Source of the DNA: Acidimicrobiales bacterium
Lineage (GTDB): Bacteria > Actinomycetota > Acidimicrobiia > Acidimicrobiales > SKKL01
Length of the DNA stretch: 64,000 nt
Assembly: GCA_034521975.1 (NCBI GenBank)
Contig: JAXHLR010000006.1
Coordinates: 62,001-126,000 of the forward strand
Reading direction: 5' to 3'
The first letter of the stretch is position 1. Each line of letters starts with the position of its first letter. Of this stretch, positions 1-64,000 are shown in pieces. The notes beneath the pieces were generated by a model. That model made no database searches. It was not told where the DNA came from and worked only from the letters and a program-made list of their open reading frames with translations. The position numbers were made by a program, and so were the translations under genes.

Positions 1-2484
1 CTCGGCCACCGACAGGAACTGGTCTGGTGCGAGCCGGCCTCGCACCGGATGGTTCCACCGGATCAGCGCCTCGACACCGACCCACCCGCCCTCGACCAGT
101 GACCACAGTGGCTGGTAGAAGAGCTCGAGCTCATCGGAGTCGAATGCCCGCCGCAGGTCGTGTTCCACCTGGTGGCGGGCCAGGGCCGCCTGGCGGATCT
201 CGTCGGTGAAGAGCTCGACCCGGCGGCGACCCATGGCTTTGGCGTGGTACATGGCCGCGTCGGCGTCGCGCAGTACCGAGGCCACCGTGCTGTCGGTGAC
301 CGCCACCACCACACCGATGCTGGAGGTGATGACCACATCCTCCCCGTCGACCTGCACCGGCTCAGAGGTCGCGGCCACCACCCGCTCGGCAAGCGACAAC
401 GCATCGGCCGCCGACGAGATCCGGTGGGACAACACGGCGAACTCGTCACCACCCAGGCGTGCCACCACGTCGCCCGGCCGCACCGACCTCGTCAACCGAT
501 CAGCCGCAGCCTGCAGCACGGCATCGCCCACGTCGTGACCCTGGCTGTCGTTGAGCACCTTGAACTGGTCGAGGTCGATGAACAGCACGGCGGGAAACGC
601 CCCGCTTCGTGTCCCGTGGCGCAGCGCGTCGTCGAGGTGCTCGGAGAACAGTCGCCGGTTGGCGAGCCCGGTGAGGGCGTCGTGGGTGGCCTGATGGATC
701 AGCGACGTCTGCAGACGCTGCTGCTCGGTGACGTCGCGCACCACCACGATCGCTTCGTTGCCGGCCACGGTGACCCTGGCCTCGTACGACCTCGTGTGCC
801 CGCCCCGTGATTCCTCCACGGCCTCGATCCGGCTGGTGCCGGCCTCACCACGATGCAACGCCTGTTCCACCGGTCGGACCAGCTCGGGAAACACCTCGGC
901 GAGCAACCGACCCGACGCGGCATCGGCCGACAGGAAGGTGGGGTCCTCCGCCGAGGGGCGCCAGTCGAGCACCACGCCCTCGGAATCGACACGGACCAAC
1001 AGATCGGGGATCCCCTCGACGAGCGCCCGGAACCGTCGTTCGGAACGGCGGACCTCGATCTCGGCATCACGCCGGGCGATCACCTGGCCGAACGACACGG
1101 CAGCCGAGCCCAGCACCGTTGCCTCCTGATCGGACCAGGAGCGGGCTCGGCCACACACGTCGAACCCCACCGATCCGATGAGGCGCCCACCGTCGACCAG
1201 GGGCATGACCATCGTCGACTCGACGCCGGTGGCCTCCCAGACAGCTTGCTCGGCTTCCCATCCCGACCCGAGCGTCTCGACCGAGCTGATGCGAACGGTC
1301 TCGCCGCCGGACAGCGCCTCGCGGACCCGGGGCATGGTGGTGTCGGGGAACGCCACCACCGACGGCCGAGCCGCCGGGACTCCCGGGGCCGTCCACTCGT
1401 GGGTCATGTCGAGCAGCACCCCATCGGGACGGTACTGGGTCACATAGGCACGGTCGGCCCCCATCGCCTGGCCGAGAGAACTGAGGGCGGCCTCGATGCC
1501 CGAGTCCACCTCATCGGGCGGTATCTCGATGAAGCGCTGACTGACCTGGGTGACCAGCGCCAGCACCTCGGACCGCTCTTCGACCGCCACCTCGGCACGC
1601 TTGCGGTCGGTGATGTCGATGCCGACCGCCTGGATCTGGGTGACCCGACCGTCCTCGACCACCGCCGAGGTGCTCCACTGTTGCCACCGTTGGTTGCCCT
1701 CGGTGTCGTAGAGGAACCCCTCGTCGATCACCAGCGGGTGTTCGGGGGTCAGCGACGCGATGGTGACCGCGGCCGGCTCACGACGCGGCTCGGGCAGCAG
1801 GTCGAGCATCCGCTTGCCGACCAGCTGGTCGGGCTCGTGGCCGTGGTAGTGGGCGAACGCCTCGTTGGCGAAGAGGAGCGTCGAGTCCGGGAGGAACCGG
1901 CACACCAGCTCGGCCTGGTGTTCGACCAGGTCCCGGTAGCGACCCTCGCTCTCGGCCAAGGCGGTGAGCGCCTCGTGCTCGCGCGTGACATCGCGCAACG
2001 ACACCACCACCTGATCTCCCCTTGGGATGGCCGACAACGCGAGCCGGTGCGTGGTGCCGCGCAGGAACGTGGCTTGCACCTCGGTGGCCTGGGGCTTGCC
2101 GGAGGTCACGGCCTCTTCCAGGAGCTGGTAGCGGCCATCCTCCACCGTGGCCGGCAGGTGCTCGCGGAGCCGGCGACCGACCCAGTCTCCGCTGCCGGGT
2201 GGGAACATCCCCAGGAGCACCTCGTTGACGAAGACCATCTCGAAGTCGATGATCTGGCCCGAACCGTCGCGGACCGCGCGGTGCACGGCGATGCCGTCGC
2301 TGGTCGCGTCGATGACCCGGCGAAGGAACGCCGCGTCGTACACCGGTTCGTTCGGGTGGTCGGCCGCTGAGGCCAGGGTCATCGTCAGCTCCAGGAGCCG
2401 TGAGCGGAGATCTGGTGCAACCGTCGGCACCTGGGGGACCCAGATGAGTGTGAACCACGGGGTGCAGTCGACGCCGAAGGTCAC
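1..2484 (-). CDS. PAS/GAF sensor protein with GGDEF and EAL domains (3' end cut by window edge)
   Basis: Predicted cyclic-di-GMP turnover protein. The reading frame is open from a GTG at 2484 to the window edge, about 828 codons. Reading inward it shows PAS-like segments, a GAF-like segment (about 1200-1500), another PAS, a diguanylate cyclase domain with an intact GGDEF motif in ARLGGDEFAVLS, and then the start of a phosphodiesterase domain with VEALIRW, i.e. an EAL motif. The end of the EAL domain lies outside the window, so its activity cannot be judged. The GTG overlaps the TGA of dnaE2 by four bases (GTGA), so translation is probably coupled; an in-frame ATG at 2382 is the alternative start. 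No membrane segment is evident, so it is probably cytoplasmic. Placement behind an SOS-controlled polymerase is unusual. Confidence 0.85.
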   Translation of the reverse strand, partial: MTFGVDCTPWFTLIWVPQVPTVAPDLRSRLLELTMTLASAADHPNEPVYDAAFLRRVIDATSDGIAVHRAVRDGSGQIIDFEMVFVNEVLLGMFPPGSGDWVGRRLREHLPATVEDGRYQLLEEAVTSGKPQATEVQATFLRGTTHRLALSAIPRGDQVVVSLRDVTREHEALTALAESEGRYRDLVEHQAELVCRFLPDSTLLFANEAFAHYHGHEPDQLVGKRMLDLLPEPRREPAAVTIASLTPEHPLVIDEGFLYDTEGNQRWQQWSTSAVVEDGRVTQIQAVGIDITDRKRAEVAVEERSEVLALVTQVSQRFIEIPPDEVDSGIEAALSSLGQAMGADRAYVTQYRPDGVLLDMTHEWTAPGVPAARPSVVAFPDTTMPRVREALSGGETVRISSVETLGSGWEAEQAVWEATGVESTMVMPLVDGGRLIGSVGFDVCGRARSWSDQEATVLGSAAVSFGQVIARRDAEIEVRRSERRFRALVEGIPDLLVRVDSEGVVLDWRPSAEDPTFLSADAASGRLLAEVFPELVRPVEQALHRGEAGTSRIEAVEESRGGHTRSYEARVTVAGNEAIVVVRDVTEQQRLQTSLIHQATHDALTGLANRRLFSEHLDDALRHGTRSGAFPAVLFIDLDQFKVLNDSQGHDVGDAVLQAAADRLTRSVRPGDVVARLGGDEFAVLSHRISSAADALSLAERVVAATSEPVQVDGEDVVITSSIGVVVAVTDSTVASVLRDADAAMYHAKAMGRRRVELFTDEIRQAALARHQVEHDLRRAFDSDELELFYQPLWSLVEGGWVGVEALIRWNHPVRGRLAPDQFLSVAE

Positions 2485-5400
2485 CGAAAGTCCCTGGACG
2501 GGCGGGTGCGGGCGGCCAACGGCAGCGGCTCGATCCGCTCGGCGATGACGTTGACCACCCCGCCGTCGCCACGTTCGAGACGACCGTGCACCATCAGCGC
2601 CGGGGCCCCCCGAGCCACCCGCCGGTACCGGCTCCAGCACCCCATCGACACCACCACGTTCACCAGGCCGGTCTCGTCCTCGAGGTTGACGAAGGTGGTG
2701 CCCGAGGCGGTGGCCGGCCGTTGCCGGTGGGTCACCACACCGCCCACCAGGACCTTGGTGCCGTGATCGAGACCGACCAGGTCGGCGGCGGTGACCACCC
2801 CCAGGCCGGCGAGATGATCCCGGACGAACCGGGTGGGGTGCCCATCGGGTGACACGCCGGTGGCCCACAGGTCGGCCATGGCCAGCTCGTGGTCGCTCAT
2901 ACCGGGCAACGGCGGTGCCTCGACCCCGGTGAGCATGCCCTCGAGGCGATCGTCGCGCGCCACCGCGACCGCACCCGCGGCCCACAGCGCCGAGCGACGG
3001 TCGAGTCCGAAGCCGTCGAAGGCCCCTGCGGTGGCGAGCGCCTCGAGCACGGGGGCTGGTGGCCGGACCCGCCGGGCCAGGTCCTCGGGCGAACGGTAGG
3101 GAGCACCGTCCACGATGCGTTCGGCCAGATCGGTTCCGACCCCACGGATCGACGACAGCCCCAGCCGTACCGTCGGTCCTCCCACCCCCCACTCCGACGG
3201 CGGGGCACCCGACGGTGGCGGCGTGCCGGCAGATCCTTCGAGGGTGGCATGCACCCCCGACGCATTGATGTCGGGGGTGGCCACCGGGACTCCGTGACGG
3301 CGGGCATCCTGGACCAGCGAGTGCGGCGAGTAGAACCCCATGGGTTGGGCGCCGAGGAGCCCCGCGCAGAACGCCGCCGGGTGGTAGCGCTTGCACCACG
3401 AGCTGGCATAGACCAGGTAGGCGAACGACACCGAGTGGCTCTCGGGGAACCCGAAGTTGGCGAAGGCCGCCAGCTTGTCGTAGATGGCATCGGCCACCTC
3501 GCCGGTGATGCCCCGGGCGCCCATGCCATCGAAGAGGCGCCGACGGAGGCGTTCCATGCGCTCGGCGCTGCGCTTGGCTCCCATGGCCTGGCGGAGCTGA
3601 TCGGCCTCGGCCGGGCTGAAGCCGGCCACGTCGATGGCCATCGCCATGAGCTGCTCCTGGAACAGCGGCACACCGAGGGTCTTGGCCAGCGACCGCTCGA
3701 GCAGCGGATGAAGGTAGGTGACCGGCTCCTGGCCGTTGCGGCGCCGGATGTAGGGGTGCACCGACCCGCCCTGGATCGGCCCGGGACGGATGAGCGCGAC
3801 CTCGACCACCAGGTCATAGAACGTGCGGGGACGCAACCGTGGCAGCGTGGCCATCTGGGCCCGGCTCTCGACCTGGAAGACCCCGATGGAGTCGGCCCGG
3901 CACAGCATGTCGTAGACCTCGGGGTCCTGGGGCAACGAGGCCAGGTCGATGTCGATGCCCTGGTGGTCGCGCACCAGGTCGATGGTGAGGTGCAGGGCGG
4001 TGAGCATGCCGAGTCCGAGCAGGTCGAACTTGACCAGGCCGGTGGCCGCGCAGTCGTCCTTGTCCCACTGCAGCACGGTGCGGCCGTCCATGCGGGCCCA
4101 CTCGACCGGGCACACCTCGACCACCGGCCGGTCGCAGATCACCATGCCCCCGGAGTGGATGCCGAGATGGCGGGGGAAGTGCTCGACCGCTCCGGCGAGC
4201 TCGAGCACCGACGGCGGGATGGAGGAGTCCGGTCGGGCCGCGGTGGCCGACACCGGACCCCAACGGTCGACCTCCTTGCTCCAGGCGTCCTGCTGGCCCG
4301 GCGCGTGGCCGAGCGCCTTGGCCATGTCGCGCACCGCGGACTTGGCCCGGTAGGTGATGACGTTGGCCACCTGGGCAGCGTGGCGGCGACCGTGCCGTTC
4401 GTAGACGTACTGGATGACCTCTTCGCGCCGATCGCTCTCGATGTCGATGTCGATGTCGGGAGGGCCGTCGCGCTCGGACGAGAGGAATCGCTCGAACAGC
4501 AACCCGAGCGAGACCGCATCGGCGTTGGTGATGCCGAGGGCGAAGCAGACCGCCGAGTTGGCCGCCGAGCCCCGTCCCTGGCAGAGGATGTTCTGGCGGT
4601 GGCAGAACTGGACCAGGTCCCAGACGATGAGGAAGTAGCCGGGGAACCCCAACTGGTCGATGACGCTCAGCTCGTGGTCGATCTGAGCCCACGCTCCCGG
4701 CACCCGTTCGTCATGGCGGGAGCCATACCTCGAGGTGGCGCCCTGTTCGGTGAGGTGCCGGAGATGGGACATCTCGTCGAACCCGGCCGGGCAGGGGAAC
4801 GGCGGCAGCTCGGGTGCCACGAGGGCCAGGTCGAACGCGCACGCCAACCCCAGCTGTGCGGCCCGCTCGACCACACCGGGATACCGGGCGAAGCGTCGGG
4901 CTTGTTCGGTGCCCGACCGCAGATGGGCGCACGGACCGGCCGGGAGCCAGCCGTCGACGTCGTCGAGCGAGCGTCGGGACCGCACCGCGGCGAGCGCGGT
5001 GGCGAGCGGCCGACGGGCGGGGCTGGCGTAGTGGACGTTGTTGGTGGCCACCGGCTCGACCCCGAGCGACATCGCCAGGGAGGCCAACGCGTCGTTGCGG
5101 GCCGAGTCGAGGGGATCGCCGTGATCCCACAGCTCGACGAAGACGTGGTCGGTCCCGAAGCGCTCGACCAACCGCTGCAGCTCGCGCCGGGCCCCGGTCG
5201 GGCCCTCGGCCATCAACGCCCGGTTGACCGCTCCCTTGCGGCACCCGGTGAGCACCGCCCAGTGCCCGGGCGGACCAGCCAGCCCTGCCAGGGCGTCGAG
5301 GTCGAGTCGGGGCGCTCCCTTCTCCCCTTCCAACTGGGCGTCGCTGATGGCCGCAGACAGCCGGGCGTAGCCAGTGGGGTCGCGAGCCAGCACCACGAGG

Positions 5401-5822
5401 TGGTCGCCATCGGGATCGGCGTGGCCGGCCGGTGGCGCGACGGCGCCCAGCGTGAGCTCGGCCCCGAACACGGTGGGGAGGCCGTGGACCCGGGCGGCCT
5501 CGGCGAAGCGGACCACCCCGTAGAAGCCGTCGTGGTCGGTGAGCGCGAGGGCCGCGAGCCCGAGCTCCGCGGCGTGCTCCACCAACTCCTCGGGGTGTGA
5601 GGCTCCGTCGAGAAAGCTGAAGTTGGAGTGGCAGTGCAGCTCGGCATAGGGCACCGAACCCGGCCGGCGCCGGACCTGGGCGGGCGGGGTGTAGGGCCCA
5701 CGTGTGCGCGACCAGGCCGGGCTGTCGGCGCCGTCACCGGGGAAGGGGTGGTCGCCTCGGGCGCTGCCCGACAGGCGCTGCTCGAGCACCGACCATCGAA
5801 CCGGAGGGTTGCGCCATCCCAT
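2481..5822 (-). CDS. dnaE2: Error-prone DNA polymerase DnaE2
   Basis: Second C-family DNA polymerase alpha subunit, the translesion polymerase of the ImuA'-ImuB-DnaE2 mutasome. It has 1113 residues, normal for DnaE2. The N-terminus (PVRWSVLEQRLSG) is typical of actinobacterial DnaE2, which supports the ATG at 5822. A PHP domain begins near residue 59 (ELHCHSNFSF). The polymerase catalytic aspartates are seen in PDIDIDIE near residues 450-457. A C-terminal OB-fold-like segment follows. Unlike the replicative DnaE1 it is short at the C-terminus. A perfect SOS box lies 16 bp upstream, and the gene overlaps the following GGDEF/EAL gene. imuA' and imuB are about 4 kb away as a separate SOS-box operon. 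Confidence 0.95.
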   Translation of the reverse strand: MGWRNPPVRWSVLEQRLSGSARGDHPFPGDGADSPAWSRTRGPYTPPAQVRRRPGSVPYAELHCHSNFSFLDGASHPEELVEHAAELGLAALALTDHDGFYGVVRFAEAARVHGLPTVFGAELTLGAVAPPAGHADPDGDHLVVLARDPTGYARLSAAISDAQLEGEKGAPRLDLDALAGLAGPPGHWAVLTGCRKGAVNRALMAEGPTGARRELQRLVERFGTDHVFVELWDHGDPLDSARNDALASLAMSLGVEPVATNNVHYASPARRPLATALAAVRSRRSLDDVDGWLPAGPCAHLRSGTEQARRFARYPGVVERAAQLGLACAFDLALVAPELPPFPCPAGFDEMSHLRHLTEQGATSRYGSRHDERVPGAWAQIDHELSVIDQLGFPGYFLIVWDLVQFCHRQNILCQGRGSAANSAVCFALGITNADAVSLGLLFERFLSSERDGPPDIDIDIESDRREEVIQYVYERHGRRHAAQVANVITYRAKSAVRDMAKALGHAPGQQDAWSKEVDRWGPVSATAARPDSSIPPSVLELAGAVEHFPRHLGIHSGGMVICDRPVVEVCPVEWARMDGRTVLQWDKDDCAATGLVKFDLLGLGMLTALHLTIDLVRDHQGIDIDLASLPQDPEVYDMLCRADSIGVFQVESRAQMATLPRLRPRTFYDLVVEVALIRPGPIQGGSVHPYIRRRNGQEPVTYLHPLLERSLAKTLGVPLFQEQLMAMAIDVAGFSPAEADQLRQAMGAKRSAERMERLRRRLFDGMGARGITGEVADAIYDKLAAFANFGFPESHSVSFAYLVYASSWCKRYHPAAFCAGLLGAQPMGFYSPHSLVQDARRHGVPVATPDINASGVHATLEGSAGTPPPSGAPPSEWGVGGPTVRLGLSSIRGVGTDLAERIVDGAPYRSPEDLARRVRPPAPVLEALATAGAFDGFGLDRRSALWAAGAVAVARDDRLEGMLTGVEAPPLPGMSDHELAMADLWATGVSPDGHPTRFVRDHLAGLGVVTAADLVGLDHGTKVLVGGVVTHRQRPATASGTTFVNLEDETGLVNVVVSMGCWSRYRRVARGAPALMVHGRLERGDGGVVNVIAERIEPLPLAARTRPSRDFR

Positions 5823-5837
5823 AGGGAGCCCAGGCTA

Positions 5838-5853
5838 TCGAACAGTTGTTCGA
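5838..5853 (-). promoter_or_regulatory. LexA/SOS box of dnaE2
   Basis: TCGAACAGTTGTTCGA is a perfect match to the actinobacterial LexA consensus TCGAAC-N4-GTTCGA. It ends 16 bp before the dnaE2 ATG, so the transcript must start between the box and the gene and will have a very short or no leader. LexA bound here would cover the core promoter. Confidence 0.9.
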
Positions 5854-5876
5854 CCTACGCCGCTCGGTCCGGGCGC

Positions 5877-5910
5877 GGGTGGGCCCCGGCCGCGAGACCG
5901 GGGCCCACCC
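5877..5910 (-). terminator. Hairpin terminator after the PET-hydrolase-like gene
   Basis: Perfect 13-bp inverted repeat GGGTGGGCCCCGG / CCGGGGCCCACCC with an 8-nt loop. It lies just downstream of the hydrolase stop codon (5933) and upstream of the dnaE2 SOS box. There is no T tract, as is common in GC-rich actinobacteria. Confidence 0.7.
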
Positions 5911-5932
5911 CCTCGAACTGCCTCCCCTCAGA

Positions 5933-7063
5933 TCAGCAGCTGTCGACCTCGGTCCAGGAGTTGGTTCCGGTCTGCTGCAGCGAACTGAACGAGAACGAGC
6001 TGTTCCAGCCCAGGTAGTCGCCGGAGCCACGGGCATAGACAAAGCCCCAGATCGACACGGCACGGTCGTTGTCGACATGAGCCGCGTTGCTCGACGTGAT
6101 GCAGACCAAGCCGTCGTCGCCGTCGTCGTCGCCGTCGTCGCCGTCGTCGCCATCGTCACCGCCGGTTCCCCAACCGGTGTCGCAGTTGTCGCGGACGTCG
6201 CTGAACGAGGCGCCGAAGCCACCCGCGGTCGGGGCCTCGTCGCCGCACAGGAACGTGTTGTAGCGGGAGTCGTCGTCGACCCAGCGCTTGAACCACGACA
6301 CGCTCACCGCCGAGATGTCGGCGTTGGTGATGTTGGGAGCGCCGTGACCCGCTCCGTCGAGCTCGACATACATCTTCGGAGTGGAGTCGGGCAAGCCCTC
6401 ATAGAACGGGATCGAGTGCGAGCTCACCGAAGCGATCGAGTCGTTCTCGGCGCCGACGATGAGCTGCGGGACGGTGATGCTCGACCAGGTCTTGGTCGTG
6501 TGCCAGGCCGTCAGCGGGACCGAGGCCTCCAGCGAGGGACGGTCGTCGGAGGCCGCCAGCGAACCGCCGCCTCCCATGGAGTGGCCCGACACCGCCATGC
6601 GGCTGCTGTCGAGACGGGCCTGCACCGCAGAGGGAGGCGAGCTCGAGCTCAACCAGTCGGCGGCCGCCAGCAGCTGGTCGCCACGGCTGTTGGGGAAGTC
6701 GAACGCGCTGTTGGTGTCGATCACCAGCACCACGAACCCGTGCGACGCCAGGCGCCGGCCGTACCAGCTCAGAGTCGACGAGCCAGCGGTGTAGCCCGGC
6801 GACGCCACGATCCCGCCGAAGGTCTCGCTGGTGCCGGTCGGGTAGTAGACGGTGCCTCCACCGAACCCGCTGACGAACGACGACACGCCGCTCGTCGAGA
6901 CCGAGTACGGTCCCGAGCTCTCGATCGACGACGAGGTGGGATCGGGTCCCCGTTCGTAGGGATTGGTCTGGGCCTCCACCGCCGACGGCGCGAAGAACAG
7001 GCTCGCCGCCAGCAGGGTGAGGGTCACGAGAAGCGCCGAACGCCTCCGGTGTTGAGTGGTCAT
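5933..7063 (-). CDS. Secreted cutinase / PET-hydrolase-like polyester hydrolase with C-terminal accessory domain
   Basis: Alpha/beta hydrolase of the Thermobifida cutinase / IsPETase family, predicted to hydrolyse polyester or other ester bonds outside the cell. It has 376 residues. Residues 1-31 are a Sec signal peptide (AVEAQ cleavage region), and the mature start [10 protein letters not shown] is a family hallmark. The nucleophile is Ser162 in GHSMGGGG, with Asp208 in ENDSIA and His240 in GAGHGAPN. Tyr91 and Trp187 match the aromatic clamp, and Cys273/Cys294 match the conserved disulfide. The Ser-Asp and Asp-His spacings (46 and 32) fit type I cutinases; the second PETase disulfide is absent. 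An Asp/Gly linker (residues 301-318) leads to a small domain (319-376) with SNAAHV, YARGSG and YLGWN, resembling the C-terminal module of short-chain PHB depolymerases. The start at 7063 has the Shine-Dalgarno AAGGGGA. Substrate is not proven. Confidence 0.9.
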
Positions 7064-7342
7064 CGAGTGGTTCCCCTTCGCTTGGCTGTACTGGTGCCCA
7101 CACGGGCAGGTCGGGAAGGTCCCGAGCTCGGGGCGCGACGAGCCAGCACCCCCGCGCGTCGCGTCGGCGACACCCGGGCGGCACGACTCGCTGGCCCCCA
7201 CCGCCGACCGAGGAGGATCGCTCCTCCACAGCCAACGTGACGCGACGGTAACACGACGAGGCGTTGGTGACAAGAGGCACTGTTGACCGGCTTCTACTGA
7301 CACCATGGCGTCAACAAGGTGGCCCGGGACGGCCCCCGACCG

Positions 7343-8707
7343 TCAGGGCTCCTTCGGGTGAGGGATGGTCACCCTGACGGTGGTGCCCCGACCCGGCGCC
7401 GTGGCGATGTCGAGCGTGCCACCGATCCGCGCGATGTTGGTCTTGACCACGTCCATGCCGACGCCGCGACCCGAGAGGCTGGTGACCTGCGAGGTGGTGG
7501 TCAGGCCGGGCAGGAAGACGAGCTTGACCAGCTCCTGTGGGGTCATGCTCTCGCCCTGTGAGCGAGTGATGCTCCCCCGCTCGATCGCTTCGTCACGAAT
7601 CCGGCGCGCATCGATGCCCCTCCCATCGTCGGCGATCTCGATGACCACCTGCCCAGTTTCGTGGTAAGCCCGCAACCAGAGTCGACCCTCGATCGGCTTT
7701 CCGGCGGCTGCTCGGGCGGACCGGTCCTCGATGCCATGGTCCACCGCGTTGCGCACCAGGTGCGCGAGGGGATCCTTGATCGCCTCGACGACCGCCTTGT
7801 CGACCTCGACGTCGGCTCCGTCCATCTCGACCCGGACCTCCTTGGAAAGCGAGCGGGCGAGGTCCCGCACCACACGGGGGAACCGCTTCCAGAGGACCCC
7901 GATGGGCTGCATCCTGGCGCTCATCACCTTCTGTCCCAGCTCGGAGCCGATCCGCTCGAGCCGCTCCACCGGATCGGCGAGCCCTTGTCGAGCACTGTCG
8001 GGCCCGAGACGTCTCAGGTCCTCGCTCACCGACCCCAGCTCGCCGACGAGCCCCAGGAGCTCGTCGAGCAACCGAACGTCGACCCGGACCGTGGATGCGG
8101 CGGAGGCGACCCCTCGGACCTCGCTCTGGGCGTGCAAGGCGGCCTCGACGGTGGCGTCGTCGATCACGCCGAGGGCAACAAGGATCTCCCCGAGCGGCCG
8201 CCGGTCGCCGAGCGCCTGTTCGGTGACGGCAAGCTCGACGGCCTCCGCGCTGACCAGGCCCTGCTCGACGAGCAGATCGCCGAGACGTACCGGACGGCTC
8301 GGAGGTGGACCATCCTGCAACCGGATCAGCTCCGCGATGAGCTCCTCGTGGTCCCCGGCTTCGTCGTCGGATCCGGTGGCCGCGATCACGAGCAGGATGT
8401 CTCGCATCGCGTCGACCGTGGACAGCAGTGCTGCGGTGACCTCATCGGTCACCGCGAGGTGCTCGTCGCGTAGCAGGCTCAACAGGTTCTCCGCCGCGTG
8501 ACCAACCGACCCGAGCAGGTCGTAGCCGAAGAAGCCACACGTTCCCTTGATGCTGTGCACCGCCCGGAAGATCGAACCGAGCAACTCGGTCGAGGGACGC
8601 TCCTCCAGCGCGAGCAGATCGAGATCGAGTCGATCGAGGCTGTCGTGGGCCTCGGCGAGGAACTCCTGCACCACCTCGTCGACGAGTCCATCGTCCATGT
8701 CGGTCAC
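7343..8707 (-). CDS. CheA-like histidine kinase lacking a CheW-like domain
   Basis: Hybrid Hpt/histidine kinase of the CheA type, 454 residues from the GTG at 8707 (GGAG eight bases upstream; an ATG at 8698 is the alternative). Order: Hpt domain with phospho-acceptor His51 in AVHSIKGTCGFFG; a repeated helical segment (LGDLLVEQGLVSAEAVE...LGEILVALGVIDDATVE) like those inserted in some CheA and type II secretion N-domains; an H-kinase dimer region; and a CheA-type ATPase with HLVRNAVDHGIED, DDGRGID and GRGVGMDVV. The protein stops right after the ATPase (TTVRVTIPHPKEP), where other CheA proteins continue into the P5/CheW-like domain that docks receptors. No cheW, cheY or receptor gene is adjacent, so it probably signals outside classical chemotaxis. 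Confidence 0.85.
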   Translation of the reverse strand: MTDMDDGLVDEVVQEFLAEAHDSLDRLDLDLLALEERPSTELLGSIFRAVHSIKGTCGFFGYDLLGSVGHAAENLLSLLRDEHLAVTDEVTAALLSTVDAMRDILLVIAATGSDDEAGDHEELIAELIRLQDGPPPSRPVRLGDLLVEQGLVSAEAVELAVTEQALGDRRPLGEILVALGVIDDATVEAALHAQSEVRGVASAASTVRVDVRLLDELLGLVGELGSVSEDLRRLGPDSARQGLADPVERLERIGSELGQKVMSARMQPIGVLWKRFPRVVRDLARSLSKEVRVEMDGADVEVDKAVVEAIKDPLAHLVRNAVDHGIEDRSARAAAGKPIEGRLWLRAYHETGQVVIEIADDGRGIDARRIRDEAIERGSITRSQGESMTPQELVKLVFLPGLTTTSQVTSLSGRGVGMDVVKTNIARIGGTLDIATAPGRGTTVRVTIPHPKEP

Positions 8708-8880
8708 ACTGATCGGTCTCCGGTGTCGTCCTTGACACGGCGCTGGGGTCGGGCCGCACTCGATCAGTGGGCGCGATCGGCACCGGACCGGGCGGGATGA
8801 GCCTTCACCGGCACGGGTGACCGAACCGCGGTCACGGCACCTAGTGTCACGGTGTCGAGACCCACTGGAGGAGCGCACCG

Positions 8881-9786
8881 ATGACCCGCATGCCCGCTGT
8901 CTGTCTGACCGCTGTCCCCGGCAAGAAGCAACGAGCCATCGAGGTGGCCCAGGAGGTCGAGCACCGAGGGTTCAGCGGGATCTACGCCGCCAGCTTCGGC
9001 GATGCCATGGGCCTCTGCCAGGCACTGGCCCAGGCGACCTCCACGATCGAGCTCGCCACCGCCATCCAACCGATCTACATGCGAGTCCCCTCCGAGCTGG
9101 CCACCCACGCCGGCACCATCCACGAGCTCTCCGGCGGACGGTTCCGCCTCGGTCTGGGCGTGAGCCACGAGCCTGCTCTGGCCCGCATGGGCATCGAGAC
9201 CGGCACCCCGCTGGCGGACATGCGCAGCTACGTCGAGGGACTCAGGGCCGCCGAACGCCAAGCGGGCGAGCTGCCACCGATCGTGCTCGCCACCCTGCGG
9301 GACAAGATGCTCGACCTGGCGGTCGAGATCGCCGACGGGGCGATGTGGGCAAACGGGTCGCTCAGCCACATGGCCCACTCCCTGGCCCGCATCCCCACCG
9401 AGCGACGCGACGCCGGCTTCTTCGTCGCCAACCTGGTGCCGACCGTGATCGACGACGACATCGACGCGGCCCGGGCCGTGAACCGACAGACCATGTGGAT
9501 GTACCTGCGACTACCGAACTACCGCAACTACTGGAAGGCGGCCGGCTACGTCGAGGAGATGGAAGCCATCGAGGCTGCCCTCGAACAGCGCGACCGCGAC
9601 GCCGTCTTTGCTCTCATGTCCGACCGCTGGCTCGACGACTGCACCATCTCGGGTCCCGCGGCACAGGTGCGCGAACGGGTCGAGGCGTGGTTCGACGCGG
9701 GCGTCACCACCCCGGTGCTGGTGCCGTCGTCGACCACGGGCGGCCAGTTCGTGGCCTTCGAAGAGGTGCTCGCGGCCTACTCCTGA
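8881..9786 (+). CDS. LLM-class flavin/F420-dependent oxidoreductase
   Basis: Bacterial luciferase-like TIM-barrel oxidoreductase, 301 residues. The N-terminal PAVCLTAVPGKKQRAIEVAQEVE helix and the LSGGRFRLGLGVSHEP motif (about residues 84-99) are typical of actinobacterial LLM proteins that use F420 or FMN. The substrate is unknown. The gene diverges from the CheA-like gene across about 170 bp and faces imuB tail to tail, so it is likely a single-gene unit. GGAGG precedes the ATG. Confidence 0.85.
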   Translation: MTRMPAVCLTAVPGKKQRAIEVAQEVEHRGFSGIYAASFGDAMGLCQALAQATSTIELATAIQPIYMRVPSELATHAGTIHELSGGRFRLGLGVSHEPALARMGIETGTPLADMRSYVEGLRAAERQAGELPPIVLATLRDKMLDLAVEIADGAMWANGSLSHMAHSLARIPTERRDAGFFVANLVPTVIDDDIDAARAVNRQTMWMYLRLPNYRNYWKAAGYVEEMEAIEAALEQRDRDAVFALMSDRWLDDCTISGPAAQVRERVEAWFDAGVTTPVLVPSSTTGGQFVAFEEVLAAYS

Positions 9787-9800
9787 CGCGGACGCTTGGT

Positions 9801-11393
9801 TCAGTCGTAGACGGCGGCGATCCACCAGCTGCCGCCTTCGAGCACCAGCAGCCGAGCGGCGCCATCGTCGGTCACCATCTGGAACCGGGCCCGCCGTCGG
9901 CGCGACCCAGGGTCCCACCAGCGCTCGTCGACCGGCCACGGCCCCGCCCACGCCACGATCTCGGCCGGTGCGCCGCCGACCACCACCTGTCGGGGCGCCG
10001 CAGTGGGCGTGCCCCGTCCATCGACCCCCACCCGGCGGCCGTGGTGGTCGAGCACCTCGACCCGAACGGCTTCGGCCAACACGGTCGACGGCGACGGTGA
10101 CGGCAACCGCCCCGGCCATGGAGCCACGGCGCCGGTGGGGTCACCGACAGCGCCGACCGCGCGTCGCTCGGTCAGCTCGACCGCCTCGACGGGCACCAGC
10201 ATCACCTGACTCGACGGATCGCGACCGCCGCGCAACTCGGGGACCACCACCGCACCGGAGCCCAACGTCGCCTGCAACCGGGCGAGGGCGCGCGCCGCCC
10301 GTTCGGTGGCCGCCGACTGCCCTCCCCAGAACCCGAGCTGGCGACCCGATGCCGCCCGGACCTCGTCGGGCAGCAAGGCCAGACGGGCGATGCCGCCGGT
10401 GGGGCGGGTGACCGCGGATCCCGACAACCAGCCATCGAGCTGCCACCGGACCCGGTCGGCGATCGCGCCGGGCGACAAGGTTCCTTCGTGACGCCACTGG
10501 CGCTCGAGCCGCTCGCCGTGCTCGGTCTCGGCGGCGATGGTCAGCATCGAACACCCGAGGCCCACGGCGTCGAGCCGCTCGTGCAACCGATCGGCCAGCG
10601 CCTTGGCCACGAACGCCGCCTGGTCGACCCGCTCGGCCGGCGGATCGAGCTCGGTTGCGACCTCGATGTTCGGTGGGACGGGCCGAGCGTCGGGCGGTCG
10701 GGGATCGAGCCCGGAGGCCAACCGGTGCGCGTGATCGCCGGATGGACCGAACCGGGCGGCCACGTCGGCACGGGGCAGGGCGGCGAAGCGGCCGAGGGTG
10801 CCGATGCCCAGACGTTCGAGGACATCGACCAGCTCGGGCGCGTCGAGGGTCGAGATCGGCAAGCCAGCGAGGAAGTCGGGGGTCTCACCCGTCGCGATCA
10901 ACCGGTGAGCGGGGTCGCGGCGACGGGCGGCCAGCGCGGCGGCGAAGGGACCGTCGGCGGTGCCGACCCGCACGTCGATCCGCCGACCGTCGTCTGAGTC
11001 GAACGCCGCAGCTGCAGTTGCCTCGACCAGCGCCATCATCGCTGCGTCGCCCCCGTGGTAGCGCGAAGGCCCCCGGGTGGCGAACGCGCACAGGCCGGGG
11101 CGGGTGACCTCGATGAGTGGGGTGACCGTCTCGATCGCGGCGACCACCGGTTCGAACGTCCGGGCATCGCGGGCCGGATCGTGGTCGAACAGAACCAGAT
11201 CGGGACAGCGGGCCTGGGCCTCGCGGCGCCGCTGTCCTCGCCGCACCCCCTCGGCTCGAGCTGGCGGTGATGTGGCGACGAGCCGGTTGGCGTGCACCAC
11301 CCCCACCGGCTGATCCGACGGGGCCCCCGTGGCGACGACCGGCCAGTCGGGGCACCACACGACCGTGGTACGCACCGATGGCGGAGCCATCAC
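9801..11393 (-). CDS. imuB: ImuB, Y-family polymerase-like mutasome scaffold
   Basis: Catalytically inactive Y-family DNA polymerase homologue that links DnaE2 to the beta clamp during SOS mutagenesis. It has 530 residues. The N-terminus (TTVVWCPDWPVVA) lacks the metal-binding acidic pair of active DinB polymerases. CPDLVLFDHDPARDARTFEPVV and RPGLCAFATRGPSRYHGG are classic ImuB blocks. The C-terminus (PWPVDERWWD...LLVLEGGSWWIAAVYD) is the conserved ImuB tail. It starts with a GTG at 11393 that overlaps the imuA' stop (GTGA), or an ATG at 11390. Confidence 0.93.
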   Translation of the reverse strand: MMAPPSVRTTVVWCPDWPVVATGAPSDQPVGVVHANRLVATSPPARAEGVRRGQRRREAQARCPDLVLFDHDPARDARTFEPVVAAIETVTPLIEVTRPGLCAFATRGPSRYHGGDAAMMALVEATAAAAFDSDDGRRIDVRVGTADGPFAAALAARRRDPAHRLIATGETPDFLAGLPISTLDAPELVDVLERLGIGTLGRFAALPRADVAARFGPSGDHAHRLASGLDPRPPDARPVPPNIEVATELDPPAERVDQAAFVAKALADRLHERLDAVGLGCSMLTIAAETEHGERLERQWRHEGTLSPGAIADRVRWQLDGWLSGSAVTRPTGGIARLALLPDEVRAASGRQLGFWGGQSAATERAARALARLQATLGSGAVVVPELRGGRDPSSQVMLVPVEAVELTERRAVGAVGDPTGAVAPWPGRLPSPSPSTVLAEAVRVEVLDHHGRRVGVDGRGTPTAAPRQVVVGGAPAEIVAWAGPWPVDERWWDPGSRRRRARFQMVTDDGAARLLVLEGGSWWIAAVYD

Positions 11394-12133
11394 CCCACCG
11401 GACGCAGACGGGCCGGCCCCGCGTCGGTGCCGGCAGGAGGTTCGGAACGGACATGGGGTTCGGACCGGGCGGTGGGATGGTCGAAGGTGGCGACGCCCCC
11501 GTCCGGGCCCGGCAACCAGAGCTCGACCGAGCGGGAGCGGGCCGCCTCACGCCGCCCGGTGGCGGTGACCCGGACCCGGCGGGCCTGCAGATGGCCGTGA
11601 CCGGCACCGAGACCCTCCCAGCGACCGTGGCCGGCGGTGAGCACGACGTCGGGAGCTTCGGGCCAACCGGCCGCCACCGGCATCAGGACCGCTCCCCGTT
11701 CGCGAGCCCTGGCCGCCAGACGGCGAGCATCGGTGGGCCGGACCCGGGCGGGGCCGAACAGCACCACGTCGACCGAGTCGACCAGCGCCGCGACCGTGGC
11801 CGCCCAGGTGCCGGGCCGGGGCTCGACCAGCGCCGTGCGGTCGAGCGCCACCCCCAGCTCGGACGCGGCGACCAGGCCCACCGACGGCATCCCCACCATC
11901 ACCACCCACGAGCCCAGCCCGGATGACTCGGCGGCCACCGCCAAGGCCAACGACGTGGCCACGTCACCATCGACGGCCACGATGCTGCCCCGACCCAGCC
12001 CACCGGCGGCGAACAGCGGCTCGAGGGGGGCCAGCACGGGAAGGAGCTGACGGGTGGCCATGGTGACCGGGCGGAACCGCTCGTCGAGCGACCGCAACGC
12101 TGCTCGGGCCTGGGCCCCCTCGGCGACTGCCAT
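11390..12133 (-). CDS. imuA: ImuA', RecA-like mutasome protein
   Basis: SOS-induced RecA/SulA-like partner of ImuB and DnaE2, 247 residues. It shows LEPLFAAGGLGRGSIVAVDGDVATSLALAVAAESS, the degenerate P-loop region expected for actinobacterial ImuA', followed by WVVMVGMPSVGLVAASELGVAL. The ATG at 12133 is preferred because a perfect SOS box and a good -35/-10 pair end only a few bases upstream; longer readings in this frame would run through the operator. First gene of the imuA'-imuB operon. Confidence 0.88.
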   Translation of the reverse strand: MAVAEGAQARAALRSLDERFRPVTMATRQLLPVLAPLEPLFAAGGLGRGSIVAVDGDVATSLALAVAAESSGLGSWVVMVGMPSVGLVAASELGVALDRTALVEPRPGTWAATVAALVDSVDVVLFGPARVRPTDARRLAARARERGAVLMPVAAGWPEAPDVVLTAGHGRWEGLGAGHGHLQARRVRVTATGRREAARSRSVELWLPGPDGGVATFDHPTARSEPHVRSEPPAGTDAGPARLRPVG

Positions 12134-12142
12134 GCCACAGTA

Positions 12143-12158
12143 TCGAACAGATGTTCGA
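12143..12158 (-). promoter_or_regulatory. LexA/SOS box and promoter of imuA'-imuB
   Basis: TCGAACAGATGTTCGA, a perfect TCGAAC-N4-GTTCGA box. On the minus strand it lies in the 18-bp spacer between a -35-like TTGCAC (12170-12165) and a -10-like GATACT. The -10 ends five bases before the ATG, so the mRNA is probably leaderless. LexA binding would block RNA polymerase directly. Confidence 0.9.
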
Positions 12159-12171
12159 TACTGTGCAAGCG

Positions 12172-12324
12172 TCAGGTGACCAGCACCACCACGGCGACCA
12201 GCGTCGCGACGAGGGCCACCACCACCATCACCGCAGCGAGGACCAGCCCCAGCGTCAGGGCGAGCCCCGATCGGACCTCGACATCGGCGAACCGTCGCCG
12301 GAGGCGAGCGCCCCGTTGTCGCAT
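12172..12324 (-). CDS. Small single-span membrane protein
   Basis: Fifty-residue ORF: an arginine-rich N-terminus (MRQRGARLRRRF) followed by a long Ala/Val/Leu helix that fills residues 20-49. It starts 15 bp after the stop of the 109-residue gene upstream, in the same direction, so they probably share a transcript. No family is recognised. It is supported only by its position, a GAGG before the ATG and the clean hydrophobic profile. Confidence 0.45.
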   Translation of the reverse strand: MRQRGARLRRRFADVEVRSGLALTLGLVLAAVMVVVALVATLVAVVVLVT

Positions 12325-12339
12325 CGCCTCGTATCGACC

Positions 12340-12669
12340 TCAGCCCTCGGAGGAAGCCGACTCGGGGATCTCGACCTCGACCCCTGGCCGGTAGTAGATG
12401 TAGAGCTGCTCGACGATCTCGCGCAGTCCATCGAGGTCGGCGCCGTCCTCGAGCTCGAGGGTGATCATGTTGGCGTAGATGTGGATCGCCGAGACCCCGC
12501 CGTGCTCGAACAGGGCGCGAGCCAGGATGTCCGGTGGCCGGTCGTCCTCGACGGGGATCCTGGCGAGGTAGCGCTCGTGTCCCATCCCGGTGAGGCTGCG
12601 GTTGATCTCGAACCGCACCGTGCCTGGCCGGGAGGAGCTGGTCGTGACGGCGGTGATCGGCTGACCCAT
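12340..12669 (-). CDS. Conserved hypothetical protein, possibly NifU N-terminal-like
   Basis: 109 residues, soluble. The pattern EINRSLTGMGHERY followed by a helix and then VSAIHIYANMITLELEDGADLDGLREIVEQLYIYY recalls the Nfu/NifU N-terminal scaffold fold (value-strand-helix-strand with an 'ANMITL' core). No Fe-S-binding cysteines are present. The family call is weak. The gene is upstream of the small membrane ORF and imuA' on the same strand, but imuA' has its own SOS promoter. Confidence 0.6.
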   Translation of the reverse strand: MGQPITAVTTSSSRPGTVRFEINRSLTGMGHERYLARIPVEDDRPPDILARALFEHGGVSAIHIYANMITLELEDGADLDGLREIVEQLYIYYRPGVEVEIPESASSEG

Positions 12670-12705
12670 GGTGGCCGGATCGTAGCGGGCCGGTCCTGGT
12701 TCCGA

Positions 12706-13206
12706 CTAACCCACCCGGGATGGAGGAGCGACCGGCCAGGTCCGCCGCAGCCCCCATGCCGCGATGCCGGCCACGACCAGGGAACCGATCATCAGCGCGG
12801 TGTGCACCAGCTTGAACCCCACATCGTGGTTGGGGTCGAGCAGGATCCCCACCCCTCGGATGGTCCACACGATGACGGTCCACCCGCACAGCAGCGTGGT
12901 GGCGGACACGCCCCAGCTCGACAGACCGGGACCCACCCGCCAGCCTCCGCGCTCCCAACGAGCGGACTCACGCCAGTTGGGGCGACGCCGACCCGCCCAG
13001 CAGGCGGCCAGGACGAGGGCACCGGCGGTGATGAACGACACGGCCAACGCCAAGCGGATCCCTCGAGCGGCGCCGGTCAGGGTCTCGTCGCCCACGATGT
13101 TGCGGATCCGACCGGTCCACATCGCCACGCTGAGCACGCCCAAGGCGACGACGGGCCAGGTGCGGTGCCACCAGCCCGGTACCGGAGGCGATGACGCGAG
13201 CGACAT
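12706..13206 (-). CDS. Four-helix membrane protein of unknown function
   Basis: 166 residues with four predicted transmembrane helices (about residues 15-35, 48-70, 98-118, 130-152) and basic loops. No motif is recognised. It lies upstream of the 109-residue gene and downstream of rnhB on the same strand with short gaps, so it may be part of a longer transcript. Confidence 0.65.
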   Translation of the reverse strand: MSLASSPPVPGWWHRTWPVVALGVLSVAMWTGRIRNIVGDETLTGAARGIRLALAVSFITAGALVLAACWAGRRRPNWRESARWERGGWRVGPGLSSWGVSATTLLCGWTVIVWTIRGVGILLDPNHDVGFKLVHTALMIGSLVVAGIAAWGLRRTWPVAPPSRVG

Positions 13207-13251
13207 GACCGGACGGTATCGCCCCCGCCCCGCCGGGTGGTAGTCGAGGTG

Positions 13252-13962
13252 TCAGGGGTCGAACAGCGAGCCCTGGGGGTCGGGGGCGACGTAGCGCGGC
13301 ACCCCGGTCCAGGGCATGTGGTCCATGAACACCCAGCTGCGTCGGTGGATCGAGGTGGGGCCGTAGCCGGCGAGGGCCAGCTTGTGGCGAGGGCACGGGT
13401 AGCCCTTGTTGGCCTCGAAGTCGAAGCCAGGGAACTCGACCGCCTGGGCCCGCATCATCCGGTCGCGGGTGACCTTGGCCAGGATCGACGCCGAGGCGAT
13501 GGAGAGGCAGGTGGCGTCGCCCTTCACGATCTTGCGGGTGTTGCCACCGCCGATGAAGTCCCAGTTGCCGTCGATGAGCACCTGATCGGGTGTGACACCG
13601 AGTCCCTCGATCGCCCGCCGCGCCGCCAATCGCTGCGCCTCGGACATCCCGAGCTCGTCGCACTCGTCGTGGGTGGCGTGGCCGACCGACCAGGCCACAC
13701 ACCAACCGGCGATGCGGTCGAACAGCGCCTCACGCTCGGGTTCGGTGAGCATCTTGGAGTCCCTCACCTTGTACACCCGCCGGTCGCCGGGCACGACCGC
13801 GGCACCGACGGTGAGGGGACCGGCCCACGCGCCCCGCCCGACCTCGTCGACACCGACCACCACCCGGTGGCCCTCGGCCCACAGCTCGCGCTCGACCATC
13901 AGGGTGGGTCCCGTGGTCTTGAGTGCCCGCCGCAGGCGTGGCGCGGTGGTCGTGGCGTTCAC
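13252..13962 (-). CDS. rnhB: Ribonuclease HII
   Basis: Endoribonuclease that removes RNA from RNA:DNA hybrids and misincorporated ribonucleotides. 236 residues; DEVGRGAWAGPL carries the first catalytic Asp-Glu pair, ILIDGNWDFIG the central aspartate, and SASILAKVTRDRMM the final conserved helix. The GTG start overlaps the rpiB stop (GTGA). A C-terminal WTGVPRYVAPDPQGSLFDP tail is typical of actinobacterial RNase HII. Confidence 0.93.
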   Translation of the reverse strand: MNATTTAPRLRRALKTTGPTLMVERELWAEGHRVVVGVDEVGRGAWAGPLTVGAAVVPGDRRVYKVRDSKMLTEPEREALFDRIAGWCVAWSVGHATHDECDELGMSEAQRLAARRAIEGLGVTPDQVLIDGNWDFIGGGNTRKIVKGDATCLSIASASILAKVTRDRMMRAQAVEFPGFDFEANKGYPCPRHKLALAGYGPTSIHRRSWVFMDHMPWTGVPRYVAPDPQGSLFDP

Positions 13963-14384
13963 CGGTCGCGGGCCTCGGGTTCGACGGTCGCGATGGTGTC
14001 GAGCTCGTCGGCATCGGGATCGGCGGAGAGGAAGGCGTCGAGCATCTCGGCCGCGACCTCCTCAGAGGTGAGCCGCAGGCCCATGGCCAACACGTTGGCG
14101 TCGTTCCACCGGCGGGCACCCCTCGCGGTCTCGGCGTCGGTGCACAGCGCGGCCCGCACACCGGCAACCTTGTTGGCCGCGATCGACACACCGGTGCCGG
14201 TCCAACAGCAGACGACCCCGCGATCGGCGCGTCCGTCGGCCACCGCCTCGCCGACGCGGCGACCCACCTCGGGCCACGGATCGTCCTCTGCGATCACGGT
14301 CACGTCGTGGCCGGCGGCGACGAGGCGCTGGGTGATCGCCGCGGTGAGCGAGGTGGTTTCGTCGGTTCCGAACGCGATCTGCAT
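13959..14384 (-). CDS. rpiB: Ribose-5-phosphate isomerase B family protein
   Basis: RpiB/LacA/LacB-type sugar-phosphate isomerase, 141 residues. It interconverts ribose-5-phosphate and ribulose-5-phosphate in the pentose phosphate pathway. It shows CCWTGTGVSIAANKVAGVRAALC, the active-site region with the catalytic cysteine block, and ARRWNDANVLAMGLRL. The N-terminus IAFGTDETTSLT departs from the usual 'GSDHAG', so a sugar-phosphate isomerase of related specificity is possible. Coupled to rnhB. Confidence 0.82.
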   Translation of the reverse strand: MQIAFGTDETTSLTAAITQRLVAAGHDVTVIAEDDPWPEVGRRVGEAVADGRADRGVVCCWTGTGVSIAANKVAGVRAALCTDAETARGARRWNDANVLAMGLRLTSEEVAAEMLDAFLSADPDADELDTIATVEPEARDR

Positions 14385-14411
14385 CTCGGCACCCGAGCCT
14401 ACGCTGGGTCC

Positions 14412-17132
14412 ATGACCCGTCGCGTGACAGTCGTGCCCCACACTCACTGGGACCGCGAGTGGTATCGCCCGTTCCAGTCGTTCCGGGCCGATCTGGTGGC
14501 GCTGCTCGACGAGCTCCTCCCCCGCCTCGACGCCGACCCCTCGGCCGGTCACTTCATGCTCGACGGTCAGATGGCGGTCGTCGACGACTACCTCGAGATC
14601 CGTCCCGAAGCCGAACCCCTCATGCGCCGACTGGCCGCCTCGGGTCGGCTGGGGGTGGGGCCCTGGTACATCCTCATGGACGAGTTCCTCGTGTCGGGCG
14701 AGACCATCGTGCGCAACCTCGAGATGGGCCTCGACCGCGCCGCGACCTTCGGTGGCGCCATGCGGGTCGGCTACCTGCCCGACATGTTCGGCCACATCGC
14801 CCAGATGCCCCAGATCCTCACCCAGTTCGGCTTCTCCGACGCCGTCGTGTGGCGCGGCGTCCCGACCGCGATCGACCAGAGCCCCTTCTGGTGGCGAGCT
14901 CCCGACGGATCGACGGTGAAGGCCGAGTACCTGCCGAGGGGATATGGCAACGGAGCCCGTCTTCCCGACGACGCCAAGGACCTCGTCGAACGCATCCGGG
15001 AGTTCGACCGCGCCCAGACCCGCTTCGTCGGCGACGGCCCCATCCTCTGGATGAACGGCACCGACCATCAGGTCCCGGCCTCGCACCTCGGGCGTCTGGT
15101 CGCCGAGGCCAACGACCAACAGGACGACTACGAACTGGTGGTCGGGTCGCTGCCCGAGCACCTGGCCCTCACCTCGGCCGATGGCGCCCCCACCTGGACC
15201 GGCGAGCTGCGATCCGGCTCGCGGGCGAACCTGTTGATGGGGGTGGCCTCCAATCGCACCGACGTCCGACAGGCTACCGCCAGGGCGGAGCGGTCGGTGG
15301 AGCGTCTCGCCGAACCGCTGGCCACCATGGCCGCGGTGGCGGGGTACGAGTGGCCCTCCACGTTCCTCGGCCTGGCGTGGCGCAACCTGGTGCTCGACTC
15401 CGCCCACGACTCGGTGTGCGCCTGCTCGGTCGACGAGGTGTGCGACGCGGTGCTGGTCCGCTACGCGGAGGCGAACCGCATCGCCGAGGCGGTGGCCGGC
15501 CAGGCCTTGGAGGCGGTGGCGTCGAGCCTCGCCGAACCGGCGACGATCGTCGCCAACACCTCGGGCCGCACTCGCGGGGGCCTGATCGAGCTGGAACTGC
15601 CGGGCAACGGTACCGACGACAGCCTGCAGCTGCTGTCCGAACGCCCGGAGCGGGAGTTGATCCACACCGTCGCCCGCAGCGACGCGCCCACGGTGGTCGA
15701 GCGCGAACTGCACATCCACCTCGGTGTCCAGGGTGTCGAGATCGACACCAGCGACGATTCCTCGGTCGACGTGACCATCCACGCCGACCCTGCCCACCGT
15801 CGCCAGCCGACCTTCGGGTGGGTCGTCACCGAGCTGCGGTCGATGGTCGACCACGCCCCCGACGGCGCAGTGCGGGTGTGGCTTCGGCGGCCACCCACCC
15901 GGAAGGTGCTCGCCCGGGTTGGCGACGTACCCGGCCTGGGATGGACGGCCTGGACACCAGGTCTGCTCGACGTCGACCCCGTCCAGGTACTGCCGGCCGC
16001 TCGGCCCAACCGTGAAGAGTTGAGCACCGCCAAGGTTGGAAACTCTTCACAGAATCCCGCGGTGGCAGCCCTCGGGCTCGCCAATGGACTGGTCACCGTC
16101 GAGGTCGATCCTGACGACGGCACCTTCTCGGTCAACGGCCACGGCGGACTGGGGAGATTGGTCGACGACGGGGACGAGGGCGACACCTACAACCACTCTC
16201 CCCCGTCGCACCAGCAGGTCATCGACACGCCCGACTCGGTGCAGGTCGCAGTGACCGAATCGGGACCGCTCCGTGGTCGCGTGCAGGTCACCTGCAACTA
16301 CACCTGGCCCGAGGAGGTCGTCGACGGGGTCCGGGTCGGGTCGGTGCCGGTCGAGGTGTCCACCACCCTCGAGCTACGGGCAGGCGAGTCGCTGGTTCGG
16401 GTCACGACCGCTCTCGACAACCGCTGCCGCGATCATCGGCTGCGGGTGCACCTCCCCCTGGTCGAGCCGGCCGAGGGCTCCGAGGCCGAGTGCGCCTTCG
16501 GGGTCGTCACCCGTGGCCTCGTCGCCGAAGGCGGCGAGACCGAGACGGCGCTGGCCACCTTCCCGTCCCGGCGGTTCGTGCGGGCGGGCGGGATCACCGT
16601 CGCCCACGAGGGTCTGACCGAGTACGAACTGGTCGACATCGAGGGCGAGACGGCCCGGACCCTGGCCGTCACCTTGCTGCGCTGCACCGGGTGGCTGTCC
16701 CGAGGGCCCATGGCCTACCGACCCCAGCCCGCTGGGCCCGTGCTCGAAGCACCCGGAGCTCAGATGTCGGGCCGCCAGGAGATGCGGTGGGCGGTCCAGG
16801 TCGCCCATCCCGGCGATGCGGCTCCCGATCCCTACGCCATGGTCGACGACGCGTTCCTCCCGCTGTTGGTCACCCGCGGCGACGGCGGCGGCACGTCGCC
16901 GCTGCACCACCAGCTGGTCGATGTGCAAGGCGCCGAAGCTTCCGCGGTGCTCGGTCGTGGCGCTCGGGTCGAGGTGCGCGTGTTCAACCCGTCAGCCGAA
17001 CCGACCGAGGTCGCGGTACCGCACCGGTCCGGGTGGGTGTGCGACCTTTCGGGGAGAGCGATCGAACGCTTCGACCAGCGCCTCCGACTACCACCCTGGC
17101 GCATCGCCACCCTGTCACTCGACAGGCACTGA
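14412..17132 (+). CDS. Glycoside hydrolase family 38 alpha-mannosidase
   Basis: 906 residues from the ATG at 14412. The N-terminal catalytic block has HTHWDREWY (residues 10-18, zinc-binding His/Asp) and the nucleophile Asp124 in YLPDMFGHIAQMP, both defining GH38. WMNGTDHQVP and a middle three-helix domain follow, then a long beta-rich C-terminal half. No signal peptide, so probably an intracellular enzyme releasing alpha-mannose from imported or host glycans. It ends directly against the convergent gene at 17133 with no spacer. Confidence 0.9.
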   Translation: MTRRVTVVPHTHWDREWYRPFQSFRADLVALLDELLPRLDADPSAGHFMLDGQMAVVDDYLEIRPEAEPLMRRLAASGRLGVGPWYILMDEFLVSGETIVRNLEMGLDRAATFGGAMRVGYLPDMFGHIAQMPQILTQFGFSDAVVWRGVPTAIDQSPFWWRAPDGSTVKAEYLPRGYGNGARLPDDAKDLVERIREFDRAQTRFVGDGPILWMNGTDHQVPASHLGRLVAEANDQQDDYELVVGSLPEHLALTSADGAPTWTGELRSGSRANLLMGVASNRTDVRQATARAERSVERLAEPLATMAAVAGYEWPSTFLGLAWRNLVLDSAHDSVCACSVDEVCDAVLVRYAEANRIAEAVAGQALEAVASSLAEPATIVANTSGRTRGGLIELELPGNGTDDSLQLLSERPERELIHTVARSDAPTVVERELHIHLGVQGVEIDTSDDSSVDVTIHADPAHRRQPTFGWVVTELRSMVDHAPDGAVRVWLRRPPTRKVLARVGDVPGLGWTAWTPGLLDVDPVQVLPAARPNREELSTAKVGNSSQNPAVAALGLANGLVTVEVDPDDGTFSVNGHGGLGRLVDDGDEGDTYNHSPPSHQQVIDTPDSVQVAVTESGPLRGRVQVTCNYTWPEEVVDGVRVGSVPVEVSTTLELRAGESLVRVTTALDNRCRDHRLRVHLPLVEPAEGSEAECAFGVVTRGLVAEGGETETALATFPSRRFVRAGGITVAHEGLTEYELVDIEGETARTLAVTLLRCTGWLSRGPMAYRPQPAGPVLEAPGAQMSGRQEMRWAVQVAHPGDAAPDPYAMVDDAFLPLLVTRGDGGGTSPLHHQLVDVQGAEASAVLGRGARVEVRVFNPSAEPTEVAVPHRSGWVCDLSGRAIERFDQRLRLPPWRIATLSLDRH

Positions 17133-19232
17133 TCAGGCGAAGGACTCACCCTCGGTGGGCCCGGTCCCGGCTTGGGGCGGGGCGGGTTCACCGTCGCCGT
17201 CGCCATCCACGAGGTGAACGGGGGCTGCGAGCAACGCCTCGCCCCGACGCTCGCTCGAGCTCCACGACGGGTCGAGCCCCGGGATGGTGAGTTCCACCGC
17301 GTCCACACCCGGGTGGGGTTCGAGCTCCCACAGGAGTGCGGGGCGTTCGCCGTGCCAACGGATGGCAAAGGACACGGTCCCGAGCGCGGTGCGGAGCCCG
17401 TGCACCTCGACCGGGGCGCCGAGCCAGGACTCGGGCCACACCGCGCACAGCACCAGACCGGCTCCATCGGCGGTTTCGTGGACGAGCAGGTCGAGCACCA
17501 GATCGACCAGTGACGCGGCCGCCGCGGCCGAGCACCCGTCGCCTCCGCAGCCGGTGCCCAGCCGCGGATGCAGTCGCTGCGACCACGAGCGCGTCGGGCC
17601 ACCGGTGCGCACGAACCAGTCGATGCGATCGAGCGCCGACACCTCGCCACGACGCAGCTCGGCGCGGCCCACGAGTGCGGTCAGTTCGGGCGAGAGGCCG
17701 GTCGCACCGGTCAACCGGGCGACACCTCCGTCGTGGATCGCACGGTCGCGCACCCAGTCCAGCACCGAACCGACCAGCGGGTGCGACGCATCGAGCACCC
17801 CGAGCGGCGCGACGAGCGCGAGGACGTCCACCAGCTCGGCATCCACCCGCGCGGTGGTGTCGACCACCGCGTCGAGCTCGGCCCGAGCCGTCGAGGCCAG
17901 CGCGTCGAGCGCCTCGGCCGCGTCGGGCTGGCTGGCACGCACCGCCGAGCCGGCGTCGACGATCCCCCGTAGGCGCCAGCCCAGATCGACCAGCGGCGCG
18001 GGCGCACTCCGGCCCCGGCGCAAGAGTCCACCACGCCGCGCGTGGTGGTGGCCGCCCGCCGCGAGCGGTCCGGCCATCTCGGCCATGAGGACATCGTCGC
18101 GCCCGATCCGCCAGTGTCGCCCGGCGGCGGACAGGGCCGCGCTGGTGGCATCGGAGGAGGGATCGGCACCACCGAGGCGTCCGCCGCCCCGCTGGCCGTG
18201 CGGCAAGGTGGCCACGACGCGCCGCGTCTGGTCGTGGAGTCCGAGTCGATCGAGCGCGCCGACGAGCGCCGCCGTCTCGGTGGTGGGTTCGCTGCCGGTC
18301 AGGGCTCGTCCTGCCGCCGAGAGTGACAGCTGTGCCGTCGCCGCCGACAGTGACGCGCTCCACTCGGGGTCCGGCACCTCGACGCGGGTGTGCTGGCCCA
18401 GATGCGTTGCCCACCCGCGAGCCACGGCATCGGGTGGCGGCACCGCTTCGGGTCGCTGGTCGTGGTCACCGGGAGCGAGGGGGATGAGCACCCGCAGGGT
18501 GGCGGTGTGGGCGAGCGGATAGATCAGCGCGGCGGTGGCGAACCCAGCCGTGCACTCGACCGTGCCGTGGCTCGCGCCGACGGCCTCCCCGGCAAGGACG
18601 GTGTCGGCGGCATCGCCGTCGGCGAGCGACGACCATGCCGTGCGAGCCGCAGGCTTCGGGAGCCACAGGACCTTCCGGCCGTCGATGTCCAGCCCGGCGT
18701 CGGTGACCTCGATGCGATCGATCCGGCCCGCGCCGTCGGGTCCGTAGGGCCGGACGGCGAGGGCGAGGGCCACCGGCAGACGGCTCGCGTTCTCGAGCTC
18801 GACCGCCAGCGCATCGCCGGCGCTGGAGTCGCGGAACGCCCAGACCCGCTGGATGAGATCGCCACCGGGGATGCGCATGGCCGTCTCGACCACGGGCGCA
18901 TCACCGATCAACCCCTGTCGCACCGCGGGCTCACGTGACGGTAGGTGCCAGCGGTCGTCGGCGCCCACCCACCAGTCGAGCGACCAGCCCTGCTCGCCCG
19001 GGGTGACCAGGCCCCGGGGATCGACCGTGGCGATGACGGTCCCGTCGAGCACACCGACCGGTGCACGGTCTCGACAGGTGGTGTTCACCACGCCCCCTGC
19101 CGCTGGGGCCGGCTCGAAGGCGGGGCTGGCCGGGTCGGCCTGGCGCTCCAACCAGTGGGGCAGCACCCAGCTGCCCCACCGCTCGGCGAGCACCCTGGTG
19201 CGGGCGGGATCGGGTGGTGCGGTTCGCGACAT
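17133..19232 (-). CDS. Large hypothetical protein, possible six-hairpin glycosidase-like
   Basis: 699 residues from the ATG at 19232. The N-terminal half is beta-rich (TVDPRGLVTPGEQGWSLDWWVGADDRWHLP), and the C-terminal half is helical with many Asp/Ala repeats and a cysteine-glycine patch (TGCGGDGCSAAAAASLVDLVL). The architecture, an N-terminal beta domain followed by alternating helices, suggests a six-hairpin (alpha/alpha) glycosidase fold, but I see no catalytic signature. Adjacent to the GH38 mannosidase, so a glycan-related role is plausible. Confidence 0.6.
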   Translation of the reverse strand: MSRTAPPDPARTRVLAERWGSWVLPHWLERQADPASPAFEPAPAAGGVVNTTCRDRAPVGVLDGTVIATVDPRGLVTPGEQGWSLDWWVGADDRWHLPSREPAVRQGLIGDAPVVETAMRIPGGDLIQRVWAFRDSSAGDALAVELENASRLPVALALAVRPYGPDGAGRIDRIEVTDAGLDIDGRKVLWLPKPAARTAWSSLADGDAADTVLAGEAVGASHGTVECTAGFATAALIYPLAHTATLRVLIPLAPGDHDQRPEAVPPPDAVARGWATHLGQHTRVEVPDPEWSASLSAATAQLSLSAAGRALTGSEPTTETAALVGALDRLGLHDQTRRVVATLPHGQRGGGRLGGADPSSDATSAALSAAGRHWRIGRDDVLMAEMAGPLAAGGHHHARRGGLLRRGRSAPAPLVDLGWRLRGIVDAGSAVRASQPDAAEALDALASTARAELDAVVDTTARVDAELVDVLALVAPLGVLDASHPLVGSVLDWVRDRAIHDGGVARLTGATGLSPELTALVGRAELRRGEVSALDRIDWFVRTGGPTRSWSQRLHPRLGTGCGGDGCSAAAAASLVDLVLDLLVHETADGAGLVLCAVWPESWLGAPVEVHGLRTALGTVSFAIRWHGERPALLWELEPHPGVDAVELTIPGLDPSWSSSERRGEALLAAPVHLVDGDGDGEPAPPQAGTGPTEGESFA

Positions 19233-19251
19233 CGGACCGGCGATGCTACCT

Positions 19252-19272
19252 GCCGGGACGAGGAGTCCCGGC
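19252..19272 (-). terminator. Hairpin terminator after gpsA
   Basis: Perfect 8-bp stem GCCGGGAC / GTCCCGGC with a five-base loop, 15 bases past the gpsA stop and before the start of the next minus-strand gene. Confidence 0.6.
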
Positions 19273-19286
19273 CGAGCCAAAGCCGG

Positions 19287-20285
19287 TCAGCGATAGAGCT
19301 CGGGGCGCTGGTCGCGAGACAGGAGGTGACGGTACGCGTCGACCGCGGTGCACCGGCCCGCGCACACGGCGGCGACCTGGCGCGCGATCGGCATCTCCAC
19401 CTGGTGCTCCTCGGCCAGCTCGACCGCCACCGGCGCCGCCTTGACCCCTTCGGCCACCATGTCCATGTCAGCGATGACGTCATCGATCTTGCGCCCTGCG
19501 CCGAGCTGCTCGCCGACGTAGCGGTTGCGGGACTGGGGACTGATGCAGGTGGCGATCAGGTCACCCATGCCGGCCAGACCCGCGAAGGTCATGGGATCAC
19601 CACCCATGGCCAGCCCCAGTCGGGTCAGCTCGGCCAGGCCCCGGGTGATCACCGCGGCCCTCGTGTTGTCACCCGCGCCGAGCCCATCGGCCATCCCCGA
19701 GGCGATGGCGATGACGTTCTTGAGGGCGCCGCCGATCTCGGAGCCGATGACATCGGGGTTTGTGTAGACGCGAAACCGCTCGCCCGCGAAGAGCTGTTGG
19801 AGCTCGGCCGCCACCGTGAGATCCGACATGGCGATCACCGACGCCGCGGCGTGACCGGCCAGGATCTCCTTGGCCAGGTTCGGACCCGTGAGCACACCGA
19901 CCGGGTGTCCGGGCAACACCTCTCCCACCACCTGGGTCATCCGTAGTCGGCTGCGCTGTTCCAGTCCCTTGGTGAGGCTCAACACCGGCACCCAGGGACG
20001 GAGGTGCTCGGCCACCGCCTCGATGGTGTCGCGAAAGCCGTGGGAGGGCACTCCCATCACCAGCACGTCCGCGCCGCTGATCGCCTCCGACATCGAGGAG
20101 GTCGCCCGGAGCTCGGGGTGCAGATCGAACCCGGGCAGGTAGCGGCGGTTGGTGTGCTCCTGGTTGATCTCGTCGGCCACCGCGGCGGTCCGCGCCCACA
20201 GCACCGTGGCCGCGTTGGACGCCGCGAGGTGCGCAACGGTGGTCCCCCAAGAGCCTGCGCCGACGACGGCGACACGGATCCCCAT
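19287..20285 (-). CDS. gpsA: NAD(P)-dependent glycerol-3-phosphate dehydrogenase
   Basis: Makes sn-glycerol-3-phosphate from dihydroxyacetone phosphate for phospholipid synthesis. 332 residues. The Rossmann motif is [10 protein letters not shown] (residues 9-18), and GPNLAKEIL and the catalytic lysine region [23 protein letters not shown] are intact. [14 protein letters not shown] closes the family signature. The gene diverges from cofC over 24 bp. Confidence 0.95.
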
Positions 20286-20309
20286 GCCACGACTGTACGC
20301 TCGGCTGCC

Positions 20310-20897
20310 ATGTCCGCGCGGTGTGGAGTGCTCGTACCGGTGAAGGCCTTCGCCGAAGCCAAGGTCCGGCTCGCCCCCGCACTCGACCCCCAGAGCAGGG
20401 CCACTCTCGCCAGAGAGATGGCGGGGGTGGTGTTGGCCGCGGCGGCGCCGCTGCCGGTCGCAGTGGTGTGTGACGACCCTGGTGTCGCCGACTGGGCCCG
20501 GATCCACGGTGCCGAGGTGTTCTGGCGGCCCGAGCGTGGGCTCAACGCGGCGGTTGCCGACGGGGTGGAGCGTTTCGCCCAACGTGGATACGACCGGGTG
20601 ATCGTCGCCCACGGCGACCTCCCCCTCGCCGAGCACCTGGGATGGGTGGCCGAGTTCGACGGCATCACCATCGTCCCCGACCGCCGCGACGACGGCACCA
20701 ACGTCATCTGCGTCCCCGCGACCGCGGGCTTCGAGTTCCAGTACGGCGCCGGTTCGTTCCGCCGTCATCTCGTCGAGGCCGAACAGCTCGCCATCGCGGT
20801 TCGAGTGGTCCGCGAACGACGGCTCGGATGGGACATCGACCATCCCGCAGACCTCGACCTGCCAGCCGACCTCATCGCCCCGAAGGCCACCCCGTGA
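20310..20897 (+). CDS. cofC: 2-phospholactate / phosphoenolpyruvate guanylyltransferase (F420 synthesis)
   Basis: CofC/FbiD nucleotidyltransferase that forms the activated lactyl or PEP-guanosine intermediate of coenzyme F420. 195 residues; [15 protein letters not shown] is the N-terminal nucleotide-binding loop, [11 protein letters not shown] the metal-binding core, and [15 protein letters not shown] the family signature. It is followed by a PIG-L gene whose GTG overlaps its TGA. F420 use fits the LLM oxidoreductase at 8.9 kb. Confidence 0.9.
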
Positions 20898-21622
20898 CCA
20901 CCGACGACACCGGCACACCGCGACGCGCCCTGGCCATCGGCGCCCACCCCGACGACGTCGAGTTCCAGTGCGGCGCGACACTCGCCAAGTGGGCCGCGGC
21001 CGGATGCGAGGTCTCGCATCTGATCTGCACCGACGGCTCGAAGGGCTCGTGGGATCCCGACGACGATCTCGACGCGCTCGTCGCGCTCCGCCAGCGCGAG
21101 CAGCGGGCGGCCGCGGCGAGCCTCGGTGGTACCGGCGAGGTGGTGTTCCTCGGCCGGGTCGACGGCGAGCTCGACAACACCCGGCCGTTGCAGGCCGAGG
21201 TCGCCGCGTGGATCCGCCGGCTGCAGCCCGACGTGGTGCTCGGCCACGACCCCTGGAAGCGCTACCGCCTCCACCCCGACCACCGCGCCGCCGGGTTCCT
21301 CACCATCGACGCGGTGGTCGCTGCACGCGACCCCCACTTCTTCGCCGACCAGGGCCTCGGCCACCACCGGCCCGACGCGCTGCTGCTGTTCGAGGCCGAC
21401 CAACCCGACCACCACGAGGATGTCACCGGCTTCGCCGGAGCGAAGCTCGCGGCCCTGGAGTGCCACCAGAGCCAGTTCCGCACGACGATGTACATCGAGC
21501 CCGACGACGACGGCACCCAACGCCAGGCCTTCCGCGACCGGATCACCGACGAGCTGGCGACCGTCGGCAAGTCGATCGGCGTCGCCCACGCCGAGCGGTT
21601 CAAGCGGATCGCCCCGCTGTGA
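20894..21622 (+). CDS. PIG-L family zinc deacetylase
   Basis: LmbE/PIG-L type N-acetyl-sugar deacetylase, 242 residues. The zinc site is seen as AHPDDVE (residues 18-24) and HPDHRAAG (about 127-134). Actinobacterial relatives include mycothiol-pathway enzymes (MshB, Mca) and other N-acetylglucosaminyl deacetylases; the exact substrate is not clear. Translationally coupled to cofC (GTGA). Confidence 0.85.
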
Positions 21623-21632
21623 GGGTGCACCG

Positions 21633-21875
21633 GTGAGCGACACGCCCGCGCTGCCCGACGGCACCTACGACGCCTTCGTCGTCGATGCCGACGACGATGC
21701 CGACAGCGCCGACCGGATGCACCTGTCGGTCACGATCCTGGCCGGTGAGCACAAGGGTGAGGTCGTCGAGCTCACGGCCAGGGGTCTGGCGGGGACCAGC
21801 ATCGACCTCATCGGCATGCCGGCCACCCTCACCGTCACCGGTGGCTCACCGTCGCTGCGGGTCGACGAGCCCTGA
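21633..21875 (+). CDS. Small conserved hypothetical protein
   Basis: 80 residues from a GTG at 21633, 10 bp after the PIG-L gene. A compact beta-strand protein (GTYDAFVVDADDD, LSVTILAGEHKGEVVELTARGL, ATLTVTGGSPSLRVDE), acidic, with no cysteine and no signal. It probably shares the cofC transcript. Confidence 0.6.
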   Translation: MSDTPALPDGTYDAFVVDADDDADSADRMHLSVTILAGEHKGEVVELTARGLAGTSIDLIGMPATLTVTGGSPSLRVDEP

Positions 21876-21945
21876 TCCCTCCAGTGCCAGAGATGTGACC
21901 TCCGGCCCCTTGCCGAGCCGGGCATCACCTGTGAACCTACGGTTC

Positions 21946-23401
21946 ATGAAACGACTCAGCGGGCTGGACGCGACGTTTCTCTACCTCGAGACGCCCACCT
22001 GTCACATGCACGTGTGCGGACTCGCGGTGTACGACCCTTCGGAGGCGCCCGGAGGATGGTCGTTCGAGAAGGTGAAGGAGGTGTACAAGTCTCGACTCCA
22101 CCTCGCTCCACCGTTCCGGCAACGGATCGTCGAGGTGCCCCTCGGCCTGCACCATCCGCTGTGGATCGAGGACCCCGACTTCGACATCGATCAGCACATG
22201 CACCAGGTGGCCGCCCCCGCGCCGGGCGGGCCTCGCGAACTCGCCGAGCTGGCGGCGCACCTCGTCACCATCCAGCTCGACCGGTCGCGGCCACTGTGGG
22301 AGATGTGGATCATCGACGGACTCGAGCACGGACACGTCGCCGTGCTGTCGAAGCTGCACCACGCCACCATCGACGGCGAGTCGGGTACCGAGCTCACCGT
22401 CGCGACCCTTGACCTCACTCCGGAGATCGCGATCCACGACCCCGAGACCGAGTGGGTCCCCGACCACATCCCCAACGAGGTCGAGCTGCTGGGGTACGCC
22501 ACCAACTCACTGGTGCGTCAACCGGCGAGGGTCGCCAAGTCGCTCCAGCGATCGCTCAACGCGGGGCTCGACGTCCGTCGACGCAACCGGCGACCCGAGG
22601 CCCACCCTCCGCCCGCCCCCTTCGCGGCGCCTCGCACCTCGTTCAACCGAGCCCTCACCCGAAACCGCAGCTTCGCTCCGGTGACCTTGTCGCTCAGCGA
22701 GGCCAAGCAGGTCAAGCGCGCGTTCGGCACCACGCTCAACGACGTCATCCTCGTGTTGTGTTCGGGGGCCCTGCGCCACTACCTGCTCGAGCAGGACGAG
22801 GAACCCGACGCGCCGCTGGTCGCCATGGTGCCCATCTCGGTCCGCACTCCTGAACAGAACGGCGAGATGGGAAACCAGGTCACCTCGGCCCTCGCCTCGC
22901 TCGCGACCGACCTCGACGATCCCGCCGAGCGCCTGCGAGCCATCGCGGCGGGCACCCGCGAGGTCAAGTCCCAACAGGAGGTCATTGGGGCGACCACCCT
23001 GCAGGACTGGGCCGAGTTCGCCGCCCCGGCGGTGTTCGCTCGGGCCGCCCGTCTGTACTCCCGCACCAGGATGGCCGACCGTCACCGTCCCATCTTCAAC
23101 CTGACCATCTCCAACGTGCCGGGACCCCCGTTCCCGCTCTATCTGGCGGGTGCCCGGATGGTGCACAACTATCCCCATGGGTCCCATCTACGACGGCGGT
23201 GGGCTCAACATCACCGTCATGAGCTACCTCGACAACCTCGACTTCGGGGTGGTCGCCTGTCCCGAGCTGGTCGACGACGTGTGGATCATCGCCGACGGGC
23301 TCCGGACCAGCCTCGATGAACTGCTCGCGCTGGTGCCCGAACCCGAGCCCGAGCCCGACACCATCAACCTCGACACCCAACCAGAGCACAGCCAGAGCTG
23401 A
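21946..23401 (+). pseudogene. WS/DGAT-type acyltransferase, single-base frameshift
   Basis: Wax ester synthase / diacylglycerol O-acyltransferase that makes neutral storage lipids from acyl-CoA. The first frame (21946 on) has MKRLSGLDATFLYLETP, the catalytic HHATIDG motif (LHHATIDGESG) and NVPGPPFPLYLAGARMVHNYP. It then loses homology, while the +1 frame from about 23175 continues exactly where the family does (MGPIYDGGGLNITVMSYLDNLDFG) to 23401. One C too many in the CCCC run at 23173-23176 explains the break. With the base removed the gene is full length (about 484 codons). It may be a sequencing error rather than a true pseudogene. Confidence 0.85.
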
Positions 23402-23479
23402 CCTGTCGGCGCCATCCGCGTCCTGGCACCTCGGATGCGCTTTGATGGTGGAACGCCGGTTTCACCTCTGGAGTGTGCT

Positions 23480-24865
23480 GTGACTGATCTCCTCCCTCGC
23501 TCGTCGGACTCGGACGCGGAGGAGGTGACCAACCCGGTACGGACCTGCGTGGTGCTCGACACCTCGGCGCTCATCGCCGATCCCGAGTGCCTCTTCTCGT
23601 TCCCCGACGCCGACGCGGTGATCCCGCTGGTGGTCATCGAGGAGCTCGACCAGCACAAGACCCGCCTCGATGACGTCGGCCGCGCCGCCAGAGCCGTGAT
23701 CCGCACCATCGAGGACCTGCGGGTCGGAAACGCCGGCGACATACGCCACCCGGTGACCGTCCCTGGTGGGGGCACGATCCGGATCGAGACCAACGGGTTG
23801 CACCTCGACCGCATCTCCGATCAGGGCCTCGACGCCGCCAAGGCCGACAACCGCATCCTGGCCGCGGCGCTCGGACAGGCCGAGCACCACCCGGTGCGGG
23901 TGATCTCCAACGATGCCGCCCTGCGGATCAAGGCCGCACAGCTCGGCCTCGACGCCAGCGAGCATCAACGGCTGAGGGGCCGGCCCGAGCGGGACCGCCC
24001 CCACGGCTGGACCACCCTCGAAGTCAGCCCCGAGACCATCAACCAGGTGTTCGCTGCGCCCGACGGCGTCGCCACGACCGACCTCGCGATGGGGGGACAG
24101 CTCGCGGTCGACCTGTTGCCCAACCAGTTCGGTGTCCTGCGTTCGGGCAGCCAGTCCGCGTTGGTGCGTCGCCGCGAGGACCAGATCGTCGCCTTGTCCC
24201 GTCCGGTCGAGGCCTGGGGGCTTCGCCCCCGCTCCAAGGAGCAGCAGTTCGCCCTCGACCTGCTCCTCGACCCTGCCGTTCGCATCGTCGCCCTCGACGG
24301 CATGGCGGGCACGGGAAAGACGCTGCTCGCGCTGGCCGCCGGCCTCGAACAGGTGATGGAGCGGTCGCGCTATGACAAGGTGGCGGTCTACCGCCCGGTG
24401 GTGCCGGTGGGCCGCGCCGAGCTCGGCTTCCTGCCCGGGGGCCTGGAGGAGAAGCTCGACCCGTGGATGACCGCCGTCACCGACGCGCTGGTCGCGCTCA
24501 CCGAACGCCGCAGCCACGCCGATGCCCGCAACCTGCTCGAGGAGATGACCGACCGCGACAAGCTCTCGCTCGAGGCGGTGACCTATCTGCGCGGCCGGTC
24601 GCTGCAGGGCACCTACGTGGTCGTCGACGAAGCCCAGAACCTCGAACCCCCGACGCTCAAGACCATCCTCACCCGGGTCAGCGAGGGCACCAAGGTGGTG
24701 TTCACCGGCGACACCAGCCAGATCGACGCCCCGTATCTCTCCGAGCACAACAACGCGGTAGCGGTGCTGATCGACGCGTTCGGGGGCGAAGAGGTGTTCG
24801 GCCATGTCCGCCTCACCCACTGCGAGCGCAGTGAGGTGGCCAACCTGGCGGCTCTGCGGCTGTGA
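23480..24865 (+). CDS. PIN-PhoH fusion ATPase (PhoH2 type)
   Basis: 461 residues: a PIN RNase domain (TCVVLDTSALIADP, VIEELDQHK, acidic triad present) joined to a PhoH RNA helicase/ATPase domain. The latter has Walker A GMAGTGKT (about 273-280) and Walker B YVVVDEAQNLEPPTLKTILTR. Mycobacterial PhoH2 proteins are ATP-dependent RNA unwinding RNases, often linked to toxin-like function. The GTG at 23480 has a GGAG six bases upstream. Probably monocistronic. Confidence 0.92.
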   Translation: MTDLLPRSSDSDAEEVTNPVRTCVVLDTSALIADPECLFSFPDADAVIPLVVIEELDQHKTRLDDVGRAARAVIRTIEDLRVGNAGDIRHPVTVPGGGTIRIETNGLHLDRISDQGLDAAKADNRILAAALGQAEHHPVRVISNDAALRIKAAQLGLDASEHQRLRGRPERDRPHGWTTLEVSPETINQVFAAPDGVATTDLAMGGQLAVDLLPNQFGVLRSGSQSALVRRREDQIVALSRPVEAWGLRPRSKEQQFALDLLLDPAVRIVALDGMAGTGKTLLALAAGLEQVMERSRYDKVAVYRPVVPVGRAELGFLPGGLEEKLDPWMTAVTDALVALTERRSHADARNLLEEMTDRDKLSLEAVTYLRGRSLQGTYVVVDEAQNLEPPTLKTILTRVSEGTKVVFTGDTSQIDAPYLSEHNNAVAVLIDAFGGEEVFGHVRLTHCERSEVANLAALRL

Positions 24866-24922
24866 CATCGGCCACGACCATCACCCACCTGGCCACATGG
24901 GGTCCCTAGCGTCGTGGGTGAG

Positions 24923-25687
24923 ATGACGCGACGTACGCCGATCTACGGGCTGGACATCGAGACCGACACCACGGTCGATGGTCTCGACCCGGCGGTGGCC
25001 CGCATCCTCACCGTCGCCGTGTCCTCCGACGAGGTCGACGAGTTGTTCACCGGTGCCGAACCGGACCTGCTCGCCGAGCTCGATGCCAGGCTCGCCAGCC
25101 TCACTCCGGGGGTGATCGCCACCTGGAACGGGGCTGCGTTCGACCTCCCCTTCATCGCCGACCGTGCGGCGATGCACGACACGCCGCTGGGGTTGCGCCT
25201 CGAGCACGATCCCTCGATCATCGTCCGGGGCCGCAACCTTCCCGGGCACAGGGGCGCCTACCGGGCCGCCTGGCACCACCACTCCCATCTCGACGCGTTC
25301 CGCGTCTATCGCGGCGATGTCGGCCCTGCGCTGCGGATCTCGTGCGGGCTCAAGTCGATCGCCCGCTTCGTCGGCCTGCCCGTGGTCGAGGTGGACCGCG
25401 AACAGATCCACGGCCTGAGCCAGGAGGCGTTGCACGCCTACGCGTCCAGCGATGCCCGACTGGCCCGGGTCCTCACCGAGCGACGATGGGCCTCGGCGCG
25501 TCGCGCCGTCGACCGCCATCCACTCAGCCCGACACCTGCGGTCGATCACACCCGTCGCCTCGAGGCCATGCAGGCCGCGACCGGCGGTGAGGCCTCATCG
25601 GCGTTGCCCCGCGTCGAGGTCGGCGGAGAGCGCGGGGCCCGACAGGACGAACCACCGCGGACAGGACCCATCGCCGACGCCGGCTGA
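24923..25687 (+). CDS. DnaQ-like 3'-5' exonuclease domain protein
   Basis: 254 residues. Exonuclease motifs: YGLDIETDT (Exo I, Asp-Glu), ATWNGAAFDLPF (Exo II, Asn-x-x-Phe-Asp) and ALHAYASSDARL (Exo III, Tyr-x3-Asp). It resembles the stand-alone DNA polymerase B-type exonuclease/predicted exonuclease family. The C-terminal 60 residues are low-complexity. A hairpin terminator shared with the convergent thiolase gene follows. Confidence 0.8.
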   Translation: MTRRTPIYGLDIETDTTVDGLDPAVARILTVAVSSDEVDELFTGAEPDLLAELDARLASLTPGVIATWNGAAFDLPFIADRAAMHDTPLGLRLEHDPSIIVRGRNLPGHRGAYRAAWHHHSHLDAFRVYRGDVGPALRISCGLKSIARFVGLPVVEVDREQIHGLSQEALHAYASSDARLARVLTERRWASARRAVDRHPLSPTPAVDHTRRLEAMQAATGGEASSALPRVEVGGERGARQDEPPRTGPIADAG

Positions 25688-25704
25688 GCCGGCCCAGCGA
25701 CGGC

Positions 25705-25750
25705 GACCGACGCCGTGGCACCGCAACGGGGCGGCGCCACGGCGTCGGTC
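25705..25750. terminator. Bidirectional hairpin terminator
   Basis: Perfect 15-bp inverted repeat GACCGACGCCGTGGC / GCCACGGCGTCGGTC with a 16-nt loop, between the convergent exonuclease and thiolase genes. The right arm covers most of the thiolase stop codon. Confidence 0.75.
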
Positions 25751-26891
25751 AGGGTGCCACGTTGGAGAACACCACGGTGCCGCTGGCGGCGAACATGCCC
25801 CCCGCCCCGTGGGCGATCGAGATCTCGGCGCCCTCGACCTGGGCCGGAGCGATCCCCCGCAGCTGGCGGACCGATTCCTGGAGCGCGTACATGCCGTACA
25901 TGCCCGAGTGCATGTAGGACAGGCCGCCTCCGTTGGTGTTGAGCGGCAGGGAACCGCCGATGGCGGTGTTGCGCTCGGCGATGAAGGCGGGGGCCTCGCC
26001 CCGGCCGACGAAGCCCAGGTCCTCGAGCCCGTAGATGGGCAGGTGGGCGAAGGCGTCATAGATCATTAGATGGTCGACGTCGGCGTGGGTGATGCCGGCC
26101 TCCTCGAACGCGCTCGAGCCGGCCACCCGGAACGCTCGCGAGGTGGTGAAGTCCTCCATCTGCGAGACCATCTGGGTCTCGACGCTCTCACCGGTACCCA
26201 GGACATAGACCGGCTTCTGGGGGAAGTCCTTGGCCCGATCGGCCGAGGTGAGGATCAGCGCGCCACCGCCGTCGGTCACCAGACAGCACAACAACTTGGT
26301 GAAGGGCCAGGCGATCATGCGGGAACCGAGCACGTCCTCGACGGTGACGGGTTCGCGCTGGGACGCCCGGGGGTTGAGTGCCGCCCACTCGCGCTGGATG
26401 ACCGCCACGTTGGCCAGGTCGATCTCGCTGGCCCCGTAGGTCTTGGCATAGCGGAGCCAGGGGATGGTGAACAGCGTCGGGGGTCCCATCGGCCCGTAGG
26501 GCATCTCGAACTGGCCGTTGAGGCTGGCACGCGCCATCGACCCACCGCCCACCCCCACCCGCGACCGGCCGCTCTCGCCGTGGGTGATGAGGATCGTGGA
26601 GGCCAGCCCTTCGTCGATGGCGGCGGCCGCGTGGCGGACGTGGACCATGAACGAGCATCCGCCCACCGCGGTGCCGTCGACCCACGTGGGCACGATCCCG
26701 AGGTACTGGGCCAGCGCGGCCGGCGACTCGCCGGCGGTGGCGATTCCGTCGATGTCGACGGCGGTCAACCCGGCGTCGGCCATGGCGTTGAGGGCGCCAT
26801 CGGCATGAAGGCCGATCTGGGACAGCCCGGGGATCCTGCCCATCTCTGTGGTCTCGGCGGCGCCGACGACCGCGACGGTCTTGGGAGTCAT
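25749..26891 (-). CDS. Thiolase-fold acetyl-CoA acetyltransferase / lipid-transfer protein
   Basis: 380 residues. SCP-x-like thiolase of the type paired with DUF35 proteins; cysteine at GGCSFMVHV (the nucleophile position), IYDAFAHLPI, NTNGGGLSYMHSG and ISIAHGAGGMFAASGTVVF are family blocks. Such pairs act in beta-oxidation or side-chain (sterol) cleavage; they can be aldolase or thiolase active. The ATG at 26891 overlaps the DUF35 stop (ATGA). Confidence 0.88.
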   Translation of the reverse strand: MTPKTVAVVGAAETTEMGRIPGLSQIGLHADGALNAMADAGLTAVDIDGIATAGESPAALAQYLGIVPTWVDGTAVGGCSFMVHVRHAAAAIDEGLASTILITHGESGRSRVGVGGGSMARASLNGQFEMPYGPMGPPTLFTIPWLRYAKTYGASEIDLANVAVIQREWAALNPRASQREPVTVEDVLGSRMIAWPFTKLLCCLVTDGGGALILTSADRAKDFPQKPVYVLGTGESVETQMVSQMEDFTTSRAFRVAGSSAFEEAGITHADVDHLMIYDAFAHLPIYGLEDLGFVGRGEAPAFIAERNTAIGGSLPLNTNGGGLSYMHSGMYGMYALQESVRQLRGIAPAQVEGAEISIAHGAGGMFAASGTVVFSNVAP

Positions 26892-27301
26892 GGCGACACC
26901 TCGACGGGACGAAACAACGGGAGGGAGATCTCGTCGCTGACGGATTCGAACGTGACCTCGAGCTCCATGTCGAGATCGAGGGCGTCTGGGGTCTGGTCGC
27001 ATCCGACGATGTTGGTCATCATGCGAGGCCCCTCGGCGAGCTCGACCACGGCGATGGAGTAGGGAGCGGTGAACCCCGGAGCGTCGCGCTGGTGGATCAC
27101 GTAGCTGTAGAGCGTGGCTCGGCCGCTGGCGGCGAACACCTCGACCGACCGACTCGAGCACGTGGGGCAGAACGGCCGCGGCGGGAAGTAGGCGTGCTCG
27201 CAGTCGGAGCAGCGCTGCAGGCGGAGCTCGCCGGCTCGGGTTCCGTCCCAGAAGTGCTGGGTCTCGGGGGTCGGTTGCGGCAGTGGACGATCGGGGGGCA
27301 C
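26888..27301 (-). CDS. Zn-ribbon OB-fold (DUF35) protein, thiolase partner
   Basis: 137 residues starting at GTG 27301. Rubredoxin-like zinc ribbon CSDCEHAYFPPRPFCPTC (two CxxC pairs) followed by an OB-fold (ATLYSYVIHQRDAPGFTAPYSIAVVEL). DUF35 proteins bind acyl-CoA and form complexes with SCP-x-type thiolases, as the overlap with the next gene suggests. Confidence 0.88.
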   Translation of the reverse strand: MPPDRPLPQPTPETQHFWDGTRAGELRLQRCSDCEHAYFPPRPFCPTCSSRSVEVFAASGRATLYSYVIHQRDAPGFTAPYSIAVVELAEGPRMMTNIVGCDQTPDALDLDMELEVTFESVSDEISLPLFRPVEVSP

Positions 27302-27330
27302 AACTGATCCTTCGGAGCGGAAACTGGGGG

Positions 27331-27807
27331 TCAGGAGCTCGGGAACCGTATGGCGTACACCAGCGAGCCGGTGACCGCCAACTCGGCGTCATCGGCTCGC
27401 ACCTCGGCTCGGCAGAACACCGTCGACCGCCCCCGCCGCTCGACCCATCCCTCGGCCACCGCGTCCTGCTCACGGATCGCCGAGAGATAGTTGAGGTTCA
27501 TCGAGATGGTGAGCTGCACCGGTCGGATCTCGTACACGGCGGCCACCGCGGGCACCACCACCGTGTCGACCAGGGTGGCCAACGCCCCGCCGTGGATGAC
27601 TCCGGCAGGTTGGTTCAACTCCGGCCGGTACCGCAGACGCAACCGGCAGTAGTCGGTGCGGATCTCCTCGCGCTCGATCCCGATCCAGGTCGGGAAGAGG
27701 GTCTGGTCGGGCCAGGCCAGGAAATTGTCCCACGCGGCCAGGCGTTCGGGCGGCAGTGGTTCGAACCGGTGGGCGTTGGGCGCGGTGGCGGTGGACTCAG
27801 CGGACAC
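27331..27807 (-). CDS. Hotdog-fold thioesterase (PaaI-like)
   Basis: 158 residues from a GTG at 27807. The hotdog signature is NQPAGVIHGGALATLVDTVVV (the helix-capping His-Gly-Gly), followed by ISMNLNYLSAIREQD and VFCRAEVRADDAELAVTGS. Likely hydrolyses acyl- or aryl-CoA. Its start overlaps the end of the upstream gene by about 11 bp, so the two are coupled; it precedes the DUF35-thiolase pair in one probable transcript. Confidence 0.85.
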   Translation of the reverse strand: MSAESTATAPNAHRFEPLPPERLAAWDNFLAWPDQTLFPTWIGIEREEIRTDYCRLRLRYRPELNQPAGVIHGGALATLVDTVVVPAVAAVYEIRPVQLTISMNLNYLSAIREQDAVAEGWVERRGRSTVFCRAEVRADDAELAVTGSLVYAIRFPSS

Positions 27808-28654
27808 GGGGGGCGAGGTTACCCGCGCCCGACAGCGGATCGGTCCGCCTCGTAGCGAGACGGGCGACGAGGTGTGACCACACATCGGGAGCCAACAGCT
27901 CGGACAGCTCGACGGTGACCTCGAGCGGGTCGGCGAAGGCTCCCAGGCACACCCGTGCGAACATGCCCTCGTCCATCCACCGGGCGAGCTCGGGATCGAC
28001 CTCGAGCTCGGGCCACGAGCCGTCGCCGCACTGCCACCGGAGATCGGTCCAGGTCGCGGGCAGTCGCGGACGCAGGGCATCGACCGTGGAGCGGTCGACG
28101 TGGGCGGTGCCGACCGCCGCCTGCAACACCCGGTGCAGCCAGAGGTTGTCGGAGACGGTGTGCACGGGAGCCAGGGGAGCCGGGGTCGCCAGCCCCAGAG
28201 ACCGGCGCAGGACGTCGAGCAGCCGGCCGACACCGGCCTCGGGGGAGGTGGTCTCGGACACGACCTGGACCAGCGGCTCGTCGTCATTGACCCGCAGGGC
28301 GCTGGCGACGGTCCCGTCGCGGCTGCACAACACCGCCGTGGACGCACGCCCGAGGCGTTCGCCGGGAGCGAGGCGTCGGTCGGGATCGCCGAGCGAGCGG
28401 GCGGTGCCTCGGACCACGAACCCGGCAGCGTCGAAGTCGTCGGGCACGGTGGCACCGAGCAGGGCGTCGTAGACATCGCGATCGGCGATCGGCGCGAGGG
28501 CGAGCTCGAAGGCGTCGGTGTCGAGCCCCCGAACCTTCACCAACGAGGCTCGAGGGTCGGGTGAGCGGTGGTGCGCCGCCTCGAGTACCTCGGCCAGGTT
28601 GAACAACCGGCGGGCGGACGAGCCCTCTGGCAGCGGAGTCGATGATGTTGGCAC
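27797..28654 (-). CDS. Conserved hypothetical protein
   Basis: 285 residues with the ATG at 28654. Acidic, soluble, no signal peptide. Recurrent Asp/Val-rich stretches (DADRDVYDALLGATVP, ADPLEVTVELSELLA) and two tryptophan-containing regions; no motif I can name. Followed by the overlapping thioesterase gene, so it is likely co-expressed with it. Confidence 0.6.
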   Translation of the reverse strand: MPTSSTPLPEGSSARRLFNLAEVLEAAHHRSPDPRASLVKVRGLDTDAFELALAPIADRDVYDALLGATVPDDFDAAGFVVRGTARSLGDPDRRLAPGERLGRASTAVLCSRDGTVASALRVNDDEPLVQVVSETTSPEAGVGRLLDVLRRSLGLATPAPLAPVHTVSDNLWLHRVLQAAVGTAHVDRSTVDALRPRLPATWTDLRWQCGDGSWPELEVDPELARWMDEGMFARVCLGAFADPLEVTVELSELLAPDVWSHLVARLATRRTDPLSGAGNLAPRVR

Positions 28655-28800
28655 GGGTGGCCTCCCGGGTGGAGCTCGGTCGGGGAGGCGACCTGACTGC
28701 CATGCGGAGGTCGCGCGCCGCAGCGGCCATCATCGCAGGCCGGTGTGACATCGAGCTCGGGGCCCGCGACGAGCAGCGCCACACGTGGAAGACTCGCGAC

Positions 28801-29232
28801 ATGCCCGATGCACCCCCCAGCCCGCCCCACACCATCCTCGTGGGCCTCGACGGCTCGGACATGAGCCATCGAGCCGCGGCCTACGCAGCCATGCTCGCCA
28901 ACGCCTTCGGTTCCGATGTGGTCGCGGCGCACGCGGTCGGTCTCCTCAGCGTCATCGACGGTGAGTCGGTACCCAGCGACCAGGTCCGGGACCGCATCGA
29001 AGAGGCCTGCAGCTCGTGGTGTGCACCGTTGAGCGCGGCCGGCGTCACCTACCGCACGGTGCTCGATGACGGCCCCCCGGGGCTGGTGCTGCTGCGGCTG
29101 ATCGAGCGCACCGGCGCGGGCATGGCGGTCATGGGCACTCGGGGCATCGGCTCAGCCGAGGGTGTGGTGCTGGGTTCGACGAGCTACCACCTGGTGCAGC
29201 ACTCCCCGGTCCCGGTGCTCGTCACCCACTGA
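28801..29232 (+). CDS. Universal stress protein
   Basis: USP-A fold, 143 residues. ILVGLDGSDMSHRA at the N-terminus and GTRGIGSAEGVVLGSTSYHLVQHSPVPVLVTH at the C-terminus, with the G-2X-G-9X-G(S/T) ATP-binding motif of ATP-binding USPs. Next to a DevRS-like pair, whose mycobacterial regulons include USPs; co-regulation is an inference. Confidence 0.88.
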   Translation: MPDAPPSPPHTILVGLDGSDMSHRAAAYAAMLANAFGSDVVAAHAVGLLSVIDGESVPSDQVRDRIEEACSSWCAPLSAAGVTYRTVLDDGPPGLVLLRLIERTGAGMAVMGTRGIGSAEGVVLGSTSYHLVQHSPVPVLVTH

Positions 29233-29259
29233 TCGGGCGGCGGCTGGGCGAAGATCGAC

Positions 29260-29922
29260 TCAGCCCGAGTCGGGGCGGCGGTGCCGCCGCTCGTCGAGAC
29301 GTGCGGCGAAGGCCGCGGCCTCGGTGCGACGGTCCATGCCCAGCTTCATCAACAGGTTCGAGACGTAGTTCTTCACCGTCTTCTCGGCCAGGTGCACCTG
29401 CTCGGCGATCTGGCGGTTGGTGAGACCCTCGCCGATCAGCTCGAAGATGCGCAGCTCCTGCTCGGTGAGCTGGGCGGTCCGCTCGTCCTCGACCACGCCG
29501 GTGCGGATTCGCTCGAGCACCTTCTGGGTGAGCGTCGGATCGAGCAACGACTGACCGGCGGCGACCGACTGGATCGCTTCGATGAGGTCGTTGCCCTTGA
29601 CCTGCTTGAGGAGGTACCCGGCAGCACCGGCCATGATCGCCTCGAACAGCGCTTCGTCGTCGGAGTAGGAGGTCAGCATGAGACAGGCGATCTCGGGGTG
29701 CTTCGACCGCACCTCCCTGCACACCTCCACCCCGTCGCCGTCGGGAAGCCGGACATCGAGCACCGCGACCTCCGGACGCGTGGCCGGGATCCGGCTCAGT
29801 GCCTCCTCGGCCGTTCCCGCCTCGCCCACCACCTCGAACTGCCCCGAGGCCTCGAGCAGCTCACGAAGCCCTCGGCGAACGATCTCGTGGTCGTCGAGCA
29901 GGAACACACGTGTTGAGGCCAT
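29260..29922 (-). CDS. NarL/DevR-type response regulator
   Basis: 220 residues. Receiver domain with LLDDHEIVRRGL and phospho-acceptor Asp56 (AVLDVRLPDGDG), then the LuxR/NarL helix-turn-helix (LTEQELRIFELIGEGLTNRQIAEQVHLAEKTVKNYVSNLLMKL). The motif set is close to mycobacterial DevR/DosR. It begins four bases after the kinase stop, so the two form one operon. Confidence 0.9.
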   Translation of the reverse strand: MASTRVFLLDDHEIVRRGLRELLEASGQFEVVGEAGTAEEALSRIPATRPEVAVLDVRLPDGDGVEVCREVRSKHPEIACLMLTSYSDDEALFEAIMAGAAGYLLKQVKGNDLIEAIQSVAAGQSLLDPTLTQKVLERIRTGVVEDERTAQLTEQELRIFELIGEGLTNRQIAEQVHLAEKTVKNYVSNLLMKLGMDRRTEAAAFAARLDERRHRRPDSG

Positions 29923-29926
29923 GCCC

Positions 29927-31354
29927 TCAGTCTGGCTCAGCGCCGACCGCCACGGGTACATCCCACACCAGCACGGTGCCCGATTGGACACCGGGACGCA
30001 GCTCGCAGGTGCCGCCGAGCTGTTCGGCACGCTGGGCCATGTTCACCAGACCGTGACCGGAGTTGGCCGAACGGGCTCCCTCCGCCGAAGTGCGGACCCC
30101 CACCCCGTCGTCGGCGACCTCGAGGACGAGACGTTCGGCGCTCCCGGACACGGTGACCTCGACCTGGGCTGCCTCGGCGTGGCGGGCGACGTTTGCCAGC
30201 GCCTCTCGAAGGGTCGGAAGGAGGTGCTCGACCACCTCACCGGTGACCGTGGCATCGATCGGGCCGACGAAGTGAACCCTCGGTTCGAACCCCAACACCG
30301 CGGTCGCCTCACGGACCACCTCCAGCACCTGGGCCCGGAGTCCGCTGCGGAACGCACCACCCTGGAGCCCGAAGATGGCGGTTCGGATGTCGCGGATGGT
30401 GGTGTCGAGGTCGTCGACGACGCCGCGGAGACGGTCGGCGGCATCGGGGTCGCCAACCCGACCAGCCAGCGCCTGGGCCGACATGCCGGTGGCGAACAGG
30501 CGCTGGATGACGGTGTCGTGGAGCTCGCGGGCGATGCGCTCACGGTCCTCGAGCAGCTGGACCGCTTCGTGCGCCTCCCGCAGACGGTGCTCGGACTCGA
30601 GCCGTTCGCTGATGTCTCGGACCAGCGCCACGACCGTGGGTTCGAGCCCCCTTCCCAGGTCGGGGCACTGCACCACCACCTCGACCGGGACCCACTGCCC
30701 GTCGCGGCGACGATGGCGGGTCGTGAGGCTCCGCGAACCGACCCGGTGGTCGAGAAGTGGAGCGAGGATGGCCCGCAGCGCCTCCTCGTCGTAGTCGACC
30801 ATGAGATCGATGGGACCCATCTCCACGAGCTCGGCGCGGGTGTAGCCGACCTGCTCGATGGCCCCCTGATTGACATAGGTGAACCGGAGGTCGTCGGGAC
30901 CGAACATGAACACGCCGTCGCTGATCGCATCGAGGCTCTGCTGGATGCGTCGGGCATGAGCTTGCGACGCGAGCCGCTCGGTCACGTCGCGCACCGCGGC
31001 GACGACCAGCAGTCCGCCGGCGCTCTGCAACGGGCTGAGGCTGATCTCCACCGGGAACTCGCTGCGGTCGGCCCGGCGGGCGCTGAGCTCGAGCCCCACC
31101 CCCATGGGACGCGCATGAGGGCTGGCGTGATAGGCGTCGCGGTCAGCCTCGTGGCGCTCGCGATGGCGCGTGGGCACCAGCTCCTCCACCAGGGTGCCGA
31201 CGAGCGTGCCGGGCTCGTAGCCGAACATGGCGTGGGCGACCGAGTTGGCCAGCACGATCGTGCCGGACTCGTCGACGATGACGATGCCGTCGGGCGAGGA
31301 GTCGAACAACGCCGACGCCAGCGGGTCGGAGAGGTCGACCTCCTGGGACTCCAT
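29927..31354 (-). CDS. PAS-containing sensor histidine kinase (HisKA_3 type)
   Basis: 475 residues. Two PAS domains (about 15-125 and 138-250), then the HisKA_3 dimerisation helix with His279 in RERIARELHDTVIQRLFATG, and a HATPase with LREALANVARHAEA and DDGVGV. No membrane span, so it senses a cytoplasmic cue; the PAS residues do not show an evident haem ligand. Pairs with the downstream NarL-type regulator, as in DevS-DevR. Confidence 0.88.
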   Translation of the reverse strand: MESQEVDLSDPLASALFDSSPDGIVIVDESGTIVLANSVAHAMFGYEPGTLVGTLVEELVPTRHRERHEADRDAYHASPHARPMGVGLELSARRADRSEFPVEISLSPLQSAGGLLVVAAVRDVTERLASQAHARRIQQSLDAISDGVFMFGPDDLRFTYVNQGAIEQVGYTRAELVEMGPIDLMVDYDEEALRAILAPLLDHRVGSRSLTTRHRRRDGQWVPVEVVVQCPDLGRGLEPTVVALVRDISERLESEHRLREAHEAVQLLEDRERIARELHDTVIQRLFATGMSAQALAGRVGDPDAADRLRGVVDDLDTTIRDIRTAIFGLQGGAFRSGLRAQVLEVVREATAVLGFEPRVHFVGPIDATVTGEVVEHLLPTLREALANVARHAEAAQVEVTVSGSAERLVLEVADDGVGVRTSAEGARSANSGHGLVNMAQRAEQLGGTCELRPGVQSGTVLVWDVPVAVGAEPD

Positions 31355-31440
31355 GGCTGCATCGTAGGCACGACACCTCCCCTCGCCGACAGCTGGGGTG
31401 AGCGGTGCCGAGGCGCTGCACGTGCCACGATGGCGGCGCA

Positions 31441-32030
31441 TGAACGTCGAGACCGCAAACCTGTTCTTCGCCTTCCTGAGCCTGGCCGCCCTCGCCCTCG
31501 CCGTGGCCATCCCCATCGGAGTGCTCGCGGCTCGTCGCCGACCCGACAGCTCGGTGGCCGTGTTGCTCGACGACCTCCGACCGGTGGCGCTGTGGCTGGC
31601 CTTCTCCATCGCCGCGATCTCGACCCTCGGCAGCCTCTACTACTCCGAGGTCCAGGACTACACGCCGTGTCTGCTGTGCTGGTACCAGCGGATCGCCATG
31701 TACCCGCTGGCGGTCATCCTCGGCATCGCCGCGTTCCGTGACGACCATCTGATCAAGTTCTACGCACTCCCGGTGGCCGCGGTCGGTGCCGCCGTCTCGA
31801 CCTACCACTACCAGCTCGAGCTGTTCCCCGATCAGGGGTCGGGGGTGTGCGCGGTCGACGTGCCCTGCACCGTGCGGTGGTTCGAGGTGTTCGGCTTCAT
31901 CTCCTTGGCGTTCATGGCCCTGACGGGCTTCCTCGCCATCATCGCCCTACTATCGATCGCGCGGCCCCGGCCGCTCGACGAGCCTCTCGACGAGGCTGCC
32001 GCCGCCAGTTCCGGACCGGCGGCGGTCTGA
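31441..32030 (+). CDS. DsbB-like disulfide bond formation protein
   Basis: 196 residues, four to five transmembrane helices. CLLC (Cys77, Cys80) in [15 protein letters not shown] is the DsbB quinone-reactive pair, and Cys137/Cys143 form the second periplasmic pair. It reoxidises a thioredoxin-fold partner, probably the next gene, using membrane quinone. Confidence 0.9.
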
Positions 32031-32064
32031 TCACCGTTCCCAACCTGAGGATCACCTCATCACC

Positions 32065-32742
32065 ATGCCTTCGACCCGAGCTCCACGTAGCCGGTCCTCT
32101 GCGGTGGCCAAGGCCGCCAACGCAGGCGACGGCTCGAAGAAGATCTGGATCATCGCCGCAGTCGTGCTGGTGGTGGGCCTGGCCGGGGTGATGGCCGTGG
32201 CCCTCGCCGGCGAGGAGACCGCCAGCGAGGTCCGAGCCAACCAGACCGCAGAGGTCACCGTCACCGGCGATCCGGTCCCACCCGCCGACCCCGAAGGAGC
32301 CGCCCCCGCCGGCGTCTCGACCCCCGAGCTGTCCGGAACGTCTCTCGACGGCGATCCCATGGCCATCGAACACGACGGCGCCCCCAAGGTCATCGGCTTC
32401 TTCACCCACTGGTGCCCGCACTGCCAGGCCGAGGTGCCCGAGGTCAGCGAGTGGTACAACGCCGACAACGCTCCCGACGACGTGGACGTGGTCGCCGTGA
32501 GCACGGCGGTGAACCCCACCAGCGACAACTACCCGCCGTCGGACTGGTTCGAGCGCGAGGACTGGGAGGTCCCCACGCTGCTCGACGACGCCGCCAGCAG
32601 CGCGGCGAACGCGTTCGGGCTCACCGGCTATCCCTACTGGGTCGCCGTCGACGCCGAGGGCGAGCTCGTCGCCCAGCGCAGCGGGCGCATCGGCATCGAA
32701 GAGCTCGAACGGCTCATCGACCAGGCACGAACGGGGGCCTGA
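32065..32742 (+). CDS. Membrane-anchored thioredoxin-fold protein
   Basis: 225 residues. A transmembrane anchor (about residues 27-48), an acidic Pro-rich linker, then a TlpA/DsbA-like domain with Cys117-Pro-His-Cys120 in THWCPHC and a cis-proline region TGYPYWVAVD. Likely extracytoplasmic thiol oxidoreductase and partner of the DsbB-like protein 34 bp upstream. Confidence 0.88.
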   Translation: MPSTRAPRSRSSAVAKAANAGDGSKKIWIIAAVVLVVGLAGVMAVALAGEETASEVRANQTAEVTVTGDPVPPADPEGAAPAGVSTPELSGTSLDGDPMAIEHDGAPKVIGFFTHWCPHCQAEVPEVSEWYNADNAPDDVDVVAVSTAVNPTSDNYPPSDWFEREDWEVPTLLDDAASSAANAFGLTGYPYWVAVDAEGELVAQRSGRIGIEELERLIDQARTGA

Positions 32743-32743
32743 G

Positions 32744-33190
32744 GTGACGGCCACCATCATCGCCGGCGTCGACGGATCCCCCGGCAGCCGAGCAGCGCTG
32801 CACTGGGCCATCGAAGAGGCGACGCTGCGCAACGCCACCGTCGACGCGGTCATGACCTGGCAGACACCGACCTACGCCTACACGGGCATGGCCGTGATGC
32901 CACCCGTCGCCGAGCTCGGCGAGTCGGCCACGGCCGCGCTCGACGACGCCATCGCCACCGAGACCGCAGACCTCTCCGGCGCTGCGGCCGAGGTCGAGAT
33001 CCGCCCCGTCGTGGTCGAAGGCCCCACTGCCTCGGTGCTCATCGAACGCTCGGCCGAGGCCGATCTGCTCGTCGTCGGCTCCCGCGGCTACGGCGGGTTC
33101 CGGGGGCTCCTGCTCGGCTCGGTGAGCCACCAGTGCGCCAGCCACGCGCACTGCCCGGTCGTCGTCGTCCCCTTCCGCGACGACGACTGA
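32744..33190 (+). CDS. Universal stress protein
   Basis: 148 residues from a GTG at 32744, one base after the thioredoxin stop. ATIIAGVDGSPGSRAAL and VVGSRGYGGFRGLLLGSVSHQCASHAHCPVVVVP carry the ATP-binding USP motif. A second USP within 5 kb on the other side of the DevRS-like pair. Confidence 0.88.
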   Translation: MTATIIAGVDGSPGSRAALHWAIEEATLRNATVDAVMTWQTPTYAYTGMAVMPPVAELGESATAALDDAIATETADLSGAAAEVEIRPVVVEGPTASVLIERSAEADLLVVGSRGYGGFRGLLLGSVSHQCASHAHCPVVVVPFRDDD

Positions 33191-33338
33191 ACGTCCCTGT
33201 CCGACCGCGCTGAGCGCGCAGTCGTCCTCAGATGGGTTCATTCTCACGACGAGGTGCCGATAGGTCCGTGACCAACGTCTCAACAGAGGCGGTCGAACAC
33301 GAATCCCGACGATCAACGATGTCTTCTGGGGGAGTCCG

Positions 33339-35102
33339 ATGAATCACATGCGGCGCAGCTGGTGGCAGGTCCTGGCCACCCTTGTCGCCTTCACCCTGAT
33401 CAGCGCCGCCTGCGGTGGCGGCAACGGCGACGATGCCGCCACCGACACCACCCTGCCACCGCAGGGTCTGATCGGCGGTGACGACGAGGACGAGGGCGAC
33501 GGATCCGACGACGGCAGCGGCCCCGAGTACGGCGGCCGCATCGTGGTGGCGCTCGAGGCCGAGACCGACAACTGGCTGCCCGGCCAGGCCGACTTCGTGG
33601 TGCCCAACGGCAGCTCGGTGGCCCACACCATCTATGACCCCCTGATGATCCTCAACGAGGACGACAAGCTGGTGCCCTACCTCGCCGAGAGCATGGAGCC
33701 CAACGACGACCTCACCGAGTGGACGCTCACCCTGCGACCCGACATCACCTTCCACGACGGCTCACCGCTCGACGCCGAGACGCTGGTGTGGAACTTCGAC
33801 ACCCTCCACGACCAGCCCGGATCCAACACCGCGGGCTCCATCGCCAACAACGGCATCGAGGAGGTCGAAGCCATCGACGACCTGACCGTCGTCTACCGCC
33901 TGAGCGGACCCAACGCCGCGCTGGCGGACTCGCTGCGCAACTCGCTGGGATGGCCCGTGTCGCGCCAGGCCTACGAGGAGATGGGAGCCGACGAATTCGC
34001 CGAGAACCCGGTGGGCACCGGCCCGTTCGAGTTCCAGGAGTGGACCCGCGACGACCGCCTCGTCGTGACCCGGAACGAGAACTACTGGCGCACCGACGAG
34101 GACGGCAACCAGCTCCCCTACCTCGACGAGATCGAGTTCCGGCCCATCACCGACGAGGACAGCCGCTATCAGAGCCTCGCGGCCGACTCGGTCCAGGTCA
34201 TGGTCACCCTCCGCGGCAGCACCGCCAAGCAGGTGCTCAGCCTGGCCGACGAGCGCAACTACCGGGGCAACCTGTACTACGGCAACCAGTCGGGCAGCTC
34301 GATCTTCAACACCGAGCGCCCGCCGGTCGACGACCTGCGGGTCCGGAGGGCCCTGGTGGCCGCGAGCGACGGCGAGGCGGTGGCGATCGTGCTCGGCGAC
34401 GACGGGCTGGTGCCGCCGACCAACCAGTTCTTCAACGACGAGAGCCCGTGGTACTCCGAGGTGGCGGCCGAGGCCTATCCCGCGGCCGACGGCCCCGACC
34501 TCGAGCTGGCCGCCGAGCTCATGACCGACTACGTGAACGACCCCGATCGCTCCGACGGCAAGGCCCCGGGCGAACCGGTCGACCTGGAGTACGCCTGCCT
34601 ACCCGACCCGAGCCTCATCGAGATCGGCCAGCTCTACCAGCAGGACTGGGGCGACATCGCCGGTGGTGGCTATGTCAACGTCAACCTCCGTCAGGTCGAA
34701 CAGGCAGAGCACGTGAGCAACGGCATCAACGGCGACTACATGATCAACTGCTGGCGGGCGGGCGCCGGCGCCGGCGATCCGCTGACCCAGCTGCAGAGCT
34801 TCTTCTCCGATCCCGAGACCAACCCGCTGAACTTCACCAACTTCGGCCATCCCGAGATCGACGAGGCTTTGGTCGACCTCCGCACCAACCTCGACTTCGA
34901 GGTCCGCTACGCCGCCGCGGAGACCATCAACCGCATCGCCAACGAGAACTCGGTCATGACCTGGAGCATCGCCACACCGACCTTGGTCGGCTGGCGTGAC
35001 GACATCCACGGGTTCACCACCTGGCGCCTCCCCGACGGCGACCTGGGCAACGGCACGCCCGGGGGTCACATGCACTTCTCCCAGGTGTGGATGGAGCAGT
35101 AG
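33339..35102 (+). CDS. ABC transporter solute-binding lipoprotein, family 5
   Basis: 587 residues. Lipobox LISAAC with Cys25; an acidic linker (about residues 30-65); then the SBP_bac_5 fold ([63 protein letters not shown]). Family members bind peptides, nickel, opines or oligosaccharides. No permease or ATPase is near, so it is an orphan. A strong hairpin terminator follows. Confidence 0.9.
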
Positions 35103-35141
35103 CAGCCCGGCCCCGGTGACACCGCCGGGTCCGCTCCTGTC

Positions 35142-35180
35142 CACGGGACCCCGACCAGCCGGACTGGTCGGGGTCCCGTG
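35142..35180 (+). terminator. Strong hairpin terminator after the solute-binding protein
   Basis: Perfect 17-bp stem (CACGGGACCCCGACCAG and its complement) with a five-base loop CCGGA, 40 bases past the stop codon. Confidence 0.85.
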
Positions 35181-35301
35181 CTGTGTGGTGCCGAATTCTG
35201 TGGTGCCGGGGTTGTGCCGTCGCCGGTCCGGCGTGGCAGACTGGGGAAACCCGAGAAGGGGGCGACCGCACACGTGGCGCCCACCACCACAGGAGAACTC
35301 G

Positions 35302-35658
35302 ATGCGCCGCCGCATGATGAAGTCGAAGATCCATCGCGCCACGGTCACCGACGCCAACCTCAACTACGTCGGTTCCATCACCATCGACCGTGATCTCATG
35401 AGCGCGGCCGATCTGCTCGAGAACGAGCAGGTGCACGTGCTCGACATCGACAACGGAGCCCGGTTCGAGACCTACGTGATCCCCGGCGAAGCCGGCGACA
35501 TGTGCCTCAACGGGGCGGCTGCCCGCCTCGTCCAACCGGGCGACAAGGTGATCGTGGTGAGCTACGCCGACTACGACGACCACGAGCTCGAGGACTTCGA
35601 GCCGCGGGTGGTGCACGTCGACGAGTTCAACCGCCGGCACCAGCCGATCCTGGCCTGA
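35302..35658 (+). CDS. panD: Aspartate 1-decarboxylase
   Basis: Converts L-aspartate to beta-alanine for pantothenate and CoA. 118 residues; the pyruvoyl precursor cleavage site Gly24-Ser25 is visible in NYVGSITID, and [15 protein letters not shown] and [25 protein letters not shown] are invariant family blocks. AGGAG seven bases upstream supports the ATG at 35302. Other pan genes are not adjacent. Confidence 0.95.
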
Positions 35659-35737
35659 GCCCTCGTCTGCCCGCCCCGACCGCGCGGGCCGCTCCCGCTC
35701 GGCCACACTGGATCCTCGTCGTCGTGAGGAGGCCACG

Positions 35738-36517
35738 GTGGGCAAGCTGAAGTGGGCGGTGGGCGCGATCGCCGCGGTCGCGGTGCTGATCGTGGGGGGC
35801 ACCTGGGTCTACATCAACGTGATCCGCGACGACCCGCCCGAACGGCTCGCCTTCGACGCCGGCGAGTCTCCGGAGGACGACGGGTCTCCCGACGACGCCA
35901 CCGCAGGGTCGACCGTCGACGATGCCACGTCTCCCCCGTCGACGGAGGCCACCAGCGGCGGCGATCCTGTTCCGGGCGGCTCGGACGGCGATGACGCGGT
36001 GGAGGGCCGATGGGAGCTCGGCGGCGAGTCGGTCGTCGGGTACCGGGTCGAGGAGGTGCTCTTCGGTCAGGCGACCGAGGGGGTCGGACGGACCAGCGAG
36101 GTCGACGGTCACCTGACCATCGACGACACGGCGGTCACCGAGGCCACCTTCGTGGTCGACATGGCGACCCTCGAGAGCGACGACAGCCGCCGCGACGACC
36201 AGTTCCGTGGCCGCATCATGGACGTCGACACCCATCCCACGGCAACCCTCGAGCTCGTCGAGCCGATCGAGCTGGGAGAGATCCCCGCAGAGGGCGAGGT
36301 CGTCGAGGTCACCGCCACGGTCGAGCTGACGCTACGGGGCACGACCCGCACGATCCCGGTCGACCTGCGGGCTCGCCGGACCGACGCCACGATCGAGGTC
36401 GACGGTTCGGTGCTGATCGTCTTCGAGGAGTGGGACATCCCCAACCCCAGCCGCACCGGCGTCACCACCGACGACGAAGGCGAGCTGGAGTTCGTGCTGG
36501 TGTTCGAGCCGGCCTGA
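35738..36517 (+). CDS. YceI-family periplasmic protein
   Basis: 259 residues from a GTG. N-terminal membrane anchor (about residues 5-27), long Asp/Ser/Thr-rich linker to about residue 85, then a YceI lipocalin-like domain (VVGYRVEEVLFGQATEGVGRTSEVDG, DDQFRGRIMDVDTHPTATLEL). YceI proteins bind isoprenoid or fatty ligands. Probably membrane-tethered and extracytoplasmic. Confidence 0.88.
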   Translation: MGKLKWAVGAIAAVAVLIVGGTWVYINVIRDDPPERLAFDAGESPEDDGSPDDATAGSTVDDATSPPSTEATSGGDPVPGGSDGDDAVEGRWELGGESVVGYRVEEVLFGQATEGVGRTSEVDGHLTIDDTAVTEATFVVDMATLESDDSRRDDQFRGRIMDVDTHPTATLELVEPIELGEIPAEGEVVEVTATVELTLRGTTRTIPVDLRARRTDATIEVDGSVLIVFEEWDIPNPSRTGVTTDDEGELEFVLVFEPA

Positions 36518-36615
36518 GCCTCGGTCCGCCCCGGCTGTCTCACCCCGCTCCTAGTGTTGACGCCATCGGGCGAGCGATCGCTCCTGGGCGCCGTCACCAC
36601 CGGAGACATCCAGTC

Positions 36616-37368
36616 ATGACCACCACCGACACGAGCACCGACACGAGCACCGACACCGTGCTTCGGCGGATCCGCGGCCTGCTCGACCAGGCCGAGAGCA
36701 CGCCCTACCCCGACGAGGCCGAGACGTTCGCGACCAAGGCCGCCGAGCTCATGGCCCGCTACCGGGTCGACGAAGCCATGCTGGAGCGGGCCGGGAGGCA
36801 CCGTGGTCAGGGCATCATCGAGCTCGACATCGAGCTCGGTCGCGGCCAGTACGTGCGGGCGCGCCTGGCCCTGCTCGGCGCGGTCGCCGGCGCCTTCGGC
36901 TGCCGGCTGCTCAGCTCCTCGGGGCCCGACGGCCGCACCGGCCACCTCGTGGGCCATGCCGGCGACGTCGACCGGGTCGCGGTGCTCTACACGTCGCTGC
37001 TGGTGCAGGCCACCAGAGCCGCCGACGCCGAGCCCACCCCATCGGGCCACGCCCGCGTCACCTTCAGGCGGGGGTTCCTCCTCGGCTTCGCCAACCGCGT
37101 CGGCGACCGGCTGGCCGAGCAGATGGCCTCGGCGGTCGACGACGCAGACCGCGCCGCGCACAGTGGCGGACCATCGGTGGCGCTGGTGCTGGCCGATCGC
37201 CGCCACGAGGTCGATTCCTGGGTTTCGGACCGCTACGGTCGGCTCGGCCGCTTGGGTCCGGCCGCCCCGGTCCACCTCGGCGCCGCGGCTCGGGGCGCAG
37301 CGGCCGGCGATCGCGCCGACCTCGGTGGCCGTCGCGTCGACGGGCACGGTCGGACCCTCACCCCGTGA
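36616..37368 (+). CDS. DUF2786 domain protein
   Basis: 250 residues. The first 15 residues include a Thr-Asp-Thr-Ser repeat, coded by a short DNA repeat. The DUF2786 helix pair is VLRRIRGLLDQAESTPYPDEAETFATKAAELMARYRVDEAML. The C-terminus is Ala/Gly/Arg rich. Usually found next to a putative metallohydrolase, as here; the stop overlaps the next start (GTGA). Confidence 0.85.
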   Translation: MTTTDTSTDTSTDTVLRRIRGLLDQAESTPYPDEAETFATKAAELMARYRVDEAMLERAGRHRGQGIIELDIELGRGQYVRARLALLGAVAGAFGCRLLSSSGPDGRTGHLVGHAGDVDRVAVLYTSLLVQATRAADAEPTPSGHARVTFRRGFLLGFANRVGDRLAEQMASAVDDADRAAHSGGPSVALVLADRRHEVDSWVSDRYGRLGRLGPAAPVHLGAAARGAAAGDRADLGGRRVDGHGRTLTP

Positions 37369-37919
37369 CCCCGCCGAGCGACCGGCATCGCCAGCGCTGC
37401 TACGACGCCGAGGCGAGCGCCTTCGGTGGCACCACGCTCGACCGCCGCATCGGCTGGGACGACCTGGTCGCCTTGTTCGAGGCGGTCACGCGGCACCCCT
37501 GGTGGCTCTCACTCGGTGTCGTGCCGCCCGTGCTCCGCCCTGCCCGCCGTGATGCTGCTCGGTCCTCGGCCGACGGTGCAACCATCCGCATCGCGCCCGG
37601 GGGCCGTACGGCGCTCACCCTTGGCCACGAGCTGTGCCATCACCTGGTCTCTTCCCTGCAGATCGACGACCCTGGTCACGGTCCCGCCTTCCGTGCCGTC
37701 GAGCTGCGGGTCGTCGAGCTTCTCGGCGGGGGAGGCGCACGACAGCAACTGGACCAGGCCTGGCGCCGCCACGGGTTGGATGTCGGCCGGTGGCCGGGTC
37801 CCGAGCCGGACAGCAGCGGCCCGGGGCTCGCCACCTCGCTCACCGCAGCAGCGCCCGGCCGGCTGCGGGGAGCGGTTCCGCTGCCCCCCTCGGTGATACC
37901 CGAGCCCGTGGTCCGATGA
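37365..37919 (+). CDS. Putative zinc metallohydrolase (TIGR04338-like)
   Basis: 184 residues from a GTG. The zinc-binding motif HELCHH (in LTLGHELCHHLVSS) is clear; RHPWWLSLGVVPPVLRPA and the DDPGHGPAFRAVELRV segment fit the actinobacterial family paired with DUF2786 proteins. No signal peptide; substrate unknown. Confidence 0.82.
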   Translation: MTPPSDRHRQRCYDAEASAFGGTTLDRRIGWDDLVALFEAVTRHPWWLSLGVVPPVLRPARRDAARSSADGATIRIAPGGRTALTLGHELCHHLVSSLQIDDPGHGPAFRAVELRVVELLGGGGARQQLDQAWRRHGLDVGRWPGPEPDSSGPGLATSLTAAAPGRLRGAVPLPPSVIPEPVVR

Positions 37920-37936
37920 CGCTAGGGTTCGACTCC

Positions 37937-38173
37937 ATGGACAAGGTGGTCATCGACTCCGAGATCGTGTCCGAGGTCAAGATCGGCGGAGACTGGTACA
38001 GCATCAAGCACGGGAGCCTTCAGATCGGTGAGCTGTCGTGGACCAGCGCCGGGGAGACACAGGTCGACTCCGGCCAGCTCGGGTTCACCTTCGAGATCTA
38101 CGGCAGCCAGGCCTTGGTGGTCGCGGGACCCCTCACCGCCATCACGGGTGTGCGCTACAGCAAACCCATCTGA
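37937..38173 (+). CDS. Small conserved hypothetical protein
   Basis: 78 residues, beta-rich (VVIDSEIVSEVKIGGDWYSIKHGSLQIGELSWTS). No recognised family. Eighteen bases after the metallohydrolase, so it may belong to that operon. It stops just before the convergent CopB-type ATPase gene. Confidence 0.55.
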   Translation: MDKVVIDSEIVSEVKIGGDWYSIKHGSLQIGELSWTSAGETQVDSGQLGFTFEIYGSQALVVAGPLTAITGVRYSKPI

Positions 38174-38179
38174 TCCACG

Positions 38180-40180
38180 TCACCCCGCTGCAGGGACGAC
38201 GCCGAGCTCGACCCGGCGCAGCAGCTGCGCGTTGAGGGCAACGACCACGGTGGAGGTCGACATCAGGATCGCGCCCACCGCGATCGGCAGGATGAACCCC
38301 CACGGCGCGAGCACCCCTGCGGCGACCGGGAGCGCGACAACGTTGTAGCCGGCCGCCCACCACAGGTTCTGCACCATCTTGCGGTAGGTCTGCTGGGAGA
38401 GGTGGCGGATGGCGACCACCCCCCGGGGGTCGTCGGAGGCGAGGATGATGCCCGCCGACTCGATGGCGACGTCGGTCCCCGCGCCGATGGCGATGCCGAC
38501 GTCGGCTCGGGCCAGCGCAGGAGCGTCGTTGACCCCGTCGCCGACCATCGCCACACGACGCCCGCGATCCTGGAGCGCCTCGACCTTGGCGTCCTTGTCC
38601 TCGGGAAGGACCTCGGCGAACACCTCGTCGATCCCGAGCTCTGCTGCCACGGCATCGGCAACCTGTTGGGCATCGCCGGTGATCATGGCCACCGTGACCC
38701 CGGCCTCGTGCAGCTGGGCAACCGCGTCGCGGGAGGCGTCGCGGAGCTGGTCCTCGAGGGCGATGGCCCCGATGACCTCGCCGCCGCGAACGACGTGGAG
38801 GATCGCGGCCCCTCGGTCCTGCCACCGTTCGAGGTCCTCCCGCAGGTCGTCGGGCACCTGGAGTTCGCGCTCGCGCAACAGCGCGGGACCCCCCACCGCG
38901 ACCTCGGTGCCGTCCACCGTCGCCTGCACGCCCCGGCCCGCCATCGACTCGAACCCGCTGGCGGTGGGCAGCTCGCCCGCTTCCTCCTGTGCGTAGGTGT
39001 GGATGGCGCGAGCGAGGGGGTGCTCCGAGTCGGATTCGACCGCTCCGGCAAGTCTCAGCATCTCCTCCAGGGAGGTGTCTCCCGCAGCCGCCGCGTCGGC
39101 CACGGTGTGCTCACCGATGGTGAGGGTGCCGGTCTTGTCGAAGAGCACAGTGTCGATGCTGCGCATCGCCTCGAGTGCCAGGCGGTCCTTTACCAGGATC
39201 CCCGACTCCGCCGACTTGGATGTCGAGATGGCGGTGACCAGGGGGATCGCCAGGCCCAGCGCGTGGGGACAGGCGATGATCAGGACCGTGACCGAACGGT
39301 CGAGCGCGGCATCGGGCCGGCCGGTGAGCGCCCACACCACGGCGGTGATCGCCGCGGCGGTGACCGCCACGTAGAACAACCACCCAGCAGTTCGGTCGGC
39401 CAAACGCTGGGTGCGCGACTTCGACTGTTGGGCATCCTCGACCATCTGCTGGATGCCGGCCAGGGTGGTGTCCTCGCCGACGGCGTCGACCTCGACCCGC
39501 AGGCTCGAGCCGGCCACGACGGTCCCGGCGACGACCCGCTCGCCCTCGCCGCGGGTGACGAGCGTGGACTCACCGGTGATCATCGACTCGTCGAGGTCGG
39601 CCGAGCCATCGGCGATCCGGCCATCGGCAGGGACCCGGCCTCCTGGACGAACGAGGATCGTGTCGCCGACCGCCAGCTCGTCCACCGCCACCATCTCGGT
39701 GGATCCGTCCTCGCCGACCCGTTCGGCCTCGTCGGGCATCATCTCGGCCAGCGCCGCCAGCGCGCCTCGGGCGCTGCCGACCGCCCGCATCTCGACCCAG
39801 TGGCCGAGCAGCATCACCGCGATGAGCAGGGCCAGCTCCCACCACACCTCCGAGTCGAAGAACCCCAGCGAGGTCGCCAGGGACGCGAGGTAGGCGACGC
39901 TGATCGCCATCCCGATCAGCAGCATCATCCCTGGCTGGCGTTGGCGGATCTCGTGGACGGCACCGCTGAGGAACGGCCACCCGCCGTAGGCCAAGATGAT
40001 CGAGCCGAGCACCGGGGCCAACGCATCGTCACCGGAGAACTGCGGGGCGGTGTAGCCGAACCAGTCCTGGATCGTGGGCGCCCACACGACCACCGGAACC
40101 GACAGCACCAGGGTCAACCAGAAGCGGTCCCGGAACTGAGCTGCGTGGTCGCCGTGGCCGGCGTGGTCCTCGTGTTCCAT
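38180..40180 (-). CDS. CopB-type P1B ATPase (copper/silver exporter)
   Basis: P-type metal ATPase, 666 residues, membrane-embedded. A short His-rich N-terminus (EHEDHAGHGDH) replaces HMA domains, and the ion-path motif is CPH (CPHALGLAIPL), the P1B-3/CopB type. TGES (phosphatase), DKTGTLT (phosphorylation Asp), HP (in SDSEHPLARAI) and GDGVNDAPAL are intact. Last gene of a probable five-gene operon under an ECF-type promoter at 42886-42911. Confidence 0.92.
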   Translation of the reverse strand: MEHEDHAGHGDHAAQFRDRFWLTLVLSVPVVVWAPTIQDWFGYTAPQFSGDDALAPVLGSIILAYGGWPFLSGAVHEIRQRQPGMMLLIGMAISVAYLASLATSLGFFDSEVWWELALLIAVMLLGHWVEMRAVGSARGALAALAEMMPDEAERVGEDGSTEMVAVDELAVGDTILVRPGGRVPADGRIADGSADLDESMITGESTLVTRGEGERVVAGTVVAGSSLRVEVDAVGEDTTLAGIQQMVEDAQQSKSRTQRLADRTAGWLFYVAVTAAAITAVVWALTGRPDAALDRSVTVLIIACPHALGLAIPLVTAISTSKSAESGILVKDRLALEAMRSIDTVLFDKTGTLTIGEHTVADAAAAGDTSLEEMLRLAGAVESDSEHPLARAIHTYAQEEAGELPTASGFESMAGRGVQATVDGTEVAVGGPALLRERELQVPDDLREDLERWQDRGAAILHVVRGGEVIGAIALEDQLRDASRDAVAQLHEAGVTVAMITGDAQQVADAVAAELGIDEVFAEVLPEDKDAKVEALQDRGRRVAMVGDGVNDAPALARADVGIAIGAGTDVAIESAGIILASDDPRGVVAIRHLSQQTYRKMVQNLWWAAGYNVVALPVAAGVLAPWGFILPIAVGAILMSTSTVVVALNAQLLRRVELGVVPAAG

Positions 40181-40183
40181 GAC

Positions 40184-40615
40184 CTATTCCGGATCGGAGG
40201 CGAAGACCATCGCGTCGTCGGCGAAGGCCTTGAGCTCGATGGCGTTACCGGCGGGATCGCGGAGGAACATGGTGTGCTGCTCGCCCGGGCGCCCGGCGAA
40301 GCGCACATGGGGCTCGAGCACGAACGCGACGCCCGCGTCGCGCAGCCGTGAGGCCAGCCCTTGCCACACCTCGACATCGATCAGGACCCCGAAGTGGGGT
40401 ACCGGTACCTCGTCGCCGTCCACCGGGTTGGTCGCCGAGTCGCGCAGCTGATCGGGCACCAGGTGGGTCACCAGCTGATGACCGAAGAAGTCGAAGTCGA
40501 CCCAGGTGTCAGCAGATCGGCCTTCGGGGCATCCGAACAGCTCGCCGTAGAACCGGCGTGCGGCCTCGAGGTCGTCGACCGGCACCGCGAGATGGAAGCG
40601 GGGAGGCGGGCTCAC
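40184..40615 (-). CDS. VOC (glyoxalase/bleomycin-resistance) family protein
   Basis: 143 residues from a GTG at 40615; an ATG at 40663 gives a longer N-terminus and is possible. Two beta-alpha-beta-beta-beta modules: FHLAVPVDDLEAARRFYGELFGCPEGR and FVLEPHVRFAGRPGEQHTMFLRDPAGNAIELKAF. DPAGNAIELK is the usual second metal half-site. Ligand unknown. Three bases before the ATPase start. Confidence 0.85.
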   Translation of the reverse strand: MSPPPRFHLAVPVDDLEAARRFYGELFGCPEGRSADTWVDFDFFGHQLVTHLVPDQLRDSATNPVDGDEVPVPHFGVLIDVEVWQGLASRLRDAGVAFVLEPHVRFAGRPGEQHTMFLRDPAGNAIELKAFADDAMVFASDPE

Positions 40616-40665
40616 GGGAGCAGCGTATCGAGCACCCACCCGCGTCGGGCGATCAGTGGCCATCG

Positions 40666-41268
40666 TCAGGAGCGGAGCGTCCGCGCCCCGAGGGCGCGTT
40701 GGGCGATGGTGGCGACCACCAACGCCGTCATGAGCCACATCCAGCCGGTGAGCCAGCGGGGTAGGGCGAGCATCAGGGAGTACAGCACGATGGTCTCGGT
40801 CCCTTCGATCACGCCGACGGGCATCGAGATGCTGGTGGGTGTTCGGCCCGCCTGCCCCCGCTTCTCCATCAGGGCCGACAGGTACGCCCACGACACCGAG
40901 TTCACGTAGAAGGAAGCCAGCAGGGCGGCGCACGCGATCCAGGTCGCTCGGTCGTCGACCGCGAAGGCGAGCCCCAGCGGGACGACGGCGTACACCACCG
41001 TGTCGGCGAGCTGGTCGAGGTACCCGCCGAGGTCGCTCGTCGAGCCGCGCTGTCGGGCGACCGCACCGTCGAGACCGTCTGCGACACGGCTCAGCCACCA
41101 GAGCAGCAACGCGACGACGAACAGCTCCAATGCCGCGAACGCGCCCGCGGCCACGCCCGTGACGAGCGACGCCGAGGTGAGCGCCGACGGCGACATCCTG
41201 GGGGCGAGCACCCGGACGAGCGGTCGGGCCACCCGGTCCTTCACCGGGCGAAGGTGGGCGTCGATCAC
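40666..41268 (-). CDS. CDP-alcohol phosphatidyltransferase family protein
   Basis: 200 residues from a GTG at 41268, five to six helices. The family signature DGAVAR-x8-G-x3-D-x3-D is complete (DGAVARQRGSTSDLGGYLDQLAD). The inserted DGLDGAV and the extra small residues are like actinobacterial phosphatidylinositol-type and archaetidyl-type synthases, so the head group is uncertain. Within the ECF-promoter operon. Confidence 0.85.
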   Translation of the reverse strand: MIDAHLRPVKDRVARPLVRVLAPRMSPSALTSASLVTGVAAGAFAALELFVVALLLWWLSRVADGLDGAVARQRGSTSDLGGYLDQLADTVVYAVVPLGLAFAVDDRATWIACAALLASFYVNSVSWAYLSALMEKRGQAGRTPTSISMPVGVIEGTETIVLYSLMLALPRWLTGWMWLMTALVVATIAQRALGARTLRS

Positions 41269-41287
41269 CAGGGCCGGACCCCGCCCG

Positions 41288-42160
41288 TCACGGGGCGAGG
41301 ATCCTGACCTCGACCGCGCCGACGTTGCCTCCCGTCGACCGGTCGACGTCGAAGCGGAACACCTGACCGGTGGTCTCGACCTCGGCGATCTCGAGCTCGG
41401 CCGGGGTTGCAGCAGGGAACGGGCCGAGCGGTTCACCTCCGTCCACGGTCACGGTGAACATCTCGGCGATGGCGGACCCATCGGCCATGGACCGGGTCAC
41501 GAACTCCACCCCGCCGACCTCGGCAGGCGCACCGAGGTCGACCGTGATGGAGGCATCGTCGCCGTCACCCGCCGATGACCACTCGGTCAGGCCGTCACCG
41601 TCGATCGCGAGCTCGGCGCCGAAGCTCGCACCGAACTCCGAGCTCACCTCCGACACCGTCGCATCGAGTGCGAGGTTGGTGCCGGTGCGCTCCGGGGCCG
41701 GCTCGGTGCCGGATTCGGGAATGGTGAAGGTGCCCGTCTCGGACCGGAACTGGCGACCGTCGGCGGTCGAACCCTGAACCCGGAACACGTAGGTGCGTCC
41801 CGGCTCGGCACCGGGGAGCGACACATCGTGTTCGATGATGCCGGTACCGCTCATGGCGAGACTGTTGTTGAAGTTGCCGAAGCTCTCGTCCTCGCCCCAG
41901 ATGATGGCGCAGATCATCGGTTCGGTGGTCGTGACCCGGAAGATCCCCCGGTCGGGGTCGGCGGGGTCGGCCTCGAAGACGAAGTCGCTGTCCTGGACCT
42001 CGCTGAAGGGCAGAAGTTCGGCGTCCGCGGCGCTGTCGGAGTCATCCGATGGCGAGCAGGCAGCGAGGACCACCAGTGCCGCGGCGGTCACGCCCAACGC
42101 CATCAGATGCCGCCACGCCGTGACGCGGCGCCTGGTAAGAGTCGAGATCGACACGCTCAT
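41288..42160 (-). CDS. Lipoprotein with discoidin-like domain
   Basis: 290 residues. Lipobox VVLAAC (Cys35), then an immunoglobulin-like/fibronectin-like middle part (IFRVTTTEPMICAIIWGEDES) and a C-terminal beta-sandwich (ALDATVSEVSSEFGASFGAELAIDGDGLTEWSSAGDGDDASITVDLG) typical of F5/8 type C (discoidin) sugar-binding domains. Cell-surface. The ATG overlaps the TVP38-like stop (ATGA). Confidence 0.8.
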   Translation of the reverse strand: MSVSISTLTRRRVTAWRHLMALGVTAAALVVLAACSPSDDSDSAADAELLPFSEVQDSDFVFEADPADPDRGIFRVTTTEPMICAIIWGEDESFGNFNNSLAMSGTGIIEHDVSLPGAEPGRTYVFRVQGSTADGRQFRSETGTFTIPESGTEPAPERTGTNLALDATVSEVSSEFGASFGAELAIDGDGLTEWSSAGDGDDASITVDLGAPAEVGGVEFVTRSMADGSAIAEMFTVTVDGGEPLGPFPAATPAELEIAEVETTGQVFRFDVDRSTGGNVGAVEVRILAP

Positions 42161-42876
42161 CTGTCGAGATGATAGGTCTGGTTCGGGGTGATGAAGGGAT
42201 CGGTCCCAGGTGGTGCAGCGCTGCCAGCCCGGGGGGCCCGCCGCCGAAGCAGGCGTGAGGCGGCGATGCTGGCGAGGATGAGGACCACCGACACCACGAG
42301 TGCGGTGCGGTCGATCCCTCCGACCCCGGTGGTCAGATCGCTCAGTGAGGCGCCGAGCAGCACGAAGGAGACGGTGCCGGGCAGCGAGCCGATGGCGGTG
42401 GCGGCGAGAAACGACCACCGGCGGACTCCCAGGTAGCCGGCGGCGTAGTTCACCAGGTCATAGGGAAGGAAAATGAGCCGCATGAGCAGTACCGCCTCGA
42501 AGCTGTTGCGTCGCAGGCGGCCGCGCCAGGTCGCCACCAGGCCCGCCCGCTCGACATCGCCGATGAAGCTCCGACCCACGGCGTGGCCGATCAGCGCCGA
42601 TCCGTTGGCCCCCGCGGCGGCGATGACGACACCCGCGACCGGTCCGTAGAGCAGGCCGGCGGCGACGGTGATCAAGGTGGCGGGCACCAGGACGAAGGGC
42701 CGGGCGAGCGAGAGGAGCAGGAACGCCGGCACCGACCACCACGCTCCACGGATCGACTCCACCAGTTCCTGTGCCGCAGCGGTGGTTCCCAGCCCCGAGC
42801 TCCATCGGTAGGCGAACCACGCGATGACGATGGTGAGCCACGCCGCGACCAGCCCTGCAAGTCGTCGCCGCCTCAT
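42157..42876 (-). CDS. TVP38/TMEM64 (SNARE-associated, DedA-like) membrane protein
   Basis: 239 residues, five to six helices. PFVLVPATLITVAAGLLYGPVAGVVIAAAGANGSALIGHAVGR and LIFLPYDLVNYAAGYLGVRRWSFLAATAIGSLPGTVSFVLLG are core motifs of the family, whose members (DedA/VTT superfamily) act in lipid scrambling or transport. First gene of an operon running to the CopB ATPase. The ECF-type promoter sits only ten bases upstream of the ATG. Confidence 0.88.
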   Translation of the reverse strand: MRRRRLAGLVAAWLTIVIAWFAYRWSSGLGTTAAAQELVESIRGAWWSVPAFLLLSLARPFVLVPATLITVAAGLLYGPVAGVVIAAAGANGSALIGHAVGRSFIGDVERAGLVATWRGRLRRNSFEAVLLMRLIFLPYDLVNYAAGYLGVRRWSFLAATAIGSLPGTVSFVLLGASLSDLTTGVGGIDRTALVVSVVLILASIAASRLLRRRAPRAGSAAPPGTDPFITPNQTYHLDR

Positions 42877-42885
42877 GAGAAGGAG

Positions 42886-42911
42886 AACCCTCCGCTGCTC
42901 CCCTGAATTCC
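42886..42911 (-). promoter_or_regulatory. ECF (SigR-type) promoter of the TVP38-to-CopB operon
   Basis: On the minus strand: GGAAT, exactly 18 bases, GTT; identical to the SigR/SigH consensus GGAAT-N18-GTT. It ends ten bases before the ATG at 42876, so transcription would start within a few bases of the start codon. Confidence 0.75.
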
Positions 42912-42926
42912 CGCCTGGCCGGGCCC

Positions 42927-42952
42927 GGAATGACGCGGTGTGCAACGGGGTT
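42927..42952 (+). promoter_or_regulatory. ECF (SigR-type) promoter of the disulfide oxidoreductase
   Basis: GGAAT, exactly 18 bases, GTT on the plus strand, ten bases before the ATG at 42962. Arranged back to back with the opposite ECF promoter at 42886-42911. Confidence 0.75.
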
Positions 42953-42961
42953 CCACCTGGC

Positions 42962-44350
42962 ATGCCCATGACCTATGACCTGCTGGTGATCGGCGGCGGT
43001 GCCGGCGGTCTCGTCGCCGCGCGCGAGGCCAGGCGGCGCGGCGCCTCGTGCCTGATCGTGCAGGACGGACCCGTCGGCGGCGACTGCACCTTCACCGGGT
43101 GCGTGCCCTCCAAGGCGCTGATCGCTGCCGCCAACCGGGGCGAGTCGTTCGACGACGCCATGTCGGCGGTGCGTCGAGCGATCGAACGGATCGCCGCCAC
43201 CGAGGACGCGGCTGCGCTGTCCCAGGCGGGGATCGATGTGATCGACGGACGAGCCCTGGTCGTCGCTCCCGACGCCGTGGAGGTCGATGGCGCGCGGATG
43301 CAGGGCCGCAACCTGGTGGTGGCGACCGGATCACGACCAGCGATGCCGCCGATCCCCGGTCTCGCCGAGCTGGAACCGCTCACCACCGAGACGCTGTTCG
43401 ACACGTTGGCGCTTCCCGAGTCGTTGGTGATCCTCGGGGGTGGTCCCATCGGGTGCGAGATGGCGCAGGCCTTCGCCCGCCTCGGCACCCGGGTCACCCT
43501 GATCGAGGCGTTGGATCGCCTTCTGGGCCACGAGGAACCCGACGCCTCCGAGGTGGTCGCCGAGGCCCTGCGAGACGACGGCGTCACGGTGATCACCGAT
43601 GCCACCGTCGACCGGGCGGGACGACTGGATGACGGGACCGTGTGGGTGCACCTTGCCGACGGTGCCCAGGTCGACGCCGCCGAGCTGCTGGTGGCCACCG
43701 GCCGGGTGCCGTCGGGAGGCGGCATCGGCCTGGAGGAGATCGGGGTCGAGGTCGACGTGCGAGGCGCGGTCGTCGTCGACGCCACGATGGCGACCTCGGT
43801 TCGTGGTGTCTGGGCGGTCGGAGACGTCACCGGCGGGATGCAGTTCACTCACGTGGCCGGCCGCCAGGGGTGGGTGGCGGCGTCGAACGCGCTGGCGAAG
43901 CTGGCCCGACTCCATCGCTTCCGGTTCGATCCGACGGCGATCCCCTGGGTGACCTTCACCAGCCCCGAGGTCGGTCGGGTCGGGTTCACCGAGGCCGAGG
44001 CCGCCGAACACCATCCCCGTGCCAGGGTGGTCCATCTCGATCTCGCCCATGTCGACCGGGCAGTCACATCAGGGGACGAGCGGGGGTTCGTGAAGCTCAT
44101 CGCCGCCCCCAAGCGCGGCGCTCGACACCTCGGCGGAGGACAGATCATCGGTGCGACCGTGGTGGCACCGACCGGCGGTGACCTCGTCCACGAGGCGGCG
44201 CTGGCCATGCAGACCAAGATGTTTGCCGGTCGGCTGGCACAGACCACCCATGCCTACCCCTCGTGGGCGATGGCCATCCAGCAGGCCGCCCTGGCCTTCT
44301 TCGGAAGCTCGGCGGGAGTCGAAGCACGCCCGGTCCGCAGGCAGGGCTGA
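42962..44350 (+). CDS. FAD-dependent pyridine nucleotide-disulfide oxidoreductase (MerA-like)
   Basis: 462 residues from the ATG at 42962 (ATG 42968 is also possible). FAD motif VIGGGAGGLVAA, redox-active Cys42/Cys47 (GGDCTFTGCVPSKAL), NAD motif ILGGGPIGCEMA, and GVWAVGDVTGG. The dimerisation domain has the active-site His (TTHAYPSWAMA) but Ala in place of the usual Glu. No N-terminal HMA domain. May reduce a low-molecular-weight disulfide such as mycothione or another thiol. Its promoter matches SigR. Confidence 0.9.
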   Translation: MPMTYDLLVIGGGAGGLVAAREARRRGASCLIVQDGPVGGDCTFTGCVPSKALIAAANRGESFDDAMSAVRRAIERIAATEDAAALSQAGIDVIDGRALVVAPDAVEVDGARMQGRNLVVATGSRPAMPPIPGLAELEPLTTETLFDTLALPESLVILGGGPIGCEMAQAFARLGTRVTLIEALDRLLGHEEPDASEVVAEALRDDGVTVITDATVDRAGRLDDGTVWVHLADGAQVDAAELLVATGRVPSGGGIGLEEIGVEVDVRGAVVVDATMATSVRGVWAVGDVTGGMQFTHVAGRQGWVAASNALAKLARLHRFRFDPTAIPWVTFTSPEVGRVGFTEAEAAEHHPRARVVHLDLAHVDRAVTSGDERGFVKLIAAPKRGARHLGGGQIIGATVVAPTGGDLVHEAALAMQTKMFAGRLAQTTHAYPSWAMAIQQAALAFFGSSAGVEARPVRRQG

Positions 44351-44355
44351 CCAGC

Positions 44356-44646
44356 TCAGGGGGACGGCGACTCCTCGCCACGGGCGAGTCGTTCGCCGAA
44401 GTGGCGGAGGCGATCGACCGCGTCCTGGGGCACCTCGGCGCAATGGGTCGCGAGGCTGGTCTTGATCCGCTCGTAGGTCTCTGCTTCGAGCCCGCACCGG
44501 CGGCACTCCTCGAGGTGGTCGGCGATGAGCTCGGCCCGGTCAGGGTCGATGTGGCCGTCGAGGTAGCGCTGGAGCAGCTTGCCGACCTGGTGGCAGTCCA
44601 TCTGCACGCCCCGTCGCCTGAACAGGTTCGTGATCCACTGCTTCAT
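44356..44646 (-). CDS. RsrA-like zinc-finger anti-sigma factor
   Basis: 96 residues. ZAS motif His44-x3-Cys48-x2-Cys51 (HLEECRRC) plus an N-terminal Cys18, as in thiol-responsive RsrA/RshA anti-sigma proteins in which oxidation releases zinc and the sigma. The ATG overlaps the sigma stop (ATGA). Likely inhibits the ECF sigma encoded upstream. Confidence 0.88.
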   Translation of the reverse strand: MKQWITNLFRRRGVQMDCHQVGKLLQRYLDGHIDPDRAELIADHLEECRRCGLEAETYERIKTSLATHCAEVPQDAVDRLRHFGERLARGEESPSP

Positions 44647-45182
44647 GAGGTGCTCCTGGGGGCCAGTCCAGACTGGTCGAGCTGGTCGCGGATGCGGCGC
44701 CGGGCCCGGTGGAGACGGCTCATCACCGTGCCCACCGGGATGTCGAGGGCGTCGGCTGCCTCGGCGTAGGTCAGCCCATCGATGTCGACCAGCTCGACGA
44801 TCCGCCGAAACGGTGGATCGAGCGCATCGAGGGCGTCGGTGATCGCGGCATCGAAGGAACGGTCGACGAAGTCGTCGACCCGCTCGTCGCTCGCCGCCTC
44901 GATCATCCGGTCGTTCGTCTCGTCGGGATCACGCAGCAGCTCGGGTCGGCGCTTGCGATTGCGGTTGATGTGGGTGTTGCGCAGGATCGTCAACAGCCAC
45001 GCCCGTGGATAACGGCCGTCGAAGCGGTCGATGGCCCGATAGGCGCGCACCAGGGTGTCCTGCACCAGGTCTTCGGCCTCGGCGTGGTCTCGGGTGAGCG
45101 ACATGGCGACGCGCAGCATCACCTCGATCTCGGGCAGCACATAGCGTTCGAACGCCGCCTGCTCGGCCTTCTGATCCGGCAC
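44643..45182 (-). CDS. ECF sigma factor, SigR/SigH type
   Basis: 179 residues from a GTG. Region 2 (LRVAMSLTRDHAEAEDLVQDTLVRAYRAIDRFD...PRAWLLTILRNTHINRNRKRRPE) and region 4 (ALDALDPPFRRIVELVDIDGLTYAEAADALDIPVGTVMSRLHRARRRIRDQL) are both SigR/SigH-like. Its own upstream region has GGAAT-N18-GTT, so it is probably autoregulated. The pair would control thiol or metal stress genes nearby. Confidence 0.92.
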   Translation of the reverse strand: MPDQKAEQAAFERYVLPEIEVMLRVAMSLTRDHAEAEDLVQDTLVRAYRAIDRFDGRYPRAWLLTILRNTHINRNRKRRPELLRDPDETNDRMIEAASDERVDDFVDRSFDAAITDALDALDPPFRRIVELVDIDGLTYAEAADALDIPVGTVMSRLHRARRRIRDQLDQSGLAPRSTS

Positions 45183-45190
45183 GCACCGGG

Positions 45191-45216
45191 AACCCTAGCG
45201 CAACCGCCCCTATTCC
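45191..45216 (-). promoter_or_regulatory. Autoregulatory ECF promoter of the sigma/anti-sigma operon
   Basis: Minus strand GGAAT, exactly 18 bases, GTT, ending nine bases before the GTG at 45182. The mRNA would be leaderless or nearly so. Confidence 0.78.
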
Positions 45217-45218
45217 GG

Positions 45219-45244
45219 GGAAGAGTCGGGCCGGCTACCGGGTT
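45219..45244 (+). promoter_or_regulatory. ECF-type promoter of the small zinc-finger gene
   Basis: Plus strand GGAAG, exactly 18 bases, GTT (one mismatch), ending ten bases before the GTG at 45254. Only two bases separate it from the opposite autoregulatory promoter. Confidence 0.65.
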
Positions 45245-45253
45245 CCGTGTGGC

Positions 45254-45478
45254 GTGCGCATCGTCGACGTGCTCGCCCATCTCCGCTACCGGCGCTTCCT
45301 CGACGCGCACGTCGACCACGAGCTGAGCGACGTGTTCGCAACGCGGGTGGCGACCCATGTGGCCAGCTGCCCCCGATGCGCCCGCGAGGCGGATCTCGCC
45401 ATGGTCGTCAAGAGTCACCTCGCGCTGCACCGGTTCCTTCCGCCACGGCCGGATCGTGACAGAGGGTGCAGCACCTGA
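45254..45478 (+). CDS. Small zinc-finger (ZAS-like) protein
   Basis: 74 residues from a GTG at 45254. It carries the same His35-x3-Cys39-x2-Cys42 motif (THVASCPRC) as zinc-finger anti-sigma factors, preceded by a short amphipathic helix (LRYRRFLDAHVDHELSD) and followed by a basic tail with a lone Cys. Divergent from the sigma gene, with its own ECF-like promoter. Could be a second inhibitor or a zinc/redox buffer; function unproven. Confidence 0.65.
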   Translation: MRIVDVLAHLRYRRFLDAHVDHELSDVFATRVATHVASCPRCAREADLAMVVKSHLALHRFLPPRPDRDRGCST

Positions 45479-45493
45479 GCCACGGGGCGTGGG

Positions 45494-46759
45494 TCAGGGC
45501 GTGGCGGCGGGCTGCTCGGTCAGCGCGGAGTCAGGTTGGAAGGCCGCCCACGCGAACCAGAACGTGTCGAGGTGCTCGACCGGTGTCAGGCGTTCGCCGG
45601 TGAGGGGGCCGTCGACGGCATGGCCGAGGATGTTCCACTCCGAGCCGGTCTGATCGTCGGTGAAGCCGCCGTCGTCCCCGGTGAAGGTGAGATCCTGTCC
45701 GTCGGCTGCGGGGATGAACACCCCGGTCGACCCGACGTCGTCGCCGTCGGCGATCGAAGCCGAGTCGAGCGCCGACGCGGTGCCCGGCTCCCAGAACACG
45801 ACCAGTCGCTGTCCGCCCAGCTCGTGGGCGACGACCCGCTCGTCGCGCAGCTGGGTGAGCGGAACCGCCAGGGCCTCGTCGTCGAGCTGGATGCCGACGA
45901 TCCTCGTCATCGCGGTGAAGCGACCGTCGACCTCGCCCTCGAACAGGAACGGCTGACTGGTCACATCGTCGTAGCCGGGATAGGGGTTGCGCCCGTAGTC
46001 CCTCGAGAACCCGGTCTCGCGGCTGAGCACCAGGGCATCAGGGTGGGTGTCTCGCCAGCGACCCCAGGGAACGGTGGCGACCGGGAAGGTGTCGAGGGTG
46101 GTGCCGGTGAGCTCGCCGACGATTCCCTGGCCGGTGAAGTGGCTCCACAACGTCTCGGTCTGGCGGTCGTACATGACCAGCGCCGAGTTCCACAGCATCC
46201 CCGAGGTGCCGAAGTCGACCACCAGGTCGTCGAGGCGCCGGTCATAGGCCACCGCCGAGTTGCACAGCGGGCAGTAGGTGACCGACACGGGCACGCCGGC
46301 GATGGTGTCGTTCACGATCTCGTGCCACATCAGGATCTGCACCGGATAGGCCCGCGCCTCGCCGTCGATCTCGACCGCGAGCACCGGTTCGTTGTCGGCC
46401 AGGAAATCCACGTCGTCGACCGAGGAGAACCGGGGCTCGTCGATCGGTGGGATGCCATCGGGTGGAGGTCCGCCGCTGATGATCTCGTCCATCGGTACGA
46501 GCGGGCTCGGCCCCTCGACCTCGGCCTGTCCCCTGGCCATGTCGAGTCCCGAGATGGTCACCGTCGACGGCGACGAAGCGATCTGGTCGACCGTGATCGA
46601 CGTGGAGTCCTCGGCCGGTTCGGTCCCGTCCTCGGTCCCGTCTTCGGGCGGGCTCTCGGCCGGTTCGTCGCTCTCCCCGGCCGAGCACGCGGCCAGCAGG
46701 AGCACCAGCACCGCGAGCAAGCCGGTGCGGCGGCGGAAACGGGATGTGAGGAGATCCAT
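45494..46759 (-). CDS. DUF3179 lipoprotein
   Basis: 421 residues. Lipobox LLLAAC (Cys25), an acidic Glu/Asp/Pro/Ser linker (27-55), then the DUF3179 core: AYPVQILMWHEIVNDTIAGVPVSVTYCPLCNSAVAYDRRLD (CPLC motif) and LWSHFTGQGIVGELTGTTLDTFPV. The CxxC pair suggests a redox or metal role. Extracytoplasmic. An ECF-like promoter lies ten bases upstream. Confidence 0.88.
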   Translation of the reverse strand: MDLLTSRFRRRTGLLAVLVLLLAACSAGESDEPAESPPEDGTEDGTEPAEDSTSITVDQIASSPSTVTISGLDMARGQAEVEGPSPLVPMDEIISGGPPPDGIPPIDEPRFSSVDDVDFLADNEPVLAVEIDGEARAYPVQILMWHEIVNDTIAGVPVSVTYCPLCNSAVAYDRRLDDLVVDFGTSGMLWNSALVMYDRQTETLWSHFTGQGIVGELTGTTLDTFPVATVPWGRWRDTHPDALVLSRETGFSRDYGRNPYPGYDDVTSQPFLFEGEVDGRFTAMTRIVGIQLDDEALAVPLTQLRDERVVAHELGGQRLVVFWEPGTASALDSASIADGDDVGSTGVFIPAADGQDLTFTGDDGGFTDDQTGSEWNILGHAVDGPLTGERLTPVEHLDTFWFAWAAFQPDSALTEQPAATP

Positions 46760-46768
46760 ACGAGTGGA

Positions 46769-46794
46769 AACCCGGCGAGGCAGCGAGGACTTCC
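46769..46794 (-). promoter_or_regulatory. ECF-type promoter of the DUF3179 lipoprotein
   Basis: Minus strand GGAAG, exactly 18 bases, GTT, ending ten bases before the ATG at 46759. Confidence 0.65.
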
Positions 46795-46801
46795 CGGATC
46801 G

Positions 46802-46828
46802 GGAATCGAGCGACCCGACCGCCGGGTT
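46802..46828 (+). promoter_or_regulatory. ECF-type promoter of the flavin reductase-like gene
   Basis: Plus strand GGAAT, 19 bases, GTT, 47 bases before the ATG at 46876. Only seven bases separate it from the opposite promoter at 46769-46794. Confidence 0.6.
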
Positions 46829-46875
46829 CCTGGCTACGGTGCCCTGAATCCCACTCTCACGTTCGAGGAGACCCC

Positions 46876-47622
46876 ATGGAGCTCGACGATCGGCAACGAC
46901 AGCTGTGCAGCGAGAGTCGCTGGGACTTCTCCGACCTTCGGGCGCTGTTCCTCAACTGCACCCTGAAGCCCTCACCCGAGCAGTCCCACACCCAGGGACT
47001 CGCCGACATCGCCATCGCCGTGATGGAGGCCAACGGGGTGGCCTGCGAGGTCGTTCGAGCGGTGGATCTCGATCTCCCACCGGGCGTGCAACCCGACATG
47101 ACCGAGCACGGGTTCGCCACCGACGATTGGCCCGGTCTCTACGAACGGGTGATGGCAGCCGACATCGTCGTGGTCATGACGCCGATCTGGCTGGGTGACA
47201 AGTCCTCGGTCTGCAGCCGCGTGATCGAACGCCTCTACGGCAACTCGGCGGTGCTCAACGACGCCGGCCAATACGCCTACTACGGGCGGGTCGGCGGGTG
47301 TCTGGTGACCGGCAACGAGGACGGCGCCAAGCACTGCGCCATGAACATCCTCTACTCCCTGCAGCACCTGGGGTTCACGATCCCGCCACAGGCCGACGCG
47401 GCGTGGCTCGGCGAGGCCGGCCCCGGACCGTCGTACCTCGACCCGGGTTCGGGTGGGCCGGACAACGACTTCACCAACCGCAACACCACCTTCATGACCT
47501 GGAACCTCCTGCACATGGCGCGCCTGCTGGCCGACCAGGGAGGTATCCCCGCCCACGGCAACCAGCGCGCCGGGTGGGACGCCGGATGCCGCTACGACTA
47601 CGCCAACCCCGAGTACCGATAG
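46876..47622 (+). CDS. NADPH-dependent FMN reductase / flavodoxin-fold protein
   Basis: 248 residues. Flavodoxin-like fold: RALFLNCTLKPSPEQSHTQGLADIAIAVM (phosphate loop with 'NCTLKPSPEQSHT'), DIVVVMTPIWLGDKSSVCSRVIERLYG and GGCLVTGNEDGAKHCAMNILYSLQHLGFTIPP. Typical of NAD(P)H:flavin or quinone reductases in actinobacteria. Its ECF-like promoter places it with the sigma regulon. Confidence 0.88.
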   Translation: MELDDRQRQLCSESRWDFSDLRALFLNCTLKPSPEQSHTQGLADIAIAVMEANGVACEVVRAVDLDLPPGVQPDMTEHGFATDDWPGLYERVMAADIVVVMTPIWLGDKSSVCSRVIERLYGNSAVLNDAGQYAYYGRVGGCLVTGNEDGAKHCAMNILYSLQHLGFTIPPQADAAWLGEAGPGPSYLDPGSGGPDNDFTNRNTTFMTWNLLHMARLLADQGGIPAHGNQRAGWDAGCRYDYANPEYR

Positions 47623-47644
47623 GCGGGTGTGCCCGACGGTGGTG

Positions 47645-48033
47645 TCAGCCGCTGATCTCCAGCACATAGGTGGAGGACTGACCCTCGGAGTCGGGGAAGA
47701 CCTCGATGTACCAGGGAGCGGCCACGGGATCATCCACGACAACCGTCCGGGTCTCCTCGACACCGAACTGGTCCATCGTGTCGGCATTGGCTGTCTCGCC
47801 GGCAGGCCGAGCGGAGAGCGCGATCTGGCCTTCGAGGCCGCTCAGCGTGACGGTGAACGCATCGAGCCGGGTGGATCCTCGGCGCCATCGTCGGGATCAG
47901 GTGTCCCCTCGGTGTCGAGCACCGTGGTCTCCGCAGCGGTGAAGTCCGATCCGTCGTCGTTGCCGCACGCCCCGGCGAACAACAGCACCGCCGACACCAC
48001 CAGCAAGAACCGCCCCGACCTTCGATGCCCCAT
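47645..48033 (-). pseudogene. Small lipoprotein gene with a single-base frameshift
   Basis: The N-terminal frame from the ATG at 48033 gives a lipobox (LLFAGAC, Cys23) and an acidic stretch ending in a stop soon after. The other frame continues with LDAFTVTLSGLEGQIALSARPAGE and YIEVFPDSEGQSSTYVLEISG, a plausible beta-sandwich C-terminus, to the TGA at 47645. One missing base near 47873-47880 (a run of G on the minus strand) would join them into about 130 residues. Either a real frameshift or a sequence error. Convergent with the flavin reductase. Confidence 0.6.
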
Positions 48034-48550
48034 GCCGTTCGCTCCCCGGCTCGTGCGCTCCCACACCCGGCCAGCCCGGCGCACAGACCACCACACCGTG
48101 CTCGGGTGAAGCCGACTCCAGGTCTGCGCGGAGTGCTGCGGGTTTGCGCCGAGAACAGGTCAACGATGCAGGAACCGTGCCCGGCTCACCCGCCGACGAG
48201 CCGCAGGTGCGCAGGGCTCGAGGGCACGACCCCGACCAGGTCCCGAATCGCCACCTCGGTGCCCTCGTCGGCCGGCACCCACACGATCGCGCGCTGGTCG
48301 TTGGCGCTTGCGGGCGACACCGTGGGCACACCACCGCCGCTCGAACTCCGCGAAGCCTCGGAGCCCGACCAGCAGTTCGCTCATCCGGCCGTCCTGGCCC
48401 CACCGCACTGCGGGATCACGGATCCCCGACGATCGAGCAACTGCGCGCCGCGCTCCCCCAACGGCGTTGACTCGACACAAGCCAGGTGCCCCGGGAAGAT
48501 CCGGGGCTGCGCCTTCGAGCTCGCACAGGCTTGTCCGATGGCCGGGCCCA
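48034..48550. other. Region without a convincing gene
   Basis: No reading frame here has a clear start, coding bias and conserved pattern together. A minus-strand frame ending at 48184 (VPTVSPASANDQRAIVWVPADE...VGG) is plausible but has no start, since a stop lies directly before it. It may be the remnant of a decayed gene. No promoter or RNA signature was seen. Confidence 0.5.
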
Positions 48551-49042
48551 TCAGCCGTCGCGAGGGACGGCAACGGTGACCGTCCCACCGCCGTATCCAC
48601 TGAGTTGATCGCGGCCCTCGACGGTGATCTCCTCGACGCCGTCGGGAATCTCCACCGTGGTGCTGCGGGTGAAGGGCTGCTCGGCCGCGTGATCATGCAG
48701 GAGCTCGCGACGGCCGAGCTCGTTGCCGTGTTCATCGAGCACGCGCCAGGCGTCGGCGTAGCGCTCGGGTGAGTCATAGGGCGACGACAGTGTGGCCGCC
48801 ACCTCATAGCGTCGGTCGGCCAACGGGGTGACCTCCACCTCGATGACGTCGGGGAAACGCTGGGGACTCTCATCGGCGGCGCCACGGTCGGAACCACCTC
48901 CCGTGGTGTCGACGTCGGTCTCGGGAACCTCCGGGTCCGACTCGCCGGTCCCGCAAGCGCCGGTCACGACCACCATCATGGCCGTAACCGCCAACGCTGC
49001 CATCCTCGTCCGCCAGCCACTGGGCGCACCGGTCACGGACAT
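48551..49042 (-). CDS. Small secreted lipoprotein, unknown function
   Basis: 163 residues. Lipobox VVTGAC (Cys30), acidic Asp/Glu/Thr linker to about 55, then a beta-rich domain (FPDVIEVEVTPLADRRYEVAATLSSPYDSPERYADAWRVLD...TVEGRDQLSGYGGGTVTVAVP). Resembles small Ig-like lipoproteins. Last gene before the tRNA remnant. Confidence 0.7.
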   Translation of the reverse strand: MSVTGAPSGWRTRMAALAVTAMMVVVTGACGTGESDPEVPETDVDTTGGGSDRGAADESPQRFPDVIEVEVTPLADRRYEVAATLSSPYDSPERYADAWRVLDEHGNELGRRELLHDHAAEQPFTRSTTVEIPDGVEEITVEGRDQLSGYGGGTVTVAVPRDG

Positions 49043-49115
49043 GTTGGCCCACGGTACCGGGCACACCGGGCCACGAGTCGGGTCGCGTCGAGCAGCCTCG
49101 CCCCGGCCTCCTCGA

Positions 49116-49154
49116 CCCCTGGTCAGGCGCGATGTGCAGTGCTGCGACCAGGGG
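49116..49154 (-). terminator. Hairpin downstream of the tRNA remnant
   Basis: Nine-base stem CCCCTGGTC / GACCAGGGG with a 21-nt loop, ten bases beyond the CCA of the tRNA-like end. Fits a tRNA terminator that survived along with the tRNA 3' end. Confidence 0.5.
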
Positions 49155-49163
49155 CATCTCGCG

Positions 49164-49191
49164 TGGTACCCCCAACGGGATTCGAACCCGT
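49164..49191 (-). other. tRNA 3'-end remnant (possible attachment site)
   Basis: Minus strand: T stem ACGGG, loop TTCGAAT, CCCGT, acceptor 3' strand TGGGGGT, discriminator A and CCA. The sequence upstream (toward 49250) has no matching acceptor 5' strand (ACCCCCA), no D arm and no anticodon arm, and the YwiC-like gene ends at 49248. So only the 3' end is present, as is seen where integration into a tRNA gene duplicates its end. No second copy was found in this window. Confidence 0.65.
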
Positions 49192-49247
49192 GCCGCCACC
49201 TCGAGAGGGAGCGGCAACCGAGGCCTTCAGAATAATGAGGTGCTCGT

Positions 49248-50081
49248 TCACACCAGCACCGCCGCGGCGGTGACGACGACGACAGCGATCCCGAAGAACA
49301 TCTGCTGCAGGCCGATGACCTGGGCGGGCCGGGGCGCGGCACGGATCGCCGCCGCGTTGAACGCAGCAACCGAGGCGATCGCGACCGCTGCCGCGGGGGG
49401 CACGGCACCGATGAGCCATGCGACGGCGACTGCGGCGACTGCGAGAGCTTGCGCCATGTCGCTGTGCCAGAGGTGGTGCGGCCTGCCGTGTGCCCGGAAC
49501 ACCTGGGTCCGTGCGTAGGGGATCGCAGCTGCGCCTCGTGCCGCGACGACGACCCACAGTCCTAGAGCTAGTGAGGCCTCCGCTCCGTCCGCGAGCGCGA
49601 TCGCTGCGGCAACCGAGCTGATGCCGACGGTCCCGGCCAGCTCGGGCAACAGCCGTCGGCCACGGCTACGCATGTCGAACCACAGTTCGATCGCCACAAG
49701 AGGCGCTGCGGCGAGCAACGGCCACCACATGCGTGCGTCGCCTCCCACCGCCGCGGCCATCGCCAGCGCGACGAGCGCGACGAGCTCCACCGCCGCGACC
49801 CGTGCGGCGAGAGTGGTCCGCGGCAGCCAGCGGCCGCGCCACCGATCGACGAGCACGAGCTTCAGGGGTGCCCGTGCGAGGAAGGCCAACATGGCCGCGG
49901 CACCGAGCGCCAGACCGGGCCAGGACCATGCGACCAGCAGACCGAGCAGGATCGGTTCGAGCGTCAGACTCCAGCCGCCGTGCTCGATCGGCATGGCCAC
50001 GGCTCGCAGCGCGGAGCGGTCTCCGGGAGAGACCGGTTCGCCCGACGCACCCGCAGCGCGACGAACGGTCGACTCAGCCAT
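49248..50081 (-). CDS. YwiC-like membrane protein
   Basis: 277 residues, about eight helices. N-terminal MPIEHGGWSLTLEPILLGLLVAW is the YwiC-family signature (E-H-G-x-W). YwiC genes often sit near nitrate/nitrite respiration genes, here the globin operon. Last gene of the minus-strand globin operon; ends 57 bp before the tRNA remnant. Confidence 0.8.
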   Translation of the reverse strand: MAESTVRRAAGASGEPVSPGDRSALRAVAMPIEHGGWSLTLEPILLGLLVAWSWPGLALGAAAMLAFLARAPLKLVLVDRWRGRWLPRTTLAARVAAVELVALVALAMAAAVGGDARMWWPLLAAAPLVAIELWFDMRSRGRRLLPELAGTVGISSVAAAIALADGAEASLALGLWVVVAARGAAAIPYARTQVFRAHGRPHHLWHSDMAQALAVAAVAVAWLIGAVPPAAAVAIASVAAFNAAAIRAAPRPAQVIGLQQMFFGIAVVVVTAAAVLV

Positions 50082-50119
50082 GTCGAGCCTGCGATTCGCT
50101 GGCCATGGCCCTCGGCATC

Positions 50120-50404
50120 TCAGCCAGCTACGCCCTGGGCACTGAGCCAGGCTCTCGCCAGATCCTCGAGGGTCTGCGGACGGTTTTCGTCGAAGTCGAG
50201 GTCGCACTCGCCGAGCGTTCGCTCTCCGTACTCCTCGGCTACGGCTTTCCACAGGTGGAGCAGGGCAAGCTCGTCATCCACGCCTGCCTCGACGAGGTTG
50301 GTGGCCGATGCCGATGCCGGGTCGGCGTCGAGGAGCGACGCGAGGAGGTCCACGACGTCGTCCAGGGTCGGCGGCTCTGCGAGCTGGTGGGTCTCGGCTG
50401 GCAT
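50120..50404 (-). CDS. Acyl-carrier-like small protein without the pantetheine serine
   Basis: 94 residues, acidic. LDDVVDLLASLLD...TNLVEAGVDDELALLHLWKAVAEEYGERTLGECD...PQTLEDLARAW has the helix pattern of a carrier protein, but the DSL serine site reads VDDEL, so it could not be phosphopantetheinylated. A strong Shine-Dalgarno AGGAGGTG sits nine bases upstream. Located in the globin operon; function unknown. Confidence 0.6.
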   Translation of the reverse strand: MPAETHQLAEPPTLDDVVDLLASLLDADPASASATNLVEAGVDDELALLHLWKAVAEEYGERTLGECDLDFDENRPQTLEDLARAWLSAQGVAG

Positions 50405-50450
50405 CAGCACTCACCTCCTGATGTGATCGTTGTTTCGTTCACTGGTCGGT

Positions 50451-50915
50451 TCAGTTCACGACGGTTCGGACGTCGTGATCGACCCCGCGGAGACGCCGTG
50501 AGATCAGTCCGGCGGTGGCCGCCGCGTGTGCCTTGGCTTGCTCGGAACGTGGCCCACTCCACCGGGCATCGATTGAGGTGACCCACAGCTCATACCACCG
50601 ATCGAAGTGCTCGTCCCGGAGCGGGTCCCGCTGGTGCACCTCCCGATGGGCCCCGAGCAACGCGCCGTGGTAGGCCTGCTCGCCGAGCAGGATCGTGCAC
50701 CAGTAGTCGACCAGGCGCGGGATGTGTGCGGCCCAATCGGTCTCTGCGGTCTCCGCGAAGACTGGAGCGAGGAGATCGTCGAAGACCACCTCACGATAGA
50801 ACGCGACGACGAGATCGTGGATCGCCGAGCGTGTGTCGAGGTCACCGACCGGTTGGGAAATCAGTCCTGGCCCCCGGTCTTGCACCAGGGATCGAGGTGC
50901 TGCTCTGCTGCTCAT
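50451..50915 (-). CDS. Group III truncated haemoglobin
   Basis: 154 residues. Globin core VVAFYREVVFDDLLAPVFAETAETDWAAHIPRLVDYWCTILLGEQAYHGALLGAHREVHQRDPLRDEHFDRWYELW; the proximal His is in the REVHQRDPL...EHFDRW region, as in trHb3. Such globins bind O2 or NO and are often linked to nitrosative stress. The ATG overlaps the stop of the next globin (ATGA). Member of an operon with a putative SufR-like operator. Confidence 0.88.
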   Translation of the reverse strand: MSSRAAPRSLVQDRGPGLISQPVGDLDTRSAIHDLVVAFYREVVFDDLLAPVFAETAETDWAAHIPRLVDYWCTILLGEQAYHGALLGAHREVHQRDPLRDEHFDRWYELWVTSIDARWSGPRSEQAKAHAAATAGLISRRLRGVDHDVRTVVN

Positions 50916-51370
50916 GTCGATTCGCCTCGTTCGAGTGCGACGGGATGTCCGAGCAGTTGCTGGCTGTGGACGCGCGCGACGTTGTCCGCGAGCTCTAGTG
51001 CGCGTTGCACGTTGGGACCCGCCCAGCCAGCCTTGAGGGTCTCATGGAACAGGCTCAGCCACCGCTCGAAGTGCGCGGGGCTGAAAGCTCGTTTCGCGTG
51101 AACGAGCTGGTGGGCACGAAAGGGGTTGCCCTGGTATCCGGGTTCGCCGAGCAACGCCCGACACCAGAACGCGACCAACTTCGGTAGGTGCTCGGTCCAG
51201 TCGACCTCAGCCACCTCGTTGAACACCGGGCCGAGCAGGTCGTCCTGGGCGACGTCGGCGTAGAACCGACGGACCATCTCGGCGATCTCGGCTGCCGAGT
51301 CGAGGTCGGCCACCGCAACCGATTCGACTGCCGGGTGGGCTGCTTGGTGTTCCACCACAGATCCTTCCAT
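50912..51370 (-). CDS. Group III truncated haemoglobin (tandem copy)
   Basis: 152 residues from the ATG at 51370 (GTG at 51358 is also possible). EIAEMVRRFYADVAQDDLLGPVFNEVAEVDWTEHLPKLVAFWCRALLGEPGYQGNPFRAHQLVHAKRAFSPAHFERWLSLF is clearly paralogous to the next globin. The tandem arrangement suggests duplication. First or second gene in the minus operon from the divergent promoter at 51604-51632. Confidence 0.87.
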   Translation of the reverse strand: MEGSVVEHQAAHPAVESVAVADLDSAAEIAEMVRRFYADVAQDDLLGPVFNEVAEVDWTEHLPKLVAFWCRALLGEPGYQGNPFRAHQLVHAKRAFSPAHFERWLSLFHETLKAGWAGPNVQRALELADNVARVHSQQLLGHPVALERGEST

Positions 51371-51378
51371 CGAGCGGC

Positions 51379-51528
51379 CTAGTACACGCTGGCAATCGAG
51401 ACACCGACCAACAGCACCGACACCGCCACCATCAGCAGGATCGCCCGTCCCCTCGGATGGCCCGGACCACTCTTGGGTGGCGATGGCTTGTTCGGTCGAG
51501 GTCGTCGAGACCTCGGTTCGTCGGTCAT
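51379..51528 (-). CDS. Small single-span membrane protein
   Basis: 49 residues: basic Pro/Arg/Lys-rich N-terminus (RSRRPRPNKPSPPKSGP) then one hydrophobic helix (AILLMVAVSVLLVGVSIASVY). First gene of the globin operon, eight bases upstream of the globin ATG; its function is unknown. Confidence 0.6.
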   Translation of the reverse strand: MTDEPRSRRPRPNKPSPPKSGPGHPRGRAILLMVAVSVLLVGVSIASVY

Positions 51529-51605
51529 GGTTCTCCGGCACTCCCTCGCCTCGAGGCGCCTGCGACGCGGTCGCACGGCTCAGCCTGCTACTTGCAGGAA
51601 GTATT

Positions 51606-51625
51606 ATTACAGCTTAGACTAGAAA
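51606..51625. promoter_or_regulatory. Palindromic operator (site A) in a divergent promoter
   Basis: ATTACAG-N6-CTAGAAA, i.e. TTTCTAG-N6-CTGTAAT on the minus strand, matching NTTCTAG-N6-CTAGAAN. It overlaps a minus promoter (TTGTAT 51632-51627, 17-bp spacer, TAATAA 51609-51604) for the globin operon and a plus promoter (TTGCAG 51592-51597, 17-bp spacer, TAGACT 51615-51620) for the 51644 gene set. A repressor here would silence both. Same motif as sites B, C and D. Confidence 0.7.
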
Positions 51626-51643
51626 AATACAAGGAGGGTGAGC

Positions 51644-51934
51644 ATGTCCGCAACAGCACCAGACCCTGAGGTCCTTCGGCCTGCGGCAATCGGCGCCGCC
51701 ATCGGCTTCGTCGTCATCACGCTCGCCGTGACCATCGGCGGCTCGGCAGGAGGCATCGAACCAGGAGCTGCCCTCGGGCTCGGACTCTTCACTGGCATGT
51801 GGGCCGGTGCGGGCTTCGGGTTCATGATGGGAGCCACGCTGCCGCTCGCGCGGCACATGGACGCAGCCGAACGCAACAAGGCGAGGCCCACACCGGCCAG
51901 CACCGATAGTGGACATGAGACCAAAGCCGCGTGA
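51644..51934 (+). CDS. Small two-helix membrane protein
   Basis: 96 residues. AAIGAAIGFVVITLAVTIGG and ALGLGLFTGMWAGAGFGFMMGATL are two glycine-rich membrane helices. RBS AAGGAGG six bases upstream. First gene of the plus-strand operon divergent from the globins. Confidence 0.65.
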   Translation: MSATAPDPEVLRPAAIGAAIGFVVITLAVTIGGSAGGIEPGAALGLGLFTGMWAGAGFGFMMGATLPLARHMDAAERNKARPTPASTDSGHETKAA

Positions 51935-52187
51935 TCCGGCGGTCCGAGACCTGCTCGAGATCGCCTTTGACAGCCCCGGCGACCACGACCGCGCCGTCGC
52001 CGCGCTGGTGTCGTCCACACCCGACCGTGAGACCCTCGAGTCAGCTCATCTCGAGCTGCTCGAACAGATGCACAGGGGCCCCTCCGACGACTTCGAGGCG
52101 ACCGCGACGCTGAGGCGGATCCTTGCCGCGCTCGCATCGATGCCTCACCACTACGATCGGCGAACGGTCGGGCCCGGTCCAGGTTGA
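51915..52187 (+). CDS. Small hypothetical protein
   Basis: 90 residues, soluble and acidic-helical (VRDLLEIAFDSPGDHDRAVAALVSSTPDRETLESAHLELLEQMHRG). Overlaps the end of the 96-residue gene and its stop overlaps the next start (TTGA), so all three are probably one transcript. Confidence 0.55.
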   Translation: MRPKPRDPAVRDLLEIAFDSPGDHDRAVAALVSSTPDRETLESAHLELLEQMHRGPSDDFEATATLRRILAALASMPHHYDRRTVGPGPG

Positions 52188-52678
52188 CCTTCGAGGTCGG
52201 TCCGACCCAGGACCTCGAACACCAACGGTGGCGCACAGCATCGCCGTTCGTCGCGATCGGCGTCGTGTCGATCGTGGCGGGAGGACTCGTCGCCGCGCTC
52301 ACCCGTCCCCTGGAGCTCGACGCCGGACCGTGGATCACTGCGTACCTCGTGCTCGTCAACGGTGTCGCCCAGATCGGACTCGGTGCCGGTCAGGCCGCAC
52401 TTGTCCACGGGGCTCCGCGTCCCCGCGTGGTGATCGTCGAGGTCGTGGCATGGAACACGTCGACGACCACCATCATCGCCGGCACGCTCATCGGGTTGCC
52501 GCTGCTCACCACCGCCGGTGCCCTGAGTCTGCTAGTCGCAGTCGGGTGCTTGATCCGACACGTCCCAGTTGCGCCAGCCAGGCGACGCATACTCGCCGTG
52601 GGGCACTGGACACTCGCTGTGCTCATAGCTCTGAGCACCCCCGTCGGGGTGCTGCTCGCCTGGCTCCGCCACGGCTGA
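52184..52678 (+). CDS. Membrane protein of unknown function
   Basis: 164 residues from a TTG. Four to five helices ([70 protein letters not shown]). No family recognised. Last gene of the short operon; convergent with the aconitase remnant. Confidence 0.6.
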
Positions 52679-52733
52679 CGGTCGTGCTGATCTGCCCCAG
52701 CTGCCCCACCAGGCGGCTCCACCAGCACGGTGC

Positions 52734-54283
52734 TCAACGACGAGTTGCGGACACCATCCGGCGTAGGACGTGTTCGAGGATGCCGCCGTGGCGGTAGAAC
52801 TCGGCCTCCTGCGGGGTGTCGATCCGCACCCGGGCCCGGAACTCCAGCGACCCGGCTCGAACCGTGACCTCAGACGGAGGATGATGCTGACCGTCGAGCC
52901 CGAGCACGGAGATCTCCTCGTGTCGGTAAGACCCAGGGAATCGAGCGACTCGCCATCGGGGAACTCGAGTGGGAGGACGCCCATGCCGATCAGATTGGAC
53001 CGATGGATGCGTTCGAAGCTCTCGGCGAGGACAGCCCTGACCCCCAGGAGTTGAAGGCTGGCGGCTCCACACCCTGCTCGATCAACCACTGTCCTGCCGG
53101 GCTCTCGGCCCGGATCGCTCCGGCAGGTGAGATGTGGTCGGTCGTGACGCTGTCACCGAGCGCCGCCAGAACCCGCGCGCCGGTGATGTCGCGAAGGGGC
53201 TCCGGTTCGGCGGTCAGGTGTTCGAAGTAGGGAGGCTCGCGGACATAGGTGGACTGATCGTCCCACTCATAGCGATCCCCACCGAGGCTCCGGGGGCTCA
53301 CTACAGACACGGCCCGGAACTCACGGGGAGCGGAGGCCCCGCCGTCGTTCGGCGAGGTCCTCGCGCCAGGCATGCAGGTGGGCGACTGCGAGGTGGATCG
53401 TTGCCCTCACCAGGGTTGGTTGCGTGTCGTTCTCGCCAGCGTGGTGACCCATGGTTGGCTCGACAGCCCCCGCTCGACGGCCTTCTTGGCGAGGAGGCCG
53501 GCGGCGAGCATGACCGACGGGTTGGAGGTGTTGGTGCAACTGGTGATGGCAGCGATGACGACGTGGCCGTGATCGAGGGTCACGTCGTGCCCGTCCTGCA
53601 GCCGCACCGGCACCGCTGCCCGCGGCCGCGCACCGTCCAATCCTTCGGCGTCCTGCTCGAGCTCGGGCTCGTCGATCTCTGAGACCCACTGTCGCGGTGT
53701 GGGAGGGTCGCTGGCCGGAAACGACTGGATCGACAGCTCGTCGGGAGATCCCCGGCGACGGATCGGGCAATGACGACTGCAGGTCGATGGCGAACCGTGC
53801 CTTGGCCTCATCGAGGCGCACCCGATCCTGGGGGCGGGCCGGACCGGCGATGCTCGGCACCACCGTTCCCAGGTCGAGCTCGAGGGTCTCGGAGAAGCGC
53901 GGGGTGGCGTGCGGGTCGAACCACAACCCCTGCTCCTTCGCATATCGCTCCACCAGATCGACCTGTGCCGGTTCACGTCCGGTGAAGCGCAGGTACCGCA
54001 GCGCCTCGTCATCGATCGGGAAGATCGTCACCATGAGGATCCGCGCCGGCATGAACGAGATCTCCTGCTCCACGTCTCCGCCGCCCGACCAGTCGGCCAG
54101 CGCTCGAGCGTCCGCGGCTGTCACCGACGTGCCGTCCTCGTGACGCAAGAGGTTCTCGAGGAACACCTTCGGGCTGAACGGCAGGCCGTCGACATCACCG
54201 CCCACGGCATCGAGCCTGAACATCTCGAGCGAGCCACCCTCGGTGGGAAGCGTTGCCCGGGCACCGAAGCTGTTCTCAGTCAT
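52734..54283 (-). pseudogene. acnA: Degraded aconitase (AcnA) gene
   Basis: Fragments in several frames spell out the family in order: [25 protein letters not shown] (start at 54283), [75 protein letters not shown]...[47 protein letters not shown] and [17 protein letters not shown]. About 1.55 kb remain of an expected 2.7 kb. Deletions remove the substrate/Fe-S block after PARILM (junction near 54030), the GCTTCIGNS cysteines and a segment after FNSWG; at least two frameshifts also occur. Not functional. Confidence 0.9.
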
Positions 54284-54358
54284 CCACCCATGCCGCCCCA
54301 CCGCACCCAGGTATGCACCTGGCACACCAAGCACCGCCGGGGAGACCCTCGCGGAAGC

Positions 54359-54895
54359 TCACTCGGCGTCGTAGACGACGCGTCGATCGCCCAGTCGTGC
54401 ACCCGATGTGATCGGGTGCTCGGTGATCCGGCCGTCGTGGAGCAGGTGCCTGACGTCGGCACCTTTCACCAGGACCAAGTGGTCGGCGAGCAGTCGGCGG
54501 TGGCAGCGCCACCACACCGACTCGGCGCACATCACCGCGGCGCGCGACACCTCGGCCACCTCGAGCAACGCGTCGACCGCAGCGCCGAACTCGCCCGATG
54601 CCATGTGGTCGGCGTAGGCACGAAACTGACGGTTCCGCAAGGCACTGTTGGGTGAGTCCTCGCGCACGGATCGGCGACCACCCAGTTCCACCATCCATCG
54701 GTAGCCGACTCCCCGATCGGCCAGCCAAGGCTCCATCGCCTCGCGCCCGAAGTGCGGGTGTCGGCGACTACCGGGGTAGCGCCGCACGTCGACGACGAGG
54801 TCGATGCCGACAGGCTGCAGGATCTCCAGGAACCCTGCGGCCGACACCGTACCGTGCCCGACCGTCCAGATCGGGGGCCTTCGATCCAGTGTCAC
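54359..54895 (-). CDS. DUF488 family protein
   Basis: 178 residues from a GTG at 54895. TVGHGTVSAAGFLEILQPVGIDLVVDVRRYPGSRRHPHFGREAM and VMCAESVWWRCHRRLLADHLVLVKG are DUF488 hallmarks. The cysteine and histidine pair (CAESVWWRCHRR) suggests a redox or metal role. Divergent from the SufR-like regulator with operator site B in between; TTGCAA-N17-AATAAT forms a good promoter (54930-54902). Confidence 0.85.
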   Translation of the reverse strand: MTLDRRPPIWTVGHGTVSAAGFLEILQPVGIDLVVDVRRYPGSRRHPHFGREAMEPWLADRGVGYRWMVELGGRRSVREDSPNSALRNRQFRAYADHMASGEFGAAVDALLEVAEVSRAAVMCAESVWWRCHRRLLADHLVLVKGADVRHLLHDGRITEHPITSGARLGDRRVVYDAE

Positions 54896-54905
54896 CCGAC
54901 GATTA

Positions 54906-54925
54906 TTTCTAGGAACGACTAGAGT
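54906..54925. promoter_or_regulatory. Palindromic operator (site B), regulator/DUF488 intergenic
   Basis: TTTCTAG-N6-CTAGAGT, near-perfect symmetry (TCTAG-N6-CTAGA core). It sits in the spacer of the DUF488 promoter and just upstream of the regulator gene, consistent with autoregulation. Confidence 0.75.
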
Positions 54926-54989
54926 TGCAACGGCGGGACCACTGCCCACGACCGATGGCTCGGTCAGAGCCGCCAGGATGGAGCACCTC

Positions 54990-55700
54990 GTGACCGCCAC
55001 CACGCTCCAGGAGCAAGCAAAGGCGCTCGGCGACCCGACGCGCCACGCCATCTTTCGTCATATCGCACGGTCTGGACGCCCTGTTGGCATCGCCGAGCTC
55101 GACGACGAGTTCCCGTTCACGCACAACGCCATCCGACAGCACTTGGCAAAGCTGGTCTCGGCCGGTCTCGTTCTCGAGGCCAAGGCTCCACCCGCCGGAC
55201 GGGGCCGACCTCGCCTGATCTATGAAGTCGATCCGGCCGTCGAGGGCCAATGGGGGACGACGGGGCCGTATGAGCGCTTGAGTCAACTGCTGGCCGAGGT
55301 CATCGACACAGGGCTCGGGCCCGAAGAGGTGGGTCGACGCGCCGCCGATCTGTTCCGTGTGCCCTCGCCGTCGGGTGACATCGTCGCCGATGTGACCGCC
55401 GCAATGGCTCGCCACGGCTTCGACCCCGAGGTCAGGCCGCTACGTGATGGTGCCGAGATCGTCCTGCAGAACTGCCCGTTCGCTGCCACCGCCCTGTCCC
55501 ATCGCGACACCATCTGTACGCTTCACCTCGGCATCGCCGAAGGGTTGGCCGCGGCCGAGTCCGCCGTGGTCAGCGAGCTCGTGGCCTACGATCCTCGCAA
55601 GGCCGGCTGCAAGCTCCGCATCCGCCTCGTCGCAGAGGATTCAGAGAACCCAGAGGACTCCGGGACCCTGACCGTGCGTGGGAAGGCTGGCACCCGATGA
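54990..55700 (+). CDS. SufR-like (COG2345) Fe-S-sensing transcriptional regulator
   Basis: 236 residues from a GTG at 54990 (GGAG six bases upstream); an ATG at 54978 is the alternative. N-terminal winged HTH: LGDPTRHAIFRHIARSGRPVGIAELDDEFPFTHNAIRQHLAKLVSAGLV. The C-terminal half has Cys162 (QNCPFAATAL), Cys176 (TICTLH) and Cys207 (GCKLRI), spaced like the Fe-S ligand cysteines of mycobacterial SufR. Family members repress suf genes and respond to Fe-S or NO. Its own promoter has operator B, and the suf operon is 5 kb away. Confidence 0.85.
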   Translation: MTATTLQEQAKALGDPTRHAIFRHIARSGRPVGIAELDDEFPFTHNAIRQHLAKLVSAGLVLEAKAPPAGRGRPRLIYEVDPAVEGQWGTTGPYERLSQLLAEVIDTGLGPEEVGRRAADLFRVPSPSGDIVADVTAAMARHGFDPEVRPLRDGAEIVLQNCPFAATALSHRDTICTLHLGIAEGLAAAESAVVSELVAYDPRKAGCKLRIRLVAEDSENPEDSGTLTVRGKAGTR

Positions 55701-55751
55701 CACCGTCAGTCGGGGGCGGTGAGGATCCGCTGGACCACCCAGAGGAGACCG

Positions 55752-56516
55752 ATGAACCAGGTTGAGCTTCCTGTCGGCCTCGTCGAGGCGAGACGTACGC
55801 CGATGTTCGACTTCGAGTCGATGCCCGAACCCATCGCGACCTCGCACCGCACCACGGTCTGGGCATCGCTGCACGTCGAGGCAGGCGATGTCGACTACAA
55901 CGACCTCGAAGGCGACGAACGACGCCACGAGCGGCTCGAGGAGGGCGACAGCATCGTCATCCCCCCATGGGTGCTCCACCGGGTCGATCCATCCACCGAT
56001 GCCCACTTCTTCGTGCAGTTCTACCGGGAGCCCCAGGAGGGTCTGGTACCGGAGATTCATCCCACACCCCCACCATCCCCGCGCGCGGCAGGTCCGTGGC
56101 AGCATCGTGGCCGCGACCTCGACTCCCCCGGGGAGATCCTCGAGATGGTCACCCGGCAGTACGCGGTGGTCGTCCAGGACGATGTGCTCGAGCCGTACTT
56201 CACACCCGAGCAGGGCTTCATCGACTGGCAAGCCCACATCGGCAGGGTGTCCGACTACTGGAACCACGTGCTCCTGTTCGCACCCGACTACCGAATCGAC
56301 CCCATCGAGGGGCATCGCGAGGTGCACGAGCGGCGCCCGTTCACCGAAGCAGCACTCGATCGCTGGCTCGAGATCTTCCACGAGACCATCGACACCGGAT
56401 GGACCGGGCCCGTCGCGGAGATGGCCAAGAAGCGTGGCACCGGAACCGCGTGGGCCATGGCCCAGCGCCTGCTGGGGCACGGCGCCTGGCGTCCACCTGG
56501 GCATCGTCGGATCTGA
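55752..56516 (+). CDS. DUF1971 (YeaR/TehB-like) - truncated haemoglobin fusion
   Basis: 254 residues. The first 105 residues are a DUF1971 cupin-like domain (RTPMFDFESMPEPIATSHRTTVWASLHVEAG, EEGDSIVIPPWVLHRV); the rest is a group III globin (EILEMVTRQYAVVVQDDVLEPYFTPEQGFIDWQAHIGRVSDYWNHVLLFAPDYRIDP...FTEAALDRWLEIFHE). YeaR in E. coli is NO/nitrite-regulated, so the fusion links it to gas binding. Follows the regulator gene by 51 bp, same strand; GAGGAG precedes the ATG. Confidence 0.88.
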   Translation: MNQVELPVGLVEARRTPMFDFESMPEPIATSHRTTVWASLHVEAGDVDYNDLEGDERRHERLEEGDSIVIPPWVLHRVDPSTDAHFFVQFYREPQEGLVPEIHPTPPPSPRAAGPWQHRGRDLDSPGEILEMVTRQYAVVVQDDVLEPYFTPEQGFIDWQAHIGRVSDYWNHVLLFAPDYRIDPIEGHREVHERRPFTEAALDRWLEIFHETIDTGWTGPVAEMAKKRGTGTAWAMAQRLLGHGAWRPPGHRRI

Positions 56517-56562
56517 TGGGCCCGGTCACTCCCACCCTTCTACAGCGGATCGAGGAGGCCGA

Positions 56563-56955
56563 ATGCGAACCCTTGTACAAGTAGGCGGTGCCAACTGCAC
56601 CTTCTGCATGCAGGACGTGCGCGCGGAGCTGCTCAGCCGCCCGCGGGTGCAGCAGGTCAACCTGTGGACCCCAGAGTCCTGTCTCGAGGTGGTGCACGAG
56701 CACGACGACGTGACCGCGATCACCGACTTTCTGCGCCGCTCGCTGCACGGGTGGGAGGTCGCCGACAACGGTGAGGTCGTGATGGTGGAGACCACACCCG
56801 AATCGGTCGACCGGTGCCAGCGCCACGGCTCGCAGGTGGCCACAGGCGATTCCTGCTCAGCCTCGCCAGTAGTCGTTGGCCGCCGCGACCGTCGCGAACT
56901 CGACCGCCACGACGTGCGCGGCTGCGGTGAGCGAGTCGGGATCGCTCGCGTATAG
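56563..56955 (+). CDS. Heavy-metal-associated-like domain protein with CxxC
   Basis: 130 residues. RTLVQVGGANCTFCMQDVRAELLSRPRVQQVNLWTPESCLEVVHEHDD is a ferredoxin-like HMA fold with the Cys-x2-Cys metal site; a later Cys-rich segment (DRCQRHGSQVATGDSCSASP) follows. The last about 30 residues overlap an opposite gene and look non-conserved, so the true end may be earlier or frameshifted. GAGGAGG precedes the ATG. Third gene of the regulator operon. Confidence 0.75.
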   Translation: MRTLVQVGGANCTFCMQDVRAELLSRPRVQQVNLWTPESCLEVVHEHDDVTAITDFLRRSLHGWEVADNGEVVMVETTPESVDRCQRHGSQVATGDSCSASPVVVGRRDRRELDRHDVRGCGERVGIARV

Positions 56956-57087
56956 CGCCCTTACACCCTGGCGGGCATCAGGATCGGGCTGAATCGCGCC
57001 GATGGTCTTGCGCGCGAGCATGATCGCCAATTCGCGCCCTTCTTCGGGCGTTGCGGTGATCAGGGTGTTCTCTGGAACAAGTGGCAT
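56857..57087 (-). CDS. Small hypothetical protein
   Basis: 76 residues (PENTLITATPEEGRELAIMLARKTIGAIQPDPDARQGVRALYAS). No known family. It overlaps the 3' end of the HMA-like gene on the other strand by about 100 bp; one of the two is probably shorter than drawn. Divergent from ric, so its promoter may share operator C. Confidence 0.45.
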   Translation of the reverse strand: MPLVPENTLITATPEEGRELAIMLARKTIGAIQPDPDARQGVRALYASDPDSLTAAAHVVAVEFATVAAANDYWRG

Positions 57088-57191
57088 GCCGACCTCCCGG
57101 TCAGGACGTGCGCACCATGCTGTCGGACAGATCGGATGCGCTGACTAGTGGGACCTTCGACCCTACGGACATGGGGAGCCTGGGTCTAGAA

Positions 57192-57211
57192 TTTCAAGTA
57201 GATACTAGAAC
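57192..57211 (+). promoter_or_regulatory. Palindromic operator (site C) upstream of ric
   Basis: TTTCAAG-N6-CTAGAAC, same spacing as sites A and B. An extra half-site TCTAGAA lies at 57185-57191. It precedes the ric ATG by 42 bases. Confidence 0.7.
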
Positions 57212-57253
57212 AAATTGGGACGTCAGACGCGCCACCGGGCAAAGGAGCACCCC

Positions 57254-57958
57254 ATGTCCACCGTCAATGCCTCTCACGACCCGCTCGATCGCACCTTGGG
57301 TGAGCTCGTCGCCGAACGACCGGCACGTGCCCGCATCCTCGAACGGTGGGGCATCGACTACTGCTGCCATGGCCAGCGCACGCTCGCCGACGCCGCCGCC
57401 TCCGCGGGACTCGATCCTGACGAGGTCGCGACCGAGGTCGATGAGGTCGTCGATGACACCGATGGCCACATCGACCGGCTGGAGCCGATCGCGTTGGTCG
57501 ACCACATCCTGACCACACACCACGACTACCTCCATGAGGAGCTGCCGCTGCTCGTCGCGCTGGCCGCGAAGGTGCGTGACGTGCACGGTGCACGCCATCC
57601 CGAGCTCGCACGGATCGCCGAACTGGTCAACGAGATCCAGGCCGATCTGACGCCACATCTCGCCAAGGAGGAGCAGCTGCTCTTCCCGGCGATTCGCGAG
57701 TGGGCCGATGGGCAACGCACGTTCCCGTTCGGCACACTGTCCAACCCGGTGCGGATGATGATGTTCGAGCACGACCAGGCCGGTGAGCTGCTGGCCGAGC
57801 TTCGATCGGTCACCGGCGACTACACCCCTCCACCAGATGGCTGCACCAGCTACGAGGTGCTGTTCGCCCGGCTCGCGCATCTCGAGCTCGACACCCACCG
57901 GCACATCCACCTGGAGAACAACGTGCTGTTCCCCGCTGTCACCGCTGGCGAGCAGTGA
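57254..57958 (+). CDS. ric: RIC / YtfE-type di-iron Fe-S cluster repair protein
   Basis: 234 residues. ScdA N-domain with GIDYCCHGQRTLADAAA (Cys37-Cys38), then a hemerythrin domain with repeated His: LVDHILTTHHDYLHEELP, LTPHLAKEEQLLFPAI, MMFEHDQAGELL and LDTHRHIHLENNVLFP. Such proteins repair NO- or peroxide-damaged Fe-S clusters in the cytosol. RBS AAAGGAG six bases upstream. Confidence 0.92.
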   Translation: MSTVNASHDPLDRTLGELVAERPARARILERWGIDYCCHGQRTLADAAASAGLDPDEVATEVDEVVDDTDGHIDRLEPIALVDHILTTHHDYLHEELPLLVALAAKVRDVHGARHPELARIAELVNEIQADLTPHLAKEEQLLFPAIREWADGQRTFPFGTLSNPVRMMMFEHDQAGELLAELRSVTGDYTPPPDGCTSYEVLFARLAHLELDTHRHIHLENNVLFPAVTAGEQ

Positions 57959-58009
57959 CCCTCCACCTTCCCGGCTCCAGCAGACGATCAACCGCCGAGA
58001 TCGACGGCC

Positions 58010-58364
58010 ATGTGTGATCACTGCAGCTGCCGCGAGAACGCTCCGATCGCCGAGTTGTCCGAGGAACACGAACAGATCCTGGAGGTCGCCTGGGCGCTAA
58101 GCGAGCACCATCGCACCACCGGAGTTGCCGACGGGCCGCTTCGGGATCGGCGACCGCGCACGCCTGGAAGAGGAGCACGCCGCGCTCGGCGCCGCGCTCC
58201 AGCACGGCACCTTCGACCGCCGAACCTTCTACGAGCTGGCCGCCCACATCGAGGAGGAGGAGATGGAGCTCTTCCCGATGACGATGTTCGGCTTCGACGA
58301 CGACGAGTGGACCGTCCTGGCAGCAACACCCCGGTTCCTCGCCGAGGCACCCACCCCTCCCTGA
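58010..58364 (+). pseudogene. Hemerythrin-like gene with a single-base frameshift
   Basis: First frame: MCDHCSCRENAPIAELSEEHEQILEVAWALSEHHRT (Cys-rich start, His ligands). The second frame continues GDRARLEEEHAALGAALQHG...YELAAHIEEEEMELFPMTMFGF. One extra G in the run at 58133-58135 joins them. About 118 residues if intact. Follows ric by 51 bp; could be a sequence error. Confidence 0.65.
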
Positions 58365-58372
58365 CCTCTGGA

Positions 58373-58990
58373 TCACGTACGAGGCGGGGTGGTGGTCCTC
58401 GATGCGGTGTCGGGCCGGCTTCGAAGCCGATCGCCGGACGCTCCGTTCGCGGAGTCCAGAAGTTCCCGGACCATGTCTTGAGCATCGGCAACCGCCGCTG
58501 TCAGCGAGTCGAGTCCGGGCTCGGCGTCGCCGCTCTCGAGGCGCCACTTCGCCACCGCGAGGTGCTGCATCATGCTGTCGTGCACCTCGGCGGTATGGCG
58601 CCCCAGCATCTCCAGGCGCCGGGCGCGACGCTCGATCCGCTCTGCATCGCGGATCCGGTCAGCTGCATCGCCAACCAGCGCTCCGAGCAGGACGAGCGGA
58701 ACGATCCGGCTCGTCCAGCCGAGCACCGTGAGATGGTGGCCCATAGCAAGGACCCACCAACACAGCAGCACCGTGGCGATCGCACCGGCACCGAACCCTG
58801 CACGCCGCCCCGAGGTGAGCGCCACAAGAGCGACGGGGAGGGCATACAACGCAGCAATCGGGTCCTCGAGGCCGCCGACGGTGAAGCGCAGCACGCAGAT
58901 CGCCACCGTCAGCATGACTGCCACTCCGAGCGCCGGAATGGGGTGAGCCCAGAACCACGGGCCACGTCTGGCAGCTTGCTCACGGTGCAT
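58373..58990 (-). CDS. Membrane protein with orphan HisKA_3-like helix
   Basis: 205 residues. Three or four helices (about 15-105), then a segment RLEMLGRHTAEVHDSMMQHLAVAKWRLESGDAEPGLDSLTAAVADAQDMVRELL that matches the phospho-acceptor helix of NarX/DegS-type kinases (EVHD). The ATPase domain is absent. Perhaps a decayed or split sensor kinase. It faces the hemerythrin-like gene. Confidence 0.65.
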   Translation of the reverse strand: MHREQAARRGPWFWAHPIPALGVAVMLTVAICVLRFTVGGLEDPIAALYALPVALVALTSGRRAGFGAGAIATVLLCWWVLAMGHHLTVLGWTSRIVPLVLLGALVGDAADRIRDAERIERRARRLEMLGRHTAEVHDSMMQHLAVAKWRLESGDAEPGLDSLTAAVADAQDMVRELLDSANGASGDRLRSRPDTASRTTTPPRT

Positions 58991-59039
58991 ACCGACATGC
59001 TGTGGCCTGGAGACCTGGGTGGCGAGAGGAAAAGGTCCT

Positions 59040-59807
59040 CATCTGGCGCGACCAGTGTCCGGTCGCTCACAGCGATCTGCTCGGATGGTCCGTGCTGCAC
59101 CACGCGGACGTGATCGACGTCCTCCACGACCATCAGACATAGCGAAACCAGGTGTCTCAGCACCTGTCCGTGCCGAACGGCATGGATCCCCCCGATCACA
59201 CGCCGTACCGGCGCCTGATCGAGCCGTACTTCGGTTCCGAGTCGATGGAGCGCTTCGCTCCAGCCTGCGCGCCAGGGTCGCGAGCGACCTGATCGCGTCG
59301 GTCCCGCGCGGCGTGCCGATCGAGGTGATGGACTCGTTCGGCCATGAGTTCGTTGTCCGTGTGCAGTGCGCGTTCATGGGCTGGCCGGACGATCTCCACG
59401 AACCGCTGCGCACTTGGGTGCACGGGCAGCACAGGGCAACCCTCGCCGGCGACCGCGCCGCGCTCACTGCGAGTGCCGATCGGTTCGACGAGGTGGTGCG
59501 TGAGCTGATCGACGTTCGGCGAGAGGCTGGGGCCGACGCCCCCGACGACCTCACCACCCGTCTCATGGAGGAGCGGATCGATGGTCGGCCTCTCAGCGAC
59601 GCCGAGATCGTCAGCATCGTGCGCAACTGGACCGTCGGCGAGTTCGGCACGATCGCCTCGAGCGTCGGGATCATCGCCGTGTACCTCGCCCACCATCCCG
59701 AGGTCGAGGCCCTGTTGCGGTCCGTGACAGAGCTGGCTCCCGTCCGGGCCACCTATCCGGCGGGCGGCTATCGGTCGGCGTGGGTGGTGCTCGGCGACCC
59801 GACATGA
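59040..59807 (+). pseudogene. Degraded cytochrome P450 gene
   Basis: Pieces in different frames match a P450 in order: DQCPVAHSDLLGWSVLHHADVIDVLHDH (interrupted by a TAG), then LSVPNGMDPPDHTPYRRLIEPYFGSESMERF, then RARVASDLIASVPRGVPIEVMDSFGHEFVVRVQCAFMG and the I helix LSDAEIVSIVRNWTVGEFGTIASSVGIIAVYLAHHPEVEALL. The protein then jumps to a C-terminal LAPVRATYPAGGY, so the ExxR motif and the haem-cysteine loop are deleted. Not functional. Confidence 0.85.
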
Positions 59808-59844
59808 CGACCGACCCTCGGATGCGGACGTGTAGGAACCGGGT

Positions 59845-60399
59845 TCAGAACAAGCCAAGCTCGAGCCGTGCCGCCTCGGAGATCCGGTTCCGCGACCACG
59901 GCGGGTCCCAGACGATGCGGACGTCCACCTCGTCGACCCCGGCGACCCGTCGAACGGCGGCGGCGGCGTCCTGCTGGATGACGTCACCCATCCCGCAGCC
60001 CGGTGCGGTCATGGTCATGTCGATCTCGATGCGTCGGCTTCCGTCGTCGAGCATGACCTCATCGCACCTGTACACCAGGCCGAGGTCGATGATGTTGATG
60101 GGGATCTCTGGGTCATAGACGGTGCGCAGCGCGGCGTCGACCTCGGCGGGGTCGAAGGTGCCCGAACTGCGGCGGAGATGAACGGACCTCTCGCTAGGGG
60201 GCTCGAGGCCGAGCGCATCGGCATCTGCACCATCGATGCGCAGGAGGGTGCCCATCTGGGTGCGGACGGTCACGCTCGAACCGAGCTGTTGGCTGATCTC
60301 GACCTCGCCGCCGGCGGTGAGCGCCACTCTCTCACCGTAGGGAACGGTGACCGCCTCGCAGTCGCGCCTCAAGACGGTCGGGTTCCATGTCCCGGTCAT
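59845..60399 (-). CDS. sufT: SufT-like Fe-S assembly protein (DUF59)
   Basis: 184 residues from an ATG at 60399 that overlaps the sufD stop (ATGA). N-terminal domain (TVPYGERVALTAGGEVEISQQLGSSVTVRTQMGTLLRI) typical of actinobacterial SufT, then MIP18/DUF59 (VDAALRTVYDPEIPINIIDLGLVYRCDEV, TAPGCGMGDVIQQDAAAAVRRVAGVDEVDVRIVWDPPW with the conserved Cys). Helps insert Fe-S clusters. Last gene of the suf operon in this window. Confidence 0.9.
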   Translation of the reverse strand: MTGTWNPTVLRRDCEAVTVPYGERVALTAGGEVEISQQLGSSVTVRTQMGTLLRIDGADADALGLEPPSERSVHLRRSSGTFDPAEVDAALRTVYDPEIPINIIDLGLVYRCDEVMLDDGSRRIEIDMTMTAPGCGMGDVIQQDAAAAVRRVAGVDEVDVRIVWDPPWSRNRISEAARLELGLF

Positions 60400-61624
60400 G
60401 TGTCTGCCTCCCAACCGAACCATTGGGCGATCTGGGCGCGCAGCGAGAGGGGCTCCACCTGTTCGACGATCGCTCGGGCGAAGGCCCCGACGAGGACGCT
60501 GCGGGCCTCGTCGCGGCCGATCCCGCGACTGCGCAGGTAGAACAGCGCATCGTCGTCGAGGCGGCCGGTCGCCGAGCCGTGGTTCGCTCGTACATCATCG
60601 GCGAGGATCTCCAACCACGGACGGCTGTCGGCTTGTGCGGTCGGGTCGAGGAGTATGGCATCGCTGCGCTGCTGGACGACGCTCCCCGCTGTTCCCGGGC
60701 GGACGATGACGTGGCCACTCGAGGTGGCGCGTGCGTGTTCGGGGACCACCGCGCGCACGACCAGGTCGCTGGTGCACCTGGACGCCGCGTGATCCACGGT
60801 GGCCAGGTCGTCGTGGCGAGCGTGCGGCAGCGGTGCGAGCAGCCCGGTGATCCGACACGACGCGGTCTCCTCGTTCAGGCCGACCGCGGTCGACAGCCGC
60901 GAGATGGACGCGCCGTGTGACAAGACGGTGACCTCGCTCTGGGATCCGTGCTGTTGGACCACCGCGAGGCGTCCGACGTGGACGGCATCGGGCTGTTCAT
61001 CCTGTACTCGGTGAAGGCCCAGGTGTGCGCCGACGGCAAGGTGCGCGGTGGTCGACGCGTTGGTGAGGCCGCCTCCGGCCGCACCGACGTAGGTCTCGAC
61101 GAGGTCGAGGCGACTGCCCGCCCCGACCTCGACCACCAGACGAGGGTGAGCCACGCGTGCGCCGGTCGACACGTGGATGACGTGCACGGTCTCGCTCAGC
61201 TCGACACCATCGGCGACAAACAGATAGGCGGCGTCCCCCGACGACGCCCGGTTCAGTGCCTCGAACCCATCCGGTGGGTCACCGGCGGGCACCAGGCGCT
61301 GACGCATCGCCTGTGAGAGCTCGCGGGCCGTCCCGAACCGCAAGCCTGGGAGCTCCTCGATGCTCGACAGGGTCGATGCGAGGACACCGTCGACGAAGAC
61401 GATCTGGATGGCGCCGTGGCGCCCAGCGAGCCGGTCGAGGTCGTCGCCACCCATCTCCATCGGCGGTGCCGACGTCTGCGAGAGGCTGTCGAGGCGATGG
61501 CGGATGTCGTCGACCGGCGCGTAGCGCCAGGGCTCTTCACGACCTGTGGGGAACCCGTGCTGGTCGAGCCAGCGCTTGGCATCGGCCGCTCCCGGGCCGG
61601 TGACATGGTCCTCGACGGCGGTGG

Positions 61625-61628
<4 letters not shown>
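60396..61628 (-). CDS. sufD: SufD, Fe-S scaffold subunit
   Basis: 410 residues. Fold and motifs of SufD: RWLDQHGFPTGREEPWRYAPVDDI at the start, HVSTGARVAHPRLVVEVGAGSRLDLVETYVG, and RANHGSATGRLDDDALFYLRSRGIGRDEARSVLVGAFARAIVEQV at the end. Partner of SufB-SufC in the SUF scaffold. ATGA overlap with the sufC stop. Confidence 0.93.
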
Positions 61629-63810
<2,182 letters not shown>

Positions 63811-63834
63811 CGGGGACATCCTTCCGTCCCTTTA

Positions 63835-63854
63835 TTTCTACCACATACTTGGTT
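63835..63854 (-). promoter_or_regulatory. Possible operator (site D) upstream of sufB
   Basis: TTTCTAC-N6-CTTGGTT; the left half matches six of seven bases of TTTCTAG and the spacing is the same as sites A-C, but the right half is poor. It ends 25 bases before the sufB ATG, in a marked AT-rich patch. Confidence 0.5.
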
Positions 63855-63865
63855 TATTCCACCGG

Positions 63866-64000
63866 TCAGACGACACAGGATCGCTGCCCGGCGGCTTCGT
63901 CCCAACTCAAGCCGGACCTTTCGGTCCCCTCCCGCGCGAGGGTCTCGGCGGCTCCCCCGTCACAGGTGCAGCGAGGCTCTCCGTCGCCGGCACAATGTGG
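63866..64000 (-). CDS. C-terminal end of a Cys-containing protein (cut by window edge)
   Basis: A minus-strand frame open from the edge to the TGA at 63866 encodes 44 residues with cysteines (HCAGDGEPRCTCDGG...QRSCVV). It lies upstream of sufB in the same direction and could be a regulator or Fe-S accessory protein. Too short to identify. Confidence 0.3.
   Translation of the reverse strand, partial: PHCAGDGEPRCTCDGGAAETLAREGTERSGLSWDEAAGQRSCVV

Follow-up and report, generated by a model that had tools for sequence, protein, structure and literature searches.

The window, the whole 64,000-nucleotide stretch of DNA analysed here, comes from an uncultured actinobacterium and carries on its minus strand a gene whose product places a C-terminal tail resembling the substrate-binding domain (SBD) of PHB depolymerases behind a PETase-family catalytic domain. 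The open reading frame at 5933-7063, proposed in an earlier sequence-only reading of this DNA, is real. Its ATG start at 7063 lies downstream of GAAGGGGA, a stretch that resembles a ribosome-binding site, and both the start position and the N-terminus are kept in an ortholog (L005). A longer frame is also open from 7306, the shorter start being preferred because it yields a clean signal peptide and an N-terminus that is conserved in L005. The features of the gene, in the order of the encoded protein, are as follows.

5933..7063, minus strand: whole coding sequence, 376 amino acids plus stop.
6971..7063, minus strand: signal peptide, residues 1-31, assigned by inspection; aligns with the start of the precursor of leaf-branch compost cutinase (LCC).
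6182..6967, minus strand: PETase/cutinase catalytic domain, residues 33-294, with C273/C294 (PF12740; LCC, 4eb0).
6578..6580, minus strand: codon of catalytic Ser162 (GHSMGG), from sequence and alignment.
6440..6442, minus strand: codon of catalytic Asp208 (ENDSIA), from sequence and alignment.
6341..6346, minus strand: codons of catalytic His240 and of Gly241, the latter standing where the compared type I relatives have Phe.
6104..6181, minus strand: Gly/Asp-rich acidic linker, residues 295-320, from sequence.
5936..6103, minus strand: putative PHB-depolymerase-type SBD, residues 321-376, running from C321 to C376, by tail homology.

The mature protein is acidic (pI 4.1), and its cysteines fall into two pairs, 273 and 294 within the catalytic domain and 321 and 376 bracketing the tail. 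Downstream of the fusion gene and on the same strand lies dnaE2 (2481-5822), encoding an error-prone polymerase, while a CheA-like kinase gene (7343-8878) lies upstream, again on the same strand, followed by imuB and imuA'. In L005, dnaE2 is again found downstream and, by eye, chemotaxis-like genes upstream; the neighbours of a further family member (L008) differ from those in the window. No functional partner is evident among the neighbours, and the fusion gene may be transcribed alone. As an observation on the surrounding genes, the window contains three perfect CGAAC-N4-GTTCG palindromes against 0.14 expected, one just upstream of dnaE2 (5839-5852), one close to the probable actual start of imuA' (12144-12157) and one at 49676-49689; the first two resemble SOS boxes of the LexA type belonging to an ImuA'-ImuB-DnaE2 mutasome.

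Residues 31-294 match PF12740 (PETase) with an E-value of 1.8e-110 and 368.9 bits (cut-off 28 bits), across profile positions 2-262 of 263, and the nearest solved relatives are LCC, variants of LCC and BhrPETase (PDB 7eoa, which we take to be this enzyme). Identity to LCC (4eb0), an industrial PET hydrolase and the best known of the enzymes that degrade this plastic, is 62% over 252 columns, and the triad, Tyr91, Met163, Trp187 and the flanking motifs are the same in LCC, in BhrPETase and in the window protein. The hallmarks of the PETase family, namely a Ser-His-Asp triad, a GxSxG motif, the oxyanion Tyr and Met and the clamp Trp, are all present. Sequence and alignment thus bear out the residues named in the sequence-only reading (the triad Ser162/Asp208/His240, Tyr91, Trp187, the mature start and the ENDSIA block), as well as its assignment of the protein to the PETase family and, within it, to type I with a single disulfide, since the only cysteines of the catalytic domain are C273 and C294 and those of the second, type II disulfide are absent. 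IsPETase, a type II enzyme, has the ENDSIA block, the triad and the clamp Trp in common with the window protein but possesses that second disulfide; its FACENDS and HSCAN motifs, with their extra cysteines, correspond to VGAENDS and HGAPN here, and His161 stands in place of a Trp. The NCBIfam model NF051441, an equivalog for bis(hydroxyethyl) terephthalate hydrolase, scores 373.1 bits, below its curated cut-off of 520 bits, and by this measure the protein is related to NF051441 but is not that equivalog.

One residue sets the window protein apart from its relatives. Gly241 adjoins the catalytic His at a position where all aligned type I relatives, fusion orthologs included, have Phe, as LCC and BhrPETase do, and where IsPETase-type enzymes have Ser; among the aligned relatives, Gly is found in the window protein alone. 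This substitution could reduce the activity of the enzyme or alter it. Kinship with LCC makes PET hydrolysis plausible, and Gly241 makes quantitative guesses at activity unsafe. The sequence-only reading noted neither this residue nor LCC as the nearest characterised relative.

A further feature lies beyond the catalytic domain. The chains of LCC and BhrPETase, 258-259 residues long, are without an SBD, and the matched IsPETase chains likewise end after the catalytic domain, whereas the window protein continues through the linker into a tail of 56 residues that runs from Cys to Cys. When the last 59 residues were compared with plasmid records by tblastn, seven records matched, six of them annotated at the match as PHB depolymerase family esterase; the seventh, from Pseudoalteromonas donghaensis, is unannotated there but by its sequence looks like another such protein. 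In the matched proteins that were read the match forms the extreme C-terminus and is preceded by linker regions that resemble, by eye, Fn3, PKD or other repeats. Scored against a hidden Markov model made solely from PHB-depolymerase tails (five, taken from annotated rather than experimentally tested enzymes), the window tail reaches 45.5 bits across the full length of the model; none of 2000 shuffled versions exceeds 8.0 bits, so the resemblance is not due to chance. In seven tails compared, eleven positions never vary (C, V, R, A, Y, A, G, S, G, L and C), and the window tail retains both the terminal Cys pair and the invariant core residues of the SBD. Short-chain-length (dPHA-SCL) depolymerases are built, in order, of a signal peptide, a catalytic domain, a linker and an SBD (PMC2666664), a layout that the window protein shares. 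We class the tail as a PHB-depolymerase-type SBD because this layout ends in a substrate-binding domain, and on sequence grounds the two are homologous. The tail of PHB-depolymerase type proposed earlier has therefore passed the sequence test. As for the further suggestion of a 'polymer-binding or secretion module', what is known of the SBD of PHB depolymerases (PMC2666664) supports the first half far better than the second.

An AlphaFold model from an alignment of four sequences had a pLDDT of 28.6, too poor to support structural claims, and no convincing SBD chain was found in the PDB with the tail as query; phmmer also matched the tail to the repetitive protein 7ong, a hit that was rejected because each domain had an i-Evalue of at least 500. 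At the residue level the SBD of the host family has features of its own, in that W339, gained and conserved in this family, stands at a position occupied by Gly or Gln in the PHB-depolymerase tails, while the Tyr of the NYxHV motif is replaced. These two differences raise the possibility that SBD specificity may have drifted from PHB.

The fusion is a property of a bacterial family rather than of one genome. It is present in all four host-family genomes examined, intact in the window and two relatives and degraded in the fourth. The closest ortholog (L005/L021), 77-78% identical to the window protein and intact, comes from an Acidimicrobiales metagenome-assembled genome, and with relatives in the same order it upholds the Acidimicrobiia-like host that had been proposed; the other intact relative (L008) is 60% identical. 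The linker sequence is not conserved in either. The copy in genome G818 (L027/L023) lacks the signal peptide and the first ~87 residues; its linker and half of its SBD have also been lost, with the frame kept. It is either a decaying gene or an assembly fault.

LCC-like PETase-family genes occur in 13 of 397 genomes of the order (E 1e-20), while SBD matches across the same 397 genomes are confined to the four host-family genomes and one other, G831. The tail model found no SBD in those LCC-like proteins outside the host family that could be read; the PETase-family relatives read there lack an SBD, with the exception of one distant enzyme that has an SBD-like tail, and Glycomyces relatives stop directly after the catalytic domain. 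G831 carries two SBD-like tails (L025 and L024), one on a divergent PF12740 hydrolase (64.5 bits) and the other on a secreted-looking protein of 540 amino acids without a Pfam match. No second SBD was found in the window's own genome, and the idea that the SBD had been copied from another gene still present there was rejected for want of a second copy. A scan of viral contigs found no relatives.

Other extensions of PETase-family proteins were seen in the order. Two proteins from another family (L038 and L039, in G876 and G261) have a Gly/Thr/Pro-rich linker and end in Trp-rich tails with two Cys, CAWWQWWC and CPWWAWWC, possibly a different short surface-binding tail. A third (L042, in G814) has a long C-terminal extension that resembles, by eye, a repeat of the Calx-beta type, and in G149 two divergent PETase-family genes (L011 and L012) lie ~5 kb apart, besides an LCC-like gene.

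From the directly observed features, that is, both domains and their homologies, the triad and a fusion conserved in the host family, we infer secretion, binding and polyester hydrolysis, and regard it as likely that the window protein is a secreted two-domain polyester hydrolase. Once outside the cell, the C-terminal SBD, probably closed by a C321-C376 disulfide, would hold the enzyme on an insoluble polyester by adsorbing to its surface; the flexible acidic linker would let the catalytic domain work around this anchor, and the LCC-type alpha/beta-hydrolase would cut ester bonds via Ser162-His240-Asp208. In nature the enzyme would probably act on a polyester of biological origin that other organisms make, cutin-like or PHA-like. 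No PhaC_N match was found in the host genome, so the bacterium itself probably does not make PHB.

The homology of the SBD to that of PHB depolymerases raises the question of whether the enzyme is in practice a PHA (PHB) depolymerase, its SBD directing it to PHA granules or films and its catalytic domain retuned to aliphatic hydroxyalkanoates, with Gly241 opening the cleft. In favour of this, the host genome has a single Esterase_PHB match, a weak one of 28.7 bits in a reading frame that ends without an SBD, and Gly241 is unusual. We nevertheless consider this unlikely, since the catalytic domain is LCC-like and belongs to PF12740, not to the Esterase_PHB family (PF10503) that supplies the catalytic domain of PHB depolymerases, and since Gly241 is absent from the other fusions, so that the fusion does not go with this residue. 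Much less probable still is that the tail serves mainly stability, secretion or cell-wall attachment on what is a soluble esterase or lipase. The SBD-like tail on the 540-residue protein of the same order does indicate that the module is not restricted to depolymerases; yet at the same position in PHB depolymerases it is a substrate-binding domain (PMC2666664), and the window tail has kept its two Cys as well as the Arg, Gly and Tyr residues that do not vary among the tails compared. That the gene is decaying and its product has little activity, as the truncated family member in G818 and the sequence Gly239-His240-Gly241 in place of S/T-H-F in type I relatives might suggest, is very unlikely for an intact frame that retains the triad, Trp187 and the two Cys pairs, shows no frameshift and shares 77-78% identity with its ortholog.

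The relation of LCC to this family was examined with a maximum-likelihood tree built from 23 catalytic domains. In this tree, for which the LCC and BhrPETase sequences were taken from HMMER printouts rather than full records, these two group with the four host-family enzymes (support 100/99) and adjoin the window's genus (support 99/98). A tree forced to unite the SBD-bearing enzymes is worse by 14 log units and is not rejected (AU p 0.074), and with a smaller sequence set a single SBD clade is likewise not rejected (p 0.087). By these results LCC would be either nested in the host family's enzymes or sister to them, and loss of the SBD in LCC is a possibility. We suggest, tentatively, that the ancestor of LCC may have been an enzyme of this Acidimicrobiia family with two domains and an affinity for polyester, the SBD being lost on the way to LCC, and that the family's SBD, with its newly conserved Trp, might naturally bind polyesters other than PHB.

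Combinations of this kind have so far come from the laboratory. A 2022 review noted that hydrolases acting on cellulose and other biopolymers have acquired binding modules in nature, with no enzymes bearing binding modules known in the degradation of synthetic polymers (PMC9871534); it is for this reason that PET researchers grafted modules, one of them from a PHA depolymerase, onto cutinases. As described where it is cited in PMC10423841, the construct of Ribitsch 2013 joined an engineered Thermobifida cellulosilytica cutinase to the binding module of the Alcaligenes faecalis PHA depolymerase, and such a pairing of cutinase and A. faecalis module is reported to improve PET hydrolysis (PMC10423841, PMC11423324). 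On that description, the construct and the window protein both unite a PETase-family cutinase with a PHA-depolymerase binding module, the former lab-made, the latter genomic and conserved in a bacterial family. Fusions of PETase-family enzymes with PHB-depolymerase SBDs are thus already known as engineered constructs, and that of the window is natural. The open-licence literature yielded no description of a natural PETase-SBD fusion and no PET hydrolases from Acidimicrobiia, which does not prove their absence.

Evolution has thus joined an SBD to an LCC-like cutinase, linker included, and kept the combination, and the fusion could serve as nature's own control on the question of whether a PET-hydrolase scaffold benefits from a polyester SBD. 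LCC itself is of metagenomic origin, a review affiliating it with the actinobacterial strain HR29 (PMC9871534), and the fusion described here ties it to a specific bacterial lineage.

Follow-up and report, generated by a model that had tools for sequence, protein, structure and literature searches.

The DUF1971 domain is known from YeaR and TehB. E. coli YeaR (b1797, structure 3bb6) is a stand-alone protein, without a globin and paired with yoaG, and TehB (Haemophilus influenzae, 3m70; Vibrio fischeri, 3dl3) has an N-terminal DUF1971 domain, part of a longer protein in 3m70, which it joins to an S-adenosylmethionine methyltransferase. In nitrate-treated E. coli CFT073, yeaR was induced 160-fold, among the strongest responses, and was described as NsrR-regulated; a novel anaerobic NO-scavenging activity found in this strain did not depend on yeaR-yoaG (PMC5320621), so that DUF1971 alone need not consume NO. 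Among the truncated haemoglobins (trHbs), His at E7 and Trp at E15 are hallmarks of group P (PMC4720485). Ctb of Campylobacter jejuni (2ig3) is NO-inducible and consists of a single domain; its function has been called uncertain (PMC3820574). Multidomain globins are also known, such as the flavohaemoglobin Hmp and the Heterosigma nitrate reductase-trHb NR2-2/2HbN, which are linked to NO detoxification (PMC3820574).

Here we describe a gene that joins DUF1971 to a truncated haemoglobin in a 64,000-nucleotide stretch of an Acidimicrobiales genome (contig JAXHLR010000006.1; hereafter the window). Its DUF1971 half has the family, the fold and the invariant His, Pro and Phe positions of YeaR, but is fused to a globin, and the methyltransferase of TehB is missing from the protein. 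Its globin half has the same haem-pocket residues as Ctb, its best structural match; unlike Ctb it is part of a fusion, and its E7 residue varies among orthologues. Cupin and globin take up the 254 aa; neither the FAD/NAD domains of Hmp nor the nitrate reductase domain of NR2-2/2HbN is present, the partner of the globin being a cupin. The same two families share one chain in a Rhizobiaceae globin-DUF1971 protein (XAZ21015.1, whose sole annotation is "DUF1971 domain-containing protein"), which differs in its reversed domain order, its separate globin clade and its NsrR-like/hmpA operon. Both families were known already and their combination has been annotated automatically in Rhizobiaceae; in the literature searched we found no published discussion of DUF1971-trHb or globin-cupin fusions.

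Results

The fusion gene reads in a single frame from an ATG at 55752, with AGGAG just 5' of it, to a stop codon at 56514-56516 (Table 1). An earlier note on the window had proposed a YeaR/TehB-like cupin followed by a group III globin in this 254-residue frame, and had named an undetected stop or frameshift between the domains as the risk to that reading. Pfam, phmmer and an AlphaFold2 model bear out the two domains. The stop or frameshift was looked for and is absent across the 254 codons, and the frame is kept in seven sequences, which rules out a sequencing or assembly artefact. The note was also right to count this globin as the third of the locus: the other two are encoded as a pair on the opposite strand, and the globin half of the fusion is 40-43% identical to them.

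Table 1. Features of the fusion gene, its window neighbours and small cupin genes in related loci
Feature	Position	Strand	Basis or remark
DUF1971-trHb3 fusion gene, 254 aa	55752..56516, stop included	+	ORF, Pfam, phmmer, AlphaFold2
DUF1971 (YeaR/TehB-N-like) cupin domain, residues 4-96	55761..56039	+	Pfam, structure match, alignment
Linker, residues 97-117	56040..56102	+	pLDDT <50 at 97-114; lowest conservation within the protein
Group III truncated haemoglobin domain, residues 118-245	56103..56486	+	phmmer, alignment, structure match
ArsR-like HTH regulator	54978..55700	+	Upstream of fusion, same strand; ORF opens at 54804, likely start ~54978
Small CxxC protein	56563..56850	+	Immediately 3' of the fusion; judged coding by eye and because a similar-looking gene follows the Aquihabitans fusion
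RIC/YtfE/ScdA iron-sulfur cluster repair di-iron protein	57257..57958	+	TIGR03652, 236 bits, cut-off 204.7
trHb, 154 aa, second gene of globin pair	50451..50915	-	Overlaps the first by 4 nt
trHb, 209 aa from GTG, first gene of globin pair	50912..51541	-	Conserved part from ~51310
DUF488 protein	54359..55051	-	Family also near DUF1971 genes in several other bacteria
YwiC-like protein	49248..50252	-	Likewise adjoins the fusion in Aquihabitans
Small Cupin_2 genes	L039:10658-10999; L040:8922-9266; L048:5639-5974		

An AlphaFold2 model built from 13 sequences (mean pLDDT 82.7), for which a poor earlier model from 5 sequences (pLDDT 51) was set aside, has two domains of high confidence, joined by a linker that is disordered at residues 97-114; at a pTM of 0.56 it does not fix their relative placement. 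The DUF1971 half matches PF09313 over residues 14-88 (E 2e-10, 40.9 bits against a cut-off of 23.1, profile positions 1-80 of 80), and residues 2-94 match V. fischeri TehB 3dl3 (E 2.2e-5). When the model was compared with solved structures by VIA-align, 3dl3 was matched over residues 4-93 (Z 14.5) and YeaR 3bb6 over residues 3-95 (Z 14.0, 25% identity). The invariant DUF1971 positions P25, H32, P72, H76 and F90 (23/23 sequences) are all present. The two histidines, likewise invariant in all 23 aligned domains, are the only conserved candidate metal ligands: motif 1 has no conserved Glu or second His, and the canonical metal-cupin set of three His and one Glu (HxH..E in motif 1, His in motif 2) is not conserved across the 23 aligned sequences. 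An ordinary dioxygenase-type cupin should therefore not be assumed. The function of stand-alone TehB was rejected, since the methyltransferase match is absent and the TehB equivalog scores 26.9 of 303 bits. The cupin of SznF, an enzyme forming an N-nitroso group, matched at Z 8.9, no better than many other cupins, and was not taken as a guide.

For the globin half, 2ig3 was the top solved structure both by sequence (residues 132-222, phmmer E 1.1e-5) and by structure (residues 118-243, VIA-align of the model, Z 15.4). PF01152 (Bac_globin) was not reported for the fusion, and annotated group III trHbs likewise score below its cut-off. Mapped on 2ig3, the pocket residues are Tyr137 (B10), Asp143 (B16), Phe150 (CD1), His162 (E7), Trp170 (E15), His188 (F8) and Trp205 (G8). 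All of these except E7 are invariant in 15 aligned globins, and B10 Tyr, E15 Trp, F8 His and G8 Trp are invariant among the fusions. On alignment and model together, the globin half is a group III (P) truncated haemoglobin with a predicted intact haem pocket. At E7, His is present as H162 in the window protein and is replaced by Leu in four of the seven fusions, the orthologues of genomes G058, G131, G122 and G209 (loci L035, L036, L037 and L038), the remaining pocket being unchanged.

The domain search suggested by the earlier note yielded the whole fusion in six other Acidimicrobiia sequences, at about 55-79% identity, as well as the reversed-order fusions of Rhizobiaceae. An order-wide scan of 298 genomes found it in G058 (79%), G131 (74%; this gene contains a run of N), G209 (67%), G122 (64%) and G268 (56%), and a scan of named genomes gave five whole-fusion loci (Acidimicrobiia bacterium EGI L10123, Acidimicrobiaceae UBA9382, bin 5_8_m_bin22, Aquihabitans sp. 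G128 and Acidimicrobiales Prado018), Prado018 being a carrier beyond those of the order-wide scan. A scan of viral contigs with the fusion protein gave zero matches. Against G058, the closest relative, pN/pS was 0.22 for DUF1971, 0.24 for the linker and 0.26 for the globin. Pairs further apart gave 0.55-0.99 for the linker and 0.35-0.52 for both domains. Judged by these ratios, both domains are under purifying selection. Of 296 genomes sampled across the phylum, only 7 contained DUF1971, so a chance encounter of two widespread domains does not account for the fusion.

The locus in the window also holds genes for mending NO-damaged iron-sulfur clusters, and such genes lie near the fusion in several relatives. 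In Aquihabitans the order is trHb, RIC, trHb, ArsR-like regulator, YwiC, fusion and cupin; in G209 a RIC gene lies directly upstream and overlaps the start of the fusion, and in G058 RIC, trHb and SUF genes are all near it. SUF genes near the window fusion were recognised by eye and by their conservation beside trHb genes in relatives. UBA9382 and Prado018 have a NasC-like reductase near the fusion (~770 bits, below the equivalog cut-off of 1100) and G000 has one elsewhere in the genome; NasC is able to produce NO, and Bradyrhizobium is protected by a globin encoded in its nasC operon (PMC4724949). A search for nitrite reductase gave matches below the cut-off only. Neither an Rrf2 gene nor hmp was seen near the fusion in the window, where the regulator is ArsR-like, and the FNR-type FAD-binding domain PF00970, and hence a flavohaemoglobin, was not found in G000, G122, G127 or G131. 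Three cysteines of the ArsR-like regulator are conserved in its Aquihabitans homologue (CPFA..C.LHLG..C, 52% identity), and a role as Fe-S sensor would be plausible from this motif; the SufR model scored 16 of 179 bits.

Some further observations concern the same loci. A small Cupin_2 protein, 59-67% identical to the Aquihabitans copy, adjoins the fusion or, in G127, an unfused globin. Within the window, aconitase-like pieces in several overlapping broken frames were seen by eye at 52734-54334 (-), as of a decayed or truncated copy, and a Pfam scan of the piece at 52990-53373 gave no significant match. A hemerythrin-like small protein spread over two frames, possibly by a frameshift or as a pseudogene, was likewise seen by eye at 58010-58364 (+).

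Outside the Acidimicrobiia the two domains meet in the opposite order. XAZ21015.1 of Sinorhizobium sp. B11, from a plasmid search, has 228 residues, with the globin first and DUF1971 second (residues 137-209, E 1e-12). S. terangae has the reversed fusion as a single ORF of 237 aa, and in Ensifer canadensis and Agrobacterium sp. 33MFTa1.1 one annotated "DUF1971 domain-containing protein" has a matching span. In all three annotated cases the fusion lies between a divergent Rrf2 regulator and hmpA; of the three Rrf2 proteins tested, NsrR was the best model for two and RirA for one, all below the equivalog cut-offs. Unfused genes keep the same company: the order trHb3, DUF1971, hmpA was found in Sphingobium, Sphingomonas (with an alternative oxidase between) and Polymorphobacter, and the three genes are grouped together in Sulfitobacter and Roseomonas. 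Several of these unfused pairs overlap by 4-8 nt. Taking fusions and pairs together, an NsrR-like/Rrf2 regulator and hmpA accompany them in Sinorhizobium, Ensifer, Agrobacterium, Sphingobium, Sphingomonas, Polymorphobacter and Sulfitobacter. In Rhizobium sp. SSA_523 (L061:5001-5667) a globin adjoins hmpA and its ORF ends before the DUF1971 part of its relatives, which gives it the look of a reversed fusion in decay.

In a globin tree of 52 rows, whose bootstrap is not fully settled, the seven fusions with N-terminal DUF1971 form one group, separated from the reversed ones at 100/100. The unfused globin of G127 is nested inside this group, an apparent loss of DUF1971, and the four reversed fusions group within alphaproteobacterial globins, some of them unfused. 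The simplest reading of the tree would be two independent origins of the fusion, in opposite orders.

We also opened by hand nine records from a DUF1971-only query, picked for taxonomic variety, a small sample that is not a statistic. A globin lay within ~2.5 kb of DUF1971 in four (Polymorphobacter, Sulfitobacter, Parasedimentitalea and Croceicoccus), the Croceicoccus partner being an ordinary PF00042 globin of the non-truncated family. Four others had NO-related genes or DUF488: Rrf2 and NnrS in Paracoccus; hcp, Crp/Fnr and DUF488 in Acidithiobacillus; a PAS protein and DUF488 in Acetobacter pomorum; and DUF488 in Methylocystis. One had neither kind of neighbour. DUF1971 overlaps the PAS-domain gene of Acetobacter pomorum (L077:3112-3770) and an unassigned 125-aa gene of Methylocystis (L074:3184-3824) by 4 nt; these two proteins may be further small partners of DUF1971. 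DUF488 itself recurs near DUF1971 in distant bacteria (the window, L054, L062, L074, L076 and L077), and in E. coli yeaO (DUF488) is ~2.3 kb from yeaR.

Discussion

The functional link between globin and DUF1971 is strong. The earlier note had suggested that the two domains work on the same ligand or substrate, and this view is strengthened by the reversed-order fusion, by the trHb3-DUF1971 pairs beside hmpA and an NsrR-like Rrf2 gene, and by the pair with an ordinary globin; that the ligand is the same for both, we still only infer. On balance we favour the fusion as a cytoplasmic protein of nitric-oxide or nitrosative stress with two tethered domains, in which the globin would handle NO or O2 and DUF1971 would serve the same reaction. 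A role in the NO response is likely, since NO is the commonest thread in the genomic company of these genes. The chemistry, including haem binding by the globin, NO as its ligand and the cooperation of the domains, is what we infer from these data. The globin haem would capture NO, or O2 and NO, and convert it, and DUF1971, through His32 and His76, would handle the product (nitrate, N2O or a scavenged adduct are candidates), supply or accept electrons, or keep the haem in a working state. The fusion would hold both domains close and at equal dose, as may be done elsewhere by overlapping genes beside hmpA. Direct NO turnover by a globin that has DUF1971 for a partner is a more tentative proposal, somewhat short of an even chance. 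Several points weigh against the favoured reading: yeaR-yoaG was dispensable in E. coli CFT073, a fused electron-donor domain is absent from the 254-aa protein, Leu replaces His at E7 in four of the fusions, the window locus lacks an Rrf2 gene and a nearby hmp, linkage and induction do not show catalysis, and the function of Ctb is itself uncertain.

The protein could instead be a sensor or adaptor: NO or O2 bound at the globin would gate the cupin, a protein-binding output without catalysis. Such a role would suit the unconserved metal tetrad, the flexible linker of the model and the coupling of DUF1971 to ligand-sensing folds generally (a PAS gene in Acetobacter pomorum, an ordinary globin in Croceicoccus), but DNA-binding, kinase and cyclase domains are absent, and the apparent co-transcription with hmpA and the proximity of RIC fit detoxification or repair better; we consider it unlikely. 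We are similarly doubtful that trHb3 is a peroxidase or an O2-handling globin for which NO is merely the inducer. In a modelling study 78% of group P trHbs were placed in a catalase-peroxidase-like type (PMC4720485), and alternative oxidase or cbb3 oxidase genes lie in or beside some DUF1971/trHb3 loci, but the recurrent partners (hmpA, the NsrR-like regulator, RIC, NnrS and hcp) are NO-specific or NO-linked. Co-regulation, by which two NO-induced proteins became fused through joint expression with no shared chemistry, is quite improbable: it could by itself produce fusion and adjacency, and G127 does retain its globin without DUF1971, but that globin still adjoins a different small cupin gene, and neutrality would have to hold both for two independent opposite-order fusions and for the gene overlaps of several lineages.

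A wider and speculative extension, which we think rather unlikely, is that DUF1971 would be a general partner that makes small NO-binding haem proteins catalytic (trHb3, ordinary single-domain globins and perhaps PAS proteins), for instance through electron transfer or by acting on NO products held at the haem. The two fusions would then be the same bipartite NO-detoxifying enzyme, invented twice, and E. coli YeaR its orphaned half. At a more modest level, the orphan YeaR domain probably works together with NO-binding globins. What yeaR does and how group III trHbs work have been separate questions; given two independent fusions, opposite in order, and recurrent gene pairing, each family is now the predicted partner of the other. 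The two questions thereby merge into one, namely whether DUF1971 alters the NO chemistry of a truncated globin, and the orphan yeaR gains a testable partner.
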